From positions 186,001 through 250,000 of the forward strand of contig NZ_QFFF01000002.1 of the NCBI RefSeq assembly GCF_003129465.1: a stretch of 64,000 nt of DNA, given 5' to 3'. This DNA is from Sphingosinicella humi. GTDB lineage: Bacteria > Pseudomonadota > Alphaproteobacteria > Sphingomonadales > Sphingomonadaceae. A program made the translations under genes and the position numbers. Positions 1 through 64,000 of this stretch are shown piece by piece; within the stretch, counting starts at the first letter, position 1; every line of letters starts with the position of its first letter. The notes beneath the pieces are model-generated. The model was not told the origin of the DNA, searched no databases, and was given only the letters and a program-made list of their open reading frames with translations.

Positions 1-1
1 T

Positions 2-1477
2 ATCGACAAGGACCCAACCACCCTGCTCGGCAATCGGGTCAAGACGCACGTGCTGGGCACGCCCGCCAGCTCTGACAGGCTTGTCTATGAAGAGGCGGAC
101 GACAGCTTCTACATGGGCATAAACCGGACCCGCGACGACGATTTCATCTGCATCTATGTCCAGAGCACGGTCAGCAGCGAGCAACGCTGCACCTCCGCCG
201 AAACGCCGGGTGCATTCGCCGTGCTCGCGCCGCGCGAGCGCGACTTCGAATATCAGGCCGACCATCTCGGCGGCCGCTGGGTCATCCGCACCAATTGGGA
301 CGCGCCGAACTATCGACTGATGACGCTTGCGGACGGGCACGCGCTTGGTGACCGCTCCGTCTGGAATGACATGGTGCCGCACAGCGCCGACGTGTTCATC
401 GAAGGGTTCGAGCTGTTCGACGACGTTACGGCGATCGAGGAGCGCTCCGGCGGCGTGAAGCGCCTGCGCACCCTCGCCGCCGACGGGAAGAGCGAGTTCG
501 TGGCTTCGGACGAACCGGCCTACGCAATGTCGCTCGCGAAAAATGCTGAACCGGACACCCAGTGGCTTCGCTACGAATATACGTCGCTCACCACGCCCGA
601 CACCACTTACGAGGTCAACATGGTGACGGGCGAGCGCAAGCTCTTGAAGCGTCTGCCCGTGCTCGGCGGCTATGATCCCGCCAATTATGTGACCGAGCGG
701 CTGTGGGCGCCGGCGCGCGACGGAACGAAAATCCCCGTCTCGATCGTCTACAAGAAGGGATTCAAGCCGGACGGCACCGCCGCGCTTCTTCAATATGGCT
801 ATGGCAGCTACGGCTCATCGATGGATCCCGCCTTCGATTATGCGCGGGTCAGCCTGATCGACCGCGGCATGGCCTATGCGATTGCCCATGTTCGCGGCGG
901 TCAGGAGATGGGCCGCGCCTGGTACGACGACGGTCATTTGATGAACAAGAAGAACAGCTTCACCGATTTCATCGACGTCACGCGCTATCTCGTCGGCCAA
1001 GGCTACGCCGCGAAAGATCGAGTCGCTGCAGCCGGCCGCCTGCTGATGGGTGCGATCGTCAACATGGCGCCCGAGGATTACAAGGTGATCGTCACCCATG
1101 TCCCCTTCGTCGACGTGGTCACGACGATGCTGGACGAGACGATCCCCCTCACCAGCAACGAGTGGGATGAATGGGGCGATCCGCGCGAGCCGGAGGCCTA
1201 TGCCTACATGCTGTCCTATTCGCCCTACGACAACGTCGAGGCGGAAGCCTATCCGGCCATGTTCGTCGGCACCGGCCTGTGGGACTCGCAGGTGCAATAT
1301 TTCGAGCCCGCCAAATGGGTCGCCCGCCTCCGCGAGCGCGGCACCGGAAGCGCGCCTCTGGTCTTCCGCACCAATATGGAGGCGGGGCACGGCGGCAAGT
1401 CCGGCCGCTTCAACAAATATCGCGAGGCGGCCGAATATTACGCCTTCATGCTGGACCAGCTGGGCGTGGCTCCCTGA
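2..1477 (+). CDS. ptrB: Oligopeptidase B (S9A), 5' truncated by window edge, catalytic Ser block missing
   Basis: C-terminal ~491 residues of oligopeptidase B, a serine peptidase that cleaves peptides after basic residues. The frame is open from base 2, so the start lies before the window (family length is about 690). Family blocks seen are VPFVDVVTTMLDE, YSPYDNV, the catalytic Asp in GLWDSQVQY (codon 1283-1285) and the catalytic His in AGHGGKSGRF (codon 1388-1390). The nucleophile region is odd. Relatives read G-x-S-A-G-G-x-L-M-G, but this gene reads AAGRLLMGA (bases 1028-1051), as if four codons (S-A-G-G) were removed in frame after base 1039. The product should be inactive unless this is a sequence error. 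It converges on gatB with a 9-base gap. Confidence 0.9.
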   Translation: MDKDPTTLLGNRVKTHVLGTPASSDRLVYEEADDSFYMGINRTRDDDFICIYVQSTVSSEQRCTSAETPGAFAVLAPRERDFEYQADHLGGRWVIRTNWDAPNYRLMTLADGHALGDRSVWNDMVPHSADVFIEGFELFDDVTAIEERSGGVKRLRTLAADGKSEFVASDEPAYAMSLAKNAEPDTQWLRYEYTSLTTPDTTYEVNMVTGERKLLKRLPVLGGYDPANYVTERLWAPARDGTKIPVSIVYKKGFKPDGTAALLQYGYGSYGSSMDPAFDYARVSLIDRGMAYAIAHVRGGQEMGRAWYDDGHLMNKKNSFTDFIDVTRYLVGQGYAAKDRVAAAGRLLMGAIVNMAPEDYKVIVTHVPFVDVVTTMLDETIPLTSNEWDEWGDPREPEAYAYMLSYSPYDNVEAEAYPAMFVGTGLWDSQVQYFEPAKWVARLRERGTGSAPLVFRTNMEAGHGGKSGRFNKYREAAEYYAFMLDQLGVAP

Positions 1478-1486
1478 GTCGGGGGC

Positions 1487-2977
1487 CTAACCCAGCGCCT
1501 TCTTCAACAGCTCGTTCACGACCTGAGGATTGCCCTTGCCGGCCATCGCCTTCATCGTCTGGCCGACGAAGAAGCCGAACAGCTTGTCCTTGCCTGAGCG
1601 ATACTCGGCGACCTTGTCGGCATTGGCGGCAAGCACCTCGGAGATCACCGCCTCGATGGCGCCGGTGTCGCTGGTCTGCTTGAGGCCGCGCTCGTCAACG
1701 ATCTTGGCGGGATCGTCACCCGTCTCCAGCATGATCTCGAAGACCTGCTTGGCAAGGGTGCCGGAGAGGGTGCCGTCGGCTACGAGGCTCAGGAGCTCCG
1801 CGCCCTGGGCGGGGGTGACGGGGCTTTCCTCGATCGTCTTTCCGAGGCGGTTGAGCGCCCCGAACAGATCGGAGATGAGCCAGTTGGACGCCGCCTTGGC
1901 GACTTGCGTTTCCGGACGCTCCTGCTTCAGCGCAGCTTCGGCGATCAGAGCCTCGAACCAGCGCGCCGTCTCGGCCTCGGCGGTGAGCACGGAGGCGTTG
2001 TAGGCGGAGAGGCCCAACTCCTCCTCATAGCGACGGCGCTTGGCGTCGGGCAGTTCGGGAAGGCTGTGCCGACATTCGTCGAGGAAGTCCGGGGTCAGCT
2101 CCAGCGGCAGCAGGTCGGGGTCCGGGAAGTAGCGATAGTCATGCGCTTCCTCCTTGGAACGGAGCGAGCGAGTCTCGCCCTTGTCCGGATCGAACAGGCG
2201 GGTTTCCTGGACGATGGCGCCGCCGCTCTCCAGCACGTCGACCTGGCGGTTGGCCTCATATTCGATCGCGGCCATGATGAAGCGGACCGAGTTGACGTTC
2301 TTGGTCTCGGTGCGGGTGCCGAACTTGTCACCGGGCTTGCGCACCGAGACATTGACGTCGGCGCGCATTGAGCCCTGCTCCATATTGCCGTCGCAGGAGC
2401 CGACATAGCGGAGAATTGATCTGAGCTTACGGACGTAAGCGCCTGCCTCCTCCGGCGAACGCATGTCGGGCTTCGACACGATTTCCATCAGCGCGACGCC
2501 GGAGCGGTTGAGATCGACATAGGAGAAGCTCGGATGCTGATCGTGCATCAGCTTGCCCGCGTCCTGCTCCAGGTGGATGCGCTCGATGCCGACGGTCCGG
2601 GTGACGCCCTCGGCGGGCTCGATCTCGATCGATCCCTCGCCGACGATCGGGTGATAGAGCTGGCTGATCTGATAGCCCTGCGGCAGATCGGCGTAGAAAT
2701 AATTCTTCCGGTCGAAGCGCGAGAAGGCGTTGATCTTCGCCTCCAGCGCCATGCCGGTGCGGACCGCCTGGCGGACGCACTCGACGTTGAGGACCGGGAG
2801 CATGCCCGGCATGGCCGCATCGACGAGGCTCACCTGCGTATTCGGCTCCGCCCCGAACTCGGTCGAGGCGCCGGAGAAGAGCTTGGCGTTGGAGGTGACC
2901 TGGGCGTGTACTTCGAGGCCGATCACGACCTCCCACTCGCCCGTGGCGCCCTGGATGCGATAGCTGGACTCAGACAT
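1487..2977 (-). CDS. gatB: Asp-tRNA(Asn)/Glu-tRNA(Gln) amidotransferase subunit B
   Basis: GatB, the subunit of the GatCAB complex that binds misacylated Glu-tRNA(Gln) or Asp-tRNA(Asn) and activates it for amidation in the cytoplasm. The 496-residue product has the normal length. The N-terminal block [37 protein letters not shown] and the helical C-terminal GatB/YqeY domain ending in [10 protein letters not shown] are all visible. ATG at 2977 (MSESS) is preferred over an in-frame TTG twelve bases upstream. It lies downstream of gatC and gatA on the same strand, separated from gatA by about 117 bases that carry a palindromic repeat. Confidence 0.96.
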
Positions 2978-2995
2978 GGGCAAATCCAAAGAGTT

Positions 2996-3072
2996 CGTTC
3001 GTCCCGAGCGAAGTCGAGGGGCGTATGTGATGAGTCCGTGCCAGCGCCCCTCGACTACGCTCGGGACGAACG
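2996..3072. repeat. REPIN-like inverted repeat, family A copy 1
   Basis: Two 28-bp arms in inverted orientation (2996-3023, beginning CGTTCGTCCCGAGCG, and 3045-3072) around a 21-bp loop in the gatA-gatB spacer. The same arms occur at 41097-41199 and at 50619-50695. The loop here matches the 50619 copy at 18 of 21 positions, so the whole ~77-bp unit, not just the arm, is repeated. Confidence 0.85.
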
Positions 3073-3094
3073 GAAGCGTTGGGCGCTAGGACGC

Positions 3095-4576
3095 TCACCA
3101 CCATGCCTCCGGACGGGCCTTGAAGCCGGCCCGCTCCTCGAAGGCCAATCCCGCGTTTAGCACGCCCTGCTCGTCCAGCGCCTTGCCGATGATCTGGAGG
3201 CCGAGCGGCAGGCCCTGCTGATCGAGGCCGGCGGGGACCGACATGGCGGGCAGGCCGGCGAGGCTGGCGGGAACGGCGAAGACGTCGTTCAGATACATGG
3301 CGATGGGGTCGTTCGATTTCTCGCCCAGCGCGAAGGCGGCGGACGGCGCCGTCGGCGTCAGGAGAAGGTCGCAATCCTGCCAGACCCGCTCGAAATCGCG
3401 GGCGATGAGCGCCCTCACCTTCTGCGCCTGATTGAAATAGGCGTCGTAGAAGCCGGCCGAAAGCACATAGGTGCCGATCATGATGCGGCGCTTCACCTCG
3501 GCGCCGAAGCCGGCGGCGCGGGTAGCGTTGTACATGTCGTCCAGGCTGCCATGGTCGGGCGCGCGGCGCTGACCGTAGCGGACGCCGTCATAGCGGGCGA
3601 GGTTGGACGACGCCTCGGCGGGAGCGATGATGTAATAGGTCGGGAGCGCGTACTGGGTGTGCGGCAGCGACACCTCGACGATCTCGGCGCCGGCATCCCT
3701 CATCCATTCGATGCCCTGATCCCAGACCTTGCCGATCTCCTCGGGAATGCCGTCGATGCGATATTCCTTCGGAATGCCGATCCGCTTGCCCTTGATATCG
3801 CTGGAAAGATTCGCCTCCCACTTGGGCACCGGCAGGTCGAGCGAGGTGGAATCCTTGGGATCGAAGCCGCTCATCACTTCCAGCATGGCGGCGCAGTCGC
3901 GAACGTCCTGGGCCATCGGCCCCGCCTGATCGAGCGAGGAGGCGAAGGCGACCATGCCGTAACGCGAGCAGCGGCCGTAGGTCGGCTTGATGCCGGTGAT
4001 GCCGGTGAAGGCGGCGGGCTGGCGGATCGAGCCGCCGGTGTCGGTGCCGGTGACGCCCGGCGCGATGCGCGCCGCGACGGCGGCCGCCGAGCCGCCCGAG
4101 GAGCCGCCCGGCGTCAGCGGCGCATTGCCGCCGTCCTTGCGCCGCCACGGCGAGATGACGTTGCCGAAGGCGCTGGTCTCGTTCGACGAGCCCATGGCGA
4201 ACTCGTCCATGTTGAGCTTGCCGAGCATGCCCGCGCCGGCGGCGAGCAGCTTGCCGCTGACCGTGGACTCATAAGGCGGCGTGAAGCCTTCCAGCATGCG
4301 GCTGCCGGCGGTGGTCTGGTGGCCCTTGGTCGCGAACAGGTCCTTGATGCCGAGCGGCACGCCCGAGAGCGGGCGAAGCTTGCCCTCGGCGCGCTCGCGG
4401 TCCGCCTCCTCGGCGGCGGCGATGGCGTGCTCGGGCGTCTCAATGACGAAGGCGTTGAGGCCCCTCGCCTTCTCGACGGCGGAAACGAAGGCGTCGGCGA
4501 CTTCGCGGGCGGAGAAACTGCCCTCGCGCACTCCGTCGCGGATCGCCGCGACGCCGAGATCGGTCAGATTGGTCAC
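3095..4576 (-). CDS. gatA: Asp-tRNA(Asn)/Glu-tRNA(Gln) amidotransferase subunit A
   Basis: GatA, the glutaminase subunit of GatCAB, which releases ammonia from glutamine for tRNA-dependent amidation. The 493-residue product shows the amidase-signature triad: Lys in [14 protein letters not shown], cis-Ser in [15 protein letters not shown] and the nucleophile Ser in [14 protein letters not shown]. The start is GTG at 4576, whose G is also the last base of the gatC stop codon (TAGTG), so translation is probably coupled. An open frame continues upstream through gatC but resembles nothing and was not used. Confidence 0.96.
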
Positions 4577-4863
4577 TATTCGATCACCTTCGGAACCGCG
4601 AAGAAGCCATGCTCTGTCACCGGCGCATTGGCCAGGACGGCATCGCGCTTGTCGCCATCGGTGACGATGTCGTCGCGCAGACGCAGGTGGTTGGCGATGA
4701 CGGCGGTCATCGGCTCGACGCCGGTGACGTCGACCTCCTGCAATTGCTCGATCCAGCCGAGGATGTTGTTGAGCTCGGGCACCAAGGCCTCGGCCTCGCC
4801 GTCGGTCACGGCGATGCGGGCGAGCCTTGCGATATGGCGGACGGTGGCGGTGTCGACGGACAT
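4576..4863 (-). CDS. gatC: Asp-tRNA(Asn)/Glu-tRNA(Gln) amidotransferase subunit C
   Basis: GatC, the small subunit that clamps GatA to GatB. The 95 residues have the family pattern: [12 protein letters not shown] near the N-terminus, then a helix with [11 protein letters not shown], and VTGVEPM in the middle. ATG at 4863 (MSVDT) is chosen; an ATG 18 bases upstream is possible. First gene of the gatC-gatA-gatB operon. Confidence 0.94.
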
Positions 4864-4963
4864 AGGTCGCGGCGCTAGCATCGGCGCGGGCGGGCATCAA
4901 GCGAGGCTTGCAAGATCGGCGCGCATGCTGTTGGGAGCGCGGCTGTTTGGTTGGAGACAATGG

Positions 4964-6079
4964 ATGCTCGCGCGGCGTTTCCTGTGGATCGTGGCGGGAC
5001 TGGTGGTGCTGCTGCTCGTCCTGGCGCTCGCCTATCGCATTTTCCAGATGGATCTGATGAAGGCGGCGCTGGTGCCGACCGCCCAGTTCGTCGAGCAGGA
5101 GACCCCGGAGCCGGGCCCGACCTATGCCGACGTCGAGATGTGGATCGCGCGGCCGGACATTCCGAACAATCCCTCCGCCTGGACGCCGGAAGGCTTCACC
5201 CCCACCGGGGAGCCCAAGGCCTCGCTCTTCTTCATCCACCCGACCTCCTATCTCGATCGCACCCATTGGAATGCGCCGCTGGATCATGAGGAATCGCAGG
5301 AGCGGGCCGAACTGTTCGTCCGCAGCCAGGCCAGCGCCTTCAACAATATCGCCGAGATCTGGGCGCCCAAATATCGCCAGGCGACCTTCGGGGCGTTTCT
5401 CACCACCAAGGCGGACGCCGAAAGGGCGCTGGACTTCGCCTATCGCGACGTGCTGGCGGCCTTCGAAGCCTTCCTCCAGCAGGCGCCCGAGGATCGGCCG
5501 ATCATCCTCGCCGCCCACAGCCAGGGCAGCCTCCATCTCATGCGATTGCTGAGAGACCGGATTGCCGGCACGCCCGTCGAGCAGCGGATCGCGGCCGCCT
5601 ATGTGGTGGGCTGGCCGATCTCGACCACCGCCGACCTCGGAAAGCTCGGCCTTCCAGCCTGCGAGGAAGCGGACGATTCGGGGTGCATCCTCAGCTGGCA
5701 GAGCTTCGCCCAGCCCGCCGACCCGAAGATGGTGACGGACGTTTACGATGCCTCGGCCGCGCCGGACGGGACGCCCCGCGCCGGCTCGCCGATGCTGTGC
5801 GTCAATCCGATCAGCGGCGTCAGAGCCGACGATGCCCCCGCGTCGGAAAATCTCGGCACGCTTGTCCCCAATGGCGATCTCACCGAAGCGGAACTGGTGG
5901 AAGGCGCGGTGCCGGCGCGCTGCGACGTGCGCGGTTTCCTGCTGATCGGCGAGGAGGCGCCGGACCTCGGCAACTATGTCCTGCCCGGCAACAACTATCA
6001 TGTTTATGATTATGCGCTCTTCTGGGCGAACATCCGGGCCGACGCCGAGCGGCGGCTGGAAAGCTTCCTGGGACCATGA
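4964..6079 (+). CDS. DUF3089 family lipase/esterase-like membrane-anchored protein
   Basis: A 371-residue protein with one N-terminal membrane segment (about residues 6-22, rich in V and L) followed by a DUF3089 domain with an alpha/beta-hydrolase-like nucleophile motif AAHSQGSLH. The substrate is unknown. ATG at 4964 is preferred because GGAG lies seven bases upstream; an in-frame ATG at 4925 would add 13 residues. The gene diverges from gatC. Its stop overlaps the ruvX start by four bases (ATGA), suggesting coupled translation. Confidence 0.8.
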
Positions 6080-6537
6080 TCACCGCCAGCGCCTCGGCTT
6101 TTCGCGATGCTTTGCCGGGCGGCGGGCGCCTCATCGGCCTGGACGTGGGCACGAAGACGATCGGCATCGCCCTGTGCGACTCCGGCTGGACGATCGCCAC
6201 GCCCGCCGAGCTCCTCCGGCGGACCAAATTCTCGGCCGATCTGGAGCGATTGAAGGCGCTGATGGTCGCACAGTCGGTCAAGGGCATCGTGGTCGGCCTG
6301 CCGCTCAACCTCGACGGCAGCGACAGTCCGCGCACCCAGTCGATCCGCGCCTTCGCCCGCAACCTCGAGCCGCTCGAACTCCCCATCCTCCTCTGGGACG
6401 AGCGCTGGTCGACCCAGGCCGTGACCCGCACGCTCCTCGCCGCCGACGCCAGCCGGGCCCGCCGCGCCGAGCTGGTCGACAAAATGGCCGCCGCCTACAT
6501 CCTGCAAGGCGCGATCGATGCGCTCACAATGAGCTAG
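6076..6537 (+). CDS. ruvX: RuvX/YqgF, putative pre-16S rRNA nuclease / Holliday junction resolvase
   Basis: YqgF-family RNase H-fold nuclease of 153 residues, linked to 16S rRNA 5'-end maturation and classed with Holliday junction resolvases. Family motifs are [12 protein letters not shown] (first metal-binding Asp), [11 protein letters not shown] and DERWSTQ. The start codon overlaps the stop of the DUF3089 gene, so the pair is likely one operon. Confidence 0.93.
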
Positions 6538-6588
6538 CGCGGGCGATACTCCACTGGTATAGGGGACTAATACACAGGGGAGGGTTTG

Positions 6589-8496
6589 ATGAGATATTTG
6601 AAGGCGCCCGCGATTCTGCTTGCTTCGACCAGCCTGGCGCTCGGGGCCGCACCGTCCCTCGCGGAGACCGCCGCCCAGCCGGTCCGCTATTCGGCCGAGG
6701 TCTTTTACAACACCACCAGCTTCAACATGGCCTCGCCCGCCGGCTATGGCTTTTCCGCCGACGGCAAGTCGATCCTGATCAGCAGCGACGCCTCCGGCGT
6801 CTTCAATGTCTATGCCCTTCCCGTGGCGGGCGGAGAGCCGGCGGCTGTCAGCCATTCGACCGACAATGCGACCTTTGCCGCCAGCTATTTCCCCACAGAC
6901 GACCGGGTGCTGTTCACCGCCGACAAGGGCGGCAACGAACTCGACCATGTTTATGTCCGCGCCGCCGACGGCAGCGTTCGCGATCTGACGCCGGGGGAGA
7001 AGGTGAAGGCGGACTTCATCGGCTGGAGCGCGGACGGCGAGACCTTCTGGGTCACGACCAACGAGCGCAACCCGGAGATGTTCGACATCTATGCCTATGA
7101 CGCGGACGATTATGAGCGGCGCCTCGTCTTCCAGAATGAAGGCTATAGCGTCGGCGGCATCTCGCGCGATGGACGCTATGTGGCGCTGGTGAAGGAACGG
7201 ACGAGCGCCGACAACGACCTCTATCTCGTCGACCTCAAGGCGACGTCGCCCGAGCCCAAGCACATCACGCAGCACCAGGGCAATGTCAGCTACGGCGTCT
7301 ATGATTTCACGCCGGACAGCCGCTCGCTCGTCTACGCGACCAACGAAGCGGGTGAGTGGAACCAGGCGTGGCGCTACGACTTGGCTTCGGGGGAGAAGGC
7401 GCCGGCGATCGAGGCGGACTGGGACGTCATGTACGTCTCCTTCTCGCCGTCGGGCCGTTACCGCGTCTCCGCGCTCAACAATGATGGGTCGACCGATCTC
7501 ACCATCCAGGACCGCGAGGGCAAGGCCGTGACCCTCACCGGCATTCCGGACGGCGACATCGGAGGCGTGCGCTTCAATCGCGACGAGACGATGGTCGCTT
7601 TCACGGTAGCGTCGGACACGTCGCCGGCGGACATTTTCGTCGCCGATCTGGCCACAGGCACGGCGCGACGACTGACGACGGCGCTCAATCCGGCGATCGA
7701 CGAGAAGCAGCTCGTCGAAGCGACCGTCGCCCGATTCAAAAGCTATGACGGCCTCGAAGTCCCCGGCATTCTCTATAAGCCGAGGGAAGCCAGCGCTTCA
7801 AACCCCGTGCCGGCCCTCGTCTGGGTCCATGGCGGGCCGGGCGGGCAGAGCCGGCGGGGCTACAGCGCGACCATCCAGCATCTCGTGAACCACGGCTATG
7901 CCGTCTACGCGATCAACAACCGCGGCTCCTCGGGCTACGGCAAGACCTTCTTCCATATGGACGACAAGAAGCATGGCGACGTCGACCTGAAGGACGTCGT
8001 CGCCTCCAAGGGCTTCCTCCAGTCGCTCGATTGGGTATCGAACGACGACATCGGGATCATCGGCGGGTCCTATGGCGGCTATATGGTCGCCGCCGCCCTC
8101 GCCTTCGAGCCGCAGGCGTTCGATCTCGGCATCGACATCTTCGGCGTGACCAACTGGGTGCGGACGCTCGAATCGATCCCGCCCTGGTGGGGCGCCTTCC
8201 GCGAGGCGCTCTATGACGAAATGGGCGATCCCGCGACCGACGCGGAGCGGCACCGGGCGATCTCGCCGCTGTTCCACGCCAAGAACATCCAAAAGCCGTT
8301 GCTGGTTATCCAGGGCGCGAACGACCCGCGCGTGCTGCAGGTGGAGAGCGACGAGCTGGTGGCTGCGGTAAAGGCGAACGACGTGCCGGTGGAATATGTG
8401 GTGTTCCCCGATGAGGGCCACGGTTTCTTGCGGAAGCAGAACCGGATCGACGCCTCAGAGGCCTATCTCAAGTTCCTCGACTCGCATCTCAGATAG
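6589..8496 (+). CDS. Exported S9-family prolyl oligopeptidase-like peptidase
   Basis: A 635-residue serine peptidase of family S9. It has a signal peptide (about residues 1-23, ending SLA), a TolB/WD-like beta-propeller with repeated ISSDASG/ISRDGRY-type blades, and a C-terminal alpha/beta-hydrolase domain. The catalytic Ser lies in GGSYGGYM, the Asp in GANDPRV and the His in DEGHGF. ATG at 6589 follows a strong AGGGGAGGG purine tract. It probably degrades peptides in the periplasm. The stop abuts the stop of the convergent EAL gene with no base between. Confidence 0.9.
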   Translation: MRYLKAPAILLASTSLALGAAPSLAETAAQPVRYSAEVFYNTTSFNMASPAGYGFSADGKSILISSDASGVFNVYALPVAGGEPAAVSHSTDNATFAASYFPTDDRVLFTADKGGNELDHVYVRAADGSVRDLTPGEKVKADFIGWSADGETFWVTTNERNPEMFDIYAYDADDYERRLVFQNEGYSVGGISRDGRYVALVKERTSADNDLYLVDLKATSPEPKHITQHQGNVSYGVYDFTPDSRSLVYATNEAGEWNQAWRYDLASGEKAPAIEADWDVMYVSFSPSGRYRVSALNNDGSTDLTIQDREGKAVTLTGIPDGDIGGVRFNRDETMVAFTVASDTSPADIFVADLATGTARRLTTALNPAIDEKQLVEATVARFKSYDGLEVPGILYKPREASASNPVPALVWVHGGPGGQSRRGYSATIQHLVNHGYAVYAINNRGSSGYGKTFFHMDDKKHGDVDLKDVVASKGFLQSLDWVSNDDIGIIGGSYGGYMVAAALAFEPQAFDLGIDIFGVTNWVRTLESIPPWWGAFREALYDEMGDPATDAERHRAISPLFHAKNIQKPLLVIQGANDPRVLQVESDELVAAVKANDVPVEYVVFPDEGHGFLRKQNRIDASEAYLKFLDSHLR

Positions 8497-10524
8497 TCAC
8501 CGACGCCGGCGCGTCACGATATCGGCAAGCTCGTCGAGGGCTACCGGGGGCGAGCAGAGATAGCCCTGGTAGAGGGTGCAGCCCTCCTCGGCGAGCAGGC
8601 CCAGCTGCTCCTCCGTCTCGACGCCTTCGGCGATCACGTCGAGGCCGAGCGATCGGGCCATGTCGATCACCCCGCGCACCACGATCCGGTCGCGGGGCGA
8701 TCCGGCTATGTCCTGCGACAGGCGCTTGTCGATCTTGAGATAATCGAGCGGCAGCGCTTTCAGATAGGCGAGGCTGGAGTAGCCCGTGCCGAAATCGTCA
8801 ATGGCGACGCGAAGGCCGCCTTCGCGAAGGCCGGCGAGCAAGGTGGCGGCGGCGCTGAGATCCTCGATCAGCCCGCTCTCGGTCACCTCGACGGTGAGGC
8901 GGTGGGGATCAAAGCCGCTCTCCCCCACCATGGCGACGAACTGCGCCGCAAAGCCGGGGCGAACGATGTCGGCGGCGGTGATGTTGACGGCGAGGCGAAG
9001 GCCGGAGAGCGTCTCGGGCCAGGCGGCGGCAAGCTCAACGGCCTTCTTCTGCACATGGTCCGACAGCTGCACGAGATAATCGGATCGCTCGGCGACGTTG
9101 AAGAGCGTCGCCGCGCCCAATTGTCCCAAGGTCGGGTGCCGCCACCTCGCCAGCGCTTCGGCACCGACGATTTCGCCGCTGGTGACAGACAGCTGGGGCT
9201 GGAAGACGATATCGATCTCGTCCTGGTCCAGCGCGCGGCGAAGGTCGACCTCAAGCCGCTCGTCGTCGATGGCATCGCCGCTCCCAGCGGATTCGAACAG
9301 GCGGATCGCGCCCGTCTCGGCTCCTTTGGCCTCGGCGAGAGCGGCGCTGGCGCGGCGAAGCAGTGCGGCCGCATCGTCCCCCGAAACCGACGCCGCGACG
9401 CCTACCCGGCTGCCCAGCGTGACGACATGATCGCCCGACAGAAAAGGCCGGGCGAGCGATTCGACCAGCGCGCCCGCGAAAAGCCGCGCCTGGTCGGCCG
9501 ATCCCGCGAGCAGCACGGCGAACTCCGCACCGGCCAGGCGGGCCACGAAGCGCGGCCGGTCATCGCCGCCTGCCAGCCGCTCGATCCTGCGGCCGGCGGC
9601 CTGGAGAACGGCGTCGCCGGTGGCCCGGCCGAAGGCGGCGTTGATCGCATCGAAGCGGCTGACCGCCAGCAGCACCGCAACCAATCCCACGCCGTGCATC
9701 AACCGGTCATCGATCCAGGCCCGGGCAGCGTGCGCGTCGCCCAGGCCGGTGATCGGATCGCGCGACTGAAAGGCGCCGTCGCTCGGCGGATGTAGCGTCT
9801 CGGTGTGGCCGACTATCTCGCCGGCGTCCCGATCCACGCGGAGATGGTGCGCCAGACGGGCTCCGCTTTGCCGATCGAGATGGGCGAACGCGGTGGACCG
9901 CCCGGTCTCCATGGCTCGGCCGACCGCGCCGCGCGCGGCTTTGCGGCCCTCGGGGTCCAGCTTGCGAAACAGCTCCATCAGGCTGATGCGTCGTCCCGGA
10001 TCCTCGCCGAGGCCGGCCTGACGCGCCAGCGCCGGACTGAGCTGGACGGTGGGCGAGCCGGCCTGCCACCGCCAGGATTCCTGCCGCGTCTGCCCGTCGT
10101 CGCCGGCGCGGCGCCGGTAACCGCCGCCGACCCGCTCGGCATGGCGGGCGGCGAACTGCACCGCCTTGACGAACTGCTGCTCACTGAAAGGACTGATCAG
10201 GAAATGGGTGGCGCCATCGGCATGAAATTGGTCGAGCGCCGCACCATCGTTGCGCGACAGCAGCACCAGCAGCGCGCCGGCATTCGCCTCGACGGTATCG
10301 CCGAGCCTGCGCGCCGCCTCCTGCCCGTCGCTCAAGGCGCCGCGGGCGTCGACAACCGCGACCGCCGCACTGGAGCCGATGAAGCGCTGCTCGACATTGG
10401 CGAGGCGACGGGCGGCGATCGGATGCCAGCCTGCGCCCTCCGCCAATTTCGTCAGCTCATCTCGGTGACGAAACGAAAGGATGAACAGGGCTGCCGGTCC
10501 GCCAGCGGTCATGGTGTTTCGCAT
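8497..10524 (-). CDS. EAL-domain c-di-GMP phosphodiesterase with degenerate GGDEF and receiver-like N-terminus
   Basis: A 675-residue signalling protein. Residues 1-130 resemble a response-regulator fold (LFILSFRHRDE at the start, HFLISPF near its end) without a clear phospho-acceptor Asp. A linker follows, then a GGDEF-type domain whose signature is degraded to AGAEF, then an EAL domain with intact GAEALARWRHP, NITAADI, DDFGTGYSSL and IAEGVETEEQ. It likely hydrolyses c-di-GMP; the GGDEF part probably cannot synthesise it. The start is uncertain: ATG 10524 with AGGAAGG almost touching it, or ATG 10512. Confidence 0.85.
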   Translation of the reverse strand: MRNTMTAGGPAALFILSFRHRDELTKLAEGAGWHPIAARRLANVEQRFIGSSAAVAVVDARGALSDGQEAARRLGDTVEANAGALLVLLSRNDGAALDQFHADGATHFLISPFSEQQFVKAVQFAARHAERVGGGYRRRAGDDGQTRQESWRWQAGSPTVQLSPALARQAGLGEDPGRRISLMELFRKLDPEGRKAARGAVGRAMETGRSTAFAHLDRQSGARLAHHLRVDRDAGEIVGHTETLHPPSDGAFQSRDPITGLGDAHAARAWIDDRLMHGVGLVAVLLAVSRFDAINAAFGRATGDAVLQAAGRRIERLAGGDDRPRFVARLAGAEFAVLLAGSADQARLFAGALVESLARPFLSGDHVVTLGSRVGVAASVSGDDAAALLRRASAALAEAKGAETGAIRLFESAGSGDAIDDERLEVDLRRALDQDEIDIVFQPQLSVTSGEIVGAEALARWRHPTLGQLGAATLFNVAERSDYLVQLSDHVQKKAVELAAAWPETLSGLRLAVNITAADIVRPGFAAQFVAMVGESGFDPHRLTVEVTESGLIEDLSAAATLLAGLREGGLRVAIDDFGTGYSSLAYLKALPLDYLKIDKRLSQDIAGSPRDRIVVRGVIDMARSLGLDVIAEGVETEEQLGLLAEEGCTLYQGYLCSPPVALDELADIVTRRRR

Positions 10525-10659
10525 CCTTCCTGGCGATGGCGCCCACCTCCATTGTCTACCGTCACGCCGGCGTTCCGCCAATCGCGTTTCCCCGAGCGAC
10601 TCGTTCTGGGACACCGATCGCCTTGCCCGGCGCCGGCAAGGTCCGTAGCAAGGACGGCG

Positions 10660-11442
10660 ATGCAGGATCTTGCCGACCAGCCCATGGCGCTTGTCGCCTC
10701 GCCGACCCCGGTAGCGCAGGCGGCGGAGCGCATGCTGCGCAAGCGCTACGAGTTCGTGCCGCTGGCCGAGGCGGATTTGGTCGTCGCGCTCGGCGGCGAC
10801 GGCTTCCTGCTCCAGACACTGCACGAGATGCTCCACCGCGAGAAGCTCTGCCCGGTCTTCGGGATGAATCGCGGCACCGTCGGCTTCCTGATGAACGAGT
10901 GGCGCCTCGACCGGCTGCGCGAGCGTGTCGGCAACGCCAAGCTCTTCTCGGTCGCGCCGCTGAGAATGGTGGCGACGACCGTCAAGGGCGAGACGCTCAC
11001 CAACCCCGCCATCAACGAGGTCTCGCTGCTGCGCGAAACGCGGCAGACGGCCTGGATCGAAGTGTCGGTGAACGGGCGCGTGGTCCTGCCGGAGCTGGTC
11101 TGCGACGGCGTGCTGGTGGCGACGCCGGCCGGTTCCACCGCCTATAATCTCTCCGCCTACGGCCCGATCCTGCCGCTGGCCTCGAAATTGATGGCGCTGA
11201 CGCCGATCAGCCCGTTCCGCCCCCGGCGCTGGCGCGGAGCGATCCTGCCCGACGACCTCAAGGTTTCCTTCCGAATCCTCGATCCGGAAAAGCGCCCCGT
11301 ATCGGCGGTCGCGGACCAGATGGAGGTGCGCGAAGTCGCCACCGTCGAGGTCACCGTCGACCGCAGCCGTGCCCTCAGTTTGCTGTTCGATCCCGAGCAT
11401 GCGCTCGACGAACGTATCTCGATGGAGCAGTTCGCCGTCTGA
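10660..11442 (+). CDS. nadK: NAD kinase
   Basis: ATP-dependent NAD kinase producing NADP in the cytoplasm. The 260-residue product carries GGDGFLLQTLHEM (phosphate-binding GGDG), NRGTVGFLMN, the NPAINEVS block and the DGVLVATPAGSTAYNLS block, all in normal order. ATG at 10660 has AAGGA five bases upstream; ATG 10684 is an alternative. It is divergent from the EAL gene and precedes tRNA-Asn. Confidence 0.95.
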   Translation: MQDLADQPMALVASPTPVAQAAERMLRKRYEFVPLAEADLVVALGGDGFLLQTLHEMLHREKLCPVFGMNRGTVGFLMNEWRLDRLRERVGNAKLFSVAPLRMVATTVKGETLTNPAINEVSLLRETRQTAWIEVSVNGRVVLPELVCDGVLVATPAGSTAYNLSAYGPILPLASKLMALTPISPFRPRRWRGAILPDDLKVSFRILDPEKRPVSAVADQMEVREVATVEVTVDRSRALSLLFDPEHALDERISMEQFAV

Positions 11443-11458
11443 AAGTGATTTGAGGTGC

Positions 11459-11487
11459 TTGCCAGCCGCGAAAAGGGGCTGCTATAG
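11459..11487 (+). promoter_or_regulatory. Candidate promoter for tRNA-Asn
   Basis: TTGCCA (11459-11464), a 17-bp spacer and CTATAG (11482-11487), ending 23 bases before the first tRNA base. This is a good housekeeping-sigma match by eye only. Confidence 0.55.
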
Positions 11488-11510
11488 GCCCGCCTGCCCG
11501 AAGGGGCTGC

Positions 11511-11585
11511 TCCCCGGTAGCTCAGCGGTAGAGCAACCGGCTGTTAACCGGTTGGTCGATGGTTCGAATCCGTCCCGGGGAGCCA
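11511..11585 (+). tRNA. tRNA-Asn (anticodon GTT)
   Basis: Full cloverleaf: acceptor TCCCCGG (11511-11517) pairs with CCGGGGA (11575-11581). The D-loop is GCTCAGCGGTAGAGC, the anticodon stem-loop is ACCGGCTGTTAACCGGT with GTT, and the T-arm contains GGTTCGAATCC. Discriminator G and an encoded CCA follow. It is the substrate class served by the GatCAB genes in this window if Asn-tRNA is made indirectly. Confidence 0.97.
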
Positions 11586-11697
11586 CTTCTCTTTTCGCCG
11601 CACCAATTTCGCCGAGTGGATCGCCCTTCGGGGCGAACGCCGGAACCGGTCCGCCTCGCCAGCCATTCCATCTTCCTGGATCAGGAGGAGAAGGCCA

Positions 11698-12309
11698 ATG
11701 GCGACCAAGACGCGAGCAAGACCGACCGGCGAAAGCAAGCCGCACAAAAGCGCATTCAACTGGGGCAACGGCAATACCGGCGTGCTGGTCGGCGCGGCGG
11801 TGGCGGGTGCCGCCGTGGGGCTGGCGGCGAATGCCGGACGCAAGCTGTTCATGCAGTTCGGCAACGTCACTGCGGGCGACTGGTTCGAGGCGCTGAAGAT
11901 GGAGCACGAAATGGCGCTCGCCATCTTCGACAAGATAGAAGGCACGGACGACAGCCAGACGACGATGCGCTCCCATCTCCTCAGCAAGCTCAAATACGCG
12001 CTCAGCAAGCACGCCATTCAGGAGGAGATGGTGATCTACCCGGCGCTGCGGCAAGCGGGCCATGGCGGCCAGGCCGACCATCTCAACTCCGACCACGGCA
12101 TGGTGAAGGCCTATCTCTACGAGCTGGAGACGATGCCGAACGACAGCTCCGCCTGGATGGCGAAGGTCCGGGAATTCCGCACCGAGATCGAAGAGCATAT
12201 GCGCGAGGAAGAACAGACGATCTTCCCGCCCTTCCGCTCACAGCTCTCCGACGAGGAGAACAGCAAGCTCACCGCGATGATGAACAAGGAAGGGTTCAAG
12301 CACGCCTGA
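11698..12309 (+). CDS. Hemerythrin-domain protein with N-terminal hydrophobic segment
   Basis: A 203-residue protein. A basic N-terminus is followed by a glycine/alanine-rich hydrophobic stretch (about residues 29-46) and a four-helix HHE (hemerythrin-like) domain. Candidate diiron ligands are H and E in KMEHEMA, HAIQEEMVIYP, DHLNSDHGMV and EEHMREEEQTIFP. The likely role is oxygen, NO or iron sensing or storage near the membrane; the exact function is not recognisable. ATG at 11698 follows AGGAGGAGAAGG. Confidence 0.85.
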   Translation: MATKTRARPTGESKPHKSAFNWGNGNTGVLVGAAVAGAAVGLAANAGRKLFMQFGNVTAGDWFEALKMEHEMALAIFDKIEGTDDSQTTMRSHLLSKLKYALSKHAIQEEMVIYPALRQAGHGGQADHLNSDHGMVKAYLYELETMPNDSSAWMAKVREFRTEIEEHMREEEQTIFPPFRSQLSDEENSKLTAMMNKEGFKHA

Positions 12310-12324
12310 ACTGGCGCGCGAACT

Positions 12325-12401
12325 CGTCGTTGCGAAGCGCGAAGCGACGAAGCAATCCAGTCCGGCGTGGACTGGATTGCTTCGCTCCGCTCGCAATGAC
12401 G
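12325..12401. repeat. Palindromic repeat, family B copy 1
   Basis: Inverted arms containing GCGAAGCAATCCAG (left) and CTGGATTGCTTCGC (right) around a short loop, between the convergent hemerythrin and secA genes. It could fold into a long hairpin and end transcription from both sides. Further copies are at 15756-15832, 42211-42240 and 45998-46086. Confidence 0.75.
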
Positions 12402-12417
12402 GTTAGGTGGACGCCGG

Positions 12418-15153
12418 TTACAGCGCGCCGTGGCAGTGCTTGTATTTGCGGCCCGATCCGCACGGGCAGGGAGCGTTGCGGCTGGCGGGCGGGACGATTT
12501 CGGCCACGGCCGTATCGCCGCCGCCGTCGGGCATCTCCGGCCGCGGCACCTGGAGCGGCGGCAGGCGGGAGAGGACATTGCCCGTGGCCGCGTCGAGATC
12601 GGCGCTGTCGTCCTCGCCGGTAAACGGATCGATATGCTGGGTCACGAAGTCCGGCATTTCCGGCAGGTCCGGCTGCTGGAAGGTGAACTGCGCGAAAGCG
12701 AGCGTCCGCGTCACGTCCTCGCGGATCGCGCCCAGCATCCGCTCGAACTGCTGGAACGCCTCATGCTTATATTCGTCGATCGGCTTCTTCTGGGCATAGG
12801 CGCGCAGGTGAATCACCTGCCGCAGCGCATCCAGCATCGCCAGATGCTCCTTCCAGTGATGGTCGAGCGACTGGAGGAGGATGCTCTTTTCGATCTGGAT
12901 GTAGGTTTCCGGCGCCAGTGACGCGGTCTTGTCGGCAATCTGCGCGTCGGTGGCGGCGCGGATGCGGTCGACCAGCATTTCCGGATCGACCGACTCTTCC
13001 TTCAGCCAATCGTCGATCGGCAGGGTCAGGCCGAAAATCTCGCCCACGCGGGATTTGAGATGCTCGATATCCCACTGCTCCGGATAGGAGTTGGGCGGGC
13101 AGGCTTCGCCGACGATGGCGTTGACCGTCTCGACGCGCATATCCTCCACGACGTCGCCCACGGTGTCGGCGTCCATGATGTCGGCGCGCTGCTCGTAGAT
13201 GACCTTGCGCTGGTCGTTCATGACGTCGTCATATTCGACGACCTGCTTGCGGATGTCGTAGTTGCGTGCCTCGACCTTCTTCTGGGCGGTCTCAATCGCC
13301 TTGGAGATCCAGGGACTGACGATCGCCTCGCCGTCCTCCAGATTCTTGTTCATCAGCCGCGCGAACATGGTCTGCGGCCCGAAGATGCGCAGCAGGTCGT
13401 CGTCGAGGCTGAGGTAGAAACGGCTGAGGCCCGGATCGCCCTGGCGGCCCGAGCGGCCGCGCAGCTGGTTGTCGATGCGGCGGCTTTCGTGCCGCTCGGT
13501 GCCGAGGACGAACAGGCCGCCCGCCTCCAGCACGCGCTGCTTCTGGACGGCGACCTCTTCCTTGATCTTGGCGATCGCCGCGTCGCGCTCCGGTCCCTCG
13601 GGAACGTCTGCAAGCTCGTCCTCGATACGGAAGTCGACATTGCCGCCGAGCTGGATGTCCGTCCCGCGGCCCGCCATGTTGGTGGCGATCGTGACCGCTC
13701 CCATCGCGCCGGCCTGGGCGACGATATGCGCTTCCTGCTCGTGATAGCGGGCGTTCAGCACCTCGTGGCGAACGCCTTCGCGTTTGAGAAACTCCGACAG
13801 AAGCTCCGATTTCTCGATGGAGACCGTGCCGACCAGCACGGGCTGGCCGCTCTCCTGCTTCTCCTTGATCGCCTTGGCGATGGCGGCGAACTTGTCGTTC
13901 TGGTTCTTGTAGAATTCGTCGTCCTCGTCGATCCGCTGCACCGGCAGGTTGGTCGGAATGGTGACGACGTTCATCTTGTAGATGTCGTAGAATTCCGGCG
14001 CCTCGGTGAGCGCCGTGCCGGTCATGCCCGAGAGTTTCGGATACATGCGGAAATAGTTCTGGAAGGTGATCGAGGCGAGCGTCTGGTTCTCCGGCTCGAT
14101 CTTCACGCCTTCCTTGGCCTCGACCGCCTGGTGAAGGCCGTCCGACCAGCGCCGACCGTCCATCATACGACCGGTGAACTCGTCGATGATGACGACCTTG
14201 TCGTTCTTGACGATATAGTCGATGTCGCGCTTGAAGATGACGTTGGCTTTCAGCGCCTGGTTCAGGTGCTGGACGACCTGGGTGTTCTCATAGTCGTAGA
14301 GGTTGCTGCCGACGAGAACGCCCGCATTCTCGAACAGACGCTCGATCTTCTCGGTCCCGTCCTCGGTCAGGACGACCGACTTCTGCTTTTCATCCACCTC
14401 GTAATCTTCGGGGACGAGCTGCTTCACGATCGCGTCGACCGACATGTAGAGCTCAGACTTGTCGTCGGTCGGGCCCGAAATGATAAGCGGCGTGCGCGCT
14501 TCGTCGATCAGGATCGAGTCCACCTCGTCGACGATGGCGAAGTTGAACGGCCGCTGCACCATCTGCGCGCGGTCGTATTTCATATTGTCTCGGAGGTAAT
14601 CGAAGCCGAATTCGTTGTTGGTGCCGTAGGTGATGTCGGCCGCGTAAGCCGCCCGGCGCTGCTGATCGGTGAGGTTGGGGACGATGACGCCGACGGTGAG
14701 CCCCAGGAAGCGGTAGACCTGTCCCATCCAGTCGGCGTCGCGACGGGCCAGATAGTCGTTGACCGTGACGACGTGGACGCCCTTGCCTTCGAGCGCGTTC
14801 AGATAGGTGGCGAGCGTCGCGACGAGCGTCTTGCCTTCACCCGTCCGCATCTCGGCGATCGAGCCGCGATGGAGGACGATGCCGCCGATCATCTGAACGT
14901 CATAATGGCGCTGCCCGAGCGTCCGCTTGGCCGCCTCGCGCACCGTGGCGAACGCCTCCGGAAGGATATCGTCGAGCGGCTGCCCGTCGGCGAGGCGCTG
15001 GCGAAAGAGTGCGGTCTGCCCCCGCAATTCCTCGTCGGTCATGGCCGAGATGGCAGGCTCGAACCCGTTGATGCGGTCGACGATCTTCTGGAGGGAGCGG
15101 ACGTATCGGTCGTTCGACGATCCGAAAATGGCTTTGGCAAATCCGCCAAACAT
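12418..15153 (-). CDS. secA: Preprotein translocase ATPase SecA
   Basis: SecA, the ATPase that drives proteins through SecYEG. The 911 residues are full length. Features are Walker A in [14 protein letters not shown], the DEAD-type box [15 protein letters not shown], motif [39 protein letters not shown], and a C-terminal zinc-binding SecB/lipid site [13 protein letters not shown] candidate promoter lies at 15231-15259. A family B repeat separates its end from the hemerythrin gene. Confidence 0.98.
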
Positions 15154-15230
15154 GGGCGTTCCTGTCGTTAGAATGCGTGGGCGCGCGAGGCGACAAAAGG
15201 CCGCCGACCCCCGCTAAAAATATCGTCGGC

Positions 15231-15259
15231 GATGTAGGGTCCGCCTCCCTCCAAGTCAA
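15231..15259 (-). promoter_or_regulatory. Candidate secA promoter
   Basis: Read on the minus strand: TTGACT (15259-15254), 17-bp spacer, TACATC (15236-15231). It lies about 80 bases upstream of the secA start codon and is consistent with a housekeeping promoter. Assigned by eye. Confidence 0.5.
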
Positions 15260-15294
15260 TTGACGGGCCCGCGCGCGAGGCATAGCGATGGGCC

Positions 15295-15738
15295 ATGAAC
15301 GCGGCTCGACAGGGCGGATGCGCGTGCGGCGCGGTGCGCTACGAACTGAAGAGCGCGCCCTTCGACGCCGGATGGTGCCATTGCCGCATCTGCCGCCTGA
15401 CGTCAGGCGCGCCGGCCATGGTCTTCGCCAGCGTGCCGGCCGGCGACCTCGTCTTCACCGCGGGCGCCGACAAGGTGAGACGGTTCAAGTCGAGCGATTT
15501 CGGCCACCGCCTCTTCTGCGGCGAATGCGGCACGCCCTTCGCCATGCAGGTGGACCATCAGCCCGAGACGATCGACTTCAGCGTCGCCACCTTGGACGAG
15601 CCGGACACGGTGGAGCCCGGCTTTCACATATTCTACGCGAGCAAGGTCGCCTGGTTCGAGACCGCCGACGAACTGCCGCGCCATGCAGAGTTCAGGCGGG
15701 ATACGAGAGGGCTCGGAGGGACCAAGCCGACGCACTAG
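15295..15738 (+). CDS. GFA/CENP-V domain zinc-binding protein
   Basis: A 147-residue protein of the glutathione-dependent formaldehyde-activating enzyme (GFA) fold. Zinc-ligand cysteines are visible as GCACGAVRYEL, CHCRICRLTSG and FCGECGTPF. Most members have no proven formaldehyde activity, so only the fold is assigned. It is divergent from secA; a family B repeat and the convergent trxA follow. Confidence 0.85.
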   Translation: MNAARQGGCACGAVRYELKSAPFDAGWCHCRICRLTSGAPAMVFASVPAGDLVFTAGADKVRRFKSSDFGHRLFCGECGTPFAMQVDHQPETIDFSVATLDEPDTVEPGFHIFYASKVAWFETADELPRHAEFRRDTRGLGGTKPTH

Positions 15739-15755
15739 CGGACGAGACCGATCTC

Positions 15756-15832
15756 GTCATTGCGAGCGCAGCGAAGCAATCCAGCTCTTGCGCCCGCTGG
15801 ATTGCCCCGTCGCTACGCTCCTCGCAATGACG
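15756..15832. repeat. Palindromic repeat, family B copy 2
   Basis: Arms GTCATTGCGAGCGCAGCGAA... (15756-15784) and its imperfect complement (15796-15832) sit between the convergent GFA and trxA genes, the same context as copy 1. Confidence 0.8.
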
Positions 15833-15839
15833 ACGGTGC

Positions 15840-16160
15840 CTAAAGCTGCCCTTCGAGCCAGCTCTGCAGCGCGCCCTTCGGGGCGGCGCCGACCTTGGTG
15901 GCGGCGGGCTGGCCGTTCTTGAACAGGATCATCGTCGGGATGCCGCGCACGCCATATTTGGCGGGAGCGTCGGGATTCTCGTCGATGTTCAATTTGGCGA
16001 CGGTGACCTTGCCGTCCATCTCGTTGCTGATCTCTTCCAGCGCCGGCGCGATCATCCGGCACGGGCCGCACCATTCCGCCCAGAAATCGACGAGCACGGG
16101 CTCGGACGCGCCCAGCACATCGGACTGGAAGGAAGCGTCGGTGACGGTCTTGGTGGCCAT
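15840..16160 (-). CDS. trxA: Thioredoxin
   Basis: Classical 106-residue cytoplasmic thioredoxin, a dithiol reductant for ribonucleotide reductase and protein disulfides. Active site W30-C31-G-P-C34 within [14 protein letters not shown], and the cis-Pro loop [17 protein letters not shown] precedes ATG 16160. It lies just downstream of addA on the same strand, the usual addA-trxA order in this group. Confidence 0.97.
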
Positions 16161-16211
16161 GATAATCTCCTGAAAGCTTTGAGAAGGATGTAGGATACCG
16201 ATGGCGCCGGC

Positions 16212-19200
16212 TCAACCGGGGGTAAGCACGGGGTCGGGCCTGAAGGCGTCGAGCAAGGCGGCGGGCAGCGGATGAAGCTTCGGCCCCGCGGTATAGAGCA
16301 GGGCCGCCTCGACCTCGTGGCCGGGGAAGATGATCTCCAGCGCGGCGACATAGGCAGCCATCTGGCGCAGATGCGGCTTGGGGATGTCGGCGGACGACGC
16401 TGGCACCATCCTCCCCGTCTTGAAATCGATCACGCGGACGCGCCCGTCGCTGACGAGCAATCGGTCGACGGTGCCGGTGACGACCGAGCCATCGGGAGTG
16501 ACAGCCGCGATCGGGGCCTCGGCCAGCGCTTCTTGGCCGAAAATGTCCGCGAAGCGCGGATCGGAAATGATGGCGCAGGCGTCCTCGACCAGAGCCTTCC
16601 TCAGCGCCGAATCGGCGATGCCGGCGGACCGGGTCAGCCAGCTGTCCGCCACAGGCTCGCGCTCGCCCGGGTCGACCGCCGGCAGGCGCTCGAAAAGCTG
16701 GTGAAGCAGCCTGCCCCGGTCCGCGGCGGCCCGCATCTCCGGCGTCGGAGGCGGATTGGGAACATCGTCCTCCCCCAGTGATGACGGCGCCAGCGGTCGC
16801 GGCGGGCGGGCTTCGACGGGTGCCGGGCGATGAAGCCACTCGGGCCCGTCCGCGCCACGCTCGGGAGGACGACGGGTGGGAGCCGCCCGGGCCGGTGTCT
16901 CCGGGTCCCCAAAGCGGCGGGCGCGGCCCCAGTGGGGCTCGTCTTCCCATAAGCAGCCAAGGCCATCGAAGGAGGTCTGGAGCGCGGCGTACCAGCTCGC
17001 CTGGGGCGGTCCGTTGCGGTCGGCCGGGCCCAAGGCTCCTCCCACATAGAGCCGCTCCTCCGCGCGCGTCAGGGCGACATAGAGGAGGCGCCAATGCTCC
17101 TGTCGATCCAGCGCATCCTGAGCCTCGATCTGGCTCTTCAGCGGCTCCGTCAGCTCGTCCTTGCGCGGCCGGAAGACGGGCAGTGGCGGCAGCCCCTCCT
17201 CCAACGTCAGCTCGGCCGTCTTGCCCGGCGACCGGTTCGGATCGACACATGAGTCCGCCAGGATGACGACCGGCGCCTGCAGCCCCTTCGAGCCATGGAC
17301 GGTCATCACCCGCACCGCGTCCAAAGGTGCGGAGGGATCGCGGACGATCTCGACGTCTCCCCTCGCGAACCAATCGAGGAAGCGCTGGAGCGAGGGGATG
17401 TTGGTCGTCTCGAATTCGAGGGTGAGCGAAAGCAGCTCCTCGATCGGATCGCGAGCTTCCGGACCGAGCCGCTCCAGCAGGCGGCGGCGGCCCTGCATTG
17501 CCCCGGAGAGAATCGTCTCCAGGAACTGATGCGGCGTCGCATAGTCCGCCATGGCGAGGAGTTCGCCGAGCTGCTTACGCGCTTCGCAGCCCTGGGGAAG
17601 CGCGGACCAGAGCGATCCTTCGCGCTTGTGCGCAACCTCGAACAACTGCTCCTGACTCCAGCCAAGCAGCGGCGATACCAACAGCGAGGCGAGATTGAGG
17701 TCGTCCAAGGGCTGGGCGGCGAAGCGGGCGGCGGCCAGCAGGTCCTGAACGGCGAGCGGGGCCGACAGGAGCAGCCGGTCGACGCCGGCGACCGGCACGC
17801 CCTCCGCATGAAGGCGGGCGACGATGAGCGAGACCAGGGTCGAGCGCCGTCGGACGAGGATGAGGATATCCTCCGGACGAACCGGGCGCTTGTTGCCGGC
17901 CTCGCCGAGCTCGAAGGGGTGATCGAGCCAGTGGCGGATCTGCCTCGCGAGCTTCCCGGCGTAGCGGCGGACGGTGTCGCTGACCCATCCCTCCTCCCCG
18001 GCTTCGTCCGAAGCTTCGGCGATCTCGTCGGAATAAGGCTGCCACAGGATGACCGAGCCGGGGCGGGTCGCGTGGTGGCTTTCATGGGGGTTGGGCCGGC
18101 GGGGCAGCCCCAGCGCCCCGTGGCCCTGATCGGCGATGAAACGGTCGACGACCGTCAGGACAGGCGGCGAGGAGCGGAAGCTGCGATCCATCGACAGGTC
18201 GAGGAAGTCGCGGTCGATGGCAGAGGCCTGGCGGACGAACCATTCGCGGGCGATCTCGAACGAACCGGGGTCGGTGCCCTGGAAGCCGAAGATCGCCTGC
18301 TTATAGTCGCCGACGGTGAAGATGGTGCGGTGGCCGGAGGGCTCGTCCGCGCCGCCACCCCGCGCCCCCTCGCCGGCGAAATATTCGAGCGCCAGCGCAC
18401 GAACGATGTTCCACTGGCTGTGATTTGTATCCTGCGCTTCGTCGACGAGGATATGGTCGGTGGCCTGATCGAGCTTGTAGCGCACCCAGTCGCCCATTCC
18501 GGGCTCGAGCAGCAGGCGCTCGGCCGTCCGGATGAGATCGTCGAAATCGACCACGCCCTGGGCGCGCTTCGCTTCTCCATAAGCGCGGGCGAAGGTCTGG
18601 CCCGCCCGAAGGCCCGCGGCGAACAGGGCGACGAGCCCGGCCGCCGCGCGCATGGCGAGCAGCGCGCGGCAGCATTCGACGAGCCGCGCGGCATGGTCCG
18701 CATAATCGGGATCGGCCTTGAGGAGACCCGCCGAGATCGATCGCGGCTCGCCGTCCTTCTTGATTACGATGGCGGCGAGATCGGCGAGACCGGCGGCCCG
18801 CCCCGCCCCGTCTCCGGACAGCCAGCCGGAGATGACGTCGCAGCAGTTGAGCCCGGTCGACGTGCCCCAGGCACGATTGGCGGCGGCAATCGCGTCGACC
18901 GTTTTTCGGTCAAAGACGTCGTCGCCGCAGGCCGTGGCGATGGCCTCGTCTATGTCGCCGAGGGGCAGAGCGAAGACGTGGCGAAGGCGTGCCTCGACTC
19001 CCTCGCGCGGGCCCAGCGTCTCCATCGCGGCCGGCGCGCGCGCGCATTCCATCAGGAAGGCCTCGGCGCCGCCCTCGCCAAGGCGATGGCTGAGCGCCTG
19101 CAGGTCGCGCACCAGCGGCTGGTCCCCTTCCCGCTCGGCGCGGACGAGCAGGTCGGCCAAGGTCTGGCGGGCCAGCAACTGCTCTTCCCGGCCTTCGAGC

Positions 19201-19703
19201 GGCCGGAAGCCGGGGACGAGCCCTGCTTCCGACGGAAAGGCGGCGAGCAGACTCTGGGCGAAGGCGTGGATGGTCTGGATGCGCAGCCCGCCCCCCGGCG
19301 CGTCGAGCACGCGCGCGAACAGGGTGCGGGCCCGCTCGCGCATCTCGGGCCCGACCGGTTCGCCGAGCGCGGCCAACTCGACGGCGAGCGCCGCATCCTT
19401 CAGCCGCACCCAATAAGCGAGCCGCTCGTGGATGCGATGCGCCATCTCGGCGGCGCCGGCCTTGGTGAAGGTGAGGCAGAGGATGGAGGCCGGATCGACG
19501 CCCGAAAGCAGCAGCCGCAGCACCCGGGCGGTCAGCACATGCGTCTTGCCGGTGCCGGCCGAGGCGGACAGCGCCGCATGGTCGCGCGGCGACGACGCAC
19601 GAAGCTGATCGCCCGCCAGGCGCGCCAGAGGCTTCAAACGCTTAGGCAATCGAACAACCCCGCATCCCGGCCGAGCATAAGGAGCGATTTGCGCCCGCGC
19701 CAC
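16212..19703 (-). CDS. addA: Double-strand break repair helicase-nuclease AddA
   Basis: AddA subunit of AddAB, the RecBCD-type helicase-nuclease that resects double-strand breaks. Walker A ASAGTGKTHVLTARVLRLLL lies at the N-terminus, motif II is ILVDEAQDTNHSQW, and VMTVHGSKGLQAPVVILAD is motif V. The C-terminal RecB-type nuclease has VRVIDFKTG. The start is uncertain: GTG 19703 gives 1163 residues, but relatives usually begin near KRLKPLARLAGDQ, so TTG 19649 is also likely. addB, normally directly upstream, is absent; an unrelated divergent gene follows instead. Confidence 0.93.
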   Translation of the reverse strand: MARAQIAPYARPGCGVVRLPKRLKPLARLAGDQLRASSPRDHAALSASAGTGKTHVLTARVLRLLLSGVDPASILCLTFTKAGAAEMAHRIHERLAYWVRLKDAALAVELAALGEPVGPEMRERARTLFARVLDAPGGGLRIQTIHAFAQSLLAAFPSEAGLVPGFRPLEGREEQLLARQTLADLLVRAEREGDQPLVRDLQALSHRLGEGGAEAFLMECARAPAAMETLGPREGVEARLRHVFALPLGDIDEAIATACGDDVFDRKTVDAIAAANRAWGTSTGLNCCDVISGWLSGDGAGRAAGLADLAAIVIKKDGEPRSISAGLLKADPDYADHAARLVECCRALLAMRAAAGLVALFAAGLRAGQTFARAYGEAKRAQGVVDFDDLIRTAERLLLEPGMGDWVRYKLDQATDHILVDEAQDTNHSQWNIVRALALEYFAGEGARGGGADEPSGHRTIFTVGDYKQAIFGFQGTDPGSFEIAREWFVRQASAIDRDFLDLSMDRSFRSSPPVLTVVDRFIADQGHGALGLPRRPNPHESHHATRPGSVILWQPYSDEIAEASDEAGEEGWVSDTVRRYAGKLARQIRHWLDHPFELGEAGNKRPVRPEDILILVRRRSTLVSLIVARLHAEGVPVAGVDRLLLSAPLAVQDLLAAARFAAQPLDDLNLASLLVSPLLGWSQEQLFEVAHKREGSLWSALPQGCEARKQLGELLAMADYATPHQFLETILSGAMQGRRRLLERLGPEARDPIEELLSLTLEFETTNIPSLQRFLDWFARGDVEIVRDPSAPLDAVRVMTVHGSKGLQAPVVILADSCVDPNRSPGKTAELTLEEGLPPLPVFRPRKDELTEPLKSQIEAQDALDRQEHWRLLYVALTRAEERLYVGGALGPADRNGPPQASWYAALQTSFDGLGCLWEDEPHWGRARRFGDPETPARAAPTRRPPERGADGPEWLHRPAPVEARPPRPLAPSSLGEDDVPNPPPTPEMRAAADRGRLLHQLFERLPAVDPGEREPVADSWLTRSAGIADSALRKALVEDACAIISDPRFADIFGQEALAEAPIAAVTPDGSVVTGTVDRLLVSDGRVRVIDFKTGRMVPASSADIPKPHLRQMAAYVAALEIIFPGHEVEAALLYTAGPKLHPLPAALLDAFRPDPVLTPG

Positions 19704-19863
19704 GCCTCAATGCCAGCGCGTGACGAACGACAGGTTTCATGGGCTATTGCCGAACCTCACGGTTACCTGCGCGCGCGAGCATTCGGATCGACGACAATGC
19801 GAAATTGGTGGTACCAGGATCATGTGATGCTCGGGCCATAGGGTAGTCGCTGAGGAGAGCGCG

Positions 19864-20388
19864 ATGCGGATGGTGTTCCTGTTTGCCGGGATGGCGATGA
19901 TGGCGAGCGGCCCGGCTCAGGCAGCGGAAGTCTATGGCGGCGTCCTGGCGCACGACATCGATTCCCCGCTGACGCACGGCGGCCGCGAGGGAGGCGCCGA
20001 CTTCCAACTCGGCTGGCGCGGCGAGCGCATTGGGGCCTTGAGCTTCATCGGCGCCCCCTCCCCTTATCTGTTCGGCTCTCTCCATAGCGGCGGCGACACC
20101 CATTATGCGGCGGCCGGGGTCAGCTGGAGGATCGGGGGCCGTCTGTTCCTCCGGCCCGGCATCGGCATCGCCGTTCATATGCGCAGCGACGATGGCGTAG
20201 AAGACGGGCGGAGAACCGATCTCGGCTCGCGTGTGCTGTTCGAGCCCGAGCTTAGCCTCGGCTACCAGATCAGCGTTCGCATGGCCGTCGAGGCGAGTTG
20301 GGTTCATCTGAGCCACGCGCAGCTGCTCAGCCGGCAGAATCCAGGCATGGACAGCGTCGGAATTCGGCTGAACTACCGCCTGCGCTGA
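19864..20388 (+). CDS. PagL-type acyloxyacyl hydrolase (lipid A 3-O-deacylase-like)
   Basis: A 174-residue outer-membrane beta-barrel. It has a signal peptide of about 21 residues (cleavage after AQA) and alternating hydrophobic strands. The C-terminal PagL signature is HLSHAQLLSRQNPGMDSVG, holding the catalytic His/Ser pair and the Asn, and the last residues are LNYRLR. It would remove the 3-acyl chain from lipid A. ATG 19864 is preceded by GAGGAGAGCG. It overlaps nothing and is followed three bases later by a TRIC-family gene. Confidence 0.82.
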   Translation: MRMVFLFAGMAMMASGPAQAAEVYGGVLAHDIDSPLTHGGREGGADFQLGWRGERIGALSFIGAPSPYLFGSLHSGGDTHYAAAGVSWRIGGRLFLRPGIGIAVHMRSDDGVEDGRRTDLGSRVLFEPELSLGYQISVRMAVEASWVHLSHAQLLSRQNPGMDSVGIRLNYRLR

Positions 20389-20391
20389 CCC

Positions 20392-21066
20392 ATGCAACCG
20401 CCCCTCAACCCCCTCGTTCTCGACGAGAGACTGCTCCGCGACCTCCTGCTCGTGCTCGATCTCGCCGGGACTTTCGTCTTTGCGATCAGCGGGGCGATGC
20501 TGGGGGTCAGGAACAGGCTCGACTTCTTTGGCGTGCTGGCGCTGTCCTTCGTCGCATCCAGCGCGGGCGGGATCACGAGAGATCTGCTGATCGGTGCCCT
20601 GCCTCCGGCGGCGATCAACGACTGGCGCTATTTCGCGGTCGCCATGGGGGCGGGGGTGGCGATCTTTTTCTGGTACTCGCCTATATCCCGCCTGCGCAAA
20701 GCGATCCTGGTCTTCGACGCCGCGGGCCTCGCGCTCTTCGCGGTCGCCGGGGCCGAGAAAGCGCTCGCCTTCGGCCTCAACCCGATGATGGCGGCGCTGC
20801 TCGGCATGGTGACGGGCATCGGCGGAGGGATCATGCGTGACCTGCTCGTCGCTCGGACCCCGGCGGTGCTTCAAAGGGATCTCTATGCGATTGCCGCGCT
20901 GGCCGGGTCGTCGTTGGTCGTCATCGGCCATCTGCTGGATTGGGCGGTTATTCCCACTGCCATCGCGGCCGCCGCCCTTTGCTTCGGGATTCGCCTGATC
21001 GCGGTCCGACGCGGCTGGAGCCTCCCTGTCGCCGCCTCCTCCGAGCAGGATGAGTCGAGTTCCTGA
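20392..21066 (+). CDS. Trimeric intracellular cation channel (TRIC/UPF0126) family membrane protein
   Basis: A 224-residue inner-membrane protein with about seven hydrophobic segments in two repeated halves. Each half contains a GG-x-x-RDLL motif (SSAGGITRDLLIG and GIGGGIMRDLLVA), the hallmark of the YadS/YicG/TRIC family. Bacterial members conduct K+ or glycine; the substrate here is unknown. It starts three bases after the PagL-like stop, so the two are likely cotranscribed. Confidence 0.85.
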   Translation: MQPPLNPLVLDERLLRDLLLVLDLAGTFVFAISGAMLGVRNRLDFFGVLALSFVASSAGGITRDLLIGALPPAAINDWRYFAVAMGAGVAIFFWYSPISRLRKAILVFDAAGLALFAVAGAEKALAFGLNPMMAALLGMVTGIGGGIMRDLLVARTPAVLQRDLYAIAALAGSSLVVIGHLLDWAVIPTAIAAAALCFGIRLIAVRRGWSLPVAASSEQDESSS

Positions 21067-21112
21067 GACGACATGCATCTGGGTAACGGCTGATTGGGCA
21101 AGTCGGATGGAC

Positions 21113-21295
21113 TCAACGGAGCAGCTGGCGTTGCCGATCCTCCACGAGGACATCGCCATTCTCCTCATGCTCATGGCTATTGTCGTCCTCTTTTTCATCC
21201 CCGTGGCCGCCGCCGTAGAGCAGCGCCGCCGGGCCGCGCAGCACCTCGATCCGGCGCAGCAGCAGCGGCTCACTGACGATTGTTTCTTGGGTTGC
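21113..21295 (-). pseudogene. Relic of a TonB-dependent receptor plug domain
   Basis: On the minus strand one frame reads EPLLLRRIEVLRGPAALLYG, the conserved plug-domain block of TonB-dependent outer-membrane receptors. It is followed by a short acidic, His-containing stretch (HGDEKEDDNSHEHEENG) and a stop at 21113. There is a stop immediately upstream at 21296 and no barrel, so only about 60 codons remain. The His/Asp/Glu-rich loop recalls zinc receptors of the ZnuD type (inference). It lies between the TRIC gene and the ars operon. Confidence 0.72.
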
Positions 21296-21319
21296 CTACA
21301 AGCGGACATTCGTTGTGGG

Positions 21320-21347
21320 ATTTCGACATTTCCGTAATTGTCGAAAT
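21320..21347. promoter_or_regulatory. Inverted repeat, candidate ArsR operator
   Basis: Perfect 9-bp arms ATTTCGACA (21320-21328) and TGTCGAAAT (21339-21347) with a 10-bp spacer, in a locally AT-rich stretch directly upstream of a candidate -35 box. The position and symmetry fit an ArsR dimer site for the ars operon. Binding is inferred. Confidence 0.55.
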
Positions 21348-21352
21348 GTGTA

Positions 21353-21382
21353 TTGACGAGTGCCAACGACTCGAATATTTCC
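21353..21382 (+). promoter_or_regulatory. Candidate ars operon promoter
   Basis: TTGACG (21353-21358), 18-bp spacer, TATTTC (21377-21382). AATATT at 21374 is an alternative -10 with a shorter spacer. It lies between the inverted repeat and the first small ORF of the operon. Confidence 0.45.
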
Positions 21383-21409
21383 ATGTTCATCGAAATGATG
21401 GAGTGAGCG

Positions 21410-21553
21410 ATGTCGAGGAGCTTCAGGCAATTTGTCGAGCGCGTGTTGACGATAACCTCCCAGCAGCTTCGGCTGTGCTGCCATCGGGAGGTGGGGAACC
21501 TCCCGCTGGAAATGCTCCGCCGCGATGATCCTCGCTGGGGGAGGCTCCGCTGA
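21410..21553 (+). CDS. 47-residue small ORF translationally coupled to arsR
   Basis: ATG 21410 is preceded by GGAG with a six-base spacer. The frame runs 47 codons (MSRSFRQFVERV..., ending PRWGRLR), and its stop TGA overlaps the arsR ATG by one base (TGATG). The product is basic, with no recognisable domain and two adjacent Cys near the middle. The DNA inside it contains a 7-bp hairpin, GGGAGGT and ACCTCCC. It could be a real small protein or a leader whose translation sets arsR expression. Confidence 0.45.
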   Translation: MSRSFRQFVERVLTITSQQLRLCCHREVGNLPLEMLRRDDPRWGRLR

Positions 21554-21903
21554 TGGACTCGGCCGCCGTCGTCACCGCCCTGGGCGCGTTGGCGCAGGAG
21601 CACCGGCTGGCGGTGTTCCGCCTGCTGGTGCAGGCCGGCGACGAGGGTATGCCGGCCGGCGCGATCGCCGAGGCTTTGGGCGTCCCCAACTCGTCGCTGT
21701 CGTTCCACCTCGCCCAGCTCAACCGGGCGGGCCTGATCAAACAGGAGCGGCAGAGCCGGTCGCTCATCTACACCGCCGACTACGCCGCGATGAACGCGCT
21801 GCTCGGCTATCTCACCGAGAATTGCTGCGCCGGTGCCGCCTGTGCCCCGGACGCCGCCTGCGGCGCCGAAGCCGCTCCCATCCAGAAAAGGAAATCCGCA
21901 TGA
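21553..21903 (+). CDS. arsR: ArsR/SmtB-family metalloregulator
   Basis: A 116-residue winged-helix repressor. HTH region: LGVPNSSLSFHLAQLNRAGL, then the wing RQSRSLIYTADY. Instead of the classical CxC in the recognition helix, a cysteine-rich tail (ENCCAGAACAPDAACG, about residues 89-104) could bind As(III), a layout known from some ArsR classes. It is predicted to repress the operon and to be released by arsenite. It overlaps the small upstream ORF and the arsI start (ATGA). Confidence 0.88.
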   Translation: MDSAAVVTALGALAQEHRLAVFRLLVQAGDEGMPAGAIAEALGVPNSSLSFHLAQLNRAGLIKQERQSRSLIYTADYAAMNALLGYLTENCCAGAACAPDAACGAEAAPIQKRKSA

Positions 21904-22403
21904 AGCGTCTGCACGTCCATGTCGGGGTGAACGACCTCGACCAGTCCATCGGCTTCTATTCGACCCTGTTCGGCGCCGAGCCGTCGGTCGTGAAGCCGGA
22001 TTATGCCAAGTGGATGCTGGAGGATCCGAGGGTCAACTTCGCCATCTCCTCCGGCAATGCGCATAAGGGCATCGAGCACCTCGGCATCCAGGTCGAGAGC
22101 CAGGACGAGCTGAAGGACGTCTACGGTCGTCTCAAGGCCGCCGACCGACCGGTGCTCGAAGAGGGCGCCACCACCTGCTGCTATGCCAAATCGGAGAAGA
22201 GCTGGATCGCCGACCCGCAGGGCGTCGTCTGGGAGGCCTTCTTCACCAATGGCGATGCGACCGTCTATGGCGACAATGTCGACCTGTCGGCCATCTCCGC
22301 CAATGCGGCGGAGGCGACCTGCTGCGCTCCCGCCCTTCCGAAGAGCGACGCCTGCTGCGAGCCGAAGCAGGATCGTCCGGCCGAAGCTTCGTGCTGCGGC
22401 TGA
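21900..22403 (+). CDS. arsI: ArsI/CadI-family glyoxalase-fold dioxygenase (C-As lyase-like)
   Basis: A 167-residue vicinal-oxygen-chelate protein. The N-terminal His ligand is in LHVHVGVNDLDQS, HLGIQVES lies in the middle, the As(III)-binding cysteine pair is in TTCCYAKSEKSW, and the last metal ligand Glu is in GVVWEAFF. ArsI proteins cleave the C-As bond of trivalent methyl- and arylarsenicals using Fe(II) and O2. The tail holds further CC pairs (ATCCAP, DACCEP, SCCG). It overlaps arsR by four bases. Confidence 0.85.
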   Translation: MKRLHVHVGVNDLDQSIGFYSTLFGAEPSVVKPDYAKWMLEDPRVNFAISSGNAHKGIEHLGIQVESQDELKDVYGRLKAADRPVLEEGATTCCYAKSEKSWIADPQGVVWEAFFTNGDATVYGDNVDLSAISANAAEATCCAPALPKSDACCEPKQDRPAEASCCG

Positions 22404-22831
22404 CGCGGCTCGACGATAGCGATCTGGCGCGGCTCGAGTCCGCGCTGGACGCGGCCGGCCTCCCTTATGATGACGTGCGCGAGGCCGGGCGATTCTTCTA
22501 TTGGTCGGACGGACCGCACGCCAGCTTCGTCGGCCTGGAGGTCTTCGGCGGCGACGCTCTTTTGCGTTCGCTCGTCGTGCCTTTGGGTGCGCGCGGCAAA
22601 GGTCTCGGGAGAAGAGTGGTCGAGACCCTGCTCGTCGAGGCAAGCGAGAGCGGCATCGAGCGGCTCTGGCTTCTGACGACGACCGCCGAAGCCTTCTTCG
22701 CCGCGATCGGTTTCGAGCCTGTCGCCCGGCAGGAGGCGCCTCCCGCCATTCGGACAACGCGGGAATTCCGCGACCTGTGCCCGGCATCGGCCACCTTCAT
22801 GAAACTGGATCTCGCGAGGAACCGTCTGTGA
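22391..22831 (+). CDS. arsN2: ArsN2-type GNAT N-acetyltransferase
   Basis: A 146-residue GNAT acetyltransferase. The acetyl-CoA loop is VVPLGARGKGLGRRVVE, and the C-terminal half reads LLTTTAEAFFAAIGFEPV. Small GNATs at this place in ars operons are named ArsN; one class acetylates organoarsenicals, but the substrate of this class is not established from sequence. The start is GTG 22391, inside the last 13 bases of arsI. The stop overlaps the arsC GTG. Confidence 0.75.
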   Translation: MLRLTRLDDSDLARLESALDAAGLPYDDVREAGRFFYWSDGPHASFVGLEVFGGDALLRSLVVPLGARGKGLGRRVVETLLVEASESGIERLWLLTTTAEAFFAAIGFEPVARQEAPPAIRTTREFRDLCPASATFMKLDLARNRL

Positions 22832-23262
22832 GCGTCACCATCTATCACAACCCGTCCTGCGGCACGTCCCGCAACACGCTGGGGATGATCCGCAGCGCCG
22901 GCATCGAGCCCACCGTCATCGAATATCTGAAGGAGCCGCCTACGCGCGCCGAGTTGGTGTCGCTGGTCGAGCGGATGGGCATCAGCCCTCGCGACCTCCT
23001 GCGTCAAAAGGGCACGCCCTATGCGGAGCTGAACCTCGGCGACGCCTCGCTCACGGACGACCAGATCATCGACGCGATGATGGAGCACCCGATCCTGATC
23101 AACCGCCCGATCGTGGTGGGTCCTAAAGGCGTGAAGCTCTGCCGCCCGTCCGAGGAAGTCCTGTCGGTCCTCGACCGGCCGCTCCAGACCGACTTCGTGA
23201 AGGAAGACGGCGAGGTGGTGGTGAATGAAAGCGGCCGCCGCGTCGGCGCCCGCAAGGAATAA
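22828..23262 (+). CDS. arsC: Arsenate reductase (glutaredoxin type)
   Basis: A 144-residue ArsC of the glutathione/glutaredoxin-dependent class, reducing arsenate to arsenite in the cytoplasm. The catalytic Cys lies in YHNPSCGTSRNTL and the anion-binding region in HPILINRPIVVG with its conserved Arg. It starts with GTG 22828, overlapping the arsN2 stop, and hands arsenite to the Acr3 exporter encoded three bases downstream. Confidence 0.95.
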   Translation: MSVTIYHNPSCGTSRNTLGMIRSAGIEPTVIEYLKEPPTRAELVSLVERMGISPRDLLRQKGTPYAELNLGDASLTDDQIIDAMMEHPILINRPIVVGPKGVKLCRPSEEVLSVLDRPLQTDFVKEDGEVVVNESGRRVGARKE

Positions 23263-23265
23263 GCC

Positions 23266-24336
23266 ATGGCCACCGAAGCTGTCGCGGCCACCCGGCCGGC
23301 CATGTCGCCCTTCGAGCGGTATCTGTCGCTCTGGGTGGCGCTGTGCATCGTCGCGGGCATTGCTCTGGGTGCAGCGATACCGGACCTGTTCGCCGTCATC
23401 GCCTCCGCCGAAGTCGCACGAGTGAACCTGCCGGTGGCCGTGCTCATCTGGCTAATGATCATCCCCATGCTCCTCAAGATCGACTTCGCGGCGCTGGGGC
23501 AGGTGCGGCAGCATATGCGGGGCGTCGGAGTCACGCTCTTCATCAACTGGGCCGTGAAGCCCTTCTCGATGGCGCTGCTCGGGACCTTCTTCATCGGATG
23601 GCTGTTCCGGCCGCTACTGCCGGCCGACCAGATCGAGAGCTATATCGCCGGCCTGATCCTGCTCGCCGCTGCGCCGTGCACCGCGATGGTGTTCGTCTGG
23701 TCCAACCTTTGCGAGGGCGAGCCGCACTATACGCTGAGCCAGGTCGCGCTGAACGACCTCATCATGGTGTTCGCCTTCGCGCCGCTGGTGGGACTCCTCC
23801 TCGGCGTGGCGTCCATCACGGTGCCGTGGGAGACCCTGCTGCTGTCGGTTGTGCTCTATATCGTCGTGCCGGTCATCATCGCTCAGGCCCTCCGCAGGGC
23901 GCATCTCCGCAGCGGCGGGCAACAGGCGTTGGATCGGCTGTTGAAACGGGTGGGACCGATTTCGCTGATCGCCCTCCTGACGACGCTGGTGCTGTTGTTC
24001 GGTTATCAGGGGGAGCAGATCCTCGACCAGCCGCTGGTGATCCTCCTTCTCGCCGCGCCGATCCTGATCCAGGTCTACTTCAATGCCGGCCTGGCCTACT
24101 GGCTCAGTCGACGATTCGGCGTGGCCTGGTGCGTGGCCGCTCCGGCCGCGCTGATCGGCGCCTCCAATTTTTTTGAGCTCGCCGTCGCCGCCGCGATCAG
24201 CCTGTTCGGCCTCAAGTCGGGGGCGGCGCTGGCAACCGTTGTGGGCGTACTCGTCGAAGTGCCGGTGATGCTCTCAGTGGTGGCGTTCGTGAAGCGCACC
24301 AGGCGTTGGTATGACGAAGGAGCAGCGACGAGCTGA
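23266..24336 (+). CDS. acr3: Acr3-family arsenite efflux permease
   Basis: A 356-residue inner-membrane arsenite/proton antiporter with about ten membrane spans. The family block AAAPCTAMVFVWSNLCEGEP carries the conserved functional Cys; NDLIMVFAFAPLVG and GASNFFELAVAAAI are also typical. Last gene of the ars operon, completing arsenate reduction and arsenite export. Confidence 0.94.
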   Translation: MATEAVAATRPAMSPFERYLSLWVALCIVAGIALGAAIPDLFAVIASAEVARVNLPVAVLIWLMIIPMLLKIDFAALGQVRQHMRGVGVTLFINWAVKPFSMALLGTFFIGWLFRPLLPADQIESYIAGLILLAAAPCTAMVFVWSNLCEGEPHYTLSQVALNDLIMVFAFAPLVGLLLGVASITVPWETLLLSVVLYIVVPVIIAQALRRAHLRSGGQQALDRLLKRVGPISLIALLTTLVLLFGYQGEQILDQPLVILLLAAPILIQVYFNAGLAYWLSRRFGVAWCVAAPAALIGASNFFELAVAAAISLFGLKSGAALATVVGVLVEVPVMLSVVAFVKRTRRWYDEGAATS

Positions 24337-24547
24337 TACTCGGCCCGCGGAGGCCTGCTCAAAACGTCCGAGATCGTGCGCCGGCAGGCTTCCGCCGTTA
24401 CCTGCGGCGTCTCGAGGATGACGGACTGGCGCTATCAGCGCTCCGATGGAAGTCGAGCGCCTCTAGGCCTGACAACTTTGTCGGAATGGCGGATCGCGCG
24501 GTGTCGGAATGGCGCCGCGCGAACATCCACTAAGAGACTGAAAAGAA
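24337..24547. other. Gene-free stretch after the ars operon with two direct repeats
   Basis: No convincing gene. A 13-bp direct repeat TGTCGGAATGGCG occurs at 24479-24491 and 24502-24514 (23-bp period), near TGACAACTTTG. Multiple short terminal repeats of this kind are typical of IS21-family ends, so this may be the scar of an insertion sequence (inference). The stretch ends at tRNA-Lys. Confidence 0.45.
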
Positions 24548-24623
<76 letters not shown>

Positions 24624-24786
24624 ATGCCTGAAGGCAATGCGCTTCGGGAGCGATCGGTTCCCGGCGCGGCGTGCCCGCTAGCATGGCCGATGCGGCGATG
24701 CAATGGGTCGCTGATCGCGAAGATGGCGTGGCCTGCGTCTTTCGCAAGACGGGCGTGGGCGATGAGGAGAGGCAAGTTGCGCCGAG

Positions 24787-24819
24787 ACCTCCCGCGGGGC
24801 TCCCCGGAGCGCGGGAGGT
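24787..24819. terminator. Strong GC hairpin, possible terminator of the 24835 gene
   Basis: Nine-bp perfect stem ACCTCCCGC (24787-24795) and GCGGGAGGT (24811-24819) with a 15-base loop, 16 bases beyond the stop of the minus-strand gene that ends at 24835. There is no U tract, so intrinsic termination is uncertain. Confidence 0.4.
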
Positions 24820-24834
24820 TCGTTTGCGCGCGGG

Positions 24835-25083
24835 TTAGGGGCTGACGGGGATGTCGTCGCCGTCATCGTCGTCGATGATCTCGATCAGCGCCCAGACGCT
24901 GGCGACACCGAAAGCGGCGAGCAGCGCATAGCCGAGGATGTTGCCGCCCTCGAACTGAGCGCTTTCTCCCTGGGAGCCGAGGCTGGTTTCCGTCGCCGGC
25001 TGCGGCACGGACTGGGCAAGCGCCGGCGCCGTCGCCATGACGAGAGAGAGGGAAGCCAGGGCGGCCGTTGTTCTTTTAAGCAT
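24835..25083 (-). CDS. Small exported protein with one membrane segment and acidic tail
   Basis: An 82-residue protein of unknown function. It has a signal peptide (about residues 1-23, ending ALA-Q), a short polar region rich in S, Q and E, one hydrophobic helix (ILGYALLAAFGVASVWALIE) and an acidic end DDDDGDDIPVSP. AGGAGG lies eight bases before ATG 25083. Not part of an evident operon. Confidence 0.75.
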   Translation of the reverse strand: MLKRTTAALASLSLVMATAPALAQSVPQPATETSLGSQGESAQFEGGNILGYALLAAFGVASVWALIEIIDDDDGDDIPVSP

Positions 25084-25157
25084 GACACCTCCTTGGCGAC
25101 GGGCAGGTGCCGTCGCGGAGTCTGTCCAACCGTTCGCGCTGCCTATCTTTCCGCAAC

Positions 25158-26765
25158 TCATGTCGTGTCGGTAACCATTCGCCGCAAAGCCTCGAGCCGA
25201 TCCGCCTCTGCCGCGGGCTTGTCGGTGCGGATGCGGCTGATCCTCGGGAAGCGCATGGCGAGCCCCGATTTGTGGCGCCGGCTGACGTGGATCGAATCGA
25301 AGGCGATCTCGAGAACGAGGCTCTTCTCGACCTCGCGCACCGGGCCGAAGCGCTGGACGGTATTGTTGCGGACGAAGCGGTCGAGCCAGAGCAGTTCCTC
25401 GTCGGTGAAGCCGAAATAGGCCTTGCCGACCGGAAGCAACTCGCCGTCCTCGGCCCAGCAGCCGAACGTGTAGTCGGAATAATAGGACGAGCGCTTGCCG
25501 CTGCCGCGCTGGGCATACATCAGCACGCAGTCGGCAACGAGCGGATCGCGCTTCCACTTGTACCAATGGCCGACCCGCCGGCCGCCTATATAGGGGCTGT
25601 CCCGGCGCTTCAGCATCACGCCTTCGATGGCGGCGTCGCGGGCGCCGCCCCGGATCGCCTCCAGCGCGTCGAAGCAGGGAGCGTCGATGAGTGCGGAAAC
25701 GTCGAATCGGTCCGGATCCAGCGTAGCCGCGAAATGCTCCAGCCGTGCGCGTCGCTCGCTCCAGGGCAGCGGCCGCAGGTCCTCGCTGCCGTCGATCAGA
25801 ATATCGTAGAGGCGGACGAAGGCCGGATAGTCGCTCAGCATCTTCTGCGACACGGCCTTGCGGCCCAGCCGCTGCTGGAGCGCGTTGAAGCTCGCCGCCC
25901 CGCCGCCATGGGCGGCGGCGCCCTGCGCCTCGCCCTTGACGAGCAGTTCCCCGTCGACGGCGCCGTCGCGGTCGAACGCGCCGGCAACGTCCGGAAAGCT
26001 CCCGGTGATGTCGTCGCCGGCGCGGCTGTAGAGGCGGGTCTCGCCGCCCGCCCGAACGATCTGGACGCGAATGCCGTCCCATTTCCATTCCGCGGCGTAC
26101 TCGTCCACCGACAACCGGATGCCCTCCAACGGATGGGCGAGCATGAAGGGGCGGAACACCGGGACATTCTCTACCGTCGGTTGGGCTCCCCTGCCCTCCG
26201 CCCAGGCGAACAGCGGCAGATAGGGCGGGCCGATCCCGTGCCACACCTCCTCCACGGCATCGACGTCGAGGTCGAAAGCCTGCGCGAGCGCGAGCTTGGC
26301 CAAGCGTGCCGAAACACCGATGCGCAAGGCACCGGTGGCAAGCTTCAGCAGCGCATAGCGACCGCTGGCATCGAGATGATCGAGCATGCGGGCGAGCGCG
26401 CCCGGCGCTTCCGCTCGTCCCAGGCCCGCCAGCCGCTCGACGACATTGGCGAGGCGTAGCGTGCCGTCGTCCAGGTCGGCGGGCTGGTCGATCGCTTTCG
26501 GCCAGAGCAGCGACAGCGTCTCGGCCATGTCGCCGACATAGTCGCGGCTCATATGAAGGAGCACCGGATCGACCCGTTCCTCCGCGATGGCGCGAACGAC
26601 CGCCGGCTTGACCGCCGGCAGGTCCAGCTCGCCGGTGAGCGCGGCCAGCGCATAGCCGCGGTCCGGGTCCGGCACCCGTCTCAGATAATCGCCGATCAGC
26701 TTCAGCTTGGCGTTGCGCGAGCGGGTGTAGACGAGCCCATCTAGAAGCTGGGAGAATTCACGCAT
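25158..26765 (-). CDS. ATP-dependent DNA ligase (cisplatin-response type)
   Basis: A 535-residue ATP-dependent ligase. It has an N-terminal DNA-binding domain, an adenylation domain with the nucleophile Lys in EWKWDGIRVQI and motif VDGELLV, motif IV EGVMLKRRDSPYIGG, motif V WYKWKRD, and an OB domain ending RFPRISRIR. This is the bacterial class that normally sits beside a ligase-associated exonuclease, helicase and phosphoesterase. None of these is adjacent here, so the gene looks orphaned. Confidence 0.9.
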   Translation of the reverse strand: MREFSQLLDGLVYTRSRNAKLKLIGDYLRRVPDPDRGYALAALTGELDLPAVKPAVVRAIAEERVDPVLLHMSRDYVGDMAETLSLLWPKAIDQPADLDDGTLRLANVVERLAGLGRAEAPGALARMLDHLDASGRYALLKLATGALRIGVSARLAKLALAQAFDLDVDAVEEVWHGIGPPYLPLFAWAEGRGAQPTVENVPVFRPFMLAHPLEGIRLSVDEYAAEWKWDGIRVQIVRAGGETRLYSRAGDDITGSFPDVAGAFDRDGAVDGELLVKGEAQGAAAHGGGAASFNALQQRLGRKAVSQKMLSDYPAFVRLYDILIDGSEDLRPLPWSERRARLEHFAATLDPDRFDVSALIDAPCFDALEAIRGGARDAAIEGVMLKRRDSPYIGGRRVGHWYKWKRDPLVADCVLMYAQRGSGKRSSYYSDYTFGCWAEDGELLPVGKAYFGFTDEELLWLDRFVRNNTVQRFGPVREVEKSLVLEIAFDSIHVSRRHKSGLAMRFPRISRIRTDKPAAEADRLEALRRMVTDTT

Positions 26766-26866
26766 CGCTGGCGTAACGAACAGACGCGAGCGCCGGGTGC
26801 AACCCCGTCAGCGCCGGAACGCCGACGGTTCAGCTGTGTTTAGCCAGCAGCACGAAGGAGAGCCTG

Positions 26867-26953
26867 ATGCTGAGAGCCATCGGCTGCATTGTCATTATCC
26901 TGGCCATCATCGGCCTCCTGGTCGTCAGCGGATTGCTGAGCCTGATCTTCTAG
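26867..26953 (+). CDS. 28-residue hydrophobic membrane microprotein
   Basis: ATG 26867 is preceded by AAGGAG with an ideal six-base spacer. The 28 codons (beginning MLRAIGCIVIILAIIG) encode one transmembrane helix with a single N-terminal Arg and no soluble part, ending LSLIF and TAG. It lies alone between the divergent ligase and the convergent TPR-sulfotransferase gene. Function unknown. Confidence 0.55.
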   Translation: MLRAIGCIVIILAIIGLLVVSGLLSLIF

Positions 26954-26977
26954 CCGCGACGCCGTCGCCCGCGCTCG

Positions 26978-28963
26978 TTAGATGCGATAGCCCATCGACT
27001 CGGCCCAAGGCTGCAGCACCGGCAAGATGCCCTCAATCGAGTGACGATACCGCTCCCAGCGCCCGCTGGCGCCGGAGTAGATGCCTTCCGTCACCTGGTC
27101 GTAGCTCGGCGCGAGGATCCGGCCCCGCCCCGCCGCGGTCTCCTGGTGATCCAGGATCCGGTCATCCCAGGGCAGATCGAGAAAGGTCAGCAGGGAGCGC
27201 ATCTCGGGCTCCACCTTCTCGACGATCCGCTCGTAGCGCACAGTGTGGACGCTGAGGGGGAAGACACGGGTGCACCTACCCCACAAGCCCATCACGCCGT
27301 CGTACAGACCGGCAGCGTCGCCGAGATCGAGGAAGCTCGCCATCGCCTCGTTGACCTGGAAATCCTGCATGAAGCAGCTCAACACCGCGTCGCACGGGTG
27401 GCGCTGGGCGAATATGAAACGGGCGTCGGGGAATATCCGATGGATAAGCGGCGCGCCGACGAGGTTGAGCGGAAGCTTGTCGACGACGAGGCCGTCGCCT
27501 GCCGGAACATGCTTGTCGAGTTCGGAGAAGTAGAGCGCCCTCAACCGATCGACAGCGGCGGTCTCAAGGCTTGGCAGGCGCGAGAAATCGCCCATAGCGG
27601 TCTTCACTTGCTCCAGCAGCGGCACTTCCTCGAGCACCCTGACGTCGGGGTGCCCCATCAGCAGCGTGTCGAGCAGCGTCGTTCCGGAACGAGGAAAACC
27701 GACGAGAAAGACGGGGGCTGGGCGAGACCGGCTCGGCTCGGCCGCGCGCCAGCTGGCGTACCAGCGCTCGTTGACCAGATCCGCGATCGAGGCAACCTGC
27801 CGCCGATATTGTGCGGCGCGCAGGCGAGCGTCCGGATGGGCGCGCAAGGTCAGCCGATTCATTTCCTCGAAGGCCGCGAAGGCGGTCTCGGTGTCGTCGA
27901 GGGCATCGGCGAGGCGGCCGATGAGGCGCGCCCGCCGTACGGGCTCGACACCCTCGGGCACCGTCTTGGCGAGGGCTAGCGCCTCCTCGAGCTTGCCTTC
28001 GCGCCGCAACGCCACGGCGCGCAGATAGGTGAGCGCCTCGGACGTGACGCCCTCGGCATCCGCTTGACGGAGCAGCTCGGCGAGCGCGTCTAGCCGGTTG
28101 CCGCGCTCGAGCACGATTCCAAGCTCCAGATAGGCGGCGACGGCTTGGGGATGGGTCTCGATCGTACGCAGATAGGCCGCTTCCGCCTCGTCGAATCGCA
28201 CCAGGCTGACCAGGGTTCTGGCCCATTCAAGTTGCGCCTCGAGGTGAGCCGGCGCCAGTTCGGCGGCGCGGGCCAGGGGAGCGAGGGCGTCCGCATCGCG
28301 TCCCAGGTGCCTCAGCAGGCGGCCAAGTTCGAACTGGATCGCGGCATGATCCGGGGCGAGCCGGGCCGCGGCTTCGTAGGCGCCGACGCTTTCCTTGAGG
28401 CGGCCGGCCTCGACGAGGGCGGCCCCGAGGTTGAGCTGGACGGTCGCCATGTCGGGCCGCAATCGCGCCGCGCGCGTCAAGGCGTCCACGGCCGTCTCGC
28501 GATCCCCTGCCGCGCGCAGGGTATTGCCGAGATTGTTCCAGGTCTCCCAGTCGTCGGGATAGAGCGCCACCGCGTCGCCATAGGCGTCGATCGCCTCGGC
28601 ATGACGGCCCTGGGCCTGCAGAATATATCCCCGAAGGCGCAGCAGATCCGCATCGTGGCTCTGGGCGCGGTCGACTCCGAGAATCGCCTCGGCCGCCATC
28701 AGGTCGCCCGTCGCGACCAACGCGCTTGCAAGATCGAAGCGAATCCGAGTGTCGCCGGGTGCGATCTCGTGCGCCCGGCGAAGATACTCCACGCCCTTGC
28801 CGAGGTCGCCGCTTCGGCAGCAACTGTCGCCCAGGAGCCGCAGGAGGGCGGCGTCGTCGGGTCGATCGGCCAGCGCCGCTTCGCCGTCGACGCGCGCCTG
28901 CGCGAAATCGCCGCGCTGATGATGGTGGAGAGCCCGGTCGAGCGCGGTCGTTACGTCAGACAA
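26978..28963 (-). CDS. TPR-repeat sulfotransferase
   Basis: About 661 residues. Around ten tetratricopeptide repeats (residues ~5-390, repeated A-x-x-Y/L-x-x-A-x-x-L-x-P units) are followed by a sulfotransferase domain with the PAPS 5'-phosphosulfate loop VFLVGFPRSGTTLLDTLLMG and a 3'-phosphate region FAQRHPCDAVLSCFM. It likely transfers sulfate to a protein or glycan; the substrate is not known. No good ATG exists. TTG 28963 is chosen, and TTG 29032 would add 23 residues of doubtful sequence. Confidence 0.85.
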   Translation of the reverse strand: MSDVTTALDRALHHHQRGDFAQARVDGEAALADRPDDAALLRLLGDSCCRSGDLGKGVEYLRRAHEIAPGDTRIRFDLASALVATGDLMAAEAILGVDRAQSHDADLLRLRGYILQAQGRHAEAIDAYGDAVALYPDDWETWNNLGNTLRAAGDRETAVDALTRAARLRPDMATVQLNLGAALVEAGRLKESVGAYEAAARLAPDHAAIQFELGRLLRHLGRDADALAPLARAAELAPAHLEAQLEWARTLVSLVRFDEAEAAYLRTIETHPQAVAAYLELGIVLERGNRLDALAELLRQADAEGVTSEALTYLRAVALRREGKLEEALALAKTVPEGVEPVRRARLIGRLADALDDTETAFAAFEEMNRLTLRAHPDARLRAAQYRRQVASIADLVNERWYASWRAAEPSRSRPAPVFLVGFPRSGTTLLDTLLMGHPDVRVLEEVPLLEQVKTAMGDFSRLPSLETAAVDRLRALYFSELDKHVPAGDGLVVDKLPLNLVGAPLIHRIFPDARFIFAQRHPCDAVLSCFMQDFQVNEAMASFLDLGDAAGLYDGVMGLWGRCTRVFPLSVHTVRYERIVEKVEPEMRSLLTFLDLPWDDRILDHQETAAGRGRILAPSYDQVTEGIYSGASGRWERYRHSIEGILPVLQPWAESMGYRI

Positions 28964-29050
28964 TGGGGAGGTCTTCCTGTATGAGGCGCTCCCGACGCGG
29001 GAGCTTTGCAGGAGTGATTCCCTAAAGGCCAAGCAGGCGCAAGGCCGGTT

Positions 29051-29548
29051 TCAGCCTCGTTGGCCGGTCGCGAACAGGAACCAGGCGCGCTCCTCCGCCT
29101 CGTCCGTCCAGTCGTCGAGTATGCCCGAGGTGCCGTTGTCCCCGGCCTTGTCGACGATTTCCTTGGCCTCGCGTAGCGATTCGACGAGCGCGAGATTGTC
29201 GCGGTGGAGCTCGGCCAGCATGTCCGGGGCGCTGACGAACTCCGCGTCATTGTCTTCGATACGCTTCAGGCGAGCGATATGGCCGATCGAGCGCAACGTC
29301 GTCGATCCGATCTTGCGCACGCGCTCAGCGATGGCATCGGTGGTGGCGAGGATCTGCGCGGCCTGCTCGTCGAGCATCAGATGATAGTCTCTGAAATGCG
29401 GGCCCGAGACGTGCCAGTGGAAATTCTTGCTCTTGATGTAGAGCGCATAGCTGTCCGCCAGGATCGCGTTGAGCGCCTCGGCGACGGTGCCGATCGCATT
29501 GCGTTCCAGATCAGACGGGGTCTTCAATTCGGCCGGGGTCGCGACCAT
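29051..29548 (-). CDS. dps: Dps-family ferritin-like DNA-protecting protein
   Basis: A 165-residue Dps protein forming dodecamers that oxidise and store iron and shield DNA. Inter-subunit ferroxidase ligands are visible: His in NFHWHVSGPHF, then DYHLMLDEQAAQI with Asp/Glu. The usual four-helix pattern follows. AGGAGG precedes ATG 29548 at a good distance, and an AT-rich leader lies upstream. Confidence 0.93.
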   Translation of the reverse strand: MVATPAELKTPSDLERNAIGTVAEALNAILADSYALYIKSKNFHWHVSGPHFRDYHLMLDEQAAQILATTDAIAERVRKIGSTTLRSIGHIARLKRIEDNDAEFVSAPDMLAELHRDNLALVESLREAKEIVDKAGDNGTSGILDDWTDEAEERAWFLFATGQRG

Positions 29549-29633
29549 TAGCTCCTCCTTTGATTGACTACTTCTATAACGAAGAAGGAACTAATTTGCT
29601 CCATCAATAACTGGACTGTCACTGATCGAGTGA

Positions 29634-30197
29634 CTAGATCAGCTCGAGGCTAATCACGGCTACAACGAAGCTCGCCACCAGGAACAGCACGGCTATGCCG
29701 ACGCGGGCCTGTCGCAGCGGCGCCGTGGCCAGCCGGTCGGCGAGAAGCGCGGCAGGGACGTTCGCGGCCACCATCCCCGCGGTCGCGCCGGCGGCGGCGA
29801 AAAAGAGGCTGTCGAACTGGGCGGCCAACGCAGCGGTCAGGAGCTGCGTCTTGTCGCCAAGCTCTACGATGAAGATGCTGGCGGCGGCGGTGATCAAGGC
29901 GCCCGTCTTCCAGTGAAACCCGACCTCCGGCCGCTGCCCGCCGATGAGGCCGCTGACGCCGGCAAAGGCCAGGGCGAGCGCAACCAGCAAGGCCGTCGCC
30001 CGGGGCGTGACGAGGTCGTGGAGCCAGGCCCCGGCGAAGGCGGCGGCGAGGCTCCCCGCCAGAGCCGCCAGGGCCAGGCCGAGCAGGATCGGACCCGTCC
30101 GACCGTATCGGGCGGCGAGCGCCATCACCAGAAGCTGCGTCTTGTCTCCGGTTTCGGCCAGGGCGGCGGCCAGGAAGGTGGCAAGTAGGACGTCCAT
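29634..30197 (-). CDS. GDT1/UPF0016 (TMEM165-type) cation transporter
   Basis: A 187-residue inner-membrane protein with six predicted helices and two copies of the family signature E-x-G-D-K-T-Q (LAETGDKTQLL near residue 15 and VELGDKTQLL near residue 113). Bacterial relatives export Mn2+; Ca2+ is an alternative. No Mn riboswitch was seen upstream. It is followed on the same strand by dps and preceded by a small hypothetical gene nine bases away. Confidence 0.9.
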   Translation of the reverse strand: MDVLLATFLAAALAETGDKTQLLVMALAARYGRTGPILLGLALAALAGSLAAAFAGAWLHDLVTPRATALLVALALAFAGVSGLIGGQRPEVGFHWKTGALITAAASIFIVELGDKTQLLTAALAAQFDSLFFAAAGATAGMVAANVPAALLADRLATAPLRQARVGIAVLFLVASFVVAVISLELI

Positions 30198-30206
30198 CGC
30201 GCTCGG

Positions 30207-30533
30207 TCAGGCGCCGAGGCGCACCGATACCGACGCAATCATCGCCTGGCTCACCGCATCGTCATTGCGCTCGCAGCCGATCGCGTCATGAAGACGGTCG
30301 AGATAGAGAGCCGTCGCGCAACGGCGGGGGCCTTCTTCAGTAGCGGCGCGTTCCATGGCCTCGGCGAGATGGACGACCGGAATCAGGCCATAAGCAGCCG
30401 CAAGGCGGCGGATCGACTGGATCGATTCCAGGAGATTATGTTTCGGGCGGCGGCGCGACAGGCGCTGGAGGCTTTCCAACCGCTCGCAAAGCTCGGCCCT
30501 GACCAGCATCGTCGCATCATGTTCGGCACGCAT
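30207..30533 (-). CDS. Hypothetical 108-residue protein
   Basis: Unrecognised. The product is Arg/Ala/Leu-rich and mainly helical (RAELCERLESLQRLSRRRP, then LIPVVHLAEAMERAA). It has no membrane segment or signal peptide. ATG 30533 is supported by AGGAGG seven bases upstream. It is likely cotranscribed with the GDT1 gene that starts nine bases after its stop. Confidence 0.7.
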   Translation of the reverse strand: MRAEHDATMLVRAELCERLESLQRLSRRRPKHNLLESIQSIRRLAAAYGLIPVVHLAEAMERAATEEGPRRCATALYLDRLHDAIGCERNDDAVSQAMIASVSVRLGA

Positions 30534-30722
30534 GGTCGAACCTCCTGCCGTTCCCGATGCCGGCATCATGCCCGAGTAGAGTTACAGGCCGGTTAAGCAG
30601 CCGCTGCCCTTGACAGAAGGCCCGGATCGCGGCAGAGCCCGGCCGCGCAGCAAGGCGGCGGCGACGCCGCTTTTATTTTTCGCGACACCCGTTTCGTCAG
30701 ACCCGTTTTTAAAGAGGCTGCC

Positions 30723-30890
30723 ATGGCCAAGCCAGCAACCGTCAAGATCAAGCTCGTCAGCTCCGCCGACACCGGCTTTTTCTACGTGACCAAGAAGAAT
30801 CCGCGGAACATCACCGAGAAGATGACCTTCCGCAAATATGATCCCGTCGCGCGCAAGCACGTCGAGTTCAAGGAAGCCAAGATCAAATAA
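30723..30890 (+). CDS. rpmG: 50S ribosomal protein L33
   Basis: A 55-residue ribosomal protein L33 of the zinc-independent (C-minus) type. [20 protein letters not shown] and the [15 protein letters not shown] blocks are typical, and the cysteine pairs of the zinc form are absent. A TTGACA at 30610-30615 could be its -35 element. It is followed at once by a short inverted repeat. Confidence 0.96.
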
Positions 30891-30893
30891 AAT

Positions 30894-30920
30894 GCGTCAT
30901 CCCGGCGTAAGCCGGGATCT
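30894..30920. repeat. Short palindromic repeat, family D copy 1
   Basis: GTCATCCCGG...CCGGGATCT hairpin directly after rpmG. A related unit lies at 52701-52730. It may act as the rpmG terminator or 3'-end stabiliser. Confidence 0.6.
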
Positions 30921-30975
30921 CGTGCATAAGGGCCGCGTCGTCTCGTCGAGATGCCGGCCCTCGCCGGCCCGACGT

Positions 30976-31374
30976 TCAGGTCCCGAATTCGGAGTCCTCG
31001 TCTTCCCGCCGCGCCAATAGCGCTCCCACCGCCTGGACGAACCGCACGACCGAGATGGGCTTCGCCTCATAGCCCTCCGCGCCGGCGTCGCGAATCCGCT
31101 CCTCGTCGCCCTTGGCCGCATAGGCGGTGACGGCCATGATCGGCACGCTCTTGAGTTCCTCGTCGGCCTTGAGCTGCTCGATCAGCTCCAGCCCGCTGAT
31201 ATGCGGCATCTGGATATCCATGATGATGAGCTCCGGCCCGAATTCGCGGGCCTTCTCCATGGCGTCGCGGCCGTCCCTCACCGGCTCCGCTTCATAGCCA
31301 TGGGCCCGGAGCAGATCGCAGAAGAGCTTCAGATTGAGTTCGTTATCCTCGACAACGAGTATTTTCTTCGGCAC
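30976..31374 (-). CDS. divK: Single-domain response regulator DivK
   Basis: A 132-residue receiver-only protein very like Caulobacter DivK: VVEDNELNLKLF with the acidic pocket, phospho-acceptor D53 in IIMDIQMPHISGLE, Thr in MAVTAYA and Lys in YEAKPISV. DivK controls the CckA-ChpT-CtrA phosphorelay and polarity. It diverges from the DUF3572 operon. The probable downstream relay protein ChpT is encoded at 41226-41861. Confidence 0.88.
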   Translation of the reverse strand: MPKKILVVEDNELNLKLFCDLLRAHGYEAEPVRDGRDAMEKAREFGPELIIMDIQMPHISGLELIEQLKADEELKSVPIMAVTAYAAKGDEERIRDAGAEGYEAKPISVVRFVQAVGALLARREDEDSEFGT

Positions 31375-31434
31375 GCGCTCGCCTCTAGGAAGCCCTCACA
31401 ACACCCTTAGGCGATGAAGATTCAGGAAACAAAT

Positions 31435-31686
31435 ATGGATAAGGCGGCGGCCATCGCCCTTTCCGCGCTTGGCTGGACCCTTGCGGACGACGGGCGGGCG
31501 CAGCGACTGCTGGCGCTCACGGGGCTGTCCCCGGATGATTTACGGTCGCGCGTGGGCGATCCCGCCGTGCTGGCGGCGACGGTGGGGTTCCTGGAAGCGC
31601 ATGAGCCGGACCTGCTTGCCTGCGCACAGGCGCTTCAGGTCGAGCCCGCCGAGCTCATAGAGGCGCGAAGGGTGCTGGAGTCATGA
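31435..31686 (+). CDS. DUF3572 family protein
   Basis: An 83-residue all-helical DUF3572 protein, common in alphaproteobacteria and of unknown function. Typical blocks: AAIALSALGWTLAD, then LLALTGLSPDDLR and VGFLEAHEPDLLACA. ATG 31435 has AGGA seven bases upstream; an in-frame ATG at 31414 is less likely. The stop overlaps the next start (ATGA). First gene of a five-gene operon. Confidence 0.82.
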   Translation: MDKAAAIALSALGWTLADDGRAQRLLALTGLSPDDLRSRVGDPAVLAATVGFLEAHEPDLLACAQALQVEPAELIEARRVLES

Positions 31687-32309
31687 GCCGCCCTCTCCTC
31701 ATCAGCGACTGCGACGAAGTGCTCCTTCATATGCTCCGCCATTTCTCCGACTGGATCGGCGAGGCGCATGGGTTCGATCTTGCGCTCGACGCGACCAGCT
31801 TCCGGGACGCGGTGCGGGAAAGGGAAACCGGCCTGCCCGTCGCGGAAGAGCGTGTGTGGCCGCTGCTCGACGGCTTCTTCGACAGCGAGATGCACCGCCA
31901 GAATGTCGTTCCCGGCGCCATCGAGGCGCTGGGCACGATCGGCGAGGTTGCCGACATCGTCATCCTCACCAATCTTGGCGACGAATATCATACGAGCCGC
32001 GTCGAGCAGCTCGAGGCCTTCGACATCCGCCACCGGGTGCTCTGCAATCGAGGCGGCAAGGGCCGGCCGGTGCGGGAGCTGATTGCCGAGATGCGACCCA
32101 GCGTCGCGGTCTTCGTCGACGACCTCGCCGTCCATCATCAATCGGTGGCGAAGCACGCGCCGGACGTGTGGCGGCTGCACATGATCGCGGAGCCGAGATC
32201 GGCGGTCCACATGCCCCCTGCGCCGCATGCCCACGCCCGCATCGACGAATGGGAGGAGGCGCGCGGCTGGATCCTGCAACGCTTCGATGAAGGCCCGGCC
32301 AAGGCTTGA
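31683..32309 (+). CDS. HAD-family hydrolase
   Basis: A 208-residue haloacid dehalogenase-type phosphohydrolase. Motif I is LISDCDEVLLH (nucleophile Asp), motif II VILTNLGDE, and motif IV VFVDDLAVHHQS. A helical cap lies between motifs I and II. The substrate is unknown. It is coupled to the DUF3572 gene by a four-base overlap. Confidence 0.85.
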   Translation: MSRPLLISDCDEVLLHMLRHFSDWIGEAHGFDLALDATSFRDAVRERETGLPVAEERVWPLLDGFFDSEMHRQNVVPGAIEALGTIGEVADIVILTNLGDEYHTSRVEQLEAFDIRHRVLCNRGGKGRPVRELIAEMRPSVAVFVDDLAVHHQSVAKHAPDVWRLHMIAEPRSAVHMPPAPHAHARIDEWEEARGWILQRFDEGPAKA

Positions 32310-32342
32310 CCCGGCGCATCCGGCGGTGCTTACGGACTTGTC

Positions 32343-32810
32343 ATGACCGACAGCATCGCAGACCGCATCGCCGCCCAGGGGATCACCCTTCCCGAGCCCG
32401 CCGCCCCCGTCGCCGCCTATGTGCCGGCCGTGGAAGTGGGCGGGCTGCTTCACATTTCGGGCCAGCTCCCGTTCGACGACGGGCAGCTGATGACCGGCCG
32501 TCTCGGCGAGGATCGGGACGTCGACTATGGCCAGAAGGCGGCGCGGGCCTGCGGCGTGATGCTGATCGCCCAGATGAAGAAGGCGTTGGGCAGCCTCGAC
32601 CGAGTCGAGCGGGTCGTAAAGCTCGGCGTGTTCGTCAACAGCGCCGGCGCCTTCACCGATCAGCCCAAGGTCGCCAACGGCGCCTCCGAGCTGATGGAGC
32701 AAGTCTTCGGCGAGGCGGGTCGCCATGCCCGCAGCGCCGTCGGCGTGCCGGTGCTGCCCTTGGGCGCCGCCGTCGAGATCGATGCCATTGTCGCGGTCAA
32801 GGCCGGCTGA
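32343..32810 (+). CDS. RidA/YjgF-family protein
   Basis: A 155-residue RidA-like protein of the subgroup with a longer N-terminus. HISGQLPFDDGQL, YGQKAARACGVMLIAQ, VVKLGVFVNSAGAF and the C-terminal VPVLPLGAAVEIDAIVAV are typical. The conserved Arg of enamine deaminases (usually in the R-x-x-V-x-V-x-x-L region) is not obvious, so deaminase activity is uncertain. Its last 29 bases overlap the next gene. Confidence 0.85.
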   Translation: MTDSIADRIAAQGITLPEPAAPVAAYVPAVEVGGLLHISGQLPFDDGQLMTGRLGEDRDVDYGQKAARACGVMLIAQMKKALGSLDRVERVVKLGVFVNSAGAFTDQPKVANGASELMEQVFGEAGRHARSAVGVPVLPLGAAVEIDAIVAVKAG

Positions 32811-33516
32811 TCCCGCGCTCGCCCGGCTGATCGCCCAGCCCATCGCCCATCGCGGGTTGCATGGGAGCGGGCGTGTCGAGAACAGCCGGGCCGCCTTCGA
32901 GGCAGCCATCGCCAGAGGCCAGGGCATCGAGCTGGACGTCCAGGCGAGCCGGGACGGCGAGGCCGTCGTTTTCCACGACTATGCGCTGGATCGCCTCACC
33001 ACCGCTTCCGGCAAGGTAGCCCTCCGCAGCCTGGCGGATTTGCGCGAAGTAAGGTTGCGCGGCACCGCCGAGACCATCCCCGATCTCGCCGAGACTCTGG
33101 CGCTGATCGGCGGTCGCGTGCCCCTCCTGATCGAAATGAAGGCGCCCAGCCGTATTGTCGGGCCACTCTGCCGTTCCGTGCGGGATGCATTGCACGGCTA
33201 CGACGGGCCCGTGGGCGTCATGTCCTTCAACCCCGAGGTCGGCCGCTGGTTCTCGGTCCATGCGCCGCACATGCTTCGCGGCTTGGTCGTGACTGAACGG
33301 GAGAAGCGTGGGCCGAGGGGCGAGGTCGAACGCCGCCTCGCATTCTGGCGCTCGCGACCCCATTTTCTGGCTTATGACATACGCGACCTTCCCTCCCGCT
33401 TCGCCGCCGGGGCGCACCGCCCCGTGCTGACCTGGACCGTCCGTACGGCGGAGGATCGCGCGCGGGCCGCGCGGCACGCCGATCAGATCATTCACGAGCT
33501 GCCGGAGCTCAGGTGA
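32782..33516 (+). CDS. Glycerophosphodiester phosphodiesterase family protein
   Basis: A 244-residue TIM-barrel phosphodiesterase. IAHRGLHGSGRVENS (catalytic His, Arg and Glu), IELDVQASRDGEAVVFHDY (metal Glu/Asp and second His) and LLIEMK are present. It cleaves glycerophosphodiesters to glycerol-3-phosphate and alcohols. The chosen ATG 32782 lies inside the RidA gene, and relatives begin at the same point. The stop overlaps the next GTG. Confidence 0.88.
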   Translation: MPLSRSRPADPALARLIAQPIAHRGLHGSGRVENSRAAFEAAIARGQGIELDVQASRDGEAVVFHDYALDRLTTASGKVALRSLADLREVRLRGTAETIPDLAETLALIGGRVPLLIEMKAPSRIVGPLCRSVRDALHGYDGPVGVMSFNPEVGRWFSVHAPHMLRGLVVTEREKRGPRGEVERRLAFWRSRPHFLAYDIRDLPSRFAAGAHRPVLTWTVRTAEDRARAARHADQIIHELPELR

Positions 33517-34649
33517 CTGCCCGCCAGATAGCGGCGCGCGTCGGCGAGGGCGTGGCCGCCTTCGATCCGGTCGAGTGGGATCGTTGCGCCGGCCCGGACA
33601 ATCCCTTCACGACCCATGCGTTTCTCTCTGCCTTGGAGGAATCCGGGAGCGCCACGGCGGCGGCCGGCTGGCAACCCGTTCCGATTGCGATCGACGGCGC
33701 GGATGGGCGGCTCGCGGCGGTGATGCCGGCCTATGCCAAGAGCCACAGCCAGGGCGAATATGTGTTCGACCACGCCTGGGCCGACGCGTTCGAGCGCGCG
33801 GGCGGACGCTACTATCCCAAGCTCCAGATCGCCGTGCCCTTCACGCCGGTGCCGGGCCGGCGGCTGCTGACAGACGAGCCCAGTCTCGCTCCCGGGCTCA
33901 TCGCAGCGGCCGAGGAGCTGGTGCGGCAGAACGGCCTCTCCTCCGCCCACGCCACCTTCATCGCGCCGAGCGAAGCGCCCTTGTTCGAACGCGCCGGCTG
34001 GCTGATCCGCGTCGACAGCCAATTCCACTGGCACAATGACCGGTATGGATGCTTCGACGATTTTCTCGCCACCCTCTCCTCGCGCAAGCGCAAGGCGATC
34101 CGCAAGGAACGCATCGCCGCCCTCGAAGGCCTGACGGTGGAGCATGTCACGGGAGGGGCCATAGCCGAGCGGCACTGGGATGCCTTCTGGACCTTCTATC
34201 AGGACACGGGCGCCCGCAAATGGGGCCGGCCCTATCTCACCCGCTCCTTCTTCTCGCTCCTCGGACAGAAGATGGCGGACCGGCTGTTGCTGATCCTTGC
34301 GATTCGGGACGGGAAGCCGATCGCCGGCGCGCTCAACCTCGTCGGCGCCGACGCTCTCTACGGCCGCTACTGGGGGACGATCGAGGAGGTGCCGAACCTC
34401 CATTTCGAGATCTGCTACTATCAGGCGATCGAAGCGGCGATCGCGCGCGGGCTGAAGCGGGTCGAGGCGGGCGCCCAGGGCGGGCACAAGCTCAGCCGCG
34501 GCTATCGCCCGGTGCCGACCTTCTCGGCCCATTATCTCGCCCATTCCGGACTTCGCAAAGCGGTCGCCGAATATCTGAGCCACGAGCGCGCAGCCGTGGC
34601 GCACGAAATCCGCGCGCTGGAGGAGATGACGCCCTTCAAGAAAGGCTGA
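33513..34649 (+). CDS. GNAT/FemAB-like (DUF482) acyltransferase
   Basis: A 378-residue double-GNAT protein of the DUF482 'peptidogalycan biosynthesis' type. Blocks: PFTTHAFLSALEESGS, FDHAWADAFERAG, FHWHNDRYGCFDDFLA, LSSRKRKAIRKER and AGAQGGHKLSRGY. It is predicted to add amino acids or acyl groups to an amine acceptor; no defined substrate. GTG 33513 overlaps the GDPD stop (GTGA). Last gene of the operon. Confidence 0.85.
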   Translation: MTARQIAARVGEGVAAFDPVEWDRCAGPDNPFTTHAFLSALEESGSATAAAGWQPVPIAIDGADGRLAAVMPAYAKSHSQGEYVFDHAWADAFERAGGRYYPKLQIAVPFTPVPGRRLLTDEPSLAPGLIAAAEELVRQNGLSSAHATFIAPSEAPLFERAGWLIRVDSQFHWHNDRYGCFDDFLATLSSRKRKAIRKERIAALEGLTVEHVTGGAIAERHWDAFWTFYQDTGARKWGRPYLTRSFFSLLGQKMADRLLLILAIRDGKPIAGALNLVGADALYGRYWGTIEEVPNLHFEICYYQAIEAAIARGLKRVEAGAQGGHKLSRGYRPVPTFSAHYLAHSGLRKAVAEYLSHERAAVAHEIRALEEMTPFKKG

Positions 34650-34676
34650 AGGTGGCGCGCGATGTGCGGGCCTTAA

Positions 34677-35044
34677 GCGCCAGAGGGTCTGTAAGCCGGG
34701 TTCTGTCCAGCGGATCACTCCGCCTGTGCGACCATTCCTCTAGGAGGCGGATCGCTCCGCCCCTCCAGCAACCAACCCGGGCGACGAGCCGGAACATGGC
34801 CCATATGCCGCCCCTATTCGGTCTTGCTCCCGGTGGGGTTTACCGTGCCGCCTTCCGTTGCCGGAGGCGCGGTGCGCTCTTACCGCACCCTTTCGACCTT
34901 GCCGGCCCGAAGACCGGCGGTTTGCTTTCTGTTGCACTGTCCCTGGGGTCACCCCCGCCGGGCATTACCCGGCACCGTCGTTCCGTGGAGCCCGGACTTT
35001 CCTCGCCTCGCTAGCGCGAGCCGCGGCCGCCCGACCCTCTGGCG
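34677..35044 (-). ncRNA. rnpB: RNase P RNA (class A)
   Basis: Minus-strand RNA with complementary ends (CGCCAGAGGGTC at the 5' end and GACCCTCTGGCG at the 3' end), the conserved GAGGAAAGTCCGGGCTCCA of CR-I, ACAGTGCAACAGAAAGCAAA, AAGGGTGCGGTAAGAGCGCA, and the 3' signature GACAGAACCCGGCTTAC. It is the catalytic RNA for tRNA 5' processing. Several apparent ORFs cross it and are not genes. Confidence 0.96.
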
Positions 35045-35086
35045 TGCTCCATGTAGCGATTGCGCCGCCATTCTCCAAGGCGAAGC

Positions 35087-35767
35087 TCAGCCATTGCCGA
35101 GCAGCAAGCCCAGGAGGATGGCACGGGTCTCGCCGTCGATGACGCCATCGACCTGCTCCGGTCGGAAGCGGCGCTGGAAGGCAACCACCGCCGCTTGGGG
35201 ATCGCGAACGTCGTAGCCGAATCGCTCGAGGGCCAGGAGGAAGCCTCCATCGGTCCAGTTAGGGTCGAGGAGATTGCGGGTCGGCCGGCGGACGGCAAGC
35301 CCGAGCTTGGCCAGGCGGTTCCATTCGAACAGCTCGCCCGGGTCCTGCTTGCGCGCCGGCGCGATGTCGGAATGACCGACCACATTGGCCTTCGGGATTC
35401 CATGGCGGCGGACGATGTCGGCGACGAGCGGCACGAGCGCGTCCATCTGCTCCTCGGGGAAAGGCTGATAGCCGAACTCGTGCCCCGGATTGACGATCTC
35501 GATGCCGATGCTGGCGGAATTGACGTCCCTCACCCCACGCCAATGCGAGCGGCCCGCGTGCCAGGCGCGCTTCTCCTCGTCGACCATCCGCAGCACCTGC
35601 CCGTCCTCCGCCACCAGATAGTGACAGGAAACCTTGGCCTCCGGGTCACGGAGCCGTTCGATGGCCGAAGCGGCGTCGACCATGCCGGTATAATGCAGCA
35701 CCAGCATGCTGATGGGCACGTCGCGCTCATCGAAATTGGGCGAAGGACAGTCGATGATGGCGCTCAT
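35087..35767 (-). CDS. N-acetylmuramoyl-L-alanine amidase (AmpD-like, Amidase_2 + peptidoglycan-binding)
   Basis: A 226-residue zinc amidase. Ligands are His in ISMLVLHYTGM and in VVGHSDIAPARKQDPG, and WHAGRSHWRG is the substrate loop. A C-terminal peptidoglycan-binding-type helix bundle ends RRFRPEQVDGVIDGETRAI. There is no clear signal peptide, so a cytoplasmic AmpD-type muropeptide-recycling role is likely. ATG 35767 is used. Confidence 0.9.
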   Translation of the reverse strand: MSAIIDCPSPNFDERDVPISMLVLHYTGMVDAASAIERLRDPEAKVSCHYLVAEDGQVLRMVDEEKRAWHAGRSHWRGVRDVNSASIGIEIVNPGHEFGYQPFPEEQMDALVPLVADIVRRHGIPKANVVGHSDIAPARKQDPGELFEWNRLAKLGLAVRRPTRNLLDPNWTDGGFLLALERFGYDVRDPQAAVVAFQRRFRPEQVDGVIDGETRAILLGLLLGNG

Positions 35768-35815
35768 GGCCACACTTGCGCTCGAAAATCGCGCGCTCGT
35801 CAAGAGCCTCCGGCC

Positions 35816-36676
35816 TCAACCGTTGGCGACACGCCGGGGTTCGACGGCGGGTACTTCCTCGCGGCGCATATAAAGGCCGCGGTGGCTCGGATCGGAAACG
35901 AATGCCTCCGTCTGCCCGATCACGGTCTCGCCGGCGCCGAGCATCAATATGGCGTCCGGTGCGCTGGCCGCGGCCAGCTTGTCGAACACCGTCCGCCGCC
36001 TCTCGGCCGAGAAATAGAGAAGAACATTGCGGCACAGGATGACGTCGAACCGGCCCGGCCTCGGCGGCGGTTCGACCAGACTGTGATGCTGGAAGCGCAC
36101 GGAATCACGGATCTGCGGCATGATTCGCCACTGCTGCCCTTCCTCCTCGTCGAACCAGCGAATCATCTGCAGCACGGGGAGGCCACGCTGCACTTCGAAT
36201 TGGGAATAGAGGCCCGAGCGGGCGCGCTCGATCGCCGAGCGCGAAACGTCCGTGCCGACGATGTCGATCGTCCAGTCCCGCCAGCGGACCTTGTCCTCCG
36301 CGAACGCCATGGCGAGGGAATAGACTTCCTGACCCGTCGAGCAACCGGCGCACCAGATGCTGAGCTTCTTCTCCGCCGCGCGCATCCGCTCCAGGCGCCT
36401 CAGCGCCCCGTTCAAGAGCAGATCGAACGGCGACCGGTCGCGGTAGAAATAGGTTTCGTTATTGAGAAGCGCTTCCACCACCTCATCCGCGAGGCCCGGC
36501 TCGCGGCCGGTGACGAGGGTGGCGATCAGCTGATCGAGCGTGCCGATACCGCGCTCGCGCAGGATCGATTTCAGCGCCGTCTCGATGCGCCAGCGGCGGC
36601 TGATCGTCAGCTGCTGGCCCGTGCGCGTTTCGAGCAGGCCGGCAAGGATACGGCTTGAGGCGTCGCTTACTTCCAC
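35816..36676 (-). CDS. cheR: CheR-family protein-glutamate methyltransferase
   Basis: A 286-residue SAM-dependent methyltransferase that methylates receptor glutamates. N-terminal helical domain, then LLNNETYFYRDRSPFDLL, the SAM loop WCAGCSTGQEVYSLAM, IVGTDVS and FDVILCRNVLLYF. The start is GTG 36676, ten bases inside the cheB 3' end. Last gene of the cheA-W-Y-B-R cluster. Confidence 0.93.
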   Translation of the reverse strand: MEVSDASSRILAGLLETRTGQQLTISRRWRIETALKSILRERGIGTLDQLIATLVTGREPGLADEVVEALLNNETYFYRDRSPFDLLLNGALRRLERMRAAEKKLSIWCAGCSTGQEVYSLAMAFAEDKVRWRDWTIDIVGTDVSRSAIERARSGLYSQFEVQRGLPVLQMIRWFDEEEGQQWRIMPQIRDSVRFQHHSLVEPPPRPGRFDVILCRNVLLYFSAERRRTVFDKLAAASAPDAILMLGAGETVIGQTEAFVSDPSHRGLYMRREEVPAVEPRRVANG

Positions 36677-37788
36677 GGGACCCCCTGGGCTCTGGCGGCA
36701 ACTCTGCGGGCAAGATCGGCGGGAGACAGCACGGCCGAAGCCAGCCCGGCTTCGGCAACGGCGCGGGGCATGCCCCACACGGCCGAGGTCTCCTGATTCT
36801 GGACGAGCACCGCGCCGCCGCTGTCGACGAGCCGGGCGCTGCCGACCAGGCCGTCGCGGCCCATGCCGCTGAACACGACGCCGAGCCCGTGCCGGCCATA
36901 AACTTCACCCACCGACCAGAACATGCTGTCGACGGAAGGAAGGCAGCCGGAGCTTGCCGGATCGCGGCTGAGGGTCACGTGGACGCTCCTGCCCTCGCGA
37001 GCCAGGCACAGATGCGCGTCGCCGCGGGCGATGAAGATCTGCTCCGGCTCCAACCGCATGCCTTCGTCGACGACCCGCGCCTCCCGCCCCGCCGCCGCCG
37101 CGATCTGGCGGGCGAAGAAGGGCATGAACACGTCGGGCAGATGCTGGGTGACGAGGATCGGGCCGCCGAGCTTCGATGGCAGCGACTTCAGGAATTCGCC
37201 GAGGGCATGGAGACCGCCCGTCGAGGCGCCGAGCGCGAGGCAGCCGAGGCTGGTATCGGGCATTGCCCGAAGCGTCACTTCCGGAAGATCGGCGGCCGAC
37301 GCCCCTGCCCCGGCGGCCTGGCCGGCGCTGACCCGGCCGATTCGGCGCAGTCGCTCGGCCAGCACTTCCGAGAATCGTCCGGCAAAAGTGCCGGTGCCGG
37401 GCTTGGGAAGGGTGTCGGCGGCGCCGAGCGCCAGCGCCTTCACCGTCGCCTCGGCGCCATCCTCGCAGATAGAGGAAACGATCAACACACGGGCGCCGCG
37501 ACCGCGCTTCAATATTTCGGGAAGCGCCTGCAGCCCGCTCGTTCCGGGCATCTCCACGTCGAGGAGGACAATGTCCACCCGCACGCTCTTCAATGCGTCC
37601 AGCGCTTCGCCGGCATTGCCCGCAAGCGCGACGATCTCGAAATCCTTGTGGGCGGAGAGCATCCGCGACAGCACGGCGCGGGCGATCGGCGAATCATCGA
37701 CGATCATCAGCCGGATCGGCGGCTCCTGGCGCATGCCCTCGCCGATCCTGACGGGGCGCGCCGGCACCGTCGCGAAGGGTTGTATCAC
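36667..37788 (-). CDS. cheB: Chemotaxis response regulator protein-glutamate methylesterase CheB
   Basis: A 373-residue protein with a receiver domain (phospho-acceptor D77 in VLLDVEMPGTSGLQ, acidic pair in MIVDDSP), a linker, and a methylesterase domain with Ser in ALGASTGGLHAL, His in VTQHLPDVF and Asp in FSGMGRDGLVG. It removes receptor methyl groups when phosphorylated. GTG 37788 overlaps the cheY stop; ATG 37734 is an alternative. Confidence 0.94.
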   Translation of the reverse strand: MIQPFATVPARPVRIGEGMRQEPPIRLMIVDDSPIARAVLSRMLSAHKDFEIVALAGNAGEALDALKSVRVDIVLLDVEMPGTSGLQALPEILKRGRGARVLIVSSICEDGAEATVKALALGAADTLPKPGTGTFAGRFSEVLAERLRRIGRVSAGQAAGAGASAADLPEVTLRAMPDTSLGCLALGASTGGLHALGEFLKSLPSKLGGPILVTQHLPDVFMPFFARQIAAAAGREARVVDEGMRLEPEQIFIARGDAHLCLAREGRSVHVTLSRDPASSGCLPSVDSMFWSVGEVYGRHGLGVVFSGMGRDGLVGSARLVDSGGAVLVQNQETSAVWGMPRAVAEAGLASAVLSPADLARRVAARAQGVPWK

Positions 37789-38150
37789 ACGACCCCGACG
37801 ATCTGCAGCTTGCTCTCCAGCGTCTCGCGGTCGAACGGCTTCATGACATATTCGTCGGCGCCGGCGTCGATCGCGGCCCGGATGTGCGCCGCATCATTCT
37901 CGGTGGTGCAGAAGACGACCTTGGGCTGGCTGCCCAGCTTCTGCTGGCGGAGGGTGCGCAGGAACTCCATGCCGCTCATCACCGGCATGTTCCAGTCGAG
38001 CAGGACGACGTCCGGCACGCTCGCCTCGATGCGGTTCAGGGCCTCGCGGCCGTCCTCCGCTTCGTCCACGGTGAAGTTGAGCGTCTCCAAGATGTGACGC
38101 GCGACTTTGCGGATCACCTTGGAATCATCGACGACAAGACAGTTCTTCAT
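37785..38150 (-). CDS. cheY: CheY-like response regulator
   Basis: A 121-residue receiver domain: acidic pocket LVVDDSKVI, phospho-acceptor D52 in VLLDWNMPVMSGMEF, Thr in FCTTEND and Lys in YVMKPFDRE. It is the probable output regulator of the CheA kinase encoded upstream. It could target a flagellar motor, a pilus or a c-di-GMP enzyme; nothing here decides. Confidence 0.92.
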   Translation of the reverse strand: MKNCLVVDDSKVIRKVARHILETLNFTVDEAEDGREALNRIEASVPDVVLLDWNMPVMSGMEFLRTLRQQKLGSQPKVVFCTTENDAAHIRAAIDAGADEYVMKPFDRETLESKLQIVGVV

Positions 38151-38218
38151 TCCCACTCTCGCTCTAACGGCCGCGATCTTCAGGCTAGCCGCAATTGGTA
38201 ATGACTATGTTAAGGCGC

Positions 38219-38653
38219 TCACGCGGCTTGCGCGGCAGGGCCGGTGAGCAGCGACTGCGTCTCGATCAACAACAACAGGTCGTCGCCGGCCTGCACCATG
38301 CCCTTGGCGACGCGCCTCCAGCCGCGGGCGATCGACGTCCGCACCGGGCGGATTTCGCCGGAAAATTCGATCACGTCCTCCACGGTCTCGACGAGCAGCG
38401 CATAGGGATGCCCGTCCGTCTCGATGACGATCGCCTCGCGCGGCCCATCGACCGACGATCGATCGAGCCCGATGCTGGCGGAGCAATCCACCACCGTCAG
38501 AACGCGGCTGCGAAGCGCGGCGAGGCCGGCGACATGGTCGGGAGCACGCGGGATTGGCGTCAGCCCCTCGATCTCGACAACCGCCTCGACATCGGCGGCC
38601 GGTATGGCGACGCGCTGGCCTGCCAGCGAAATGATGAGGAGAAGCTCCGTCAT
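38219..38653 (-). CDS. cheW: Chemotaxis coupling protein CheW
   Basis: A 144-residue CheW fold coupling receptors to CheA: LLLIISLAGQRVAIPAADVE, LTPIPRAPDHVAGLAALR and the VLTVVDCSASIGL core. It overlaps the cheA stop by four bases, so translation is coupled. Confidence 0.92.
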   Translation of the reverse strand: MTELLLIISLAGQRVAIPAADVEAVVEIEGLTPIPRAPDHVAGLAALRSRVLTVVDCSASIGLDRSSVDGPREAIVIETDGHPYALLVETVEDVIEFSGEIRPVRTSIARGWRRVAKGMVQAGDDLLLLIETQSLLTGPAAQAA

Positions 38654-41004
38654 TTCCCTTCCTTCCTGCGCATCGCGGTTCGACTGCTGAGGGCGCTCAA
38701 CAGGCCCGCCCGGTCATAACGGTAGATGCTGTCGTCATTCTCGTTGGCCGGATCGAGCGCGGCGCGGATCTTGAGCACCCGATCGCTTGGCGACTCCGCC
38801 ATTTCAGCATCCGCGCTCGCGATCAACACGTCTGCCTCTTCCGCCTGGGGCGTGCCGGCCGCGACCAGTCGGTAGCCGGCGCTCTCGATGATTGGGCCCA
38901 GCACATGCTCCATCCAGCCGCCGTCGTCCGGAAGCGCACAGACCGGTTTCACCGCCTCGGCCGCGCTGTCCCCGCCATGGGCGCCGAACAACCAATACGG
39001 ATCCAGGACCTCGACCTGCTCGCCGCCGATCAACGTCACCCCGCCGACCTCGCCGGGGGCGCCGGCCGGCTGCCAGTCCGGCCCCAGCGCCACGAGGTCG
39101 ATAACCTCGGCAAAGCCATAGGCCAGCTCGGTCACGCCGTCCGAGAGACGAAGGATACGTATCGATCCGTCCGGCTGTTCCGTACAGCCCGCGAGCGGGA
39201 GGATGCGTTCGCCCAAGGCGACCCGCATGCGCCCGGCGCTGCGCTTGATCGACTCCGCGGGCACGTCCTCGATACGCTCGACGACGGCGAGACGGATAAC
39301 GCGCTTGGCGCCGTCCACGGTGCGGAACAGCAAGGCCGGCGTTTCCCCGCGAGAGGCACTTTCCGGCACGGGCTGGGCCGTCAGCTTGTCGATCTCATTC
39401 TGGTCGAGAACCACGCCGGCGAAAGTCGCGATACCGGAAGGATCGAGCAGGAGAATGGGGCTGCCGTCGTCGGCGAGTGTCGTGCCGGCATAAAGACCGG
39501 TGGCCATGACCACGGGAGCGGCGGGCTTCACGACCAATTCCTCATGATCGTGGACGCAATCGACGGCGAGCGCATAGACGTCCCCGCCCGCCGGTTTCAG
39601 CACGATCATGCTTTGATCGGCCATCTCGCAGCCTTCCTCGATGCCCAGCGTGTCACCCAGCGAGACCAGCGGGATGCGCTTGTCGCGGATGCCGGCGATG
39701 CGAGCGCCGCCGACGGATTCGATGCGCACGCTATTATTCTTGCTGCGCACGATCTCCTCGATCGCCGAGCGCGGAATTGCGAAGCTGCGGCCGCCGACGC
39801 TGACGGTCAGCGCCGGAATGATGGTGAGGGTGAGCGGCACGCGGAGGGTGAGGCGGACCCCCTGCCCGACCTTGCTCTCGATATCGACGACGCCGCCGAT
39901 CCTCTCGATATTGGCGCGGACCACGTCCATGCCGACGCCGCGACCGGAAATGGCCGTGACCTCCCTGGCGGTCGATAGTCCCGCCTGAAAGATCAGGGCG
40001 ATGCGCTGGGTATGGGACAGCCGCTCGCCCTGCTCACTGCTGAGGACGCCGGCGGACACTGCCTTGCGGACCAGCTTCTCGCCGTCGATGCCGCGGCCGT
40101 CGTCGAGGATTTCGATCAGGATCTGGTTGCCCGACTGCCGCGCGGAGACGCGGAGCGCGCCGGTAGCGGGCTTGCCCGCCTTGGTCCGTTCCTCAGGCGG
40201 CTCGATGCCATGGTCGACGGCGTTGCGGACGATGTGGGTCAACGGATCGCGGATCATCTCGATCATTTCGCGGTCCAGCTCGACATCCCCGCCGTCCACT
40301 TCGAGCGTCACTTGCTTGCCGAGCTCGGCCGAAAGGTCGCGGACCATCCGCGGCAGGCTGACGAAGAGATTGTCGATGCGCTGCATGCGCGTGCGGGTGA
40401 TCGCGTCGCGCATCTCGGCAATACAGCCCGAGACCCTTTCGAACGCCGATTCGATGGCCATGTTGCCGGGCGCCTCGCGCAGGCGACGGGCGAGTTCGTT
40501 GCGGGCGAGCACCATGTCGGAGACGCCGCTCATCATGCGATCGAGCAGGTCGACCGACAGGCGGATGCTGCGCAGGCTCTTGCGGGCCTCGACGAAGCCC
40601 CCCGTGCCCGGCTCCTGCTCCGGCACGACCGCTTCGCTGGTTTCGCTGAGGGCGGCGATCAGCTGATTGTCGTCACTGCTCGAAACCGACTCTCCGGTCT
40701 CCAGCGCCTGGACCAGTTCGCCGATGCGGTCGATGACGGCGAGGACGGCGGTGACGAGCTTGGGATGGGCGCGGCGCTTGCCGGCGCGGACGTCCGCCAG
40801 CACATCCTCGGCGGCGTGGCTCAGCGCCTCCAGACGCGGCAGGTCGAAGAAGCCGCAATTGCCTTTGACGGTGTGGACGAAGCGGAAAATCTCGTCGAGG
40901 CGGCCGCGGTCGTCCGGCTCGGCTTCCCAGGCGACGATCTCTCCCCCGAGCGCCTCCAGCATCTCGCGCGTTTCGGCGATGAATTCGTTGATCAGGTCTT
41001 CCAT
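38650..41004 (-). CDS. cheA: Chemotaxis histidine kinase CheA with extra C-terminal region
   Basis: A 784-residue hybrid-length CheA. HPt domain with H44 in FVHTVKGNCGFFDLP. A short linker with no evident CheY-binding P2 domain. Dimerisation helices near residues 145-215. ATPase with N box HIVRNAVDHGIEPPEER, G1 EILDDGRGID and G2 SGRGVGMDVVRANIERIGG. CheW-like P5. After about residue 530 there is a further CheW-like segment and a final ~80 residues resembling a receiver lacking its acidic pocket and clear phospho-site. First gene of the cluster. Confidence 0.93.
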   Translation of the reverse strand: MEDLINEFIAETREMLEALGGEIVAWEAEPDDRGRLDEIFRFVHTVKGNCGFFDLPRLEALSHAAEDVLADVRAGKRRAHPKLVTAVLAVIDRIGELVQALETGESVSSSDDNQLIAALSETSEAVVPEQEPGTGGFVEARKSLRSIRLSVDLLDRMMSGVSDMVLARNELARRLREAPGNMAIESAFERVSGCIAEMRDAITRTRMQRIDNLFVSLPRMVRDLSAELGKQVTLEVDGGDVELDREMIEMIRDPLTHIVRNAVDHGIEPPEERTKAGKPATGALRVSARQSGNQILIEILDDGRGIDGEKLVRKAVSAGVLSSEQGERLSHTQRIALIFQAGLSTAREVTAISGRGVGMDVVRANIERIGGVVDIESKVGQGVRLTLRVPLTLTIIPALTVSVGGRSFAIPRSAIEEIVRSKNNSVRIESVGGARIAGIRDKRIPLVSLGDTLGIEEGCEMADQSMIVLKPAGGDVYALAVDCVHDHEELVVKPAAPVVMATGLYAGTTLADDGSPILLLDPSGIATFAGVVLDQNEIDKLTAQPVPESASRGETPALLFRTVDGAKRVIRLAVVERIEDVPAESIKRSAGRMRVALGERILPLAGCTEQPDGSIRILRLSDGVTELAYGFAEVIDLVALGPDWQPAGAPGEVGGVTLIGGEQVEVLDPYWLFGAHGGDSAAEAVKPVCALPDDGGWMEHVLGPIIESAGYRLVAAGTPQAEEADVLIASADAEMAESPSDRVLKIRAALDPANENDDSIYRYDRAGLLSALSSRTAMRRKEGK

Positions 41005-41096
41005 CGGGCCCCATCCGGAACGGGTGATGGAGCGCTTATGGAGACGAGTTGGTAAAGGAGGCGTTTACGGTTGAGGGGTCATGACCGCCTCACGAA

Positions 41097-41199
41097 CGCC
41101 CCTCGACTTCGCTCGGGGCGAACGGCTGAGCACCGCGGATGAAGTCCTTGGCCTCAAAGCCCACCCGGCCTCGTTCGTCCCGAGCGAAGTCGAGGGGCG
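41097..41199. repeat. Inverted repeat, family A copy 2
   Basis: Two family A arms (41097-41124 and 41172-41199) face each other the opposite way round from copies 1 and 3, with a 47-base loop unlike theirs. They lie between chpT and cheA. Confidence 0.8.
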
Positions 41200-41225
41200 C
41201 ACCCGCAGCGCGCGCAAATCAAAAC

Positions 41226-41861
41226 TCAGGCCGGCAGCGAGGCGCCGATCAGCAGCATGCCTTCCTCATTGTCCATCACCTGGACCTCGCCCTGCCCTTC
41301 CGAGACAAGGCAATGAACCAGCCAGGCCGCGGCGGCGCGCGGCGCGATCTGCTCCTCCGAGCTCTCGCCGGAAAGCGCCTTCTTGAGCTCCGGATCGAGG
41401 ACGATGCGCGGGCCTTCGGCGCGGATGACGATGTCGAGCCCGTCGCCGTGCTTCTCCGCACCGACGTCAAGCCGGCCACCCCGGACGAGGGCGTCACTGG
41501 CGATCAGGACGAGGTTGAGGAGGACCTTCAACGCCGCCTTGCTCATCGTCGGCTCGTCGACGATCCAGCCGAGCTGGATACGGCCTTCCCCGCCGAACAG
41601 CCCCTCGATCGCGACCCGGGCTTCGCGGGTATCGACTTCGTCGGCGAAGCCGCCGGCCGCGCCGAAGGCGAGGCGGAAGAATTTGAGCTTGTTGGCGGAG
41701 GCGCGAGCGCTCTCGCCGAGAAGATCGATGCAGCGGGCGCGCATCTCCGGATCATGTTCGTCCGAGAGCAGCTCGATGCCGTTATTGAGGGCGCCGACGG
41801 GGCTCAAAAGGTCGTGACAGAGGCGCGAGCAAAGAAGGCTGGCGAATTCGTGGGATTTCAT
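41226..41861 (-). CDS. chpT: Histidine phosphotransferase ChpT
   Basis: A 211-residue ChpT-type phosphotransferase: phospho-His H16 in CSRLCHDLLSPVGALNNGIE, then a pseudo-ATPase domain (KAALKVLLNLVLIASDAL, then a region without real G boxes). In Caulobacter it passes phosphate from CckA to CtrA and CpdR. Its upstream regulator DivK is also encoded in this window. ATG 41861 is used. Confidence 0.85.
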   Translation of the reverse strand: MKSHEFASLLCSRLCHDLLSPVGALNNGIELLSDEHDPEMRARCIDLLGESARASANKLKFFRLAFGAAGGFADEVDTREARVAIEGLFGGEGRIQLGWIVDEPTMSKAALKVLLNLVLIASDALVRGGRLDVGAEKHGDGLDIVIRAEGPRIVLDPELKKALSGESSEEQIAPRAAAAWLVHCLVSEGQGEVQVMDNEEGMLLIGASLPA

Positions 41862-42025
41862 CCGGTTGGGCCCCTTTGGCGGCTATTGCGTCTCTTATCA
41901 TGCCTATTGGCGCCTGCGCCGCGAGGTTGCAAGGCGGCGCATGGCCCGCCAGGCTCGTCGCGACCCAAAAGGTACAACGCCAGACGCGAAAGCGGGCGGA
42001 GGCAATCGGCTATTCCGTCGCCGCC

Positions 42026-42195
42026 ATTTTGCAGGCATAGCGTCGATGGCGATCTGGAGGATGACCACAGATGACCAACCCGCTGCTCGGCGGCTCGGCA
42101 CCCCCCGCCAGACGCTCTGCGACATCCTGAACGAGAAGCGGCCCGTCACCCGACCATGGCCCTGCGCCCGAGCGCCGGCTGTTGAAGCTGGTCGG
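42026..42195 (+). pseudogene. Relic of a higBA toxin-antitoxin module
   Basis: One frame ends ...HSVDGDLEDDHR-stop at 42074, matching the C-terminal V-D-V-D-L-E-D-Y-H of HigB toxins. An ATG at 42071 overlapping that stop begins MTNPLLGGSAPP, the usual start of HigA antitoxins. A different frame just after reads RRLGTPRQTLCDILNEKRPV, the HigA helix-turn-helix. The antitoxin is broken by an internal deletion and frameshifts, and only the last residues of the toxin remain. Confidence 0.7.
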
Positions 42196-42210
42196 GGAGT
42201 AGAGGGCAGC

Positions 42211-42240
42211 CGTCATGGCGAGCGGAGCGAAGCAATCCAG
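42211..42240. repeat. Palindromic repeat arm, family B copy 3 (single arm)
   Basis: GTCATGGCGAGCGGAGCGAA followed by GCAATCCAG, one arm only. It lies immediately downstream of the higBA relic and before the DUF2442 gene. Confidence 0.65.
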
Positions 42241-42316
42241 CGCTGCGTCGCCCGGATGTTCGACGGCAGCGCCGCAATTCCGGGGACACACAAATCGATG
42301 GGGCACAAAACCCAAT

Positions 42317-42718
42317 TCACCCCGCCTTCCGCGGCCGTCCTCCCTTCGCGCCGTTCGCACGCGCCGCCGCCGCCTTGGCCGGCGAGGTAGTCCGCCCCGC
42401 TCGCGACGCCATCCATTTAGCGGTTCCGAACACCCCGTTGACGAGGCCGGGCACGGTGTAATCGAGGTCCAGCGTCTCCCAGTGCAGGCCGAAGCCCCGG
42501 CCGATTACCTCCACCTCGCCGATCTCCGCCGGGCTGGCGTCGTGCAGCCCCTCCACCAGCCGGGGCGGAAAGGCGAAGGTCGCGCCGTTGGTAAGGTCGA
42601 CGACTACCCTGTCCGCCTTCGCATCGTAACGCACGCTCCGCGCATGCGGCTGGGTCTCACGGACGATCCGCCCGCGCTCGTTCGCCGCCGCGATCTGCTC
42701 CCTGGTCAGTTCAACCAT
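42317..42718 (-). CDS. DUF2442 domain protein
   Basis: A 133-residue protein with a DUF2442 core (VRYDAKADRVVVDLTNGATF, then LVEGLHDASPAEIGEVEV and GFGLHWETLDLDYTVPGL) and a basic, Ala/Gly/Lys/Arg-rich C-terminal tail. DUF2442 proteins are usually encoded next to DUF4160 proteins and may form a regulatory or toxin-antitoxin-like pair; no activity is established. It overlaps the end of the DUF4160 gene. Confidence 0.82.
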   Translation of the reverse strand: MVELTREQIAAANERGRIVRETQPHARSVRYDAKADRVVVDLTNGATFAFPPRLVEGLHDASPAEIGEVEVIGRGFGLHWETLDLDYTVPGLVNGVFGTAKWMASRAGRTTSPAKAAAARANGAKGGRPRKAG

Positions 42719-42945
42719 GATATTCGTTCCATCTCTCCAGCAGAAACGCCTGCTGCTCGGCCACGATCCGCATCGCCTTCCTCGCCGGCCTTGAAGCCGT
42801 CATTATAGACCAGCTCCGGCTCGCCGCTCGGCCCCGTCAGATTGATCTTGGCCGTTCCGTCGCCGATCACATGCACATGGGCCGGCTCATGATCATCGAC
42901 GAAAATGATGAAGCGCAGGCCTGCTTCGCGATGCACTGTGACCAT
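42706..42945 (-). CDS. DUF4160 domain protein with frameshifted C-terminus
   Basis: A 79-residue open frame. The N-terminal part is a good DUF4160 (RFIIFVDDHEPAHVHVIGDG, then GEPELVYNDGF). After GFKAGEE the family's C-terminal helix is found in another frame (MRIVAEQQAFLLERWNEYHG, ending 42711), while this frame continues as unrelated sequence. One extra base in the C pair at 42776-42777 explains it. The gene is therefore a recent frameshift mutant or a sequencing slip. A perfect palindrome lies just upstream. Confidence 0.75.
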   Translation of the reverse strand: MVTVHREAGLRFIIFVDDHEPAHVHVIGDGTAKINLTGPSGEPELVYNDGFKAGEEGDADRGRAAGVSAGEMERISWLN

Positions 42946-42952
42946 GGAGCAA

Positions 42953-42976
42953 AATAACCCATCGCGATGGGTTATT
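42953..42976. promoter_or_regulatory. Perfect 24-bp palindrome upstream of DUF4160-DUF2442
   Basis: AATAACCCATCG (42953-42964) followed directly by its exact reverse complement (42965-42976). It ends eight bases before the DUF4160 start codon and covers the place of a -10 element or ribosome site. It is the likely operator of an autoregulated gene pair (inference). Confidence 0.6.
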
Positions 42977-43042
42977 CAAGCCTGGCCCCCTCGTGGAACC
43001 GCACGAAAATAAGCCCTCGGTGCAAACGACGCCGCCCGGTTT

Positions 43043-43168
43043 AGCGCGCGCCGAGACGCGGAGGCGCGAAGAGGCTGTGCCGGGCGGCTGCTCATCGCAT
43101 ATCCGAGTAGCCTATCGGAAAGGCGCCTTTTTCCAGAGCTCCTCCGCGTCTCCGCGTCTCCGCGCGAA
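43043..43168. repeat. Inverted GC-rich repeat, family E
   Basis: A GCGCCGAGACGCGGAGGCGC-type unit (43043-43078) and an inverted partner with CTCCGCGTCTCCGCGTCTCC (43139-43168). They fill the spacer between the DUF4160 palindrome and the next gene. No gene was seen in 42977-43282. Confidence 0.5.
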
Positions 43169-43282
43169 TGAAATGGCGGCTTCGCCGCCCGCCCGCACGC
43201 CGCAAAGGCTGACGGGGAGCGGCCCCCGCCGCCTGCGAAAAAGCGTTTTCCTACAGCCTGCGTCCTGGCGCATGGTGCCCGC

Positions 43283-43948
43283 ATGAGCGGCCCATCCGAG
43301 CAGGACGAGGAGGAGGACATCCCCTTCACCCCGGTGCCCGTGCGCGCGCGGCGGGACGGCTGGACCGAGGCGCGGCAGCGCGGTTTCATCCGCGCCCTGC
43401 GGCGGATCGGCAGCGCCGCCGCCGCCGCCCGCTCGGTCGGCAAGTCGGCGCGCGGCGCCCACAAGCTGCGCTCCCGTCCCGGCGCGGAGAGCTTCGCCGC
43501 CGCCTGGGACGAGGCCGCGGCGCTCGGCCACGACAACCTGCGCGACCATGTCATCGACCGGGCGCTCCACGGCGCCGTCGTGCCGCGCTTTCGCGCCGGC
43601 CGCCAGGTCGGCGTCGCCCACCGCTATTATGACGCGCTCGCCATCGCCGTGCTGAGCGGCCGGGGCGCCGGTCTCGCCGAGCGGCTCCGCCAGGCGGAGG
43701 AAAGGGGCGCGCGCCGATCCTATTTCGAGATCGAGCGCGCCTGGCGGCGGCACCTCGAGGAACTGAAGGAGGAGCGGGATCGCCGCCTCGCCGCCGAGGG
43801 CAAGCTCGCCCGCCTCGCCGAGGCCGGCCTGATCGGCCGCGAATGGCTCGATCCGGCCGCCGCTTCGCCGTCCCTCCCGTCTGCCGCCCGCGCCGCCGCT
43901 GCGCCGCCCATCGCGCGCCGGACCGCCCCCAGGATCACCCTGTTGTGA
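43283..43948 (+). CDS. Hypothetical Arg/Ala-rich protein (terminase-small-subunit-like N-terminus)
   Basis: A 221-residue protein with no firm family. The acidic start (EQDEEEDIPFTPVPVR) leads to a possible helix-turn-helix region (WTEARQRGFIRALRRIGS, then AAAARSVGKSARGAHKLR) reminiscent of phage terminase small subunits. A charged helical segment (HLEELKEERDRRLAAEGK) and an Ala/Pro-rich tail follow. ATG 43283 is assumed, and a downstream start is possible. The gene is alone, with no phage genes nearby. Confidence 0.65.
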   Translation: MSGPSEQDEEEDIPFTPVPVRARRDGWTEARQRGFIRALRRIGSAAAAARSVGKSARGAHKLRSRPGAESFAAAWDEAAALGHDNLRDHVIDRALHGAVVPRFRAGRQVGVAHRYYDALAIAVLSGRGAGLAERLRQAEERGARRSYFEIERAWRRHLEELKEERDRRLAAEGKLARLAEAGLIGREWLDPAAASPSLPSAARAAAAPPIARRTAPRITLL

Positions 43949-44031
43949 CCGGCCCCGCCCATATCGCTATTCCCGGGGAACTTGGGGAACTTCCGGCTAG
44001 GCCGCGCCGGCACCCGACCCCGCCCGAGCCC

Positions 44032-44059
44032 CTTGAAAGCCGCCGTTCCGGGGCCATCT
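44032..44059 (+). promoter_or_regulatory. Candidate heat-shock (sigma-32) promoter upstream of rluD-rpoH
   Basis: CTTGAAA (44032-44038), 13-bp spacer, GGCCATCT (44052-44059), close to the RpoH consensus CTTGAAA/CCCCATNT. It ends nine bases before the rluD start codon, so either the real rluD start is further in or the transcript is nearly leaderless. Confidence 0.35.
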
Positions 44060-44067
44060 CGGGCGGG

Positions 44068-45021
44068 ATGAATCGGGGGGTTTCTACGATAATCGCGACG
44101 ATCGGCGCCGATTCAGCCGGCTGGCGGCTCGACCGGGCCCTGGCGGCTGCCGTGCCCACCGTCTCGCGGGAACGGCTGAAGGCCCTGATCAGTAGTGGCC
44201 AGGTCCGCAATGCCGAAGGCGTGGCCGTGCGGGACCCCTCCTCCAAGGCGAAGACGGGCGATTACCGGATCGACATTCCCGCCCCGGCCCCGGCGCATAA
44301 CGAGCCGCAGGATATTCCGCTCACGATCGTGTTCGAGGACGAGCATCTGCTGGTCGTCGACAAGCCGGCGGGCATGGTGGTGCACCCCGCGGCGGGCAAT
44401 CTGGACGGCACGCTGGTCAACGCCCTCCTCCACCATTGCGCCGGACGCCTCTCGGGCATTGGCGGGGTGGCGCGGCCGGGCATCGTCCACCGGATCGACA
44501 AGAACACGTCGGGCCTGTTGGTCGTCGCGAAGACCGATGTCGCCCATGAGGGCTTGGCGGCGCAGTTCAAGAAGCACAGCATCCAGCGCGGCTATCGCGC
44601 GATCGTGGCAGGACTGCCCAACCCGCCGAGCGGCGCCGTCGATGCCCCCCTCGCCCGCTCCTCCGCCAACCGCCAGAAGATGGCGATCGTCGGCGAAGGC
44701 CGCGGCAAGCGGGCGGTGACGCATTACCGGCTGATCACGCCGCTCAAGGAAGCGGCGCTGGTGGAATGTCGGCTGGAGACGGGGCGAACCCACCAGGTGC
44801 GCGTCCACATGACGTCGATCGGACATCCTTTGTTAGGCGACCCGGTCTATGGGCGAACCAGAATCGTTCACCGTGAGTTACTCAATCAATTGGACTTCAA
44901 GCGCCAGGCCCTGCACGCTGCCGAAATAGGCTTCAGGCATCCGGTTACAAAGGCAGATTTGTCCTTTAAAAGCGCCATTCCGCCGGACATGCAGGAACTG
45001 TTCAGGGCGCTTACCGTATAA
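44068..45021 (+). CDS. rluD: RluA/RluD-family 23S rRNA pseudouridine synthase
   Basis: A 317-residue pseudouridine synthase. N-terminal S4 domain (WRLDRALAAAVPTVSRERLK), catalytic Asp in GIVHRIDKNTSGLLVVAKT, LLVVDKPAGMVVHPAAGN and LETGRTHQVRVHM. Length and S4 domain fit RluD (U1911/1915/1917); RluC is possible. ATG 44068 gives the family-typical start. rpoH follows 55 bases downstream on the same strand. Confidence 0.9.
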   Translation: MNRGVSTIIATIGADSAGWRLDRALAAAVPTVSRERLKALISSGQVRNAEGVAVRDPSSKAKTGDYRIDIPAPAPAHNEPQDIPLTIVFEDEHLLVVDKPAGMVVHPAAGNLDGTLVNALLHHCAGRLSGIGGVARPGIVHRIDKNTSGLLVVAKTDVAHEGLAAQFKKHSIQRGYRAIVAGLPNPPSGAVDAPLARSSANRQKMAIVGEGRGKRAVTHYRLITPLKEAALVECRLETGRTHQVRVHMTSIGHPLLGDPVYGRTRIVHRELLNQLDFKRQALHAAEIGFRHPVTKADLSFKSAIPPDMQELFRALTV

Positions 45022-45030
45022 CTAGCAAGT

Positions 45031-45055
45031 GTCGGCACGGACGATACCGTGCGAC
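45031..45055 (+). promoter_or_regulatory. Hairpin in the rpoH 5' leader
   Basis: GCACGG (45035-45040) and CCGTGC (45047-45052) around a six-base loop, extendable by GTC/GAC with one bulge. There is no U tract. It ends just before the purine-rich ribosome site of rpoH. It could be a weak rluD 3' structure or affect rpoH translation. Confidence 0.35.
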
Positions 45056-45076
45056 GCAGGGAGAATGAGAAGAGCA

Positions 45077-45982
45077 ATGGCAAGCGGCAGCAAGGTCCCG
45101 GCGACTATCCCCGCCACCGGTGGTGAAGCGGGCCTCAATCGCTATCTGGCCGAAATCAAGAAGTTCCCGATCCTCGCGCCCGAGGAAGAATATATGCTGG
45201 CCAAGCGCTGGACCGAGCATCAGGATACCGATGCCGCGGCCAAGCTGGTCAACTCGCACCTTCGTCTCGTGGCGAAGATCGCGATGGGCTATCGCGGCTA
45301 CGGCCTGCCTGTCTCGGAACTGATCTCCGAAGGCAATATCGGCCTGATGCAGGGCGTGAAGAAGTTCGAGCCCGATCGGGGCTTCCGCCTCGCCACCTAT
45401 GCGATGTGGTGGATCCGCGCCTCCATCCAGGAATTCATCCTGCGCTCGTGGTCCCTCGTGAAGATGGGCACCACGGCGGCGCAGAAGAAGCTGTTCTTCA
45501 ACCTTCGCCGGATGAAGAACCAGATCGAGGCGTTCGAGGACGGCGATTTGAAGCCCGAGGACGTCAAGAAGATCGCGACCGATCTCGGCGTCTCCGAGGA
45601 AGACGTGATCTCCATGAATCGCCGCATGGCGATGGGCGGAGACACGTCCCTCAACGTGCCGCTCCGCGAGGAAGGCGAGGGCCAGTGGCAGGATTGGCTG
45701 GTCGACACCGATCCGCTCCAGGACGAGCGCGTTGCCGAAGCCCAGGAATCGAGGGTCCGCCACGAGCTGCTCGTGAAGGCCATGGATTCCCTCAACGATC
45801 GCGAGAAGCACATCCTCACCGAACGGCGCCTGTCGGAAGACCCGAAGACGCTTGAGGAGCTCAGCCAGGTCTATGACGTCAGCCGCGAGCGCATTCGCCA
45901 GATCGAGGTCCGCGCGTTCGAGAAGCTGCAAAAGGCGCTGATGCACCTCGCGGGCGAGCGGAAACTGCTGCCCGCGGGCTGA
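45077..45982 (+). CDS. rpoH: RNA polymerase heat-shock sigma factor RpoH
   Basis: A 301-residue sigma-32 family factor directing RNA polymerase to heat-shock promoters. Region 2 is ELISEGNIGLMQGVKKFEPD with FRLATYAMWWIRASIQEFIL, the RpoH-specific box is AAQKKLFFNLRRMK, and the region 4 HTH is SRERIRQIEVRAFEKLQ. ATG 45077 is chosen; ATG 45065 is too close to its purine tract. A possible heat-shock promoter lies upstream of rluD. Confidence 0.95.
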   Translation: MASGSKVPATIPATGGEAGLNRYLAEIKKFPILAPEEEYMLAKRWTEHQDTDAAAKLVNSHLRLVAKIAMGYRGYGLPVSELISEGNIGLMQGVKKFEPDRGFRLATYAMWWIRASIQEFILRSWSLVKMGTTAAQKKLFFNLRRMKNQIEAFEDGDLKPEDVKKIATDLGVSEEDVISMNRRMAMGGDTSLNVPLREEGEGQWQDWLVDTDPLQDERVAEAQESRVRHELLVKAMDSLNDREKHILTERRLSEDPKTLEELSQVYDVSRERIRQIEVRAFEKLQKALMHLAGERKLLPAG

Positions 45983-45997
45983 TACATACCCCGGTCT

Positions 45998-46086
45998 CTG
46001 GATTGCTTCGCCCGGACGGAGGTCCGGGTTCGCAATGACGGAAATCCAATCGTCATCGCGAGGAGCGTAGCGACGAAGCGATCCAG
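45998..46086. repeat. Palindromic repeat, family B copy 4
   Basis: CTGGATTGCTTCGC on the left and GCGACGAAGCGATCCAG on the right, with two internal CGCAATGACG/CGTCATCGCG units, in the rpoH-mtgA spacer. It can fold as a long hairpin. Confidence 0.75.
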
Positions 46087-46103
46087 CCGCTAAGCACGAG
46101 CCC

Positions 46104-47060
46104 ATGGCGAGGGCGAAATCGAAACGCAGAGCACCCAGGCGCGGCTGGTTCGCGCGCATTTCCTCGTGGATCGTCGGCGCGGTCCTCCTCTTCCTGCTGG
46201 GCAGCGTCCTGTGGGTGCTGCTCTATCGCGTCGTGCCGCCGCCGATCACCTTCACCATGATCGGCGACCTCGTCGACGGGCATGAGATCAATCAGGACTG
46301 GATGCCGATCGAGGCTATCGACGACGACATGAAGCGCGCCGTCATCGCCGCCGAGGACAGCAAATTCTGCAGCCACCGCGGCTTCGACGTGGACGCCATC
46401 GCCGAAGCGATGCGGCGCAACGCCGAGGGCGGACGCATACGCGGCGGCTCCACTATCAGCCAGCAGACGGCCAAGAACGCCTTCCTCTGGCAGGGCGGGG
46501 GCTGGTTCCGAAAAGGGTTGGAGGCCTGGTTCACGCTTCTGATCGAGAATCTCTGGTCCAAGCAGCGGATCATGGAGGTCTATCTCAACATCGCCGAGAC
46601 CGGCATCGGCACTTACGGCGTCAATGCCGGTGCCCAGCGCTATTTCGACAAGGACGCCTCCAGCCTCACCCGCACCGAGGCCGCGCGCATCGCCGCCGTC
46701 CTCCCGCTGCCCAAGGCGCGCGAAGCCATATCCCCCACCGGCTTCACCCGGCGGTACGGCAATTCGATCGCGGCGCGGATAGGCGTGGTGGCGCGGGACA
46801 ATCTCGACGCCTGTCTCGAAGGCGACGGCCAACGCCTGGCTCCCGTCGAGCCGGCCGAGGCGCCCACACCCACAAAGCGCAAGGAATCCGCGCCTGCTCC
46901 CACGCCGCAGCCGGAAGAGGTGGAGGACTATCTGGAGGCGCCGGACATCGGGCCGCCGGTAACGATCGAGGAGCCGGTCCTCAACCAGACGCCGGTCCAG
47001 ATCGAGCCGCCTCCCCCCGTCCAACCGGAAGCCAATGGGCTGGAACCGGTCGGCATGTAG
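46104..47060 (+). CDS. mtgA: Monofunctional peptidoglycan glycosyltransferase MtgA with Pro-rich tail
   Basis: A 318-residue inner-membrane GT51 enzyme polymerising lipid II into glycan strands. Basic N-terminus, one membrane span (about residues 20-42), catalytic Glu in VIAAEDSKFCSHRGFD, RGGSTISQQTAKN, LWSKQRIMEVYLN and the second Glu region YLNIAETG. From about residue 245 a Pro/Glu-rich tail of some 70 residues, absent from most relatives, extends the protein. Confidence 0.93.
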   Translation: MARAKSKRRAPRRGWFARISSWIVGAVLLFLLGSVLWVLLYRVVPPPITFTMIGDLVDGHEINQDWMPIEAIDDDMKRAVIAAEDSKFCSHRGFDVDAIAEAMRRNAEGGRIRGGSTISQQTAKNAFLWQGGGWFRKGLEAWFTLLIENLWSKQRIMEVYLNIAETGIGTYGVNAGAQRYFDKDASSLTRTEAARIAAVLPLPKAREAISPTGFTRRYGNSIAARIGVVARDNLDACLEGDGQRLAPVEPAEAPTPTKRKESAPAPTPQPEEVEDYLEAPDIGPPVTIEEPVLNQTPVQIEPPPPVQPEANGLEPVGM

Positions 47061-47079
47061 CTCCCCGGCGAGCAGCAAC

Positions 47080-47403
47080 TCAGAACGGCATTTTGAAGCC
47101 CGGCGGCAAAGGCAGGCCGCTGGTGATCTTCTGCATCTCCTGGCTTGCAGCCACGTCGGCCTTGCCGCGCGCATCGTTGATCGCGGCGGCGATGAGGTCC
47201 TCCAGCATCTGCTTCTCCGAAGGAGCGAGCAGGCTTTCGTCGATATCGACGGAGATGATGCGGCCCTTGGCGCTCGCCTTGATCTTCACCATGCCGCCGC
47301 CGGAGACGCCCTCGACCTCGATCGCCTCTAGGCTCTCCTGCGCCTTCTGCAGCTCGGCCTGGGCGTTCTGGGCCATTTTCATGATGTCGTCGAGATTGGG
47401 CAT
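47080..47403 (-). CDS. YbaB/EbfC nucleoid-associated protein
   Basis: A 107-residue YbaB/EbfC DNA-binding protein. MPNLDDIMKMAQNAQAELQK, GGGMVKIKASAKGRIIS and LEDLIAAAINDAR are typical. Start ATG 47403 follows the dnaX stop directly (TGA-ATG), the common dnaX-ybaB operon order. Confidence 0.94.
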   Translation of the reverse strand: MPNLDDIMKMAQNAQAELQKAQESLEAIEVEGVSGGGMVKIKASAKGRIISVDIDESLLAPSEKQMLEDLIAAAINDARGKADVAASQEMQKITSGLPLPPGFKMPF

Positions 47404-49050
47404 TCAAGCGCTCCGTGTGTCCTTGAGGGTGTAATCGGCAAGTTCGGCGTCCGGAAACGCCTCGAAAGCGGCCTTGACGATCGGCTCCTCCAGCACCGAC
47501 TGACGCAAGGCGTCGGCCGCCATTTTCTCTTGTTCGAGCAGCGGAGGCTCGGCCTCGCCGTCAGACGCTTCGACGGTCCAGTTCGTTCCCGTCAGCGCCT
47601 TCAACGCTGCGGCGAGGTCGCGCTCGAAATCGCCGGCCAGCTGCTTCAGCGGGCGATAGGCGAGCGCCGGCGGCTCATAGCGGACGAGGCCGACGAAATC
47701 GTGCAGCATCTGCGCCAGATGCGGCTTGCCGCCATTGGTGAGAAGGTCGACCAGGCCGGCGAAACTAGGCGGCGCTTTCAGCATCGTCCCCTGCTCTTCG
47801 GCCGTCGGCGCAGCCGGAGCACGGGACGCGGCCGGAACGGCTTCGCCGCTCGCCAGCTTCTCCATCAGCATCCCGGGATCCGGCAGCTCGCTGGCGTGTA
47901 TGACGCGCAGCAGTGCCATTTCGGCGGCCTCCAATGGCATCGCCGCGGTAGTGACTTCGCCCAGTCCCTTCAGGAGGAGCTGCCAAAGCCGGTGGATGAC
48001 GGCGTAGCTGAGGCGGCTCGCCCAATCGGCATAGGCCTCGCGTTCCTCATGGCTTTGCGCGGGATCGACGGCGCCCCCGACCTTGGCCCGAGTAATGCCG
48101 TGGACGCTTTCCAGAAGCCCGCGCAGCAGCGCTGCCGGCTCCACGCCGAGATCATATTGCTCCTTCACCACCGCCAGCGCGCCTTGGGCGTCGCCGGCGA
48201 GGAGAAGGCCGAGAAGATTGCGGATGGCGCCTCTGTCCGAGAGGCCGATCATCGTCCGCACCTGGTCGGCCGTGACGCCGTCCGCGCCATGGGCGATCGC
48301 CTGGTCGAGAATGGAAAGGCCGTCTCGCGCCGAACCCTCCGCCGCGCGGGCGATGAGGGCGAGCGCTTCGGGTTCGACCTCCACGCCTTCCTTCTCCGCC
48401 ACCTCGGCGAAATGGGCCGCAAGCTGCTCGGCCGAGATGCGGCGAAGATCGAAGCGCTGGCAACGGGACAGCACCGTCACCGGAACCTTGTTCACCTCAG
48501 TCGTGGCGAAGAGAAACTTAACATGCGCAGGCGGTTCTTCGAGAGTCTTCAGAAGCGCGTTGAACGCATTCTTCGACAGCATGTGGACTTCGTCTATGAT
48601 GTAGACCTTGTAGCGCGCCGAAACGGCCGCGTAGCGCACCGCCTCGATGATCTCGCGCACGTCGTCGACGCCGGTGTTGGAGGCGGCGTCCATCTCGACC
48701 ACGTCGATATGCCGCCCTTCGGCAATGGCGACGCACGGTTCGCACACCCCGCAGGGCTCGATCGTCGGGCCGCCCTGCCCGTCAGGCCCGATGCAGTTCA
48801 GTGCCTTGGCGATCAGGCGAGCGGTCGAGGTCTTGCCGACCCCACGCACGCCCGTCAGCAGGAAGGCATGGGCCAGCCGGTCGCGCTTGATGGCGTTCCC
48901 CAGCGTCCGGACCATCGCATCCTGGCCGATCAGCTCGTCGAACGACTGCGGCCGATATTTGCGCGCGAGGACTCGATAGGGCTGCGCCTTTGCCGGCTGC
49001 GGCGGCTCATCGAGGCCGAGGCCAAGGGAGTCGGGGGATTCGGATGCCAT
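47404..49050 (-). CDS. dnaX: DNA polymerase III subunit gamma/tau
   Basis: A 548-residue clamp-loader ATPase. VLARKYRPQSFDELIGQDAM, Walker A TGVRGVGKTSTARLIAKALN, zinc cysteines around EPCGVCEPC, DEVHML in the Walker B box, SRCQRFDLRR (arginine finger) and a tau-like C-terminal domain after about residue 400. It loads beta clamps at the replication fork. ybaB follows. Confidence 0.96.
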   Translation of the reverse strand: MASESPDSLGLGLDEPPQPAKAQPYRVLARKYRPQSFDELIGQDAMVRTLGNAIKRDRLAHAFLLTGVRGVGKTSTARLIAKALNCIGPDGQGGPTIEPCGVCEPCVAIAEGRHIDVVEMDAASNTGVDDVREIIEAVRYAAVSARYKVYIIDEVHMLSKNAFNALLKTLEEPPAHVKFLFATTEVNKVPVTVLSRCQRFDLRRISAEQLAAHFAEVAEKEGVEVEPEALALIARAAEGSARDGLSILDQAIAHGADGVTADQVRTMIGLSDRGAIRNLLGLLLAGDAQGALAVVKEQYDLGVEPAALLRGLLESVHGITRAKVGGAVDPAQSHEEREAYADWASRLSYAVIHRLWQLLLKGLGEVTTAAMPLEAAEMALLRVIHASELPDPGMLMEKLASGEAVPAASRAPAAPTAEEQGTMLKAPPSFAGLVDLLTNGGKPHLAQMLHDFVGLVRYEPPALAYRPLKQLAGDFERDLAAALKALTGTNWTVEASDGEAEPPLLEQEKMAADALRQSVLEEPIVKAAFEAFPDAELADYTLKDTRSA

Positions 49051-49220
49051 GGCTGCAACCTAAGCAGCCCCCCTTCGTCATTCCAGTGAAAGCTGGATTT
49101 CATTTCCGTGGTTGGAAGGGAGTCGCGGCAAAGCCGCGCCGTCGGTCCTCGCCGAGCGAGGCCTGCCGCGCTTGCGCGTCTCGGCTATAGCTCTCGCTAT
49201 CTTCGTGCGCGCTGCGCGGT

Positions 49221-49309
49221 GGGAGCCGGAACGACCCGGAGCGAAATCGTTACGGCTGCTTCCTTCCGGACCTGACCGGGTTGGCGACGACTCCGTCCGC
49301 CCGACTCCC
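49221..49309 (-). ncRNA. ffs: Signal recognition particle RNA (4.5S, small bacterial type)
   Basis: The minus-strand transcript contains the invariant domain IV core GGTCAGGTCCGGAAGGAAGC. The ends GGGAGTCG (49309-49302) and CGGCTCCC (49228-49221) pair, giving an ~89-base hairpin. It pairs with Ffh in cotranslational membrane targeting. Upstream TTGATT-17-CATATG fits a promoter. Reading frames crossing it are not genes. Confidence 0.93.
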
Positions 49310-49315
49310 GCGGCG

Positions 49316-49344
49316 CATATGGGGGAGTCCGCCCACGGAATCAA
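49316..49344 (-). promoter_or_regulatory. Promoter of the SRP RNA
   Basis: Minus strand: TTGATT (49344-49339), 17-bp spacer, CATATG (49321-49316). The first RNA base follows seven bases later. It overlaps the last bases of the ferredoxin gene. Confidence 0.6.
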
Positions 49345-49676
49345 CGGCCCTGCATATTGTGAGCGCCCCCCGGCATCCTCACGGTGAGGCTGTCTAGGTC
49401 ATCTCTCGTCCACACTTGGCAGGCAAGGCGCGAATGGCGGGTGACGTGGAGGGCAAGGTCGAGCATGTCTTCCTCTTCCTCGCTCGCAGGCGGGAGCTTG
49501 GCGAAGTCTTCAGCCTCGACGACGACGTGGCAGGTGGAGCAGGCCATCTGCCCCTCGCAGGTGCCTTCGAGCGGCTGCCCGTCGGCCTGGGCGATGTCGA
49601 GCAGGCGCTCGCCGGGAGGGGCATCGACCTCGCGGACGTCCGAACCGTCTGCGGAGATGAAGCGGATGCGGGTCAC
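49341..49676 (-). CDS. 2Fe-2S ferredoxin (adrenodoxin/ISC type)
   Basis: A 111-residue [2Fe-2S] ferredoxin with cluster cysteines in GTCEGQMACSTCHVVV and the fourth in SRLACQVW. Acidic patch EEEEDMLDLA. It is an electron donor, possibly for Fe-S assembly since the two genes upstream are cysteine desulfurases. The stop lies within the SRP RNA promoter; the start overlaps the desulfurase stop by four bases. Confidence 0.93.
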   Translation of the reverse strand: MTRIRFISADGSDVREVDAPPGERLLDIAQADGQPLEGTCEGQMACSTCHVVVEAEDFAKLPPASEEEEDMLDLALHVTRHSRLACQVWTRDDLDSLTVRMPGGAHNMQGR

Positions 49677-50863
49677 GCGGCGAAGCTCCGTTGACGCTCG
49701 GCCGCCTGCTCGATCAAGCCGAGCGCCTCATCCAATTCCTCTTCGGTCGTGTAGCGGCCGAAGCCCAGGCGAAGGCTGGACCGGGCTTGGCGATCGTCGA
49801 GACCGAGCGCGGCGAGGACATGGCTGGGCCGTCCGGAGCCGCTGGCGCAGGCGGAGCCGGCGGAGAAGGCCACCCGCCGCACTTCCGAGATCAGGCGGGC
49901 AACGTCGAGGCCGTCGCGGCGAATATTGAGATTGCCATGATATCGCTGCTCGGCCGAGCCGTTGAGGGTCCAGCCGTCGAGCCTAGACCGGGCTCGCCTC
50001 CACAAGCGCTCGACATGGGCATGGTCCTCCTCCCGACGCCGCGAAAGCAGGCGAGCGGCTTCGCCGAAGCCGACGCAGAGGGCGGGCGACAGCGTGCCGG
50101 AGCGGATGCCGCCCTCCTGCCCGCCGCCGTGGAGCAGCGGATCGATCGCGATACCGTCGCGGACCCACAGGGCGCCGATGCCCTTGGGACCGTGAACCTT
50201 GTGGCCGGAAATGGCGACCATGTCGCAGGCCTCCAGCGGAACGGCGGCGCGGCCATAGCCCTGGACCGCGTCGCAGAAGAGAAGCGCGCCTCGACTGCGG
50301 GCGAGAGCGGAGATTTCGGCGATCGGCTGGACGACTCCGATCTCGTTGTTCACCAGCATCGCCGCGACGAGTCCGGTGCGATCGTCGATGCGATCGGCGA
50401 CCTGGTTGAGGTCGACGATGCCATCCGGCTGGACGGGCAGGATGTCGATGTCGAAGCCTTGAGAGCCGAGCCATTCGACCGTGTCGAGAACGCAGGCATG
50501 CTCGGTGGCCAGGGTCAGTATTCGGCGCTTGTCGGCGGGGAGATGTGCCGCCGCGCCCTTGAGCGCCCAATTGGCGGCCTCGGTGGCGCCGGAGGTGAAG
50601 AAAAGCTTCCCAGGAACCGGTTCGCCCTGAGCGTAGTCGAGGGGCGTATGTGGCGAGTCCGTACCAGCGCCCCTCGACTTCGCTCGGGACGAACGGAGAG
50701 CTTCCAGAATATGCTCTCTCGCCACCTCGACCGCCGCCGCCGCTTCACGGCCGAGGCGGTGAGGACTGTGCGGATTGCCGAAATGGGTCTCCAGCCACGG
50801 ACGCATGGCGGCCGCGACTTCGGGGGCGAGCGGAGTGGTGGCTTGATAATCGAGATAGATCAT
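49673..50863 (-). CDS. Cysteine desulfurase carrying an in-frame palindromic-repeat insertion
   Basis: A 396-residue PLP cysteine desulfurase (NifS/IscS type) supplying persulfide sulfur for Fe-S clusters. YLDYQATTPLAP, FTSGATEAANWALKG, PLP Lys in ISGHKVHGPKGIG and the active Cys in GSACASGSGRPSHVL are intact. Residues about 57-82 ([11 protein letters not shown] to the run before GKLFFTSG) have no family counterpart and are the translation of a family A repeat (50619-50695). This stretch would form a surface extension before the GATE loop. It is coupled to the flanking genes by short overlaps. Confidence 0.93.
   Translation of the reverse strand: MIYLDYQATTPLAPEVAAAMRPWLETHFGNPHSPHRLGREAAAAVEVAREHILEALRSSRAKSRGAGTDSPHTPLDYAQGEPVPGKLFFTSGATEAANWALKGAAAHLPADKRRILTLATEHACVLDTVEWLGSQGFDIDILPVQPDGIVDLNQVADRIDDRTGLVAAMLVNNEIGVVQPIAEISALARSRGALLFCDAVQGYGRAAVPLEACDMVAISGHKVHGPKGIGALWVRDGIAIDPLLHGGGQEGGIRSGTLSPALCVGFGEAARLLSRRREEDHAHVERLWRRARSRLDGWTLNGSAEQRYHGNLNIRRDGLDVARLISEVRRVAFSAGSACASGSGRPSHVLAALGLDDRQARSSLRLGFGRYTTEEELDEALGLIEQAAERQRSFAA
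50619..50695. repeat. REPIN-like element, family A copy 3, inside the cysteine desulfurase gene
   Basis: Arms at 50619-50646 and 50668-50695 with a 21-base loop nearly identical to copy 1. It is read in frame as codons 57-82 of the desulfurase. Confidence 0.9.
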
Positions 50864-51912
50864 GCGGCGCGGCGTTTGGCGGCTATCCTGGTCCAGGCTC
50901 GGACGAAGCGGTCGACTTCCTGTGCGGTGGTGGAGGGACCGAAGCTCACCCGGACGACCTCCCGGGCGGCGGTTTCGTCCCAGCCCATGGCGGCAAGAAC
51001 GTGGCTCGGCTTCAAGCTGCCCGAGGAGCAGGCGCTCCCCGCCGAAACGGCGATGCCTGCCAGATCGAACTGGATGAGCTGGGCATTGGAGGGCACGCCC
51101 GGCATGCGATAGGCGCCGATGGTGGGAATCCGCGGCGAACCGGACGCCACGACTTCGCCGTCAGCGGCGACGAGCGCCGCTTCGAGCTGCTCGCGAAGCT
51201 CGGCAGCCTTGTCGATCCATCGGGGCGCGGCCTCCAACGCGGCCGCCATGGCGAGGATGCCGGGGAGATTTTCGGTTCCCGGCCGATAGCCCTGCTCCTG
51301 ACCGCCGACGGCCTCTATCAATCCGAAATCGCGCAGTAGCAGAGCCCCGACGCCCGGTGGCCCGCCGAATTTGTGGGCGGAGATGGCGATCATGTCGGCG
51401 TCCGGCAGCGACAGCTTGCCCGCAGTCTGGGCGCAATCGGCGAGGAGAATGCCGCCGTTCTCGCGCACCGCCTCGGCGATCTTGTCCAAAGGCTGCAGGA
51501 CGCCCGTTTCGTTGTTGGCGTGCTGGACGGCGACGAGCGGCCGTTCGCCATCCACACCCGTCGCATGGACCAACCCGGCCGGGCCGACCGGCAGCCTCAC
51601 CCCATTGGGAACGGCACGGAAAACCGCCTCATGCTCGACGGCCGACACATAGCAGGTCCCCGACTTGGCACGGCCGAGGGCGATGGCGAGCGCTTCGCTG
51701 GCGCCGGAGGTGAAGACGATCTTGCCCGTCCAGCCGAGCGCGGCGGCGATCCGCGTCCGGGCCTCCTCCAGTGCCGCCTTGGCCGCGCGGCCTTCCGCAT
51801 GCGGCGAGCTCGGATTGTGCCAGCGCGCCAGGGCCTCGGCCATGGCTTCGCGCGCCGCTGGGAGGAGCGGCGTGGTCGCGGCGTGATCGAGATAGGCGCG
51901 GGCTTCCGGCAC
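50860..51912 (-). CDS. Cysteine desulfurase family protein (second, shorter paralogue)
   Basis: A 350-residue PLP cysteine desulfurase. YLDHAATTPLLPAAREAM, KIVFTSGASEALAIAL, PLP Lys in ISAHKFGGPPGVGALLL and Cys in GSACSSGSLKPSHVL. It is about 40% shorter in loops than classic NifS and diverged from the neighbour. GTG 51912 has AGAGGA just upstream and is preferred to longer starts that would overlap the divergent promoter. First gene of a desulfurase-desulfurase-ferredoxin operon. Confidence 0.9.
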   Translation of the reverse strand: MPEARAYLDHAATTPLLPAAREAMAEALARWHNPSSPHAEGRAAKAALEEARTRIAAALGWTGKIVFTSGASEALAIALGRAKSGTCYVSAVEHEAVFRAVPNGVRLPVGPAGLVHATGVDGERPLVAVQHANNETGVLQPLDKIAEAVRENGGILLADCAQTAGKLSLPDADMIAISAHKFGGPPGVGALLLRDFGLIEAVGGQEQGYRPGTENLPGILAMAAALEAAPRWIDKAAELREQLEAALVAADGEVVASGSPRIPTIGAYRMPGVPSNAQLIQFDLAGIAVSAGSACSSGSLKPSHVLAAMGWDETAAREVVRVSFGPSTTAQEVDRFVRAWTRIAAKRRAA

Positions 51913-52019
51913 CGATGTCCTCTTGATTGCTAAGCGGGTGCTTCGACCTATATAGAGCGCCATCGCGCTCGGCACAGTCCGGGCGTGCTCCTTATCACGC
52001 CAGTCCAAGCGCAGGTGCA

Positions 52020-52676
52020 ATGCCCGAAGTCATTTTTCCCGGCCCCGAAGGCCGTCTCGAAGGCCGTTTCCAACCGGGGCCGCGCCCCCGCGCGCCCGTC
52101 GCCATGATCCTCCACCCGCATCCGCAGGCGGGCGGCACGATGAACAACGCCATCGTCCAGGCGCTCTACAAGACGTTCGTGCGCCGCGGCTTCGCGACCC
52201 TGCGCTTCAACTTTCGCGGCGTCGGCAAGAGCCAGGGCGTGTTCGACAACGGCATCGGCGAACTGTCCGACGCCGCCTCCGCGCTCGACTGGGTGCAGCA
52301 GATCCATCCCGAGGCCGAGACGACCTGGGTCGCGGGCGTGAGCTTCGGTGCCTGGATCGGTATGCAGCTCCTCATGCGTCGTCCCGAGGTGCGCGGCTTC
52401 ATCTCGATCGCCCCGCCGGCGAACATGTACGACTTCACCTTCCTCGCCCCCTGCCCCGCTTCGGGCATCATCATCCAGGGCGAGGCCGACGAGGTGGTGA
52501 CGCCGATCGCCGTGCAGAAGCTGGTCGACAAGCTCCGCACCCAGAAGCACATCACCATCCACCACGACACCATTCCCGGCGCGAATCACTTCTTCCAGAA
52601 CGAGATGCCGCAGCTGATGAAATCGGTGGACGACTATCTGGATTTCAGGCTCGACCCCAGCTGCCCGATCAAGTGA
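52020..52676 (+). CDS. Alpha/beta hydrolase (YsgA/UPF0227-like, suf-associated type)
   Basis: A 218-residue alpha/beta hydrolase without signal peptide: MILHPHPQAGGTMNN (oxyanion region), nucleophile Ser in VAGVSFGAWIGMQL, Asp in QGEADEVVTP and His in IPGANHFFQNE. This family often lies beside Fe-S assembly genes in alphaproteobacteria; the substrate is unknown. It diverges from the cysteine desulfurase operon. Confidence 0.88.
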   Translation: MPEVIFPGPEGRLEGRFQPGPRPRAPVAMILHPHPQAGGTMNNAIVQALYKTFVRRGFATLRFNFRGVGKSQGVFDNGIGELSDAASALDWVQQIHPEAETTWVAGVSFGAWIGMQLLMRRPEVRGFISIAPPANMYDFTFLAPCPASGIIIQGEADEVVTPIAVQKLVDKLRTQKHITIHHDTIPGANHFFQNEMPQLMKSVDDYLDFRLDPSCPIK

Positions 52677-52700
52677 CGTTTCGAGCGAACCGACTCAAAA

Positions 52701-52730
52701 CGTCATCCCGGACTTGATCCGGGATCCAGG
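52701..52730. repeat. Short palindromic repeat, family D copy 2
   Basis: CGTCATCCCGGACTTGATCC followed by GGGATCC, a short hairpin between the hydrolase and the convergent small membrane gene. Related to 30894-30920. Confidence 0.6.
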
Positions 52731-52759
52731 AACACTGTCTTAAGCGGATCCTCCCTGCC

Positions 52760-52930
52760 CTAAAGCGTCAAGATCAGCACGTTCCCGAGCAGCACCAGCG
52801 CCGCCACCAGCATCAGCGCGCCCTTCTTTGCATCGCGTCGCTTGGCGATGAGCCATAGGCCGCCGCCGCCCAGGAGGAGGGCGGCGACCATGGCGATGGA
52901 AAGGAGGATCGATCCCAGTCCGCTGGTCAT
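52760..52930 (-). CDS. Small two-helix membrane protein
   Basis: A 56-residue protein with two hydrophobic helices (LLSIAMVAALLLGGGGLWLI and ALMLVAALVLLGNVLIL) joined by a basic loop KRRDAKKG. Function unknown. ATG 52930 is used; a slightly longer start at 52945 exists. Adjacent to a divergent small gene. Confidence 0.65.
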   Translation of the reverse strand: MTSGLGSILLSIAMVAALLLGGGGLWLIAKRRDAKKGALMLVAALVLLGNVLILTL

Positions 52931-53012
52931 GCCGCTCCATGGCACGCCGCAACGGCGCGAGAAAGGCCCGGGCTTTTACGAAAGGTTAAGCATCCGGGAT
53001 TATGACGGTTCC

Positions 53013-53261
53013 ATGGGGCACATGGACCTTCAGCTTGGCCTCGACGAGGCCTTCGAGCGAATCGAGGAGACGATCCTCCCCAGCATCTCGATGATGCTGG
53101 ACACCCTGCTCGACGCGGCGACCCTGGGACAGCCGGGGATCGACGCCGAAGTCTATGCGGCGGAGCTGCGCACCATCGCCCTTCAGCTCGAGGAGCTGAC
53201 GAAGCAGGTAGAGGCGATGTCGCCGGCCCATCTCGACCCCCAGGAATATCGCGCCGCCTAA
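53013..53261 (+). CDS. Hypothetical 82-residue helical protein
   Basis: Unrecognised acidic, helical protein (LGLDEAFERIEETILPSISM, then ELRTIALQLEELTKQVEAM). No signal or membrane segment. ATG 53013 is the first in the well-behaved part of the frame; ribosome-site support is weak. The last bases overlap the convergent dehydratase gene end. Confidence 0.5.
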   Translation: MGHMDLQLGLDEAFERIEETILPSISMMLDTLLDAATLGQPGIDAEVYAAELRTIALQLEELTKQVEAMSPAHLDPQEYRAA

Positions 53262-54229
53262 GCGGCCTCAGACCGTAATATCTCCGCATAGACGAGCGGA
53301 TCGACATTGCCTCCCGAGAGAATGATCGCCGTCCGCCCGGTGAGAGGGCCTGCCTTGCCGGCCAGCACCGCGGCCAGCGACACCGCCCCGCCCGGCTCGA
53401 CGACCAGGCGCAGGTGACGCGCGGCGAAAGCCATGGCGGCTGCGATCTCGTCTTCGGTAACGGCGACCCCGCGAGCCCCCGCTTCGCGTAGGGCATTGAA
53501 TGTCAGGGGCGAGACCAGCTTCGTCTGAAGCGCGTCGCATCGCGTCGGCGGCGCGTCATCCGGCACGGGCACGCGCTCGCCCAGGTCCAGCGATCGGGCC
53601 ATGTCGTCCCAGCCTTCGGGCTCGGCGACGACGATCTCCGCCTCCGGAAGAGCGAGCGCGATCCCTGCCGAAAGACCGCCCCCGCCGCAATTGACGAGCA
53701 CCTTGTCGGGCACGCCGCCCGTGGCTTCGATCATCTGCGCGCGGAGCTCGACGCCAACCGACCCCTGCCCTTCGATAATGTCGACATCGTCGAAGGATGG
53801 AACGAGCGTCGCCCCGGTTTCGGCGGCGAGGCGGGCGCCGATCTCCTCGCGACTCTCTCGCGCCCGATCATATTCGACGACCTTGGCGCCCGCGGCCTCG
53901 GTCGCCTGCCGCTTCACCGTCGGCGCATCGGACGGCATGACGATGGTGGCGGCGATTGCCATCCGCCGGGCCGCAATGGCGACGCCCTGCGCGTGATTGC
54001 CCGACGAAAAGGCGACAACGCCGCGCGTCCGCTCCTCTGGGCTGAGCAGCATCAGCCGGTTGGTGGCGCCGCGCAGCTTGAAGCTGCCGCCCAGCTGCAG
54101 GCACTCGGCCTTGGCCCACAGCCGCTGGCCCTCGACTTCGAAGGGCAGCAACGGCGTTCGAGTCATTTCGCCGGCGATCCGCGCCGCCGCGGCTTCGACT
54201 CCTTCCCGCGTCGGCTTTCTCATCGTCAT
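53258..54229 (-). CDS. PLP-dependent threonine/serine dehydratase (serine racemase family)
   Basis: A 323-residue fold-type II PLP enzyme: PLP Lys in GGSFKLRGATNRL, SSGNHAQGVAIAAR, the phosphate-binding loop NCGGGGLSAGIAL and the C-terminal SGGN. It has no regulatory ACT domain, so it belongs with catabolic dehydratases and serine racemase; deaminates L-threonine/serine or related hydroxyamino acids. ATG 54229 has AAGGGA nine bases upstream; ATG 54247 is an alternative. Confidence 0.88.
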   Translation of the reverse strand: MTMRKPTREGVEAAAARIAGEMTRTPLLPFEVEGQRLWAKAECLQLGGSFKLRGATNRLMLLSPEERTRGVVAFSSGNHAQGVAIAARRMAIAATIVMPSDAPTVKRQATEAAGAKVVEYDRARESREEIGARLAAETGATLVPSFDDVDIIEGQGSVGVELRAQMIEATGGVPDKVLVNCGGGGLSAGIALALPEAEIVVAEPEGWDDMARSLDLGERVPVPDDAPPTRCDALQTKLVSPLTFNALREAGARGVAVTEDEIAAAMAFAARHLRLVVEPGGAVSLAAVLAGKAGPLTGRTAIILSGGNVDPLVYAEILRSEAA

Positions 54230-54437
54230 TCGCTCGATTCCCTTCATCGCGCCCGAGCCACGATCCGACACGGAAACCGCAACGATTTCCTTGCCCTAAC
54301 CGTCCTCCAGAACATGGCAAACAGGCAGGTCTTTACAGGGGGGTATCACGAACTTATATCGCGCCTCCGCAGCCCCATGGGGACTTCCAAACCGCAAGGC
54401 TGCTTCGTCGTCAACTACCCTCTGGAGGTCCCTTGAA

Positions 54438-55625
54438 TTGCACAGCCATCATAGCGCGCTGGGGCTAGCGACTGCCCTCCGACCGGTTCAGCCGGTCACG
54501 CTCATTCGTCCGCACGCGGCTCGCCGTGCCGCTCGGTTCTTCGTCGAGAAGTTTCCGGGCACGGCCATGTATGCGGTCAAGGCGAACCCTTCTCCGGACC
54601 TGCTGAAGGTGCTCTGGGACAGCGGCGTGACGCATTACGACGTCGCGTCGATCGCCGAGGTGCGTCTCCTGTCGGAGACGCTGCCGGAGGCCCGGCTTTG
54701 CTTCATGCACCCGGTGAAGGCCGAGGAAGCGATCGCGGAAGCTTATTTCGAGCATAGCGTTCGCACCTTCTCGCTCGACACGATGGACGAGCTGGAGAAG
54801 ATCGTCCGCGCCACCAAGGGCGCGAGCGACCTCAACCTGTGCGTGCGGCTGCGCGTCTCTTCCGATCATTCGAAGCTGAGCCTCGCCTCCAAGTTCGGGG
54901 CGGAGCCGGGCGAGACCAAGGCTTTGCTGTTCGCGGCCCGCCAGGCGGCGGACGCGCTCGGCATCTGCTTCCATGTCGGTAGCCAGGCCATGACGCCTGC
55001 GGCCTATGCCGAGGCGATGGAGCGCGTGCGCGCGGCGATCGTCGAGGCGGCCGTCACCGTCGACATCGTCGATGTCGGCGGAGGCTTTCCTTCGACTTAT
55101 CCGGGCATGGAGCCGCCGCCGCTCGAGACCTATTTCGAGGTGATCCACAAGGCGTTCGAGAGCCTGCCGATTTCCTATTCGGCTGAGCTCTGGTGCGAGC
55201 CGGGCCGTGCGCTCTGCGCCGAATATGCGAGCGTGCTGGTCCGCGTCGAGAAGCGTCGCGGTAACGAGCTCTACATCAATGACGGAGCCTACGGCGCGCT
55301 GTTCGATGCGGCGCATGTCGGCTGGCGTTTCCCGGTGAAGCTGGTGCGCGAGGAAATCTCGGACGCCAAGGACGTGGCGTTCAGCTTCTACGGGCCGACC
55401 TGCGACGATCTCGATCATATGGCCGGCCCGTTCCTGCTTCCGGCCGATGTCGCCGCTGGCGACTATATCGAGATCGGCATGCTCGGCGCCTATGGCTGCG
55501 CGATGCGGACCGGGTTTAACGGCTTCGGATCGGACATGAAGGTCGAGATGACCGACGAGCCGATGGCGACGCTCTACGGCGGAGCCGAGGAACAGGCCGT
55601 TCCGTCGAACGTCGTTACGCTGTAA
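54438..55625 (+). CDS. Ornithine/lysine/diaminopimelate-type group IV PLP decarboxylase
   Basis: A 395-residue alanine-racemase-fold decarboxylase: PLP Lys in MYAVKANPSPDLL, HVGSQ, DVGGGFPSTYPG, substrate-site EPGRALCAE and dimer-interface YGPTCDDLDHM (catalytic Cys). Most like ornithine decarboxylase making putrescine; a lysine decarboxylase specificity is possible. TTG 54438 with GGAGG nine bases upstream is the most plausible start. It is followed by a deoxyhypusine-synthase-like gene, which suggests polyamine synthesis. Confidence 0.9.
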   Translation: MHSHHSALGLATALRPVQPVTLIRPHAARRAARFFVEKFPGTAMYAVKANPSPDLLKVLWDSGVTHYDVASIAEVRLLSETLPEARLCFMHPVKAEEAIAEAYFEHSVRTFSLDTMDELEKIVRATKGASDLNLCVRLRVSSDHSKLSLASKFGAEPGETKALLFAARQAADALGICFHVGSQAMTPAAYAEAMERVRAAIVEAAVTVDIVDVGGGFPSTYPGMEPPPLETYFEVIHKAFESLPISYSAELWCEPGRALCAEYASVLVRVEKRRGNELYINDGAYGALFDAAHVGWRFPVKLVREEISDAKDVAFSFYGPTCDDLDHMAGPFLLPADVAAGDYIEIGMLGAYGCAMRTGFNGFGSDMKVEMTDEPMATLYGGAEEQAVPSNVVTL

Positions 55626-55632
55626 TTTAGCT

Positions 55633-55725
55633 CCCCTCCCGCTTGCGGGAGGGGGTGGGGGAGGGCATGTCCCGCCCCACGATTCCGACAGCCCCTCCCC
55701 TAACCCCTCCCGCAAGCGGGAGGGG
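55633..55725. repeat. Pair of palindromic repeats, family C
   Basis: Two 22-bp palindromes of the type CCCCTCCCGCTTGCGGGAGG (55633-55654) and CCCCTCCCGCAAGCGGGAGG (55704-55725), separated by a G-rich/C-rich complementary spacer. They lie between the decarboxylase and the deoxyhypusine-synthase-like gene. Confidence 0.8.
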
Positions 55726-55750
55726 ACATGAGTTCATTGGAGACCCCAAA

Positions 55751-56806
55751 ATGACCACCGAAGCCCTCATCAACGACACCCGCAAGGCGGAGCTGCTGTC
55801 GACCGAGGTCGAGCATATCGACATCAAGAATTTCGACGCGCGCCCGATCGTCGAGGCGATGAAGAAGATGAGCTTCACCAGCCGCGACCTGGGCCGCGCG
55901 ACGGACATCTACAACCAGATGCTGGCCGATCCGGACTGCTCGATCGTGCTTGTCGTCGCCGGATCGACTTCGGCCGGCGGCTGCATGGATCTCTATGCGG
56001 ACCTCGTGAAGCACAACATGGTCGACGCGATCGTCGCTACCGGCGCCACGATCGTCGACATGGATTTCTTCGAAGCGCTTGGCCACAAGCACTATCAAGC
56101 GCTTGAAATCCCTGACGACGACACGCTGCGCTCGCTCTATATCGACCGCATCTACGACACCTATATCGACGAGGTGGCGCTGCAGAATGTCGACCACACG
56201 GTCGCGCTCATCGCCAACGAGCTCGAGCCCCGCCCCTATTCCTCGCGCGCCTTCATCCGCGAGATGGGCAAGTGGCTGACCAAGAACGGCAAGAAGGAGA
56301 ACAGCCTCGTCAAGCTCGCCTACGAGAATGACGTGCCGATCTTCTGCCCGGCCTTCACCGACAGCTCGGCGGGCTTCGGTCTCGTCAAGCATCAGGTCGA
56401 TGCGATGAAGGCGGGCCGCTCCTATCTGACGATGGATTCGATCGCCGATTTCCGTGAGCTGACCGACATCAAGATCAAGGCCGGCACCACCGGCCTGCTG
56501 ATGATCGGCGGCGGCGTGCCGAAGAACTTCGTCCAGGACACGGTCGTCTGCGCCGAGATCCTCGGCCACGAGGATGTCGAGGTGCACAAATATGCGGTGC
56601 AGATCACGGTCGCGGACGTCCGCGACGGCGCCTGCTCCTCCTCGACCCTCCAGGAGGCGGCGTCCTGGGGCAAGGTTTCGACGGCCCTGGAACAGATGGT
56701 CTATGCCGAGGCGACCTCGGTGCTGCCGCTCCTGGCTTCCGACGCCTATCATCGCGGCCACTGGAAGACCCGCGCCAAGCGCGCCTTTGGGAAGATGTTC
56801 GACTGA
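55751..56806 (+). CDS. Deoxyhypusine-synthase-family enzyme (probable polyamine aminobutyltransferase)
   Basis: A 351-residue DHS-fold protein: VVAGSTSAGGCMDLYADLV, FCPAFTDSSAGFGL, GGGVPKNF and the catalytic Lys in QEAASWGKVS, matching the lysine that forms the enzyme-intermediate of DHS. Bacteria lack eIF5A, so the substrate must differ; transfer of an aminobutyl group to putrescine to form homospermidine is a sensible guess with the decarboxylase next door. ATG 55751. The stop overlaps the amidohydrolase start. Confidence 0.88.
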   Translation: MTTEALINDTRKAELLSTEVEHIDIKNFDARPIVEAMKKMSFTSRDLGRATDIYNQMLADPDCSIVLVVAGSTSAGGCMDLYADLVKHNMVDAIVATGATIVDMDFFEALGHKHYQALEIPDDDTLRSLYIDRIYDTYIDEVALQNVDHTVALIANELEPRPYSSRAFIREMGKWLTKNGKKENSLVKLAYENDVPIFCPAFTDSSAGFGLVKHQVDAMKAGRSYLTMDSIADFRELTDIKIKAGTTGLLMIGGGVPKNFVQDTVVCAEILGHEDVEVHKYAVQITVADVRDGACSSSTLQEAASWGKVSTALEQMVYAEATSVLPLLASDAYHRGHWKTRAKRAFGKMFD

Positions 56807-58233
56807 TGCGGAAAAGACTCGCCGCCCTCGCCGCCGCGCTCCTCCTTACGGCGCCGGCGAGCGCGGGGGGCGAAAAGGCGGACCTCCTCATCCGCCACGC
56901 AACTGTCGTCGATGTCGCCGGCGCGAGAACGGTGCCGGACCAGGCGGTGGCGGTGCGCGGCGACAACATCGTTGCGGTCGGACCCGATGCCGCCGTGGCC
57001 GCGCGCTTCGCAGCGGCCGAGGTGATCGAGGCCTCAGGCAAGTATGTGATGCCGGGCCTGTGGGACATGCACATGCATTTCGGCGGCGGGCCGGAGCTTG
57101 TGGAGGAGAACAGGAATCTTCTCCCCGTCTACGTCGCTTACGGCGTCACCTCGGTTCGCGATGCCGCGGCGGACATCAGCGACTCCGTGCTGACGTGGCG
57201 GAGCGAGGTGGCGAAGGGGGCGCTCCTCGGCCCCACCATCTACACGTCAGGACCCAAGCTGGAGGGCTATGACCCGCTCTGGAAGGGCACGATCGAGGTC
57301 GGAACGCCCGCCGAGGTCGACGCGGCGCTCGATCGGCTGGAGGCGATGGACGTCGACTTCGTCAAGATCACCGACAACACGCTGAAGCCCGACATCTTCC
57401 TCTATGCCGTCAAGGCCGCCAAGGCGCGCGGGATCAAGACCTCGGCGCACACGCCCTATGCGCTGACGATCCTGGAGGCGGCCGAAGCGGGGCTGAGTTC
57501 GGTCGAGCATATCGATTATCTCATCAAGGCCGGCTCCCCCCTGGAGGCGCAGGTCGGCGCCGATTATGCGGCGGGTAAGCTGACCTATGGCGAGGCGTCC
57601 GACCGCTTCGTCGAGACGTTCGATCCCGACTATGCGAGGAGCGTCTATAAACAGCTCGCCGCGACCGGCCTGGCGGTCACGCCGACGCTCAACATGGGCC
57701 GTATCCTCGCCTATCTCGACCAGGAGGATCATTCCGACGATCCGGCGCTGGCCCTCATCGGCCCCGGCCTCCGCAAGACCTATGAATGGCGCGTCGAGCG
57801 CGCCGCCAAGGCCACGCCCGAACAAGTCGCGGATCGGCATCGGGAATATGAGCTCAGCGCCAAGGTGCTCCCGATGCTGCGAGATGCCGGCATCCCCATC
57901 CTGGCCGGGACGGACGCCGGCTATCTCAATTCCTTCAACTATCCCGGCCAAGCGCTACACGACGAGCTGCAGCGCTATGTCGAGGCGGGGCTGACGCCGG
58001 CCGAGGCCCTGGCGAGTGCGACCATTACCGGCCCGGCCTTTCTCGGCCATTCCGATCGCTATGGCGCCGTGGCCGAAGGCAAGACGGCGGATCTCCTGAT
58101 CCTGAATGCCGACCCGCTGGAGGACATTTCCGCCACGCGCGGCATTCACGCCGTAATCCTGAAGGGACAGCTGCTCGACTCCGCCGCGCTGGACCGCCTG
58201 CTCAACGAGGCCAAGGCACGCGCCGCGCGCTAG
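56806..58233 (+). CDS. Exported metal-dependent amidohydrolase
   Basis: A 475-residue amidohydrolase-superfamily enzyme with a signal peptide (about 1-20, ending ASA). Metal ligands lie in GLWDMHMHFGG, TSAHTPYAL, VEHIDYL and LAGTDAGYLNS. Relatives include imidazolonepropionase-like and prolidase-like carboxypeptidases; the substrate is not clear. ATG 56806 overlaps the previous stop (TGATG), an unexpected operon partner for a cytoplasmic polyamine enzyme. Confidence 0.85.
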   Translation: MRKRLAALAAALLLTAPASAGGEKADLLIRHATVVDVAGARTVPDQAVAVRGDNIVAVGPDAAVAARFAAAEVIEASGKYVMPGLWDMHMHFGGGPELVEENRNLLPVYVAYGVTSVRDAAADISDSVLTWRSEVAKGALLGPTIYTSGPKLEGYDPLWKGTIEVGTPAEVDAALDRLEAMDVDFVKITDNTLKPDIFLYAVKAAKARGIKTSAHTPYALTILEAAEAGLSSVEHIDYLIKAGSPLEAQVGADYAAGKLTYGEASDRFVETFDPDYARSVYKQLAATGLAVTPTLNMGRILAYLDQEDHSDDPALALIGPGLRKTYEWRVERAAKATPEQVADRHREYELSAKVLPMLRDAGIPILAGTDAGYLNSFNYPGQALHDELQRYVEAGLTPAEALASATITGPAFLGHSDRYGAVAEGKTADLLILNADPLEDISATRGIHAVILKGQLLDSAALDRLLNEAKARAAR

Positions 58234-58234
58234 A

Positions 58235-59425
58235 TCATTCCCGCGAGAACCGCGCCGCCAGCTCCACATGGGTGGACCAGCGAAACTGCCCCACTGGCTT
58301 GATCCAGTCGAGGCCGTAGCCGCCTTCGATCAATATCTTCGCGTCACGGGCGAAGGTGCTGGGATTGCAGGACACCGATGCGATCCGGGAAACGCTGGAG
58401 CGGGCCAGCATCTCCGCCTGCTCCCGCGCGCCGGCGCGGGGTGGATCGATCACCACGGCTTCGAAGCGGCTCAGCTCCTGCTCGTCCAGCGGGCGACGAA
58501 AAAGGTCGCGATGGTCGACGAAGATCGTTCGCTGCGCGCGATTGGCCGCGCTCTTCAGCGCCAGGGCCGCGTCCCGGCCGCCTTCCACCGCCAGGATACG
58601 TCCCTGCAGCGACAGGGCGAAGGTGCCGAGACCGGCGAAAAGGTCCGCGAGAATGCGCGCGGGCCCGACCGCTTCGCGCACCGCTTCGACCAGCGTTGCC
58701 TCGCCCTGGTCCGTCGCCTGGAGGAAGGCGCCTTGGGGCAGCGGCACGGGCGCGCCGCCCAGAGTGATGGTCACCGGCTCCGGCTCCCAACGCGTTTGCG
58801 GCCCATCGCCGTCGTCGGTGGCGAGGCGGGCGATCCGATGGGCGTTGGCGAAATCGGTGACCCGCTCCGTCGCCTGCAACCCTGCAACCGGAACGTTTTC
58901 GAGGAGAATGTCGGGCCCCTGATCGGCCAGGGTCATGCGGACGCCGCCGCTTCCCCTGGGCCCGAGCAGTTCGCCCAGCAAGCGCCGCAGCGGCTCGACC
59001 AGTGCGAACAGCTCCGGCCGGAGGATGAAGCATTCGTGCATGTCGACGATGCGGCTGCTCTTCTCGGCGTTGAAGCCGAGCCGCACCTGGCGGCCTCGGC
59101 TCTCCGCGCGAAAGGAGGCGCGTCGGCGGCTGACCGTGGGCGAAATGTGCGGCGGCAGGATTTCGGGGACGGCCACGCCTTGGCCCATCAATGCCGATGC
59201 AATGCGGTCGACGAGGAAGCCCGCATAAGCGGTGTCGTCGACATGCTGGAGCTGGCAACCGCCGCATTCGGGGAAGTGGCGGCAGGGCGGCTCGGCCCGA
59301 TGCGGCCCCGGCTCTATCGTGCCGTCCGCATGCACCCGATCGCCGAGCGCCGTGAAGGGGATGTGACGGCCGGTCTCCGTCACGCCATCGCCGCGCGCCG
59401 CAATGCGTACGATGGTGTCGGTCAC
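58235..59425 (-). CDS. TrmA/RlmD-family RNA m5U methyltransferase
   Basis: A 396-residue SAM-dependent RNA methyltransferase. Cysteine cluster RHFPECGGCQLQH with partners (C-x5-C-x2-C, fourth Cys later) as in RlmD; SAM region LADLFAGLGTFALSL; DPPRAG motif; catalytic Cys in SVSCNPSTFARD. It probably methylates a uridine of 23S rRNA. It starts with GTG 59425, overlapping the nnr stop; the TRAM domain is short or missing at the N-terminus. Confidence 0.88.
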   Translation of the reverse strand: MTDTIVRIAARGDGVTETGRHIPFTALGDRVHADGTIEPGPHRAEPPCRHFPECGGCQLQHVDDTAYAGFLVDRIASALMGQGVAVPEILPPHISPTVSRRRASFRAESRGRQVRLGFNAEKSSRIVDMHECFILRPELFALVEPLRRLLGELLGPRGSGGVRMTLADQGPDILLENVPVAGLQATERVTDFANAHRIARLATDDGDGPQTRWEPEPVTITLGGAPVPLPQGAFLQATDQGEATLVEAVREAVGPARILADLFAGLGTFALSLQGRILAVEGGRDAALALKSAANRAQRTIFVDHRDLFRRPLDEQELSRFEAVVIDPPRAGAREQAEMLARSSVSRIASVSCNPSTFARDAKILIEGGYGLDWIKPVGQFRWSTHVELAARFSRE

Positions 59426-60789
59426 CGGCACTCTGCGAGCGCTTCGCGCAGATGGGAGAGGAGATCGTCGGCGATCAAGCCGGGGCCCGCCATGGCACCA
59501 GTCCGGCCGTGCAGCCACACGCCGGCACAGGCCGCCTCGAAGACCTCCAGCCCCCTCGCCCGCATCGCTGCGATTATGCCGGCGAGCACGTCGCCCGTCC
59601 CGGCGCTGGCGAGCCAGGGTGAGGCCGGTGGCGCGATGGCGGCTCGGCCGTCCGGCGCGGCGACGACCGTATCGGATCCCTTGAAGACGATCACGGCCTG
59701 GGAGCGACGGGCCGCCTCCCGCGCCTGCTCCACCTTGCTGCCCACGAGCGTTCCGAACAATCGCGCGAACTCGCCGGCATGGGGGGTAAGGATCGGCGTC
59801 TCTCTCCAGCGCGGGAAATCCTGCCCGGCCAGCAAGGCAAGGGCGTCGCCGTCGATCACCAGTGGACGTCCGGATTCGAACGCCCGCCGGAACCTGTCTC
59901 TTCCCTTCCCCACCTTGCCGAGCCCGGGCCCGATGACGACGGCATCGACGCGTTCATCGTCCAGGGCCTCGAGGCCGTGCGACTGCACGACGGCGCTCGG
60001 CACGCCGGGGAGCGGCTGCGGTGCGATCAGTCGGACATAACCGGCGCCAGCCCGCGCAGCGGCGGCGGCGGCCAGGGCAATCGCGCCGAGCATCTCGCCG
60101 GCGACCAGGGCGGCATAACCCCTTGTATATTTATGATCGTCCGGCCCGGGAGCGGCCAGCCTTGGTCTTTCGATCCGCCGAAGGTCACTCCTCGCTTCGA
60201 TGCCGATTTCCGCCACGGCGATTCGACCCATGTGCCGAGCCGCCGGCTGAAGGAGGTGCGACGGCTTCAACGTCGCGAAGGTGACGGTAAGCTCGTAATC
60301 GGGAACCGGCGAGAGAATGCGGCCGTCGTCGGTGGCGACGCCGCTCGGCAGGTCGATGGCCACTTTGACGGCGGCCTCACCGGCAAGGCGCATCAGCGCC
60401 GCCGCCGTCGCCTCGTCGAGCGGCCGGGCAAGGCCGGTGCCGAACAGCGCGTCGATCAGAAGCGGCGCGCCTTCCGCCGCCGCCAATGGCTCGACGAGGC
60501 CGGACCAGGCCGCCCGCGCCGCCTTGGCCGCACCGCTCTTGGGTTCGGCGAGCGCCGCCACGCGCACGTCCACGCCCCTGGCCGCCAACTCGCGCGCGAC
60601 GACATAGCCGTCGCCGCCATTATTACCGGGTCCGCACAGGATGAGCGTGGGCAGAGGCCCGGCAAAGCGCCATATCGCCTCGGCGGCCGCGATGCCGGCG
60701 CGCTCCATCAGCGTTTCGACGGGCGTGCCGGCGTCGATCGCGCGTTGCTCGGCGGCGCGCATTTCGGCCGCGGTGAGGATGACGCTCAT
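59422..60789 (-). CDS. nnr: Bifunctional NAD(P)H-hydrate repair enzyme Nnr
   Basis: A 455-residue fusion of an N-terminal NAD(P)HX epimerase (LTAAEMRAAEQRAI, LCGPGNNGGDGYVVAREL) and a C-terminal ADP-dependent dehydratase (ILTPHAGEFARLFG, VIVFKGSDTVVA, SAGTGDVLAGIIAAM). It repairs hydrated NAD(P)H. ATG 60789 overlaps the upstream lipoprotein stop; the stop overlaps the methyltransferase GTG. Confidence 0.95.
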   Translation of the reverse strand: MSVILTAAEMRAAEQRAIDAGTPVETLMERAGIAAAEAIWRFAGPLPTLILCGPGNNGGDGYVVARELAARGVDVRVAALAEPKSGAAKAARAAWSGLVEPLAAAEGAPLLIDALFGTGLARPLDEATAAALMRLAGEAAVKVAIDLPSGVATDDGRILSPVPDYELTVTFATLKPSHLLQPAARHMGRIAVAEIGIEARSDLRRIERPRLAAPGPDDHKYTRGYAALVAGEMLGAIALAAAAAARAGAGYVRLIAPQPLPGVPSAVVQSHGLEALDDERVDAVVIGPGLGKVGKGRDRFRRAFESGRPLVIDGDALALLAGQDFPRWRETPILTPHAGEFARLFGTLVGSKVEQAREAARRSQAVIVFKGSDTVVAAPDGRAAIAPPASPWLASAGTGDVLAGIIAAMRARGLEVFEAACAGVWLHGRTGAMAGPGLIADDLLSHLREALAECR

Positions 60790-61157
60790 TGTCCCTGCCG
60801 CAGCGCCTTGACCGTCGCCGGCAGCCGGTAACGGTCGTCCGCAATCGAAACTTCGATCCGGTCGTCGGCGATGATGGACACGATGGCGGGCTCCGCGCCG
60901 TCCGCCGCGACGACGCCACGCCCGTCGCCGGTGACGAGGAGGCGGCGGAAGCCACCGCTGGGGTGGTGGAGCGTCAGGATCGACCCTTCATCGCCGGCCG
61001 TCCGTTCCACGATGCAGCTCGATTTGAAGGCCGTCGCGCCTTCGACCGCGCAGGCTATGCGATTGGCCGGATCGGCGGCGAGCGCCTCCTGCGCCCCTCG
61101 GTCGGAATCGCCGCAGGCGGCCAAGAGGATAAGGGCGGCGAACGGAAATTTCCTCAT
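60786..61157 (-). CDS. Small putative lipoprotein
   Basis: A 123-residue hypothetical protein with a signal peptide and lipobox L12-A13-A14-C15 (MRKFPFAALILLAACGDSD), then a compact beta-rich domain with two further Cys (RIACAVEG, KSSCIVER). Likely anchored in the envelope; function unknown. It overlaps the nnr start by four bases. Confidence 0.78.
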   Translation of the reverse strand: MRKFPFAALILLAACGDSDRGAQEALAADPANRIACAVEGATAFKSSCIVERTAGDEGSILTLHHPSGGFRRLLVTGDGRGVVAADGAEPAIVSIIADDRIEVSIADDRYRLPATVKALRQGQ

Positions 61158-61185
61158 CCGCGGGTGTTTGAGCCAAGCACCGGCC

Positions 61186-61914
61186 TCAAGCAAGAGCGTC
61201 GGCGGTCCGCTGCAGTATCGGTGTCAGCCTGTCGGCCCAGCGCCGGACTCCGGCGGCGTCGCCGATCAGGTCCTGCCGAACCTCGACGACGAGGTAGGGA
61301 AGCCCCCGCGTCTCGGCGTGAAGGTCCATCGTCGCATTGAGGTCCTGCCCCGAATAGGGCTGGTTGTCGCCGGTGACGATCCCCTCGGCCTTTAGCAGAT
61401 CGATGGCGATATGGGCCGCGCGCACGTCCTGGTTGTAGAGGATCCCGACCTCCCACGGCCTTTTCTCCTGGGGCCGGGTGGCGAGCTGGGGCGTGAAGCT
61501 GTGAAGCGCGAAGAGGATGCGCGGCCTAAGCCGCTCCACCGTTTCCGTGATCAGCCGGTGATAGGGGTCCCAGAAGCGTTCGAGCCGCCGCTCCCGATCG
61601 GCCGGCGTCAGGGCCTCGTTGCCCGGGATGGGATGTCCGTCGCTGATCACGGGAATTGCGTTGAGCTCGTCCCGCTCGCGGTGGAGATCGACGACGAGCC
61701 GTGAAACGGTGGCGAGAATGGCCGGACAGCCGAGCCGGGCGGCGACTTCGCGCGCCAGCGGATCGACGCCGATGTCCACCGCCATATGCTGGTGCATGAG
61801 GCTTTCGGGGATGCCGAGGTCGATGTCGGCCGGCACGCGGTTGGACGTGTGGTCGGCGACAAGCAGAAGCTCGGAGCCGGGCGTCCCCGGAAGGAAATCC
61901 GCGACTTCGCTCAT
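61186..61914 (-). CDS. N-formylglutamate amidohydrolase family protein
   Basis: A 242-residue zinc amidohydrolase of the HutG-type N-formylglutamate deformylase family: LLLVADHTSNRVP, HMAVDIGVD, RLVVDLHRERDE and LFALHSFTP, with the C-terminal VVEVRQDLI. It has no hut neighbours, so its substrate is uncertain. It overlaps the upstream enoyl-CoA hydratase stop by four bases. Confidence 0.9.
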   Translation of the reverse strand: MSEVADFLPGTPGSELLLVADHTSNRVPADIDLGIPESLMHQHMAVDIGVDPLAREVAARLGCPAILATVSRLVVDLHRERDELNAIPVISDGHPIPGNEALTPADRERRLERFWDPYHRLITETVERLRPRILFALHSFTPQLATRPQEKRPWEVGILYNQDVRAAHIAIDLLKAEGIVTGDNQPYSGQDLNATMDLHAETRGLPYLVVEVRQDLIGDAAGVRRWADRLTPILQRTADALA

Positions 61915-62657
61915 TTCCTGCGGCTCCTGTGAGCGGCAAGTCGCTCGGTCACCGCCTCCGAACCGAGAAGCGACTCGAACGCCCTGTCCTGCCCCTCGTC
62001 CTGGCTCGTGCCGAGCGAGGCCAGCCGGACCGCCCGTTTCAGAACGCGAAGGCTCTCTTCATCATTGGCCGCAACAGCGGCGGCGAAGGGTTCGACCGCG
62101 GGCTCCGCTTCACCCTCGATAGCCCATTCGACGAGGCCGATGCGGGCCGCCTCCCGCGCATCGATGATCTCGGCGCCGAACAGCAGCCGCGACGCCTGGC
62201 CCGGACCGACGAGGGAGACGAGCCGGTACACATCCTCCTGGGGGTAAGCGACGCCGAGCTTAGCGGGCGTGATGGCGAAGCGCGCCTTGGGCCCGGCCAC
62301 GCGAATGTCGCAGGCCATGGCGAGCGCGACGCCGGCCCCGAAACAGGCACCCTCGACCAGGGCGATGGTGGGAATAGGCAGGTCGGCGAGCGTGTCGAGC
62401 CCGTGCCGCATCGCACGGCGGAAGGCAGAACGCGCCTCCGCGTCGTCTCGGAAGGAGTCGAACTCCGAAATATCGGCGCCGGCACTGAAGGCGCCGCCGG
62501 GCGCGCTGCTGACGATCAGGGCTCGGGCGCCGGAGCCCACTGCCTCGTCCGCCGCAGAAGCCAATTGGAACCAACCGTCGATAGCTATGGCGTTAAGCGC
62601 CGCGGGACGGTTCAGAGCTAGGCGCGCGGTGGCGCCATTTAGGGAAAGTTCGAACAT
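61911..62657 (-). CDS. Enoyl-CoA hydratase/isomerase family protein
   Basis: A 248-residue crotonase-fold protein: oxyanion-hole blocks AFSAGADISEFDSF and EGACFGAGVALAMACDIR, then AITPAKLGVAYP. One of the two catalytic glutamates of true hydratases is not obvious, so isomerase or other CoA chemistry is possible. ATG 62657. It forms a short operon with the formylglutamate amidohydrolase. Confidence 0.86.
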   Translation of the reverse strand: MFELSLNGATARLALNRPAALNAIAIDGWFQLASAADEAVGSGARALIVSSAPGGAFSAGADISEFDSFRDDAEARSAFRRAMRHGLDTLADLPIPTIALVEGACFGAGVALAMACDIRVAGPKARFAITPAKLGVAYPQEDVYRLVSLVGPGQASRLLFGAEIIDAREAARIGLVEWAIEGEAEPAVEPFAAAVAANDEESLRVLKRAVRLASLGTSQDEGQDRAFESLLGSEAVTERLAAHRSRRK

Positions 62658-62702
62658 CGCCGCTGCTTGCCGCTCCGGAACGGCTTTGTCATCCGCGACG
62701 AG

Positions 62703-62738
62703 AAAAAAGGGCCGGGCGCGAATACTGGCGCCCGGCCT
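62703..62738 (-). terminator. Rho-independent terminator
   Basis: GCCGGGCGC (62711-62719) and GCGCCCGGC (62728-62736) form a ten-bp GC stem with an eight-base loop. On the minus strand the stem is followed by six T (A run at 62703-62708). It should stop transcripts coming from ispE before the enoyl-CoA hydratase gene. The 175 bases between it and ispE hold no gene I can support. Confidence 0.85.
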
Positions 62739-62913
62739 CTGAAGGTGCATGGCGCTCGCCCCGGAGGACAAGGACCATGCGCGGATGTCGGCTCGTACGT
62801 GCGAGCCTCGACCCGTCCATGACGGCACGCAGCAAGGCTCGTGCCACGACGGCAGGACGGGGCTTACGATGGTTAATCCGGCTCCAAATCTGTCCCGTCG
62901 CGGGAAGACCGGA

Positions 62914-63720
62914 TCATCTGAGACGAGTCGCGAGCTGCCACCAGTCCGGGCGTTCGGCCGCTATGGCATCGTGCGCCGCGTCCCGCTCCACCACGGACTC
63001 GAACAGCGCGAAGCAGGTCGCGCCAGAGCCCGACATCCGAGCCAACCGCGCACCGCTCTGAGCCTTAAGGCGCTCCAGGACCTCCCCGATTTCCGGCACC
63101 ATCGCTAGGGCGATCGGCTCCAGATCGTTGCGGCCGGCCCTCCAGTCGTCCGGCAAAGGGCCGCGATCGATGCCGTCCCAGCCGCGAAACACCGCGGCGG
63201 TCGAAACCGCCTTGCGGGGATTGACCAGCAGGACCGGCATCTTGCCCAACCCGGTCTCCACTGGCTGCAGCCTGTCGCCACGCCCTTCGCCGCGTGCGGT
63301 AACGGAGCCGATGCACGCGGGCACATCCGCGCCGAGCGATGCCGCGAGCTCGGTCAGCTTCTCGGAGTCCAGATCGAGCGCCCAGAAGCGGTTCAGCAGC
63401 CTCATGGCGGCGGCCGCATCCGCCGAGCCGCCGCCAAGCCCGGCCGCGATCGGCAGGCACTTGGTAAGGCGCAGCGAGGCGCCTTTGCCGCCCGGCTGAA
63501 GAAGGCGTGCCGCGCGCAACACGAGATTGTCGGTCTCGTCCGACAGATCTTGGCGCATCGGCCCCTCGACGTGGAGCTCAAGCCCGTCGGCCGGCGCCAC
63601 CTCAAGCTCGTCGCCGTCCTCGCAGAAGGCGAACAGCGTTTCGATGCGGTGATAGCCGTCCGGTTCCCGGGAGCGAACGTGCAGCGCCAGGTTGATCTTG
63701 GCGTAGGCCCTTTCCCGCAT
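62914..63720 (-). CDS. ispE: 4-(cytidine-5'-diphospho)-2-C-methyl-D-erythritol kinase
   Basis: GHMP kinase of the MEP isoprenoid pathway, 268 residues. AYAKINLALHVRSREPDGYH (substrate site with Lys), PIAAGLGGGSADAAAAM (ATP-binding loop) and ARMSGSGATCFALF are all standard. ATG 63720 overlaps the stop of the TPR gene upstream (TGATG). Confidence 0.96.
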   Translation of the reverse strand: MRERAYAKINLALHVRSREPDGYHRIETLFAFCEDGDELEVAPADGLELHVEGPMRQDLSDETDNLVLRAARLLQPGGKGASLRLTKCLPIAAGLGGGSADAAAAMRLLNRFWALDLDSEKLTELAASLGADVPACIGSVTARGEGRGDRLQPVETGLGKMPVLLVNPRKAVSTAAVFRGWDGIDRGPLPDDWRAGRNDLEPIALAMVPEIGEVLERLKAQSGARLARMSGSGATCFALFESVVERDAAHDAIAAERPDWWQLATRLR

Positions 63721-64000
63721 CAGGGCGAAGCGAGCGTGGGCGTCAGTCCCGTCTCGATCTTGGCCCGTAACCGCTCGGCATCCTCTTCCTCGGCGTAGAT
63801 CAGCGCCGCCTCCCAGGCATAGCGCGCCTCATAATGGCGGCCGGCGCTGTAATAGGCGTCGCCCAGATGCTCGTTGATCGCCGGGTCGGCCGGCTGCCCC
63901 ACCACCGCCTTTTCGAGCAGCGGAATGGCTTTGTGGACCTGGCCGTGCAGATAATGCGCCCAGCCGAGGGAGTCGGTGATTTCCGGGCTGTCGGGCTGAA
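63720..64000 (-). CDS. TPR-repeat protein, C-terminal fragment (runs off the window)
   Basis: The last ~93 codons of a tetratricopeptide-repeat protein: repeats SLGWAHYLHGQVHKAIPLLE and NEHLGDAYYSAGRHYEARYA. The remainder lies beyond base 64000. Translationally coupled to ispE. Confidence 0.85.
   Translation of the reverse strand, partial: QPDSPEITDSLGWAHYLHGQVHKAIPLLEKAVVGQPADPAINEHLGDAYYSAGRHYEARYAWEAALIYAEEEDAERLRAKIETGLTPTLASP

Follow-up and report, generated by a model that had tools for sequence, protein, structure and literature searches.

We found that a CGTC-type REP head-to-head dimer lies in frame within a cysteine desulfurase gene of Sphingosinicella humi, and that the same loop of this enzyme holds CGTC dimers in nine species and unrelated palindromes of three types in three more, distributed over three neighbouring genera. 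Very probably this pattern reflects recurrent insertion filtered by tolerance, the insert being a near-neutral passenger and not an exaptation. The window, by which we mean the whole stretch of 64,000 nucleotides that was analysed, contains the following features:

50619–50695, minus strand: CGTC-type REP head-to-head dimer (REPIN-like) of 77 bp, coding for desulfurase residues 57–82
2996–3072, plus strand: intergenic copy of the desulfurase REP dimer, matching in arms and loop
41098–41198, no strand assigned: pair of arms of the desulfurase unit in the opposite arrangement, from arm matches
49673–50863, minus strand: IscS/NifS-like cysteine desulfurase of 396 amino acids (Aminotran_5, PF00266), with the REP-derived loop inside
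50860–51912, minus strand: paralogous desulfurase, adjacent to and upstream of the insert-bearing gene, insert-free at the matching loop
49341–49676, minus strand: 2Fe-2S ferredoxin-like ORF (Fer2, PF00111, 5e-10), downstream of the insert-bearing gene

The desulfurase frame is open throughout the unit, positions 50695 to 50619 reading as codons 57 to 82, just where an earlier note on this DNA had placed an in-frame, REPIN-like palindrome. That note had also counted 18 of 21 loop bases in common with the copy at 2996–3072, and this number is exact; the copy is intergenic by eye, flanked by a minus-strand start near 2978 and a stop near 3096. A 41-base core (TCGAGGGGC, loop, GCCCCTCGA) is found at two places in the window, 50637–50677 and, with three mismatches, 3014–3054, against a mean of 0.00 occurrences in shuffled windows, and the 20-base arm has six window matches at up to three mismatches where 0.06 would be expected. 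Across the 3.03 Mb genome the 77-bp unit has about 40 distinct places (80 both-strand matches, from scoring 40 of 79 candidates); a 13-base REP core occurs 90 times, its reversed control not at all, and grouping yields 65 REP places, five inexact ones included. The desulfurase loop DNA forms one long hairpin (fold z −6.1 against shuffles), and comparison of the insert with a consensus built from 64 copies of this genome shows five differing codons, three of them amino-acid changing. As described in PMC3733652, a CGTC REP consists of a CGTC (or TGTC/CCTC) tag and then a short palindrome with a 4–5 base loop. The arms of the desulfurase unit are CGTC with CCGAGCGAAGTCGAGG and CGCC with CTGAGCGTAGTCGAGG, the latter having a changed tag, and the unit thus has the tag and short palindrome of that source's written definition, with which it was compared.

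Several observations indicate that the enzyme around the insert is conserved. It matches PF00266 at 1.1e-60, its model has human NFS1 and E. coli IscS among its best fold matches (TM about 0.88), and it has the class V aminotransferase fold, PLP lysine and active-site cysteine of the IscS/NifS enzymes. The earlier statement that the catalytic residues are kept can be extended to orthologues: H122, K222 and C339, the catalytic histidine, the PLP lysine and the catalytic (active-site) cysteine, do not vary among the 17 orthologues aligned, those with an insert among them. Estimates of dN/dS were 0.09–0.18 for six pairs, each including one or two carriers; with dS at 0.8–1.1 these are rough values, and the pairs G000/G018 and G025/G002 include insert codons (G numbers are our genome handles, G000 being the window's genome). 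Judging by dN/dS and the invariant catalytic residues, the enzyme around the insert stays under selection, and it is presumably translated and functional. The gene is tightly packed between its neighbours, as the paralogue stop overlaps the desulfurase start by four bases (ATGA) and the desulfurase stop overlaps the GTG start of the ferredoxin-like ORF by another four (GTGA); a frame-breaking insert in the desulfurase would probably uncouple the ferredoxin-like ORF.

The extra residues are confined to one place in the predicted fold. The best solved homologue covers query residues 2–54 and 84–392, with five residues in between where the present protein has 29. In an AlphaFold model built from 36 sequences (pLDDT 92.3), values below 50 occur only at residues 63–78, between helix 36–58 and strand 85–90; the REP-derived loop is thus probably an extended, disordered surface segment in this model, in line with the surface loop that the earlier note had suggested looking for.

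We then compared this loop among relatives. Of 26 genomes searched in the window's genus, 25 matched and 23 gave readable loops: CGTC dimers are present in G000, G018, G025 and G010, other palindromes in G002, G015 and G009, and no insert in 15. The desulfurase of G006 (locus L048) has about 22–30 extra residues at the same loop, of non-palindromic look, and was left unclassified. In the second genus (six searched, five read), CGTC dimers occur in G250, G165 and G211, the last with its frame broken at an NN gap, and none in G101 and G278; in the third (five of five read), G182 and G043 carry an insert, that of G043 being composite and only CGTC-like, and G226, G261 and G126 carry none. In other genera none of the 91 orthologues read, drawn from the best-matching rows among 391 matching genomes, carries an insert; these comprise 13 loci and 78 of 80 further regions, the other two being a contig end and an unreadable sequence. 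A scan of named genomes (best 80 matches) recovered 70 orthologue-type loops by pattern, the longest not exceeding 80 residues when counted from the start motif, compared with 85–121 residues in carriers. The paralogue loop is of constant length in all 82 distinct stretches caught by pattern, including 14 of the window's genus. Neither the paralogue nor the majority of orthologues has the insert, in agreement with the earlier note; the check that it had suggested, whether close relatives lack these residues, finds many without an insert and others with CGTC or unrelated palindromes at the same place.

The three unrelated elements are themselves repeated. The insert of G002, of CCGGCGTAGGCCGG type, has at least 43 own-genome matches on both strands (40 of 64 candidates scored), with near full-length copies in G025 and mostly single-arm matches in G000 (37), G022 (35) and G008 (4). 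That of G015, GGGGACATGTACTTGTACGTGTCCCC, has 15 both-strand matches at about eight own places and none in four other genomes. The insert of G009, AGTGACTGTCACT, which adds only about 3–11 residues, has 40 own-genome matches at up to one mismatch (exact sites counted on both strands), 17 in G015 and none in six other genomes, with one match for the reversed control. Fold z ranged from −4.3 to −10.5 against shuffles for G015 and the other CGTC-dimer loops, G211 standing outside this set; whole-loop folding was weak in G043 (−0.4), G002 (−1.6), G006 (−2.1) and G009 (−2.3).

Since the palindromes at this site belong to four unrelated types, at least four insertions are required. In a gene tree of 35 rows estimated with the loop removed, the CGTC label changes eight times, with six changes forced by well-supported branches, and the label for any insert changes ten times, again with six forced; each change may be a gain or a loss. 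This tree excludes a second G101 row, most of the 91 outgroup genomes, and the more distant genus orthologues G003, G004, G017 and G021 as well as G067 and G288, whose C-part could not be extracted. Over the 35 rows neither label clusters more than shuffled labels do. Carriers and empty sisters are paired in G250/G101 (support 99/97), G182/G226 (100/94) and G043/G261 (99/95), the sisters G025 and G002 hold different elements (100/100), and the sister of the window's species, G022, is empty, although this pairing has weak support (91/50). The window insert is 90–93% identical to its nearest own-genome copies and at most 84% identical to the desulfurase inserts of other species (68–78 bases). 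The G182 insert is likewise about 90% identical to own copies and at most 80% to others (73–83 bases), and the best match of the G211 insert is an own-genome copy (88%); for G018, G165, G250 and G025, each compared with 2–4 genomic copies selected for their resemblance to the G182 insert, own-genome copies are not clearly nearest, and the G165 insert is as close to the G018 desulfurase insert (86.7% over 75 bases) as to the closest genomic copy compared. The carrier/empty pairs and the closeness to own copies in two genomes suggest fairly recent movement.

RAYT-driven mobility in the window's genome is not supported: a Pfam search gave no Y1_Tnp (PF01797) match in G000, G025, G018 or G002, and the window's genome agrees in this with CGTC REPs, which have no associated tyrosine transposase. 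Across the genus a Y1_Tnp match is present in 11 of 26 genomes, including the REP-carrying G010, G003 and G015. CGTC REP cores number 90 in G000 and 73 in G025, both genomes being without a Y1_Tnp match.

The desulfurase is one of several genes of this genome that carry the element. Open frames run through 14 of the 65 REP places with coding-like sequence to either side, and in a search for in-frame copies at least 12 of the 65, the desulfurase included, lie in frame in Pfam-supported genes; Pfam gave no match for the other two candidates, which lie at 570188 and 161887 of contig 1. The check for copies inside genes that had been suggested thus yields at least 11 further decorated genes. Together the decorated genes encode two dihydrolipoamide acyltransferases, a short-chain dehydrogenase, a hydantoinase/oxoprolinase, HrpB, UvrA, methylmalonyl-CoA mutase, GlyS beta, a radical-SAM protein with a UPF0004 domain, CarA, a phage-type terminase large subunit and the desulfurase (loci besides the desulfurase and GlyS: L026, L262, L016, L268, L256, L269, L270, L277, L281 and L273). 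Inserts sit between Pfam domains or break up a single domain match. A conserved element peptide is not supported, as several readings are used among the in-frame REPs of this genome. With about 40 dimer places and 65 REP places, 12 of them in genes, the element resembles CGTC REPs in being mostly a head-to-head dimer with many, mostly intergenic copies. For a mostly coding genome, 12 of 65 is a strong deficit of in-gene REPs, as expected if selection removes most coding insertions.

GlyS beta, the only other gene traced across species, was matched in 25 of 26 genus genomes (loci L290–L313). For the loop after WLVEEG, 12 stretches were obtained from 17 loci, 11 of them with fold z between −4.3 and −9.0. 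This loop contains CGTC dimers in G000 and G011, a CCCTCTCCC palindrome in G021, G025, G017 and G009, a TCCTCCCC palindrome in G015, G014, G023 and G003, and a CCGGCGGAGGCCGG palindrome in G019, the non-CGTC classes having been sorted by eye; G018 has no insert. Aligned as protein, G002 shows an insert of CCCTCTCCC reading, G001, G004, G005, G007, G010, G016, G022 and G024 have none at the WLVEEG loop, and a second loop, before LSYT, is similarly variable. We therefore rejected the idea that the desulfurase loop is a unique site: with four palindrome types at one loop of GlyS beta, it is one among several recurrently colonised sites.

The best explanation for these results is that a CGTC-type REP dimer entered the desulfurase gene at a solvent-exposed loop, in a frame-preserving phase. 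Lying after the first long helix and ahead of the strand that precedes the FTSGATEA motif, this loop would tolerate added length, so that insertions into it would be spared by purifying selection, which would remove most others in coding sequence. Steady insertion by several palindromic families, combined with strong removal of harmful copies, would then fill the same few loops independently in many species. Tolerance, rather than targeting, is most likely the cause of the recurrence, and the insert itself is most likely near-neutral. The earlier note had called the element exapted, which would mean that the REP-encoded loop gained a function, for example a sulfur-acceptor contact, and was kept by selection. 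Its in-frame position in a conserved, operon-like gene would fit such a role, as would the recurrence of extra residues at this loop in 13 species, G006 included; sister species are nevertheless empty or hold unrelated sequence, the insert is predicted to be disordered, the element families have no peptide in common and there is no sign of a gained function, and we regard exaptation as very doubtful. An assembly or annotation artefact, or a pseudogene, is barely conceivable: G211 does have its NN gap and broken frame exactly at this loop, but the window's own assembly has four contigs and 100% completeness, the frame is intact in eight of the nine CGTC carriers, catalytic residues are kept and dN/dS is well below 1.

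One may postulate alternatives in which the number of insertions or their placement is read differently. A single older CGTC insertion, which some lineages then lost and which gene conversion with copies elsewhere in the genome may have homogenised, could account for the fact that in G000, G250 and G165, from two genera, the element begins at one and the same codon following a Leu, that six of nine CGTC carriers share the arm reading SRAKS, and that the G165 and G018 inserts are so alike. It is an improbable history all the same, as no orthologue read in other genera carries the insert, several sisters would need precise loss and the three non-CGTC elements would be left unexplained. The loop DNA, or an earlier palindrome within it, might instead draw palindromic elements, in which case the recurrence would be partly a mutation bias. 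The presence of four unrelated kinds of palindrome at a single site points in this direction, as do the composite inserts of G010 and G043, which look nested, the like behaviour of the GlyS loop, and the fact that G006 has the only non-palindromic insert of such size seen; insertion points and flanks vary from species to species, however, and the elements are present in many other genes of the genome too, which makes attraction possible but unlikely. We are similarly sceptical of the broader view that loops of housekeeping enzymes in the sphingomonad clade are true landing pads for unrelated palindrome families. Were it correct, attraction might act through nested insertion into earlier palindromes or through the local replication or transcription state, and elements that keep replacing each other would produce hypervariable protein segments from mobile DNA without a detectable Y1 transposase.

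Recurrent insertion into a tolerant loop, the reading we prefer, can be set against known palindromic systems. S. alaskensis and E. lithoralis are sphingomonads. Intragenic REPs of both are named in PMC3733652, and the earlier remark that such insertions are not commonly described for sphingomonad REPs does not hold. The same text describes CGTC REPs as prevalent in alphaproteobacteria, arranged as head-to-head dimers, with in-frame intragenic members and without a dedicated transposase, and it already proposes in outline that flexible linkers or loops make intragenic REPs neutral. The element studied here resembles those intragenic REPs in its CGTC-type ends, head-to-head dimer, alphaproteobacterial host, in-frame copies coding 20–30 residues and lack of a dedicated transposase; since in-frame CGTC REPs have been published there, the phenomenon itself is not new. 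Among the genes compared in PMC3733652, recB of two Xanthomonas species has REPs at about the same site and others of the category have them at different sites, unlike the present case of one loop, 12 species, four palindrome types and sister-species contrasts.

The likeness to Rickettsia palindromic elements that the earlier note had seen is supported, as RPE-4 and RPE-6 belong to the CGTC REPs according to PMC3733652. Like the Rickettsia elements described in PMC3767692 and PMC2229807, the present inserts are palindromic and lie in frame in conserved housekeeping genes at solvent-exposed sites, the exposure being taken from one model. RPE-1 is longer, and where PMC10969869 gives an ORF with a conserved peptide as a mark of these elements, the element of the window's genome is read in several ways. 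In R. japonica, all orthologues of the RPE-4 genes aligned in PMC3767692 have inserts at the same sites, a pattern that we read as shared descent, whereas desulfurase orthologues here are empty or differently filled. The two inverted REP arms round a short spacer and the many dispersed copies recall RAYT-mobilised GTAG REPINs, from which the present element differs in its CGTC-like ends and in the lack of a Y1_Tnp match in the genome. We found no report of one loop hit by several palindrome families in the open-licence PMC literature, the supplementary gene list of PMC3733652 aside. The step beyond published work is the recurrence of different elements at the same loop, which, with the further decorated genes, also goes beyond the earlier note.

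The desulfurase loop thereby offers a natural replicated experiment: different palindromes have lengthened it in sister species, and both empty orthologues and an untouched paralogue can serve for comparison. It makes testable whether CGTC REPs are still moving, and whether insertions that keep the frame are clutter of no effect or supply material for protein change. For annotation the finding carries a warning, as unusual insertions in sphingomonad enzymes, reaching about 45 residues in length, can derive from mobile DNA.
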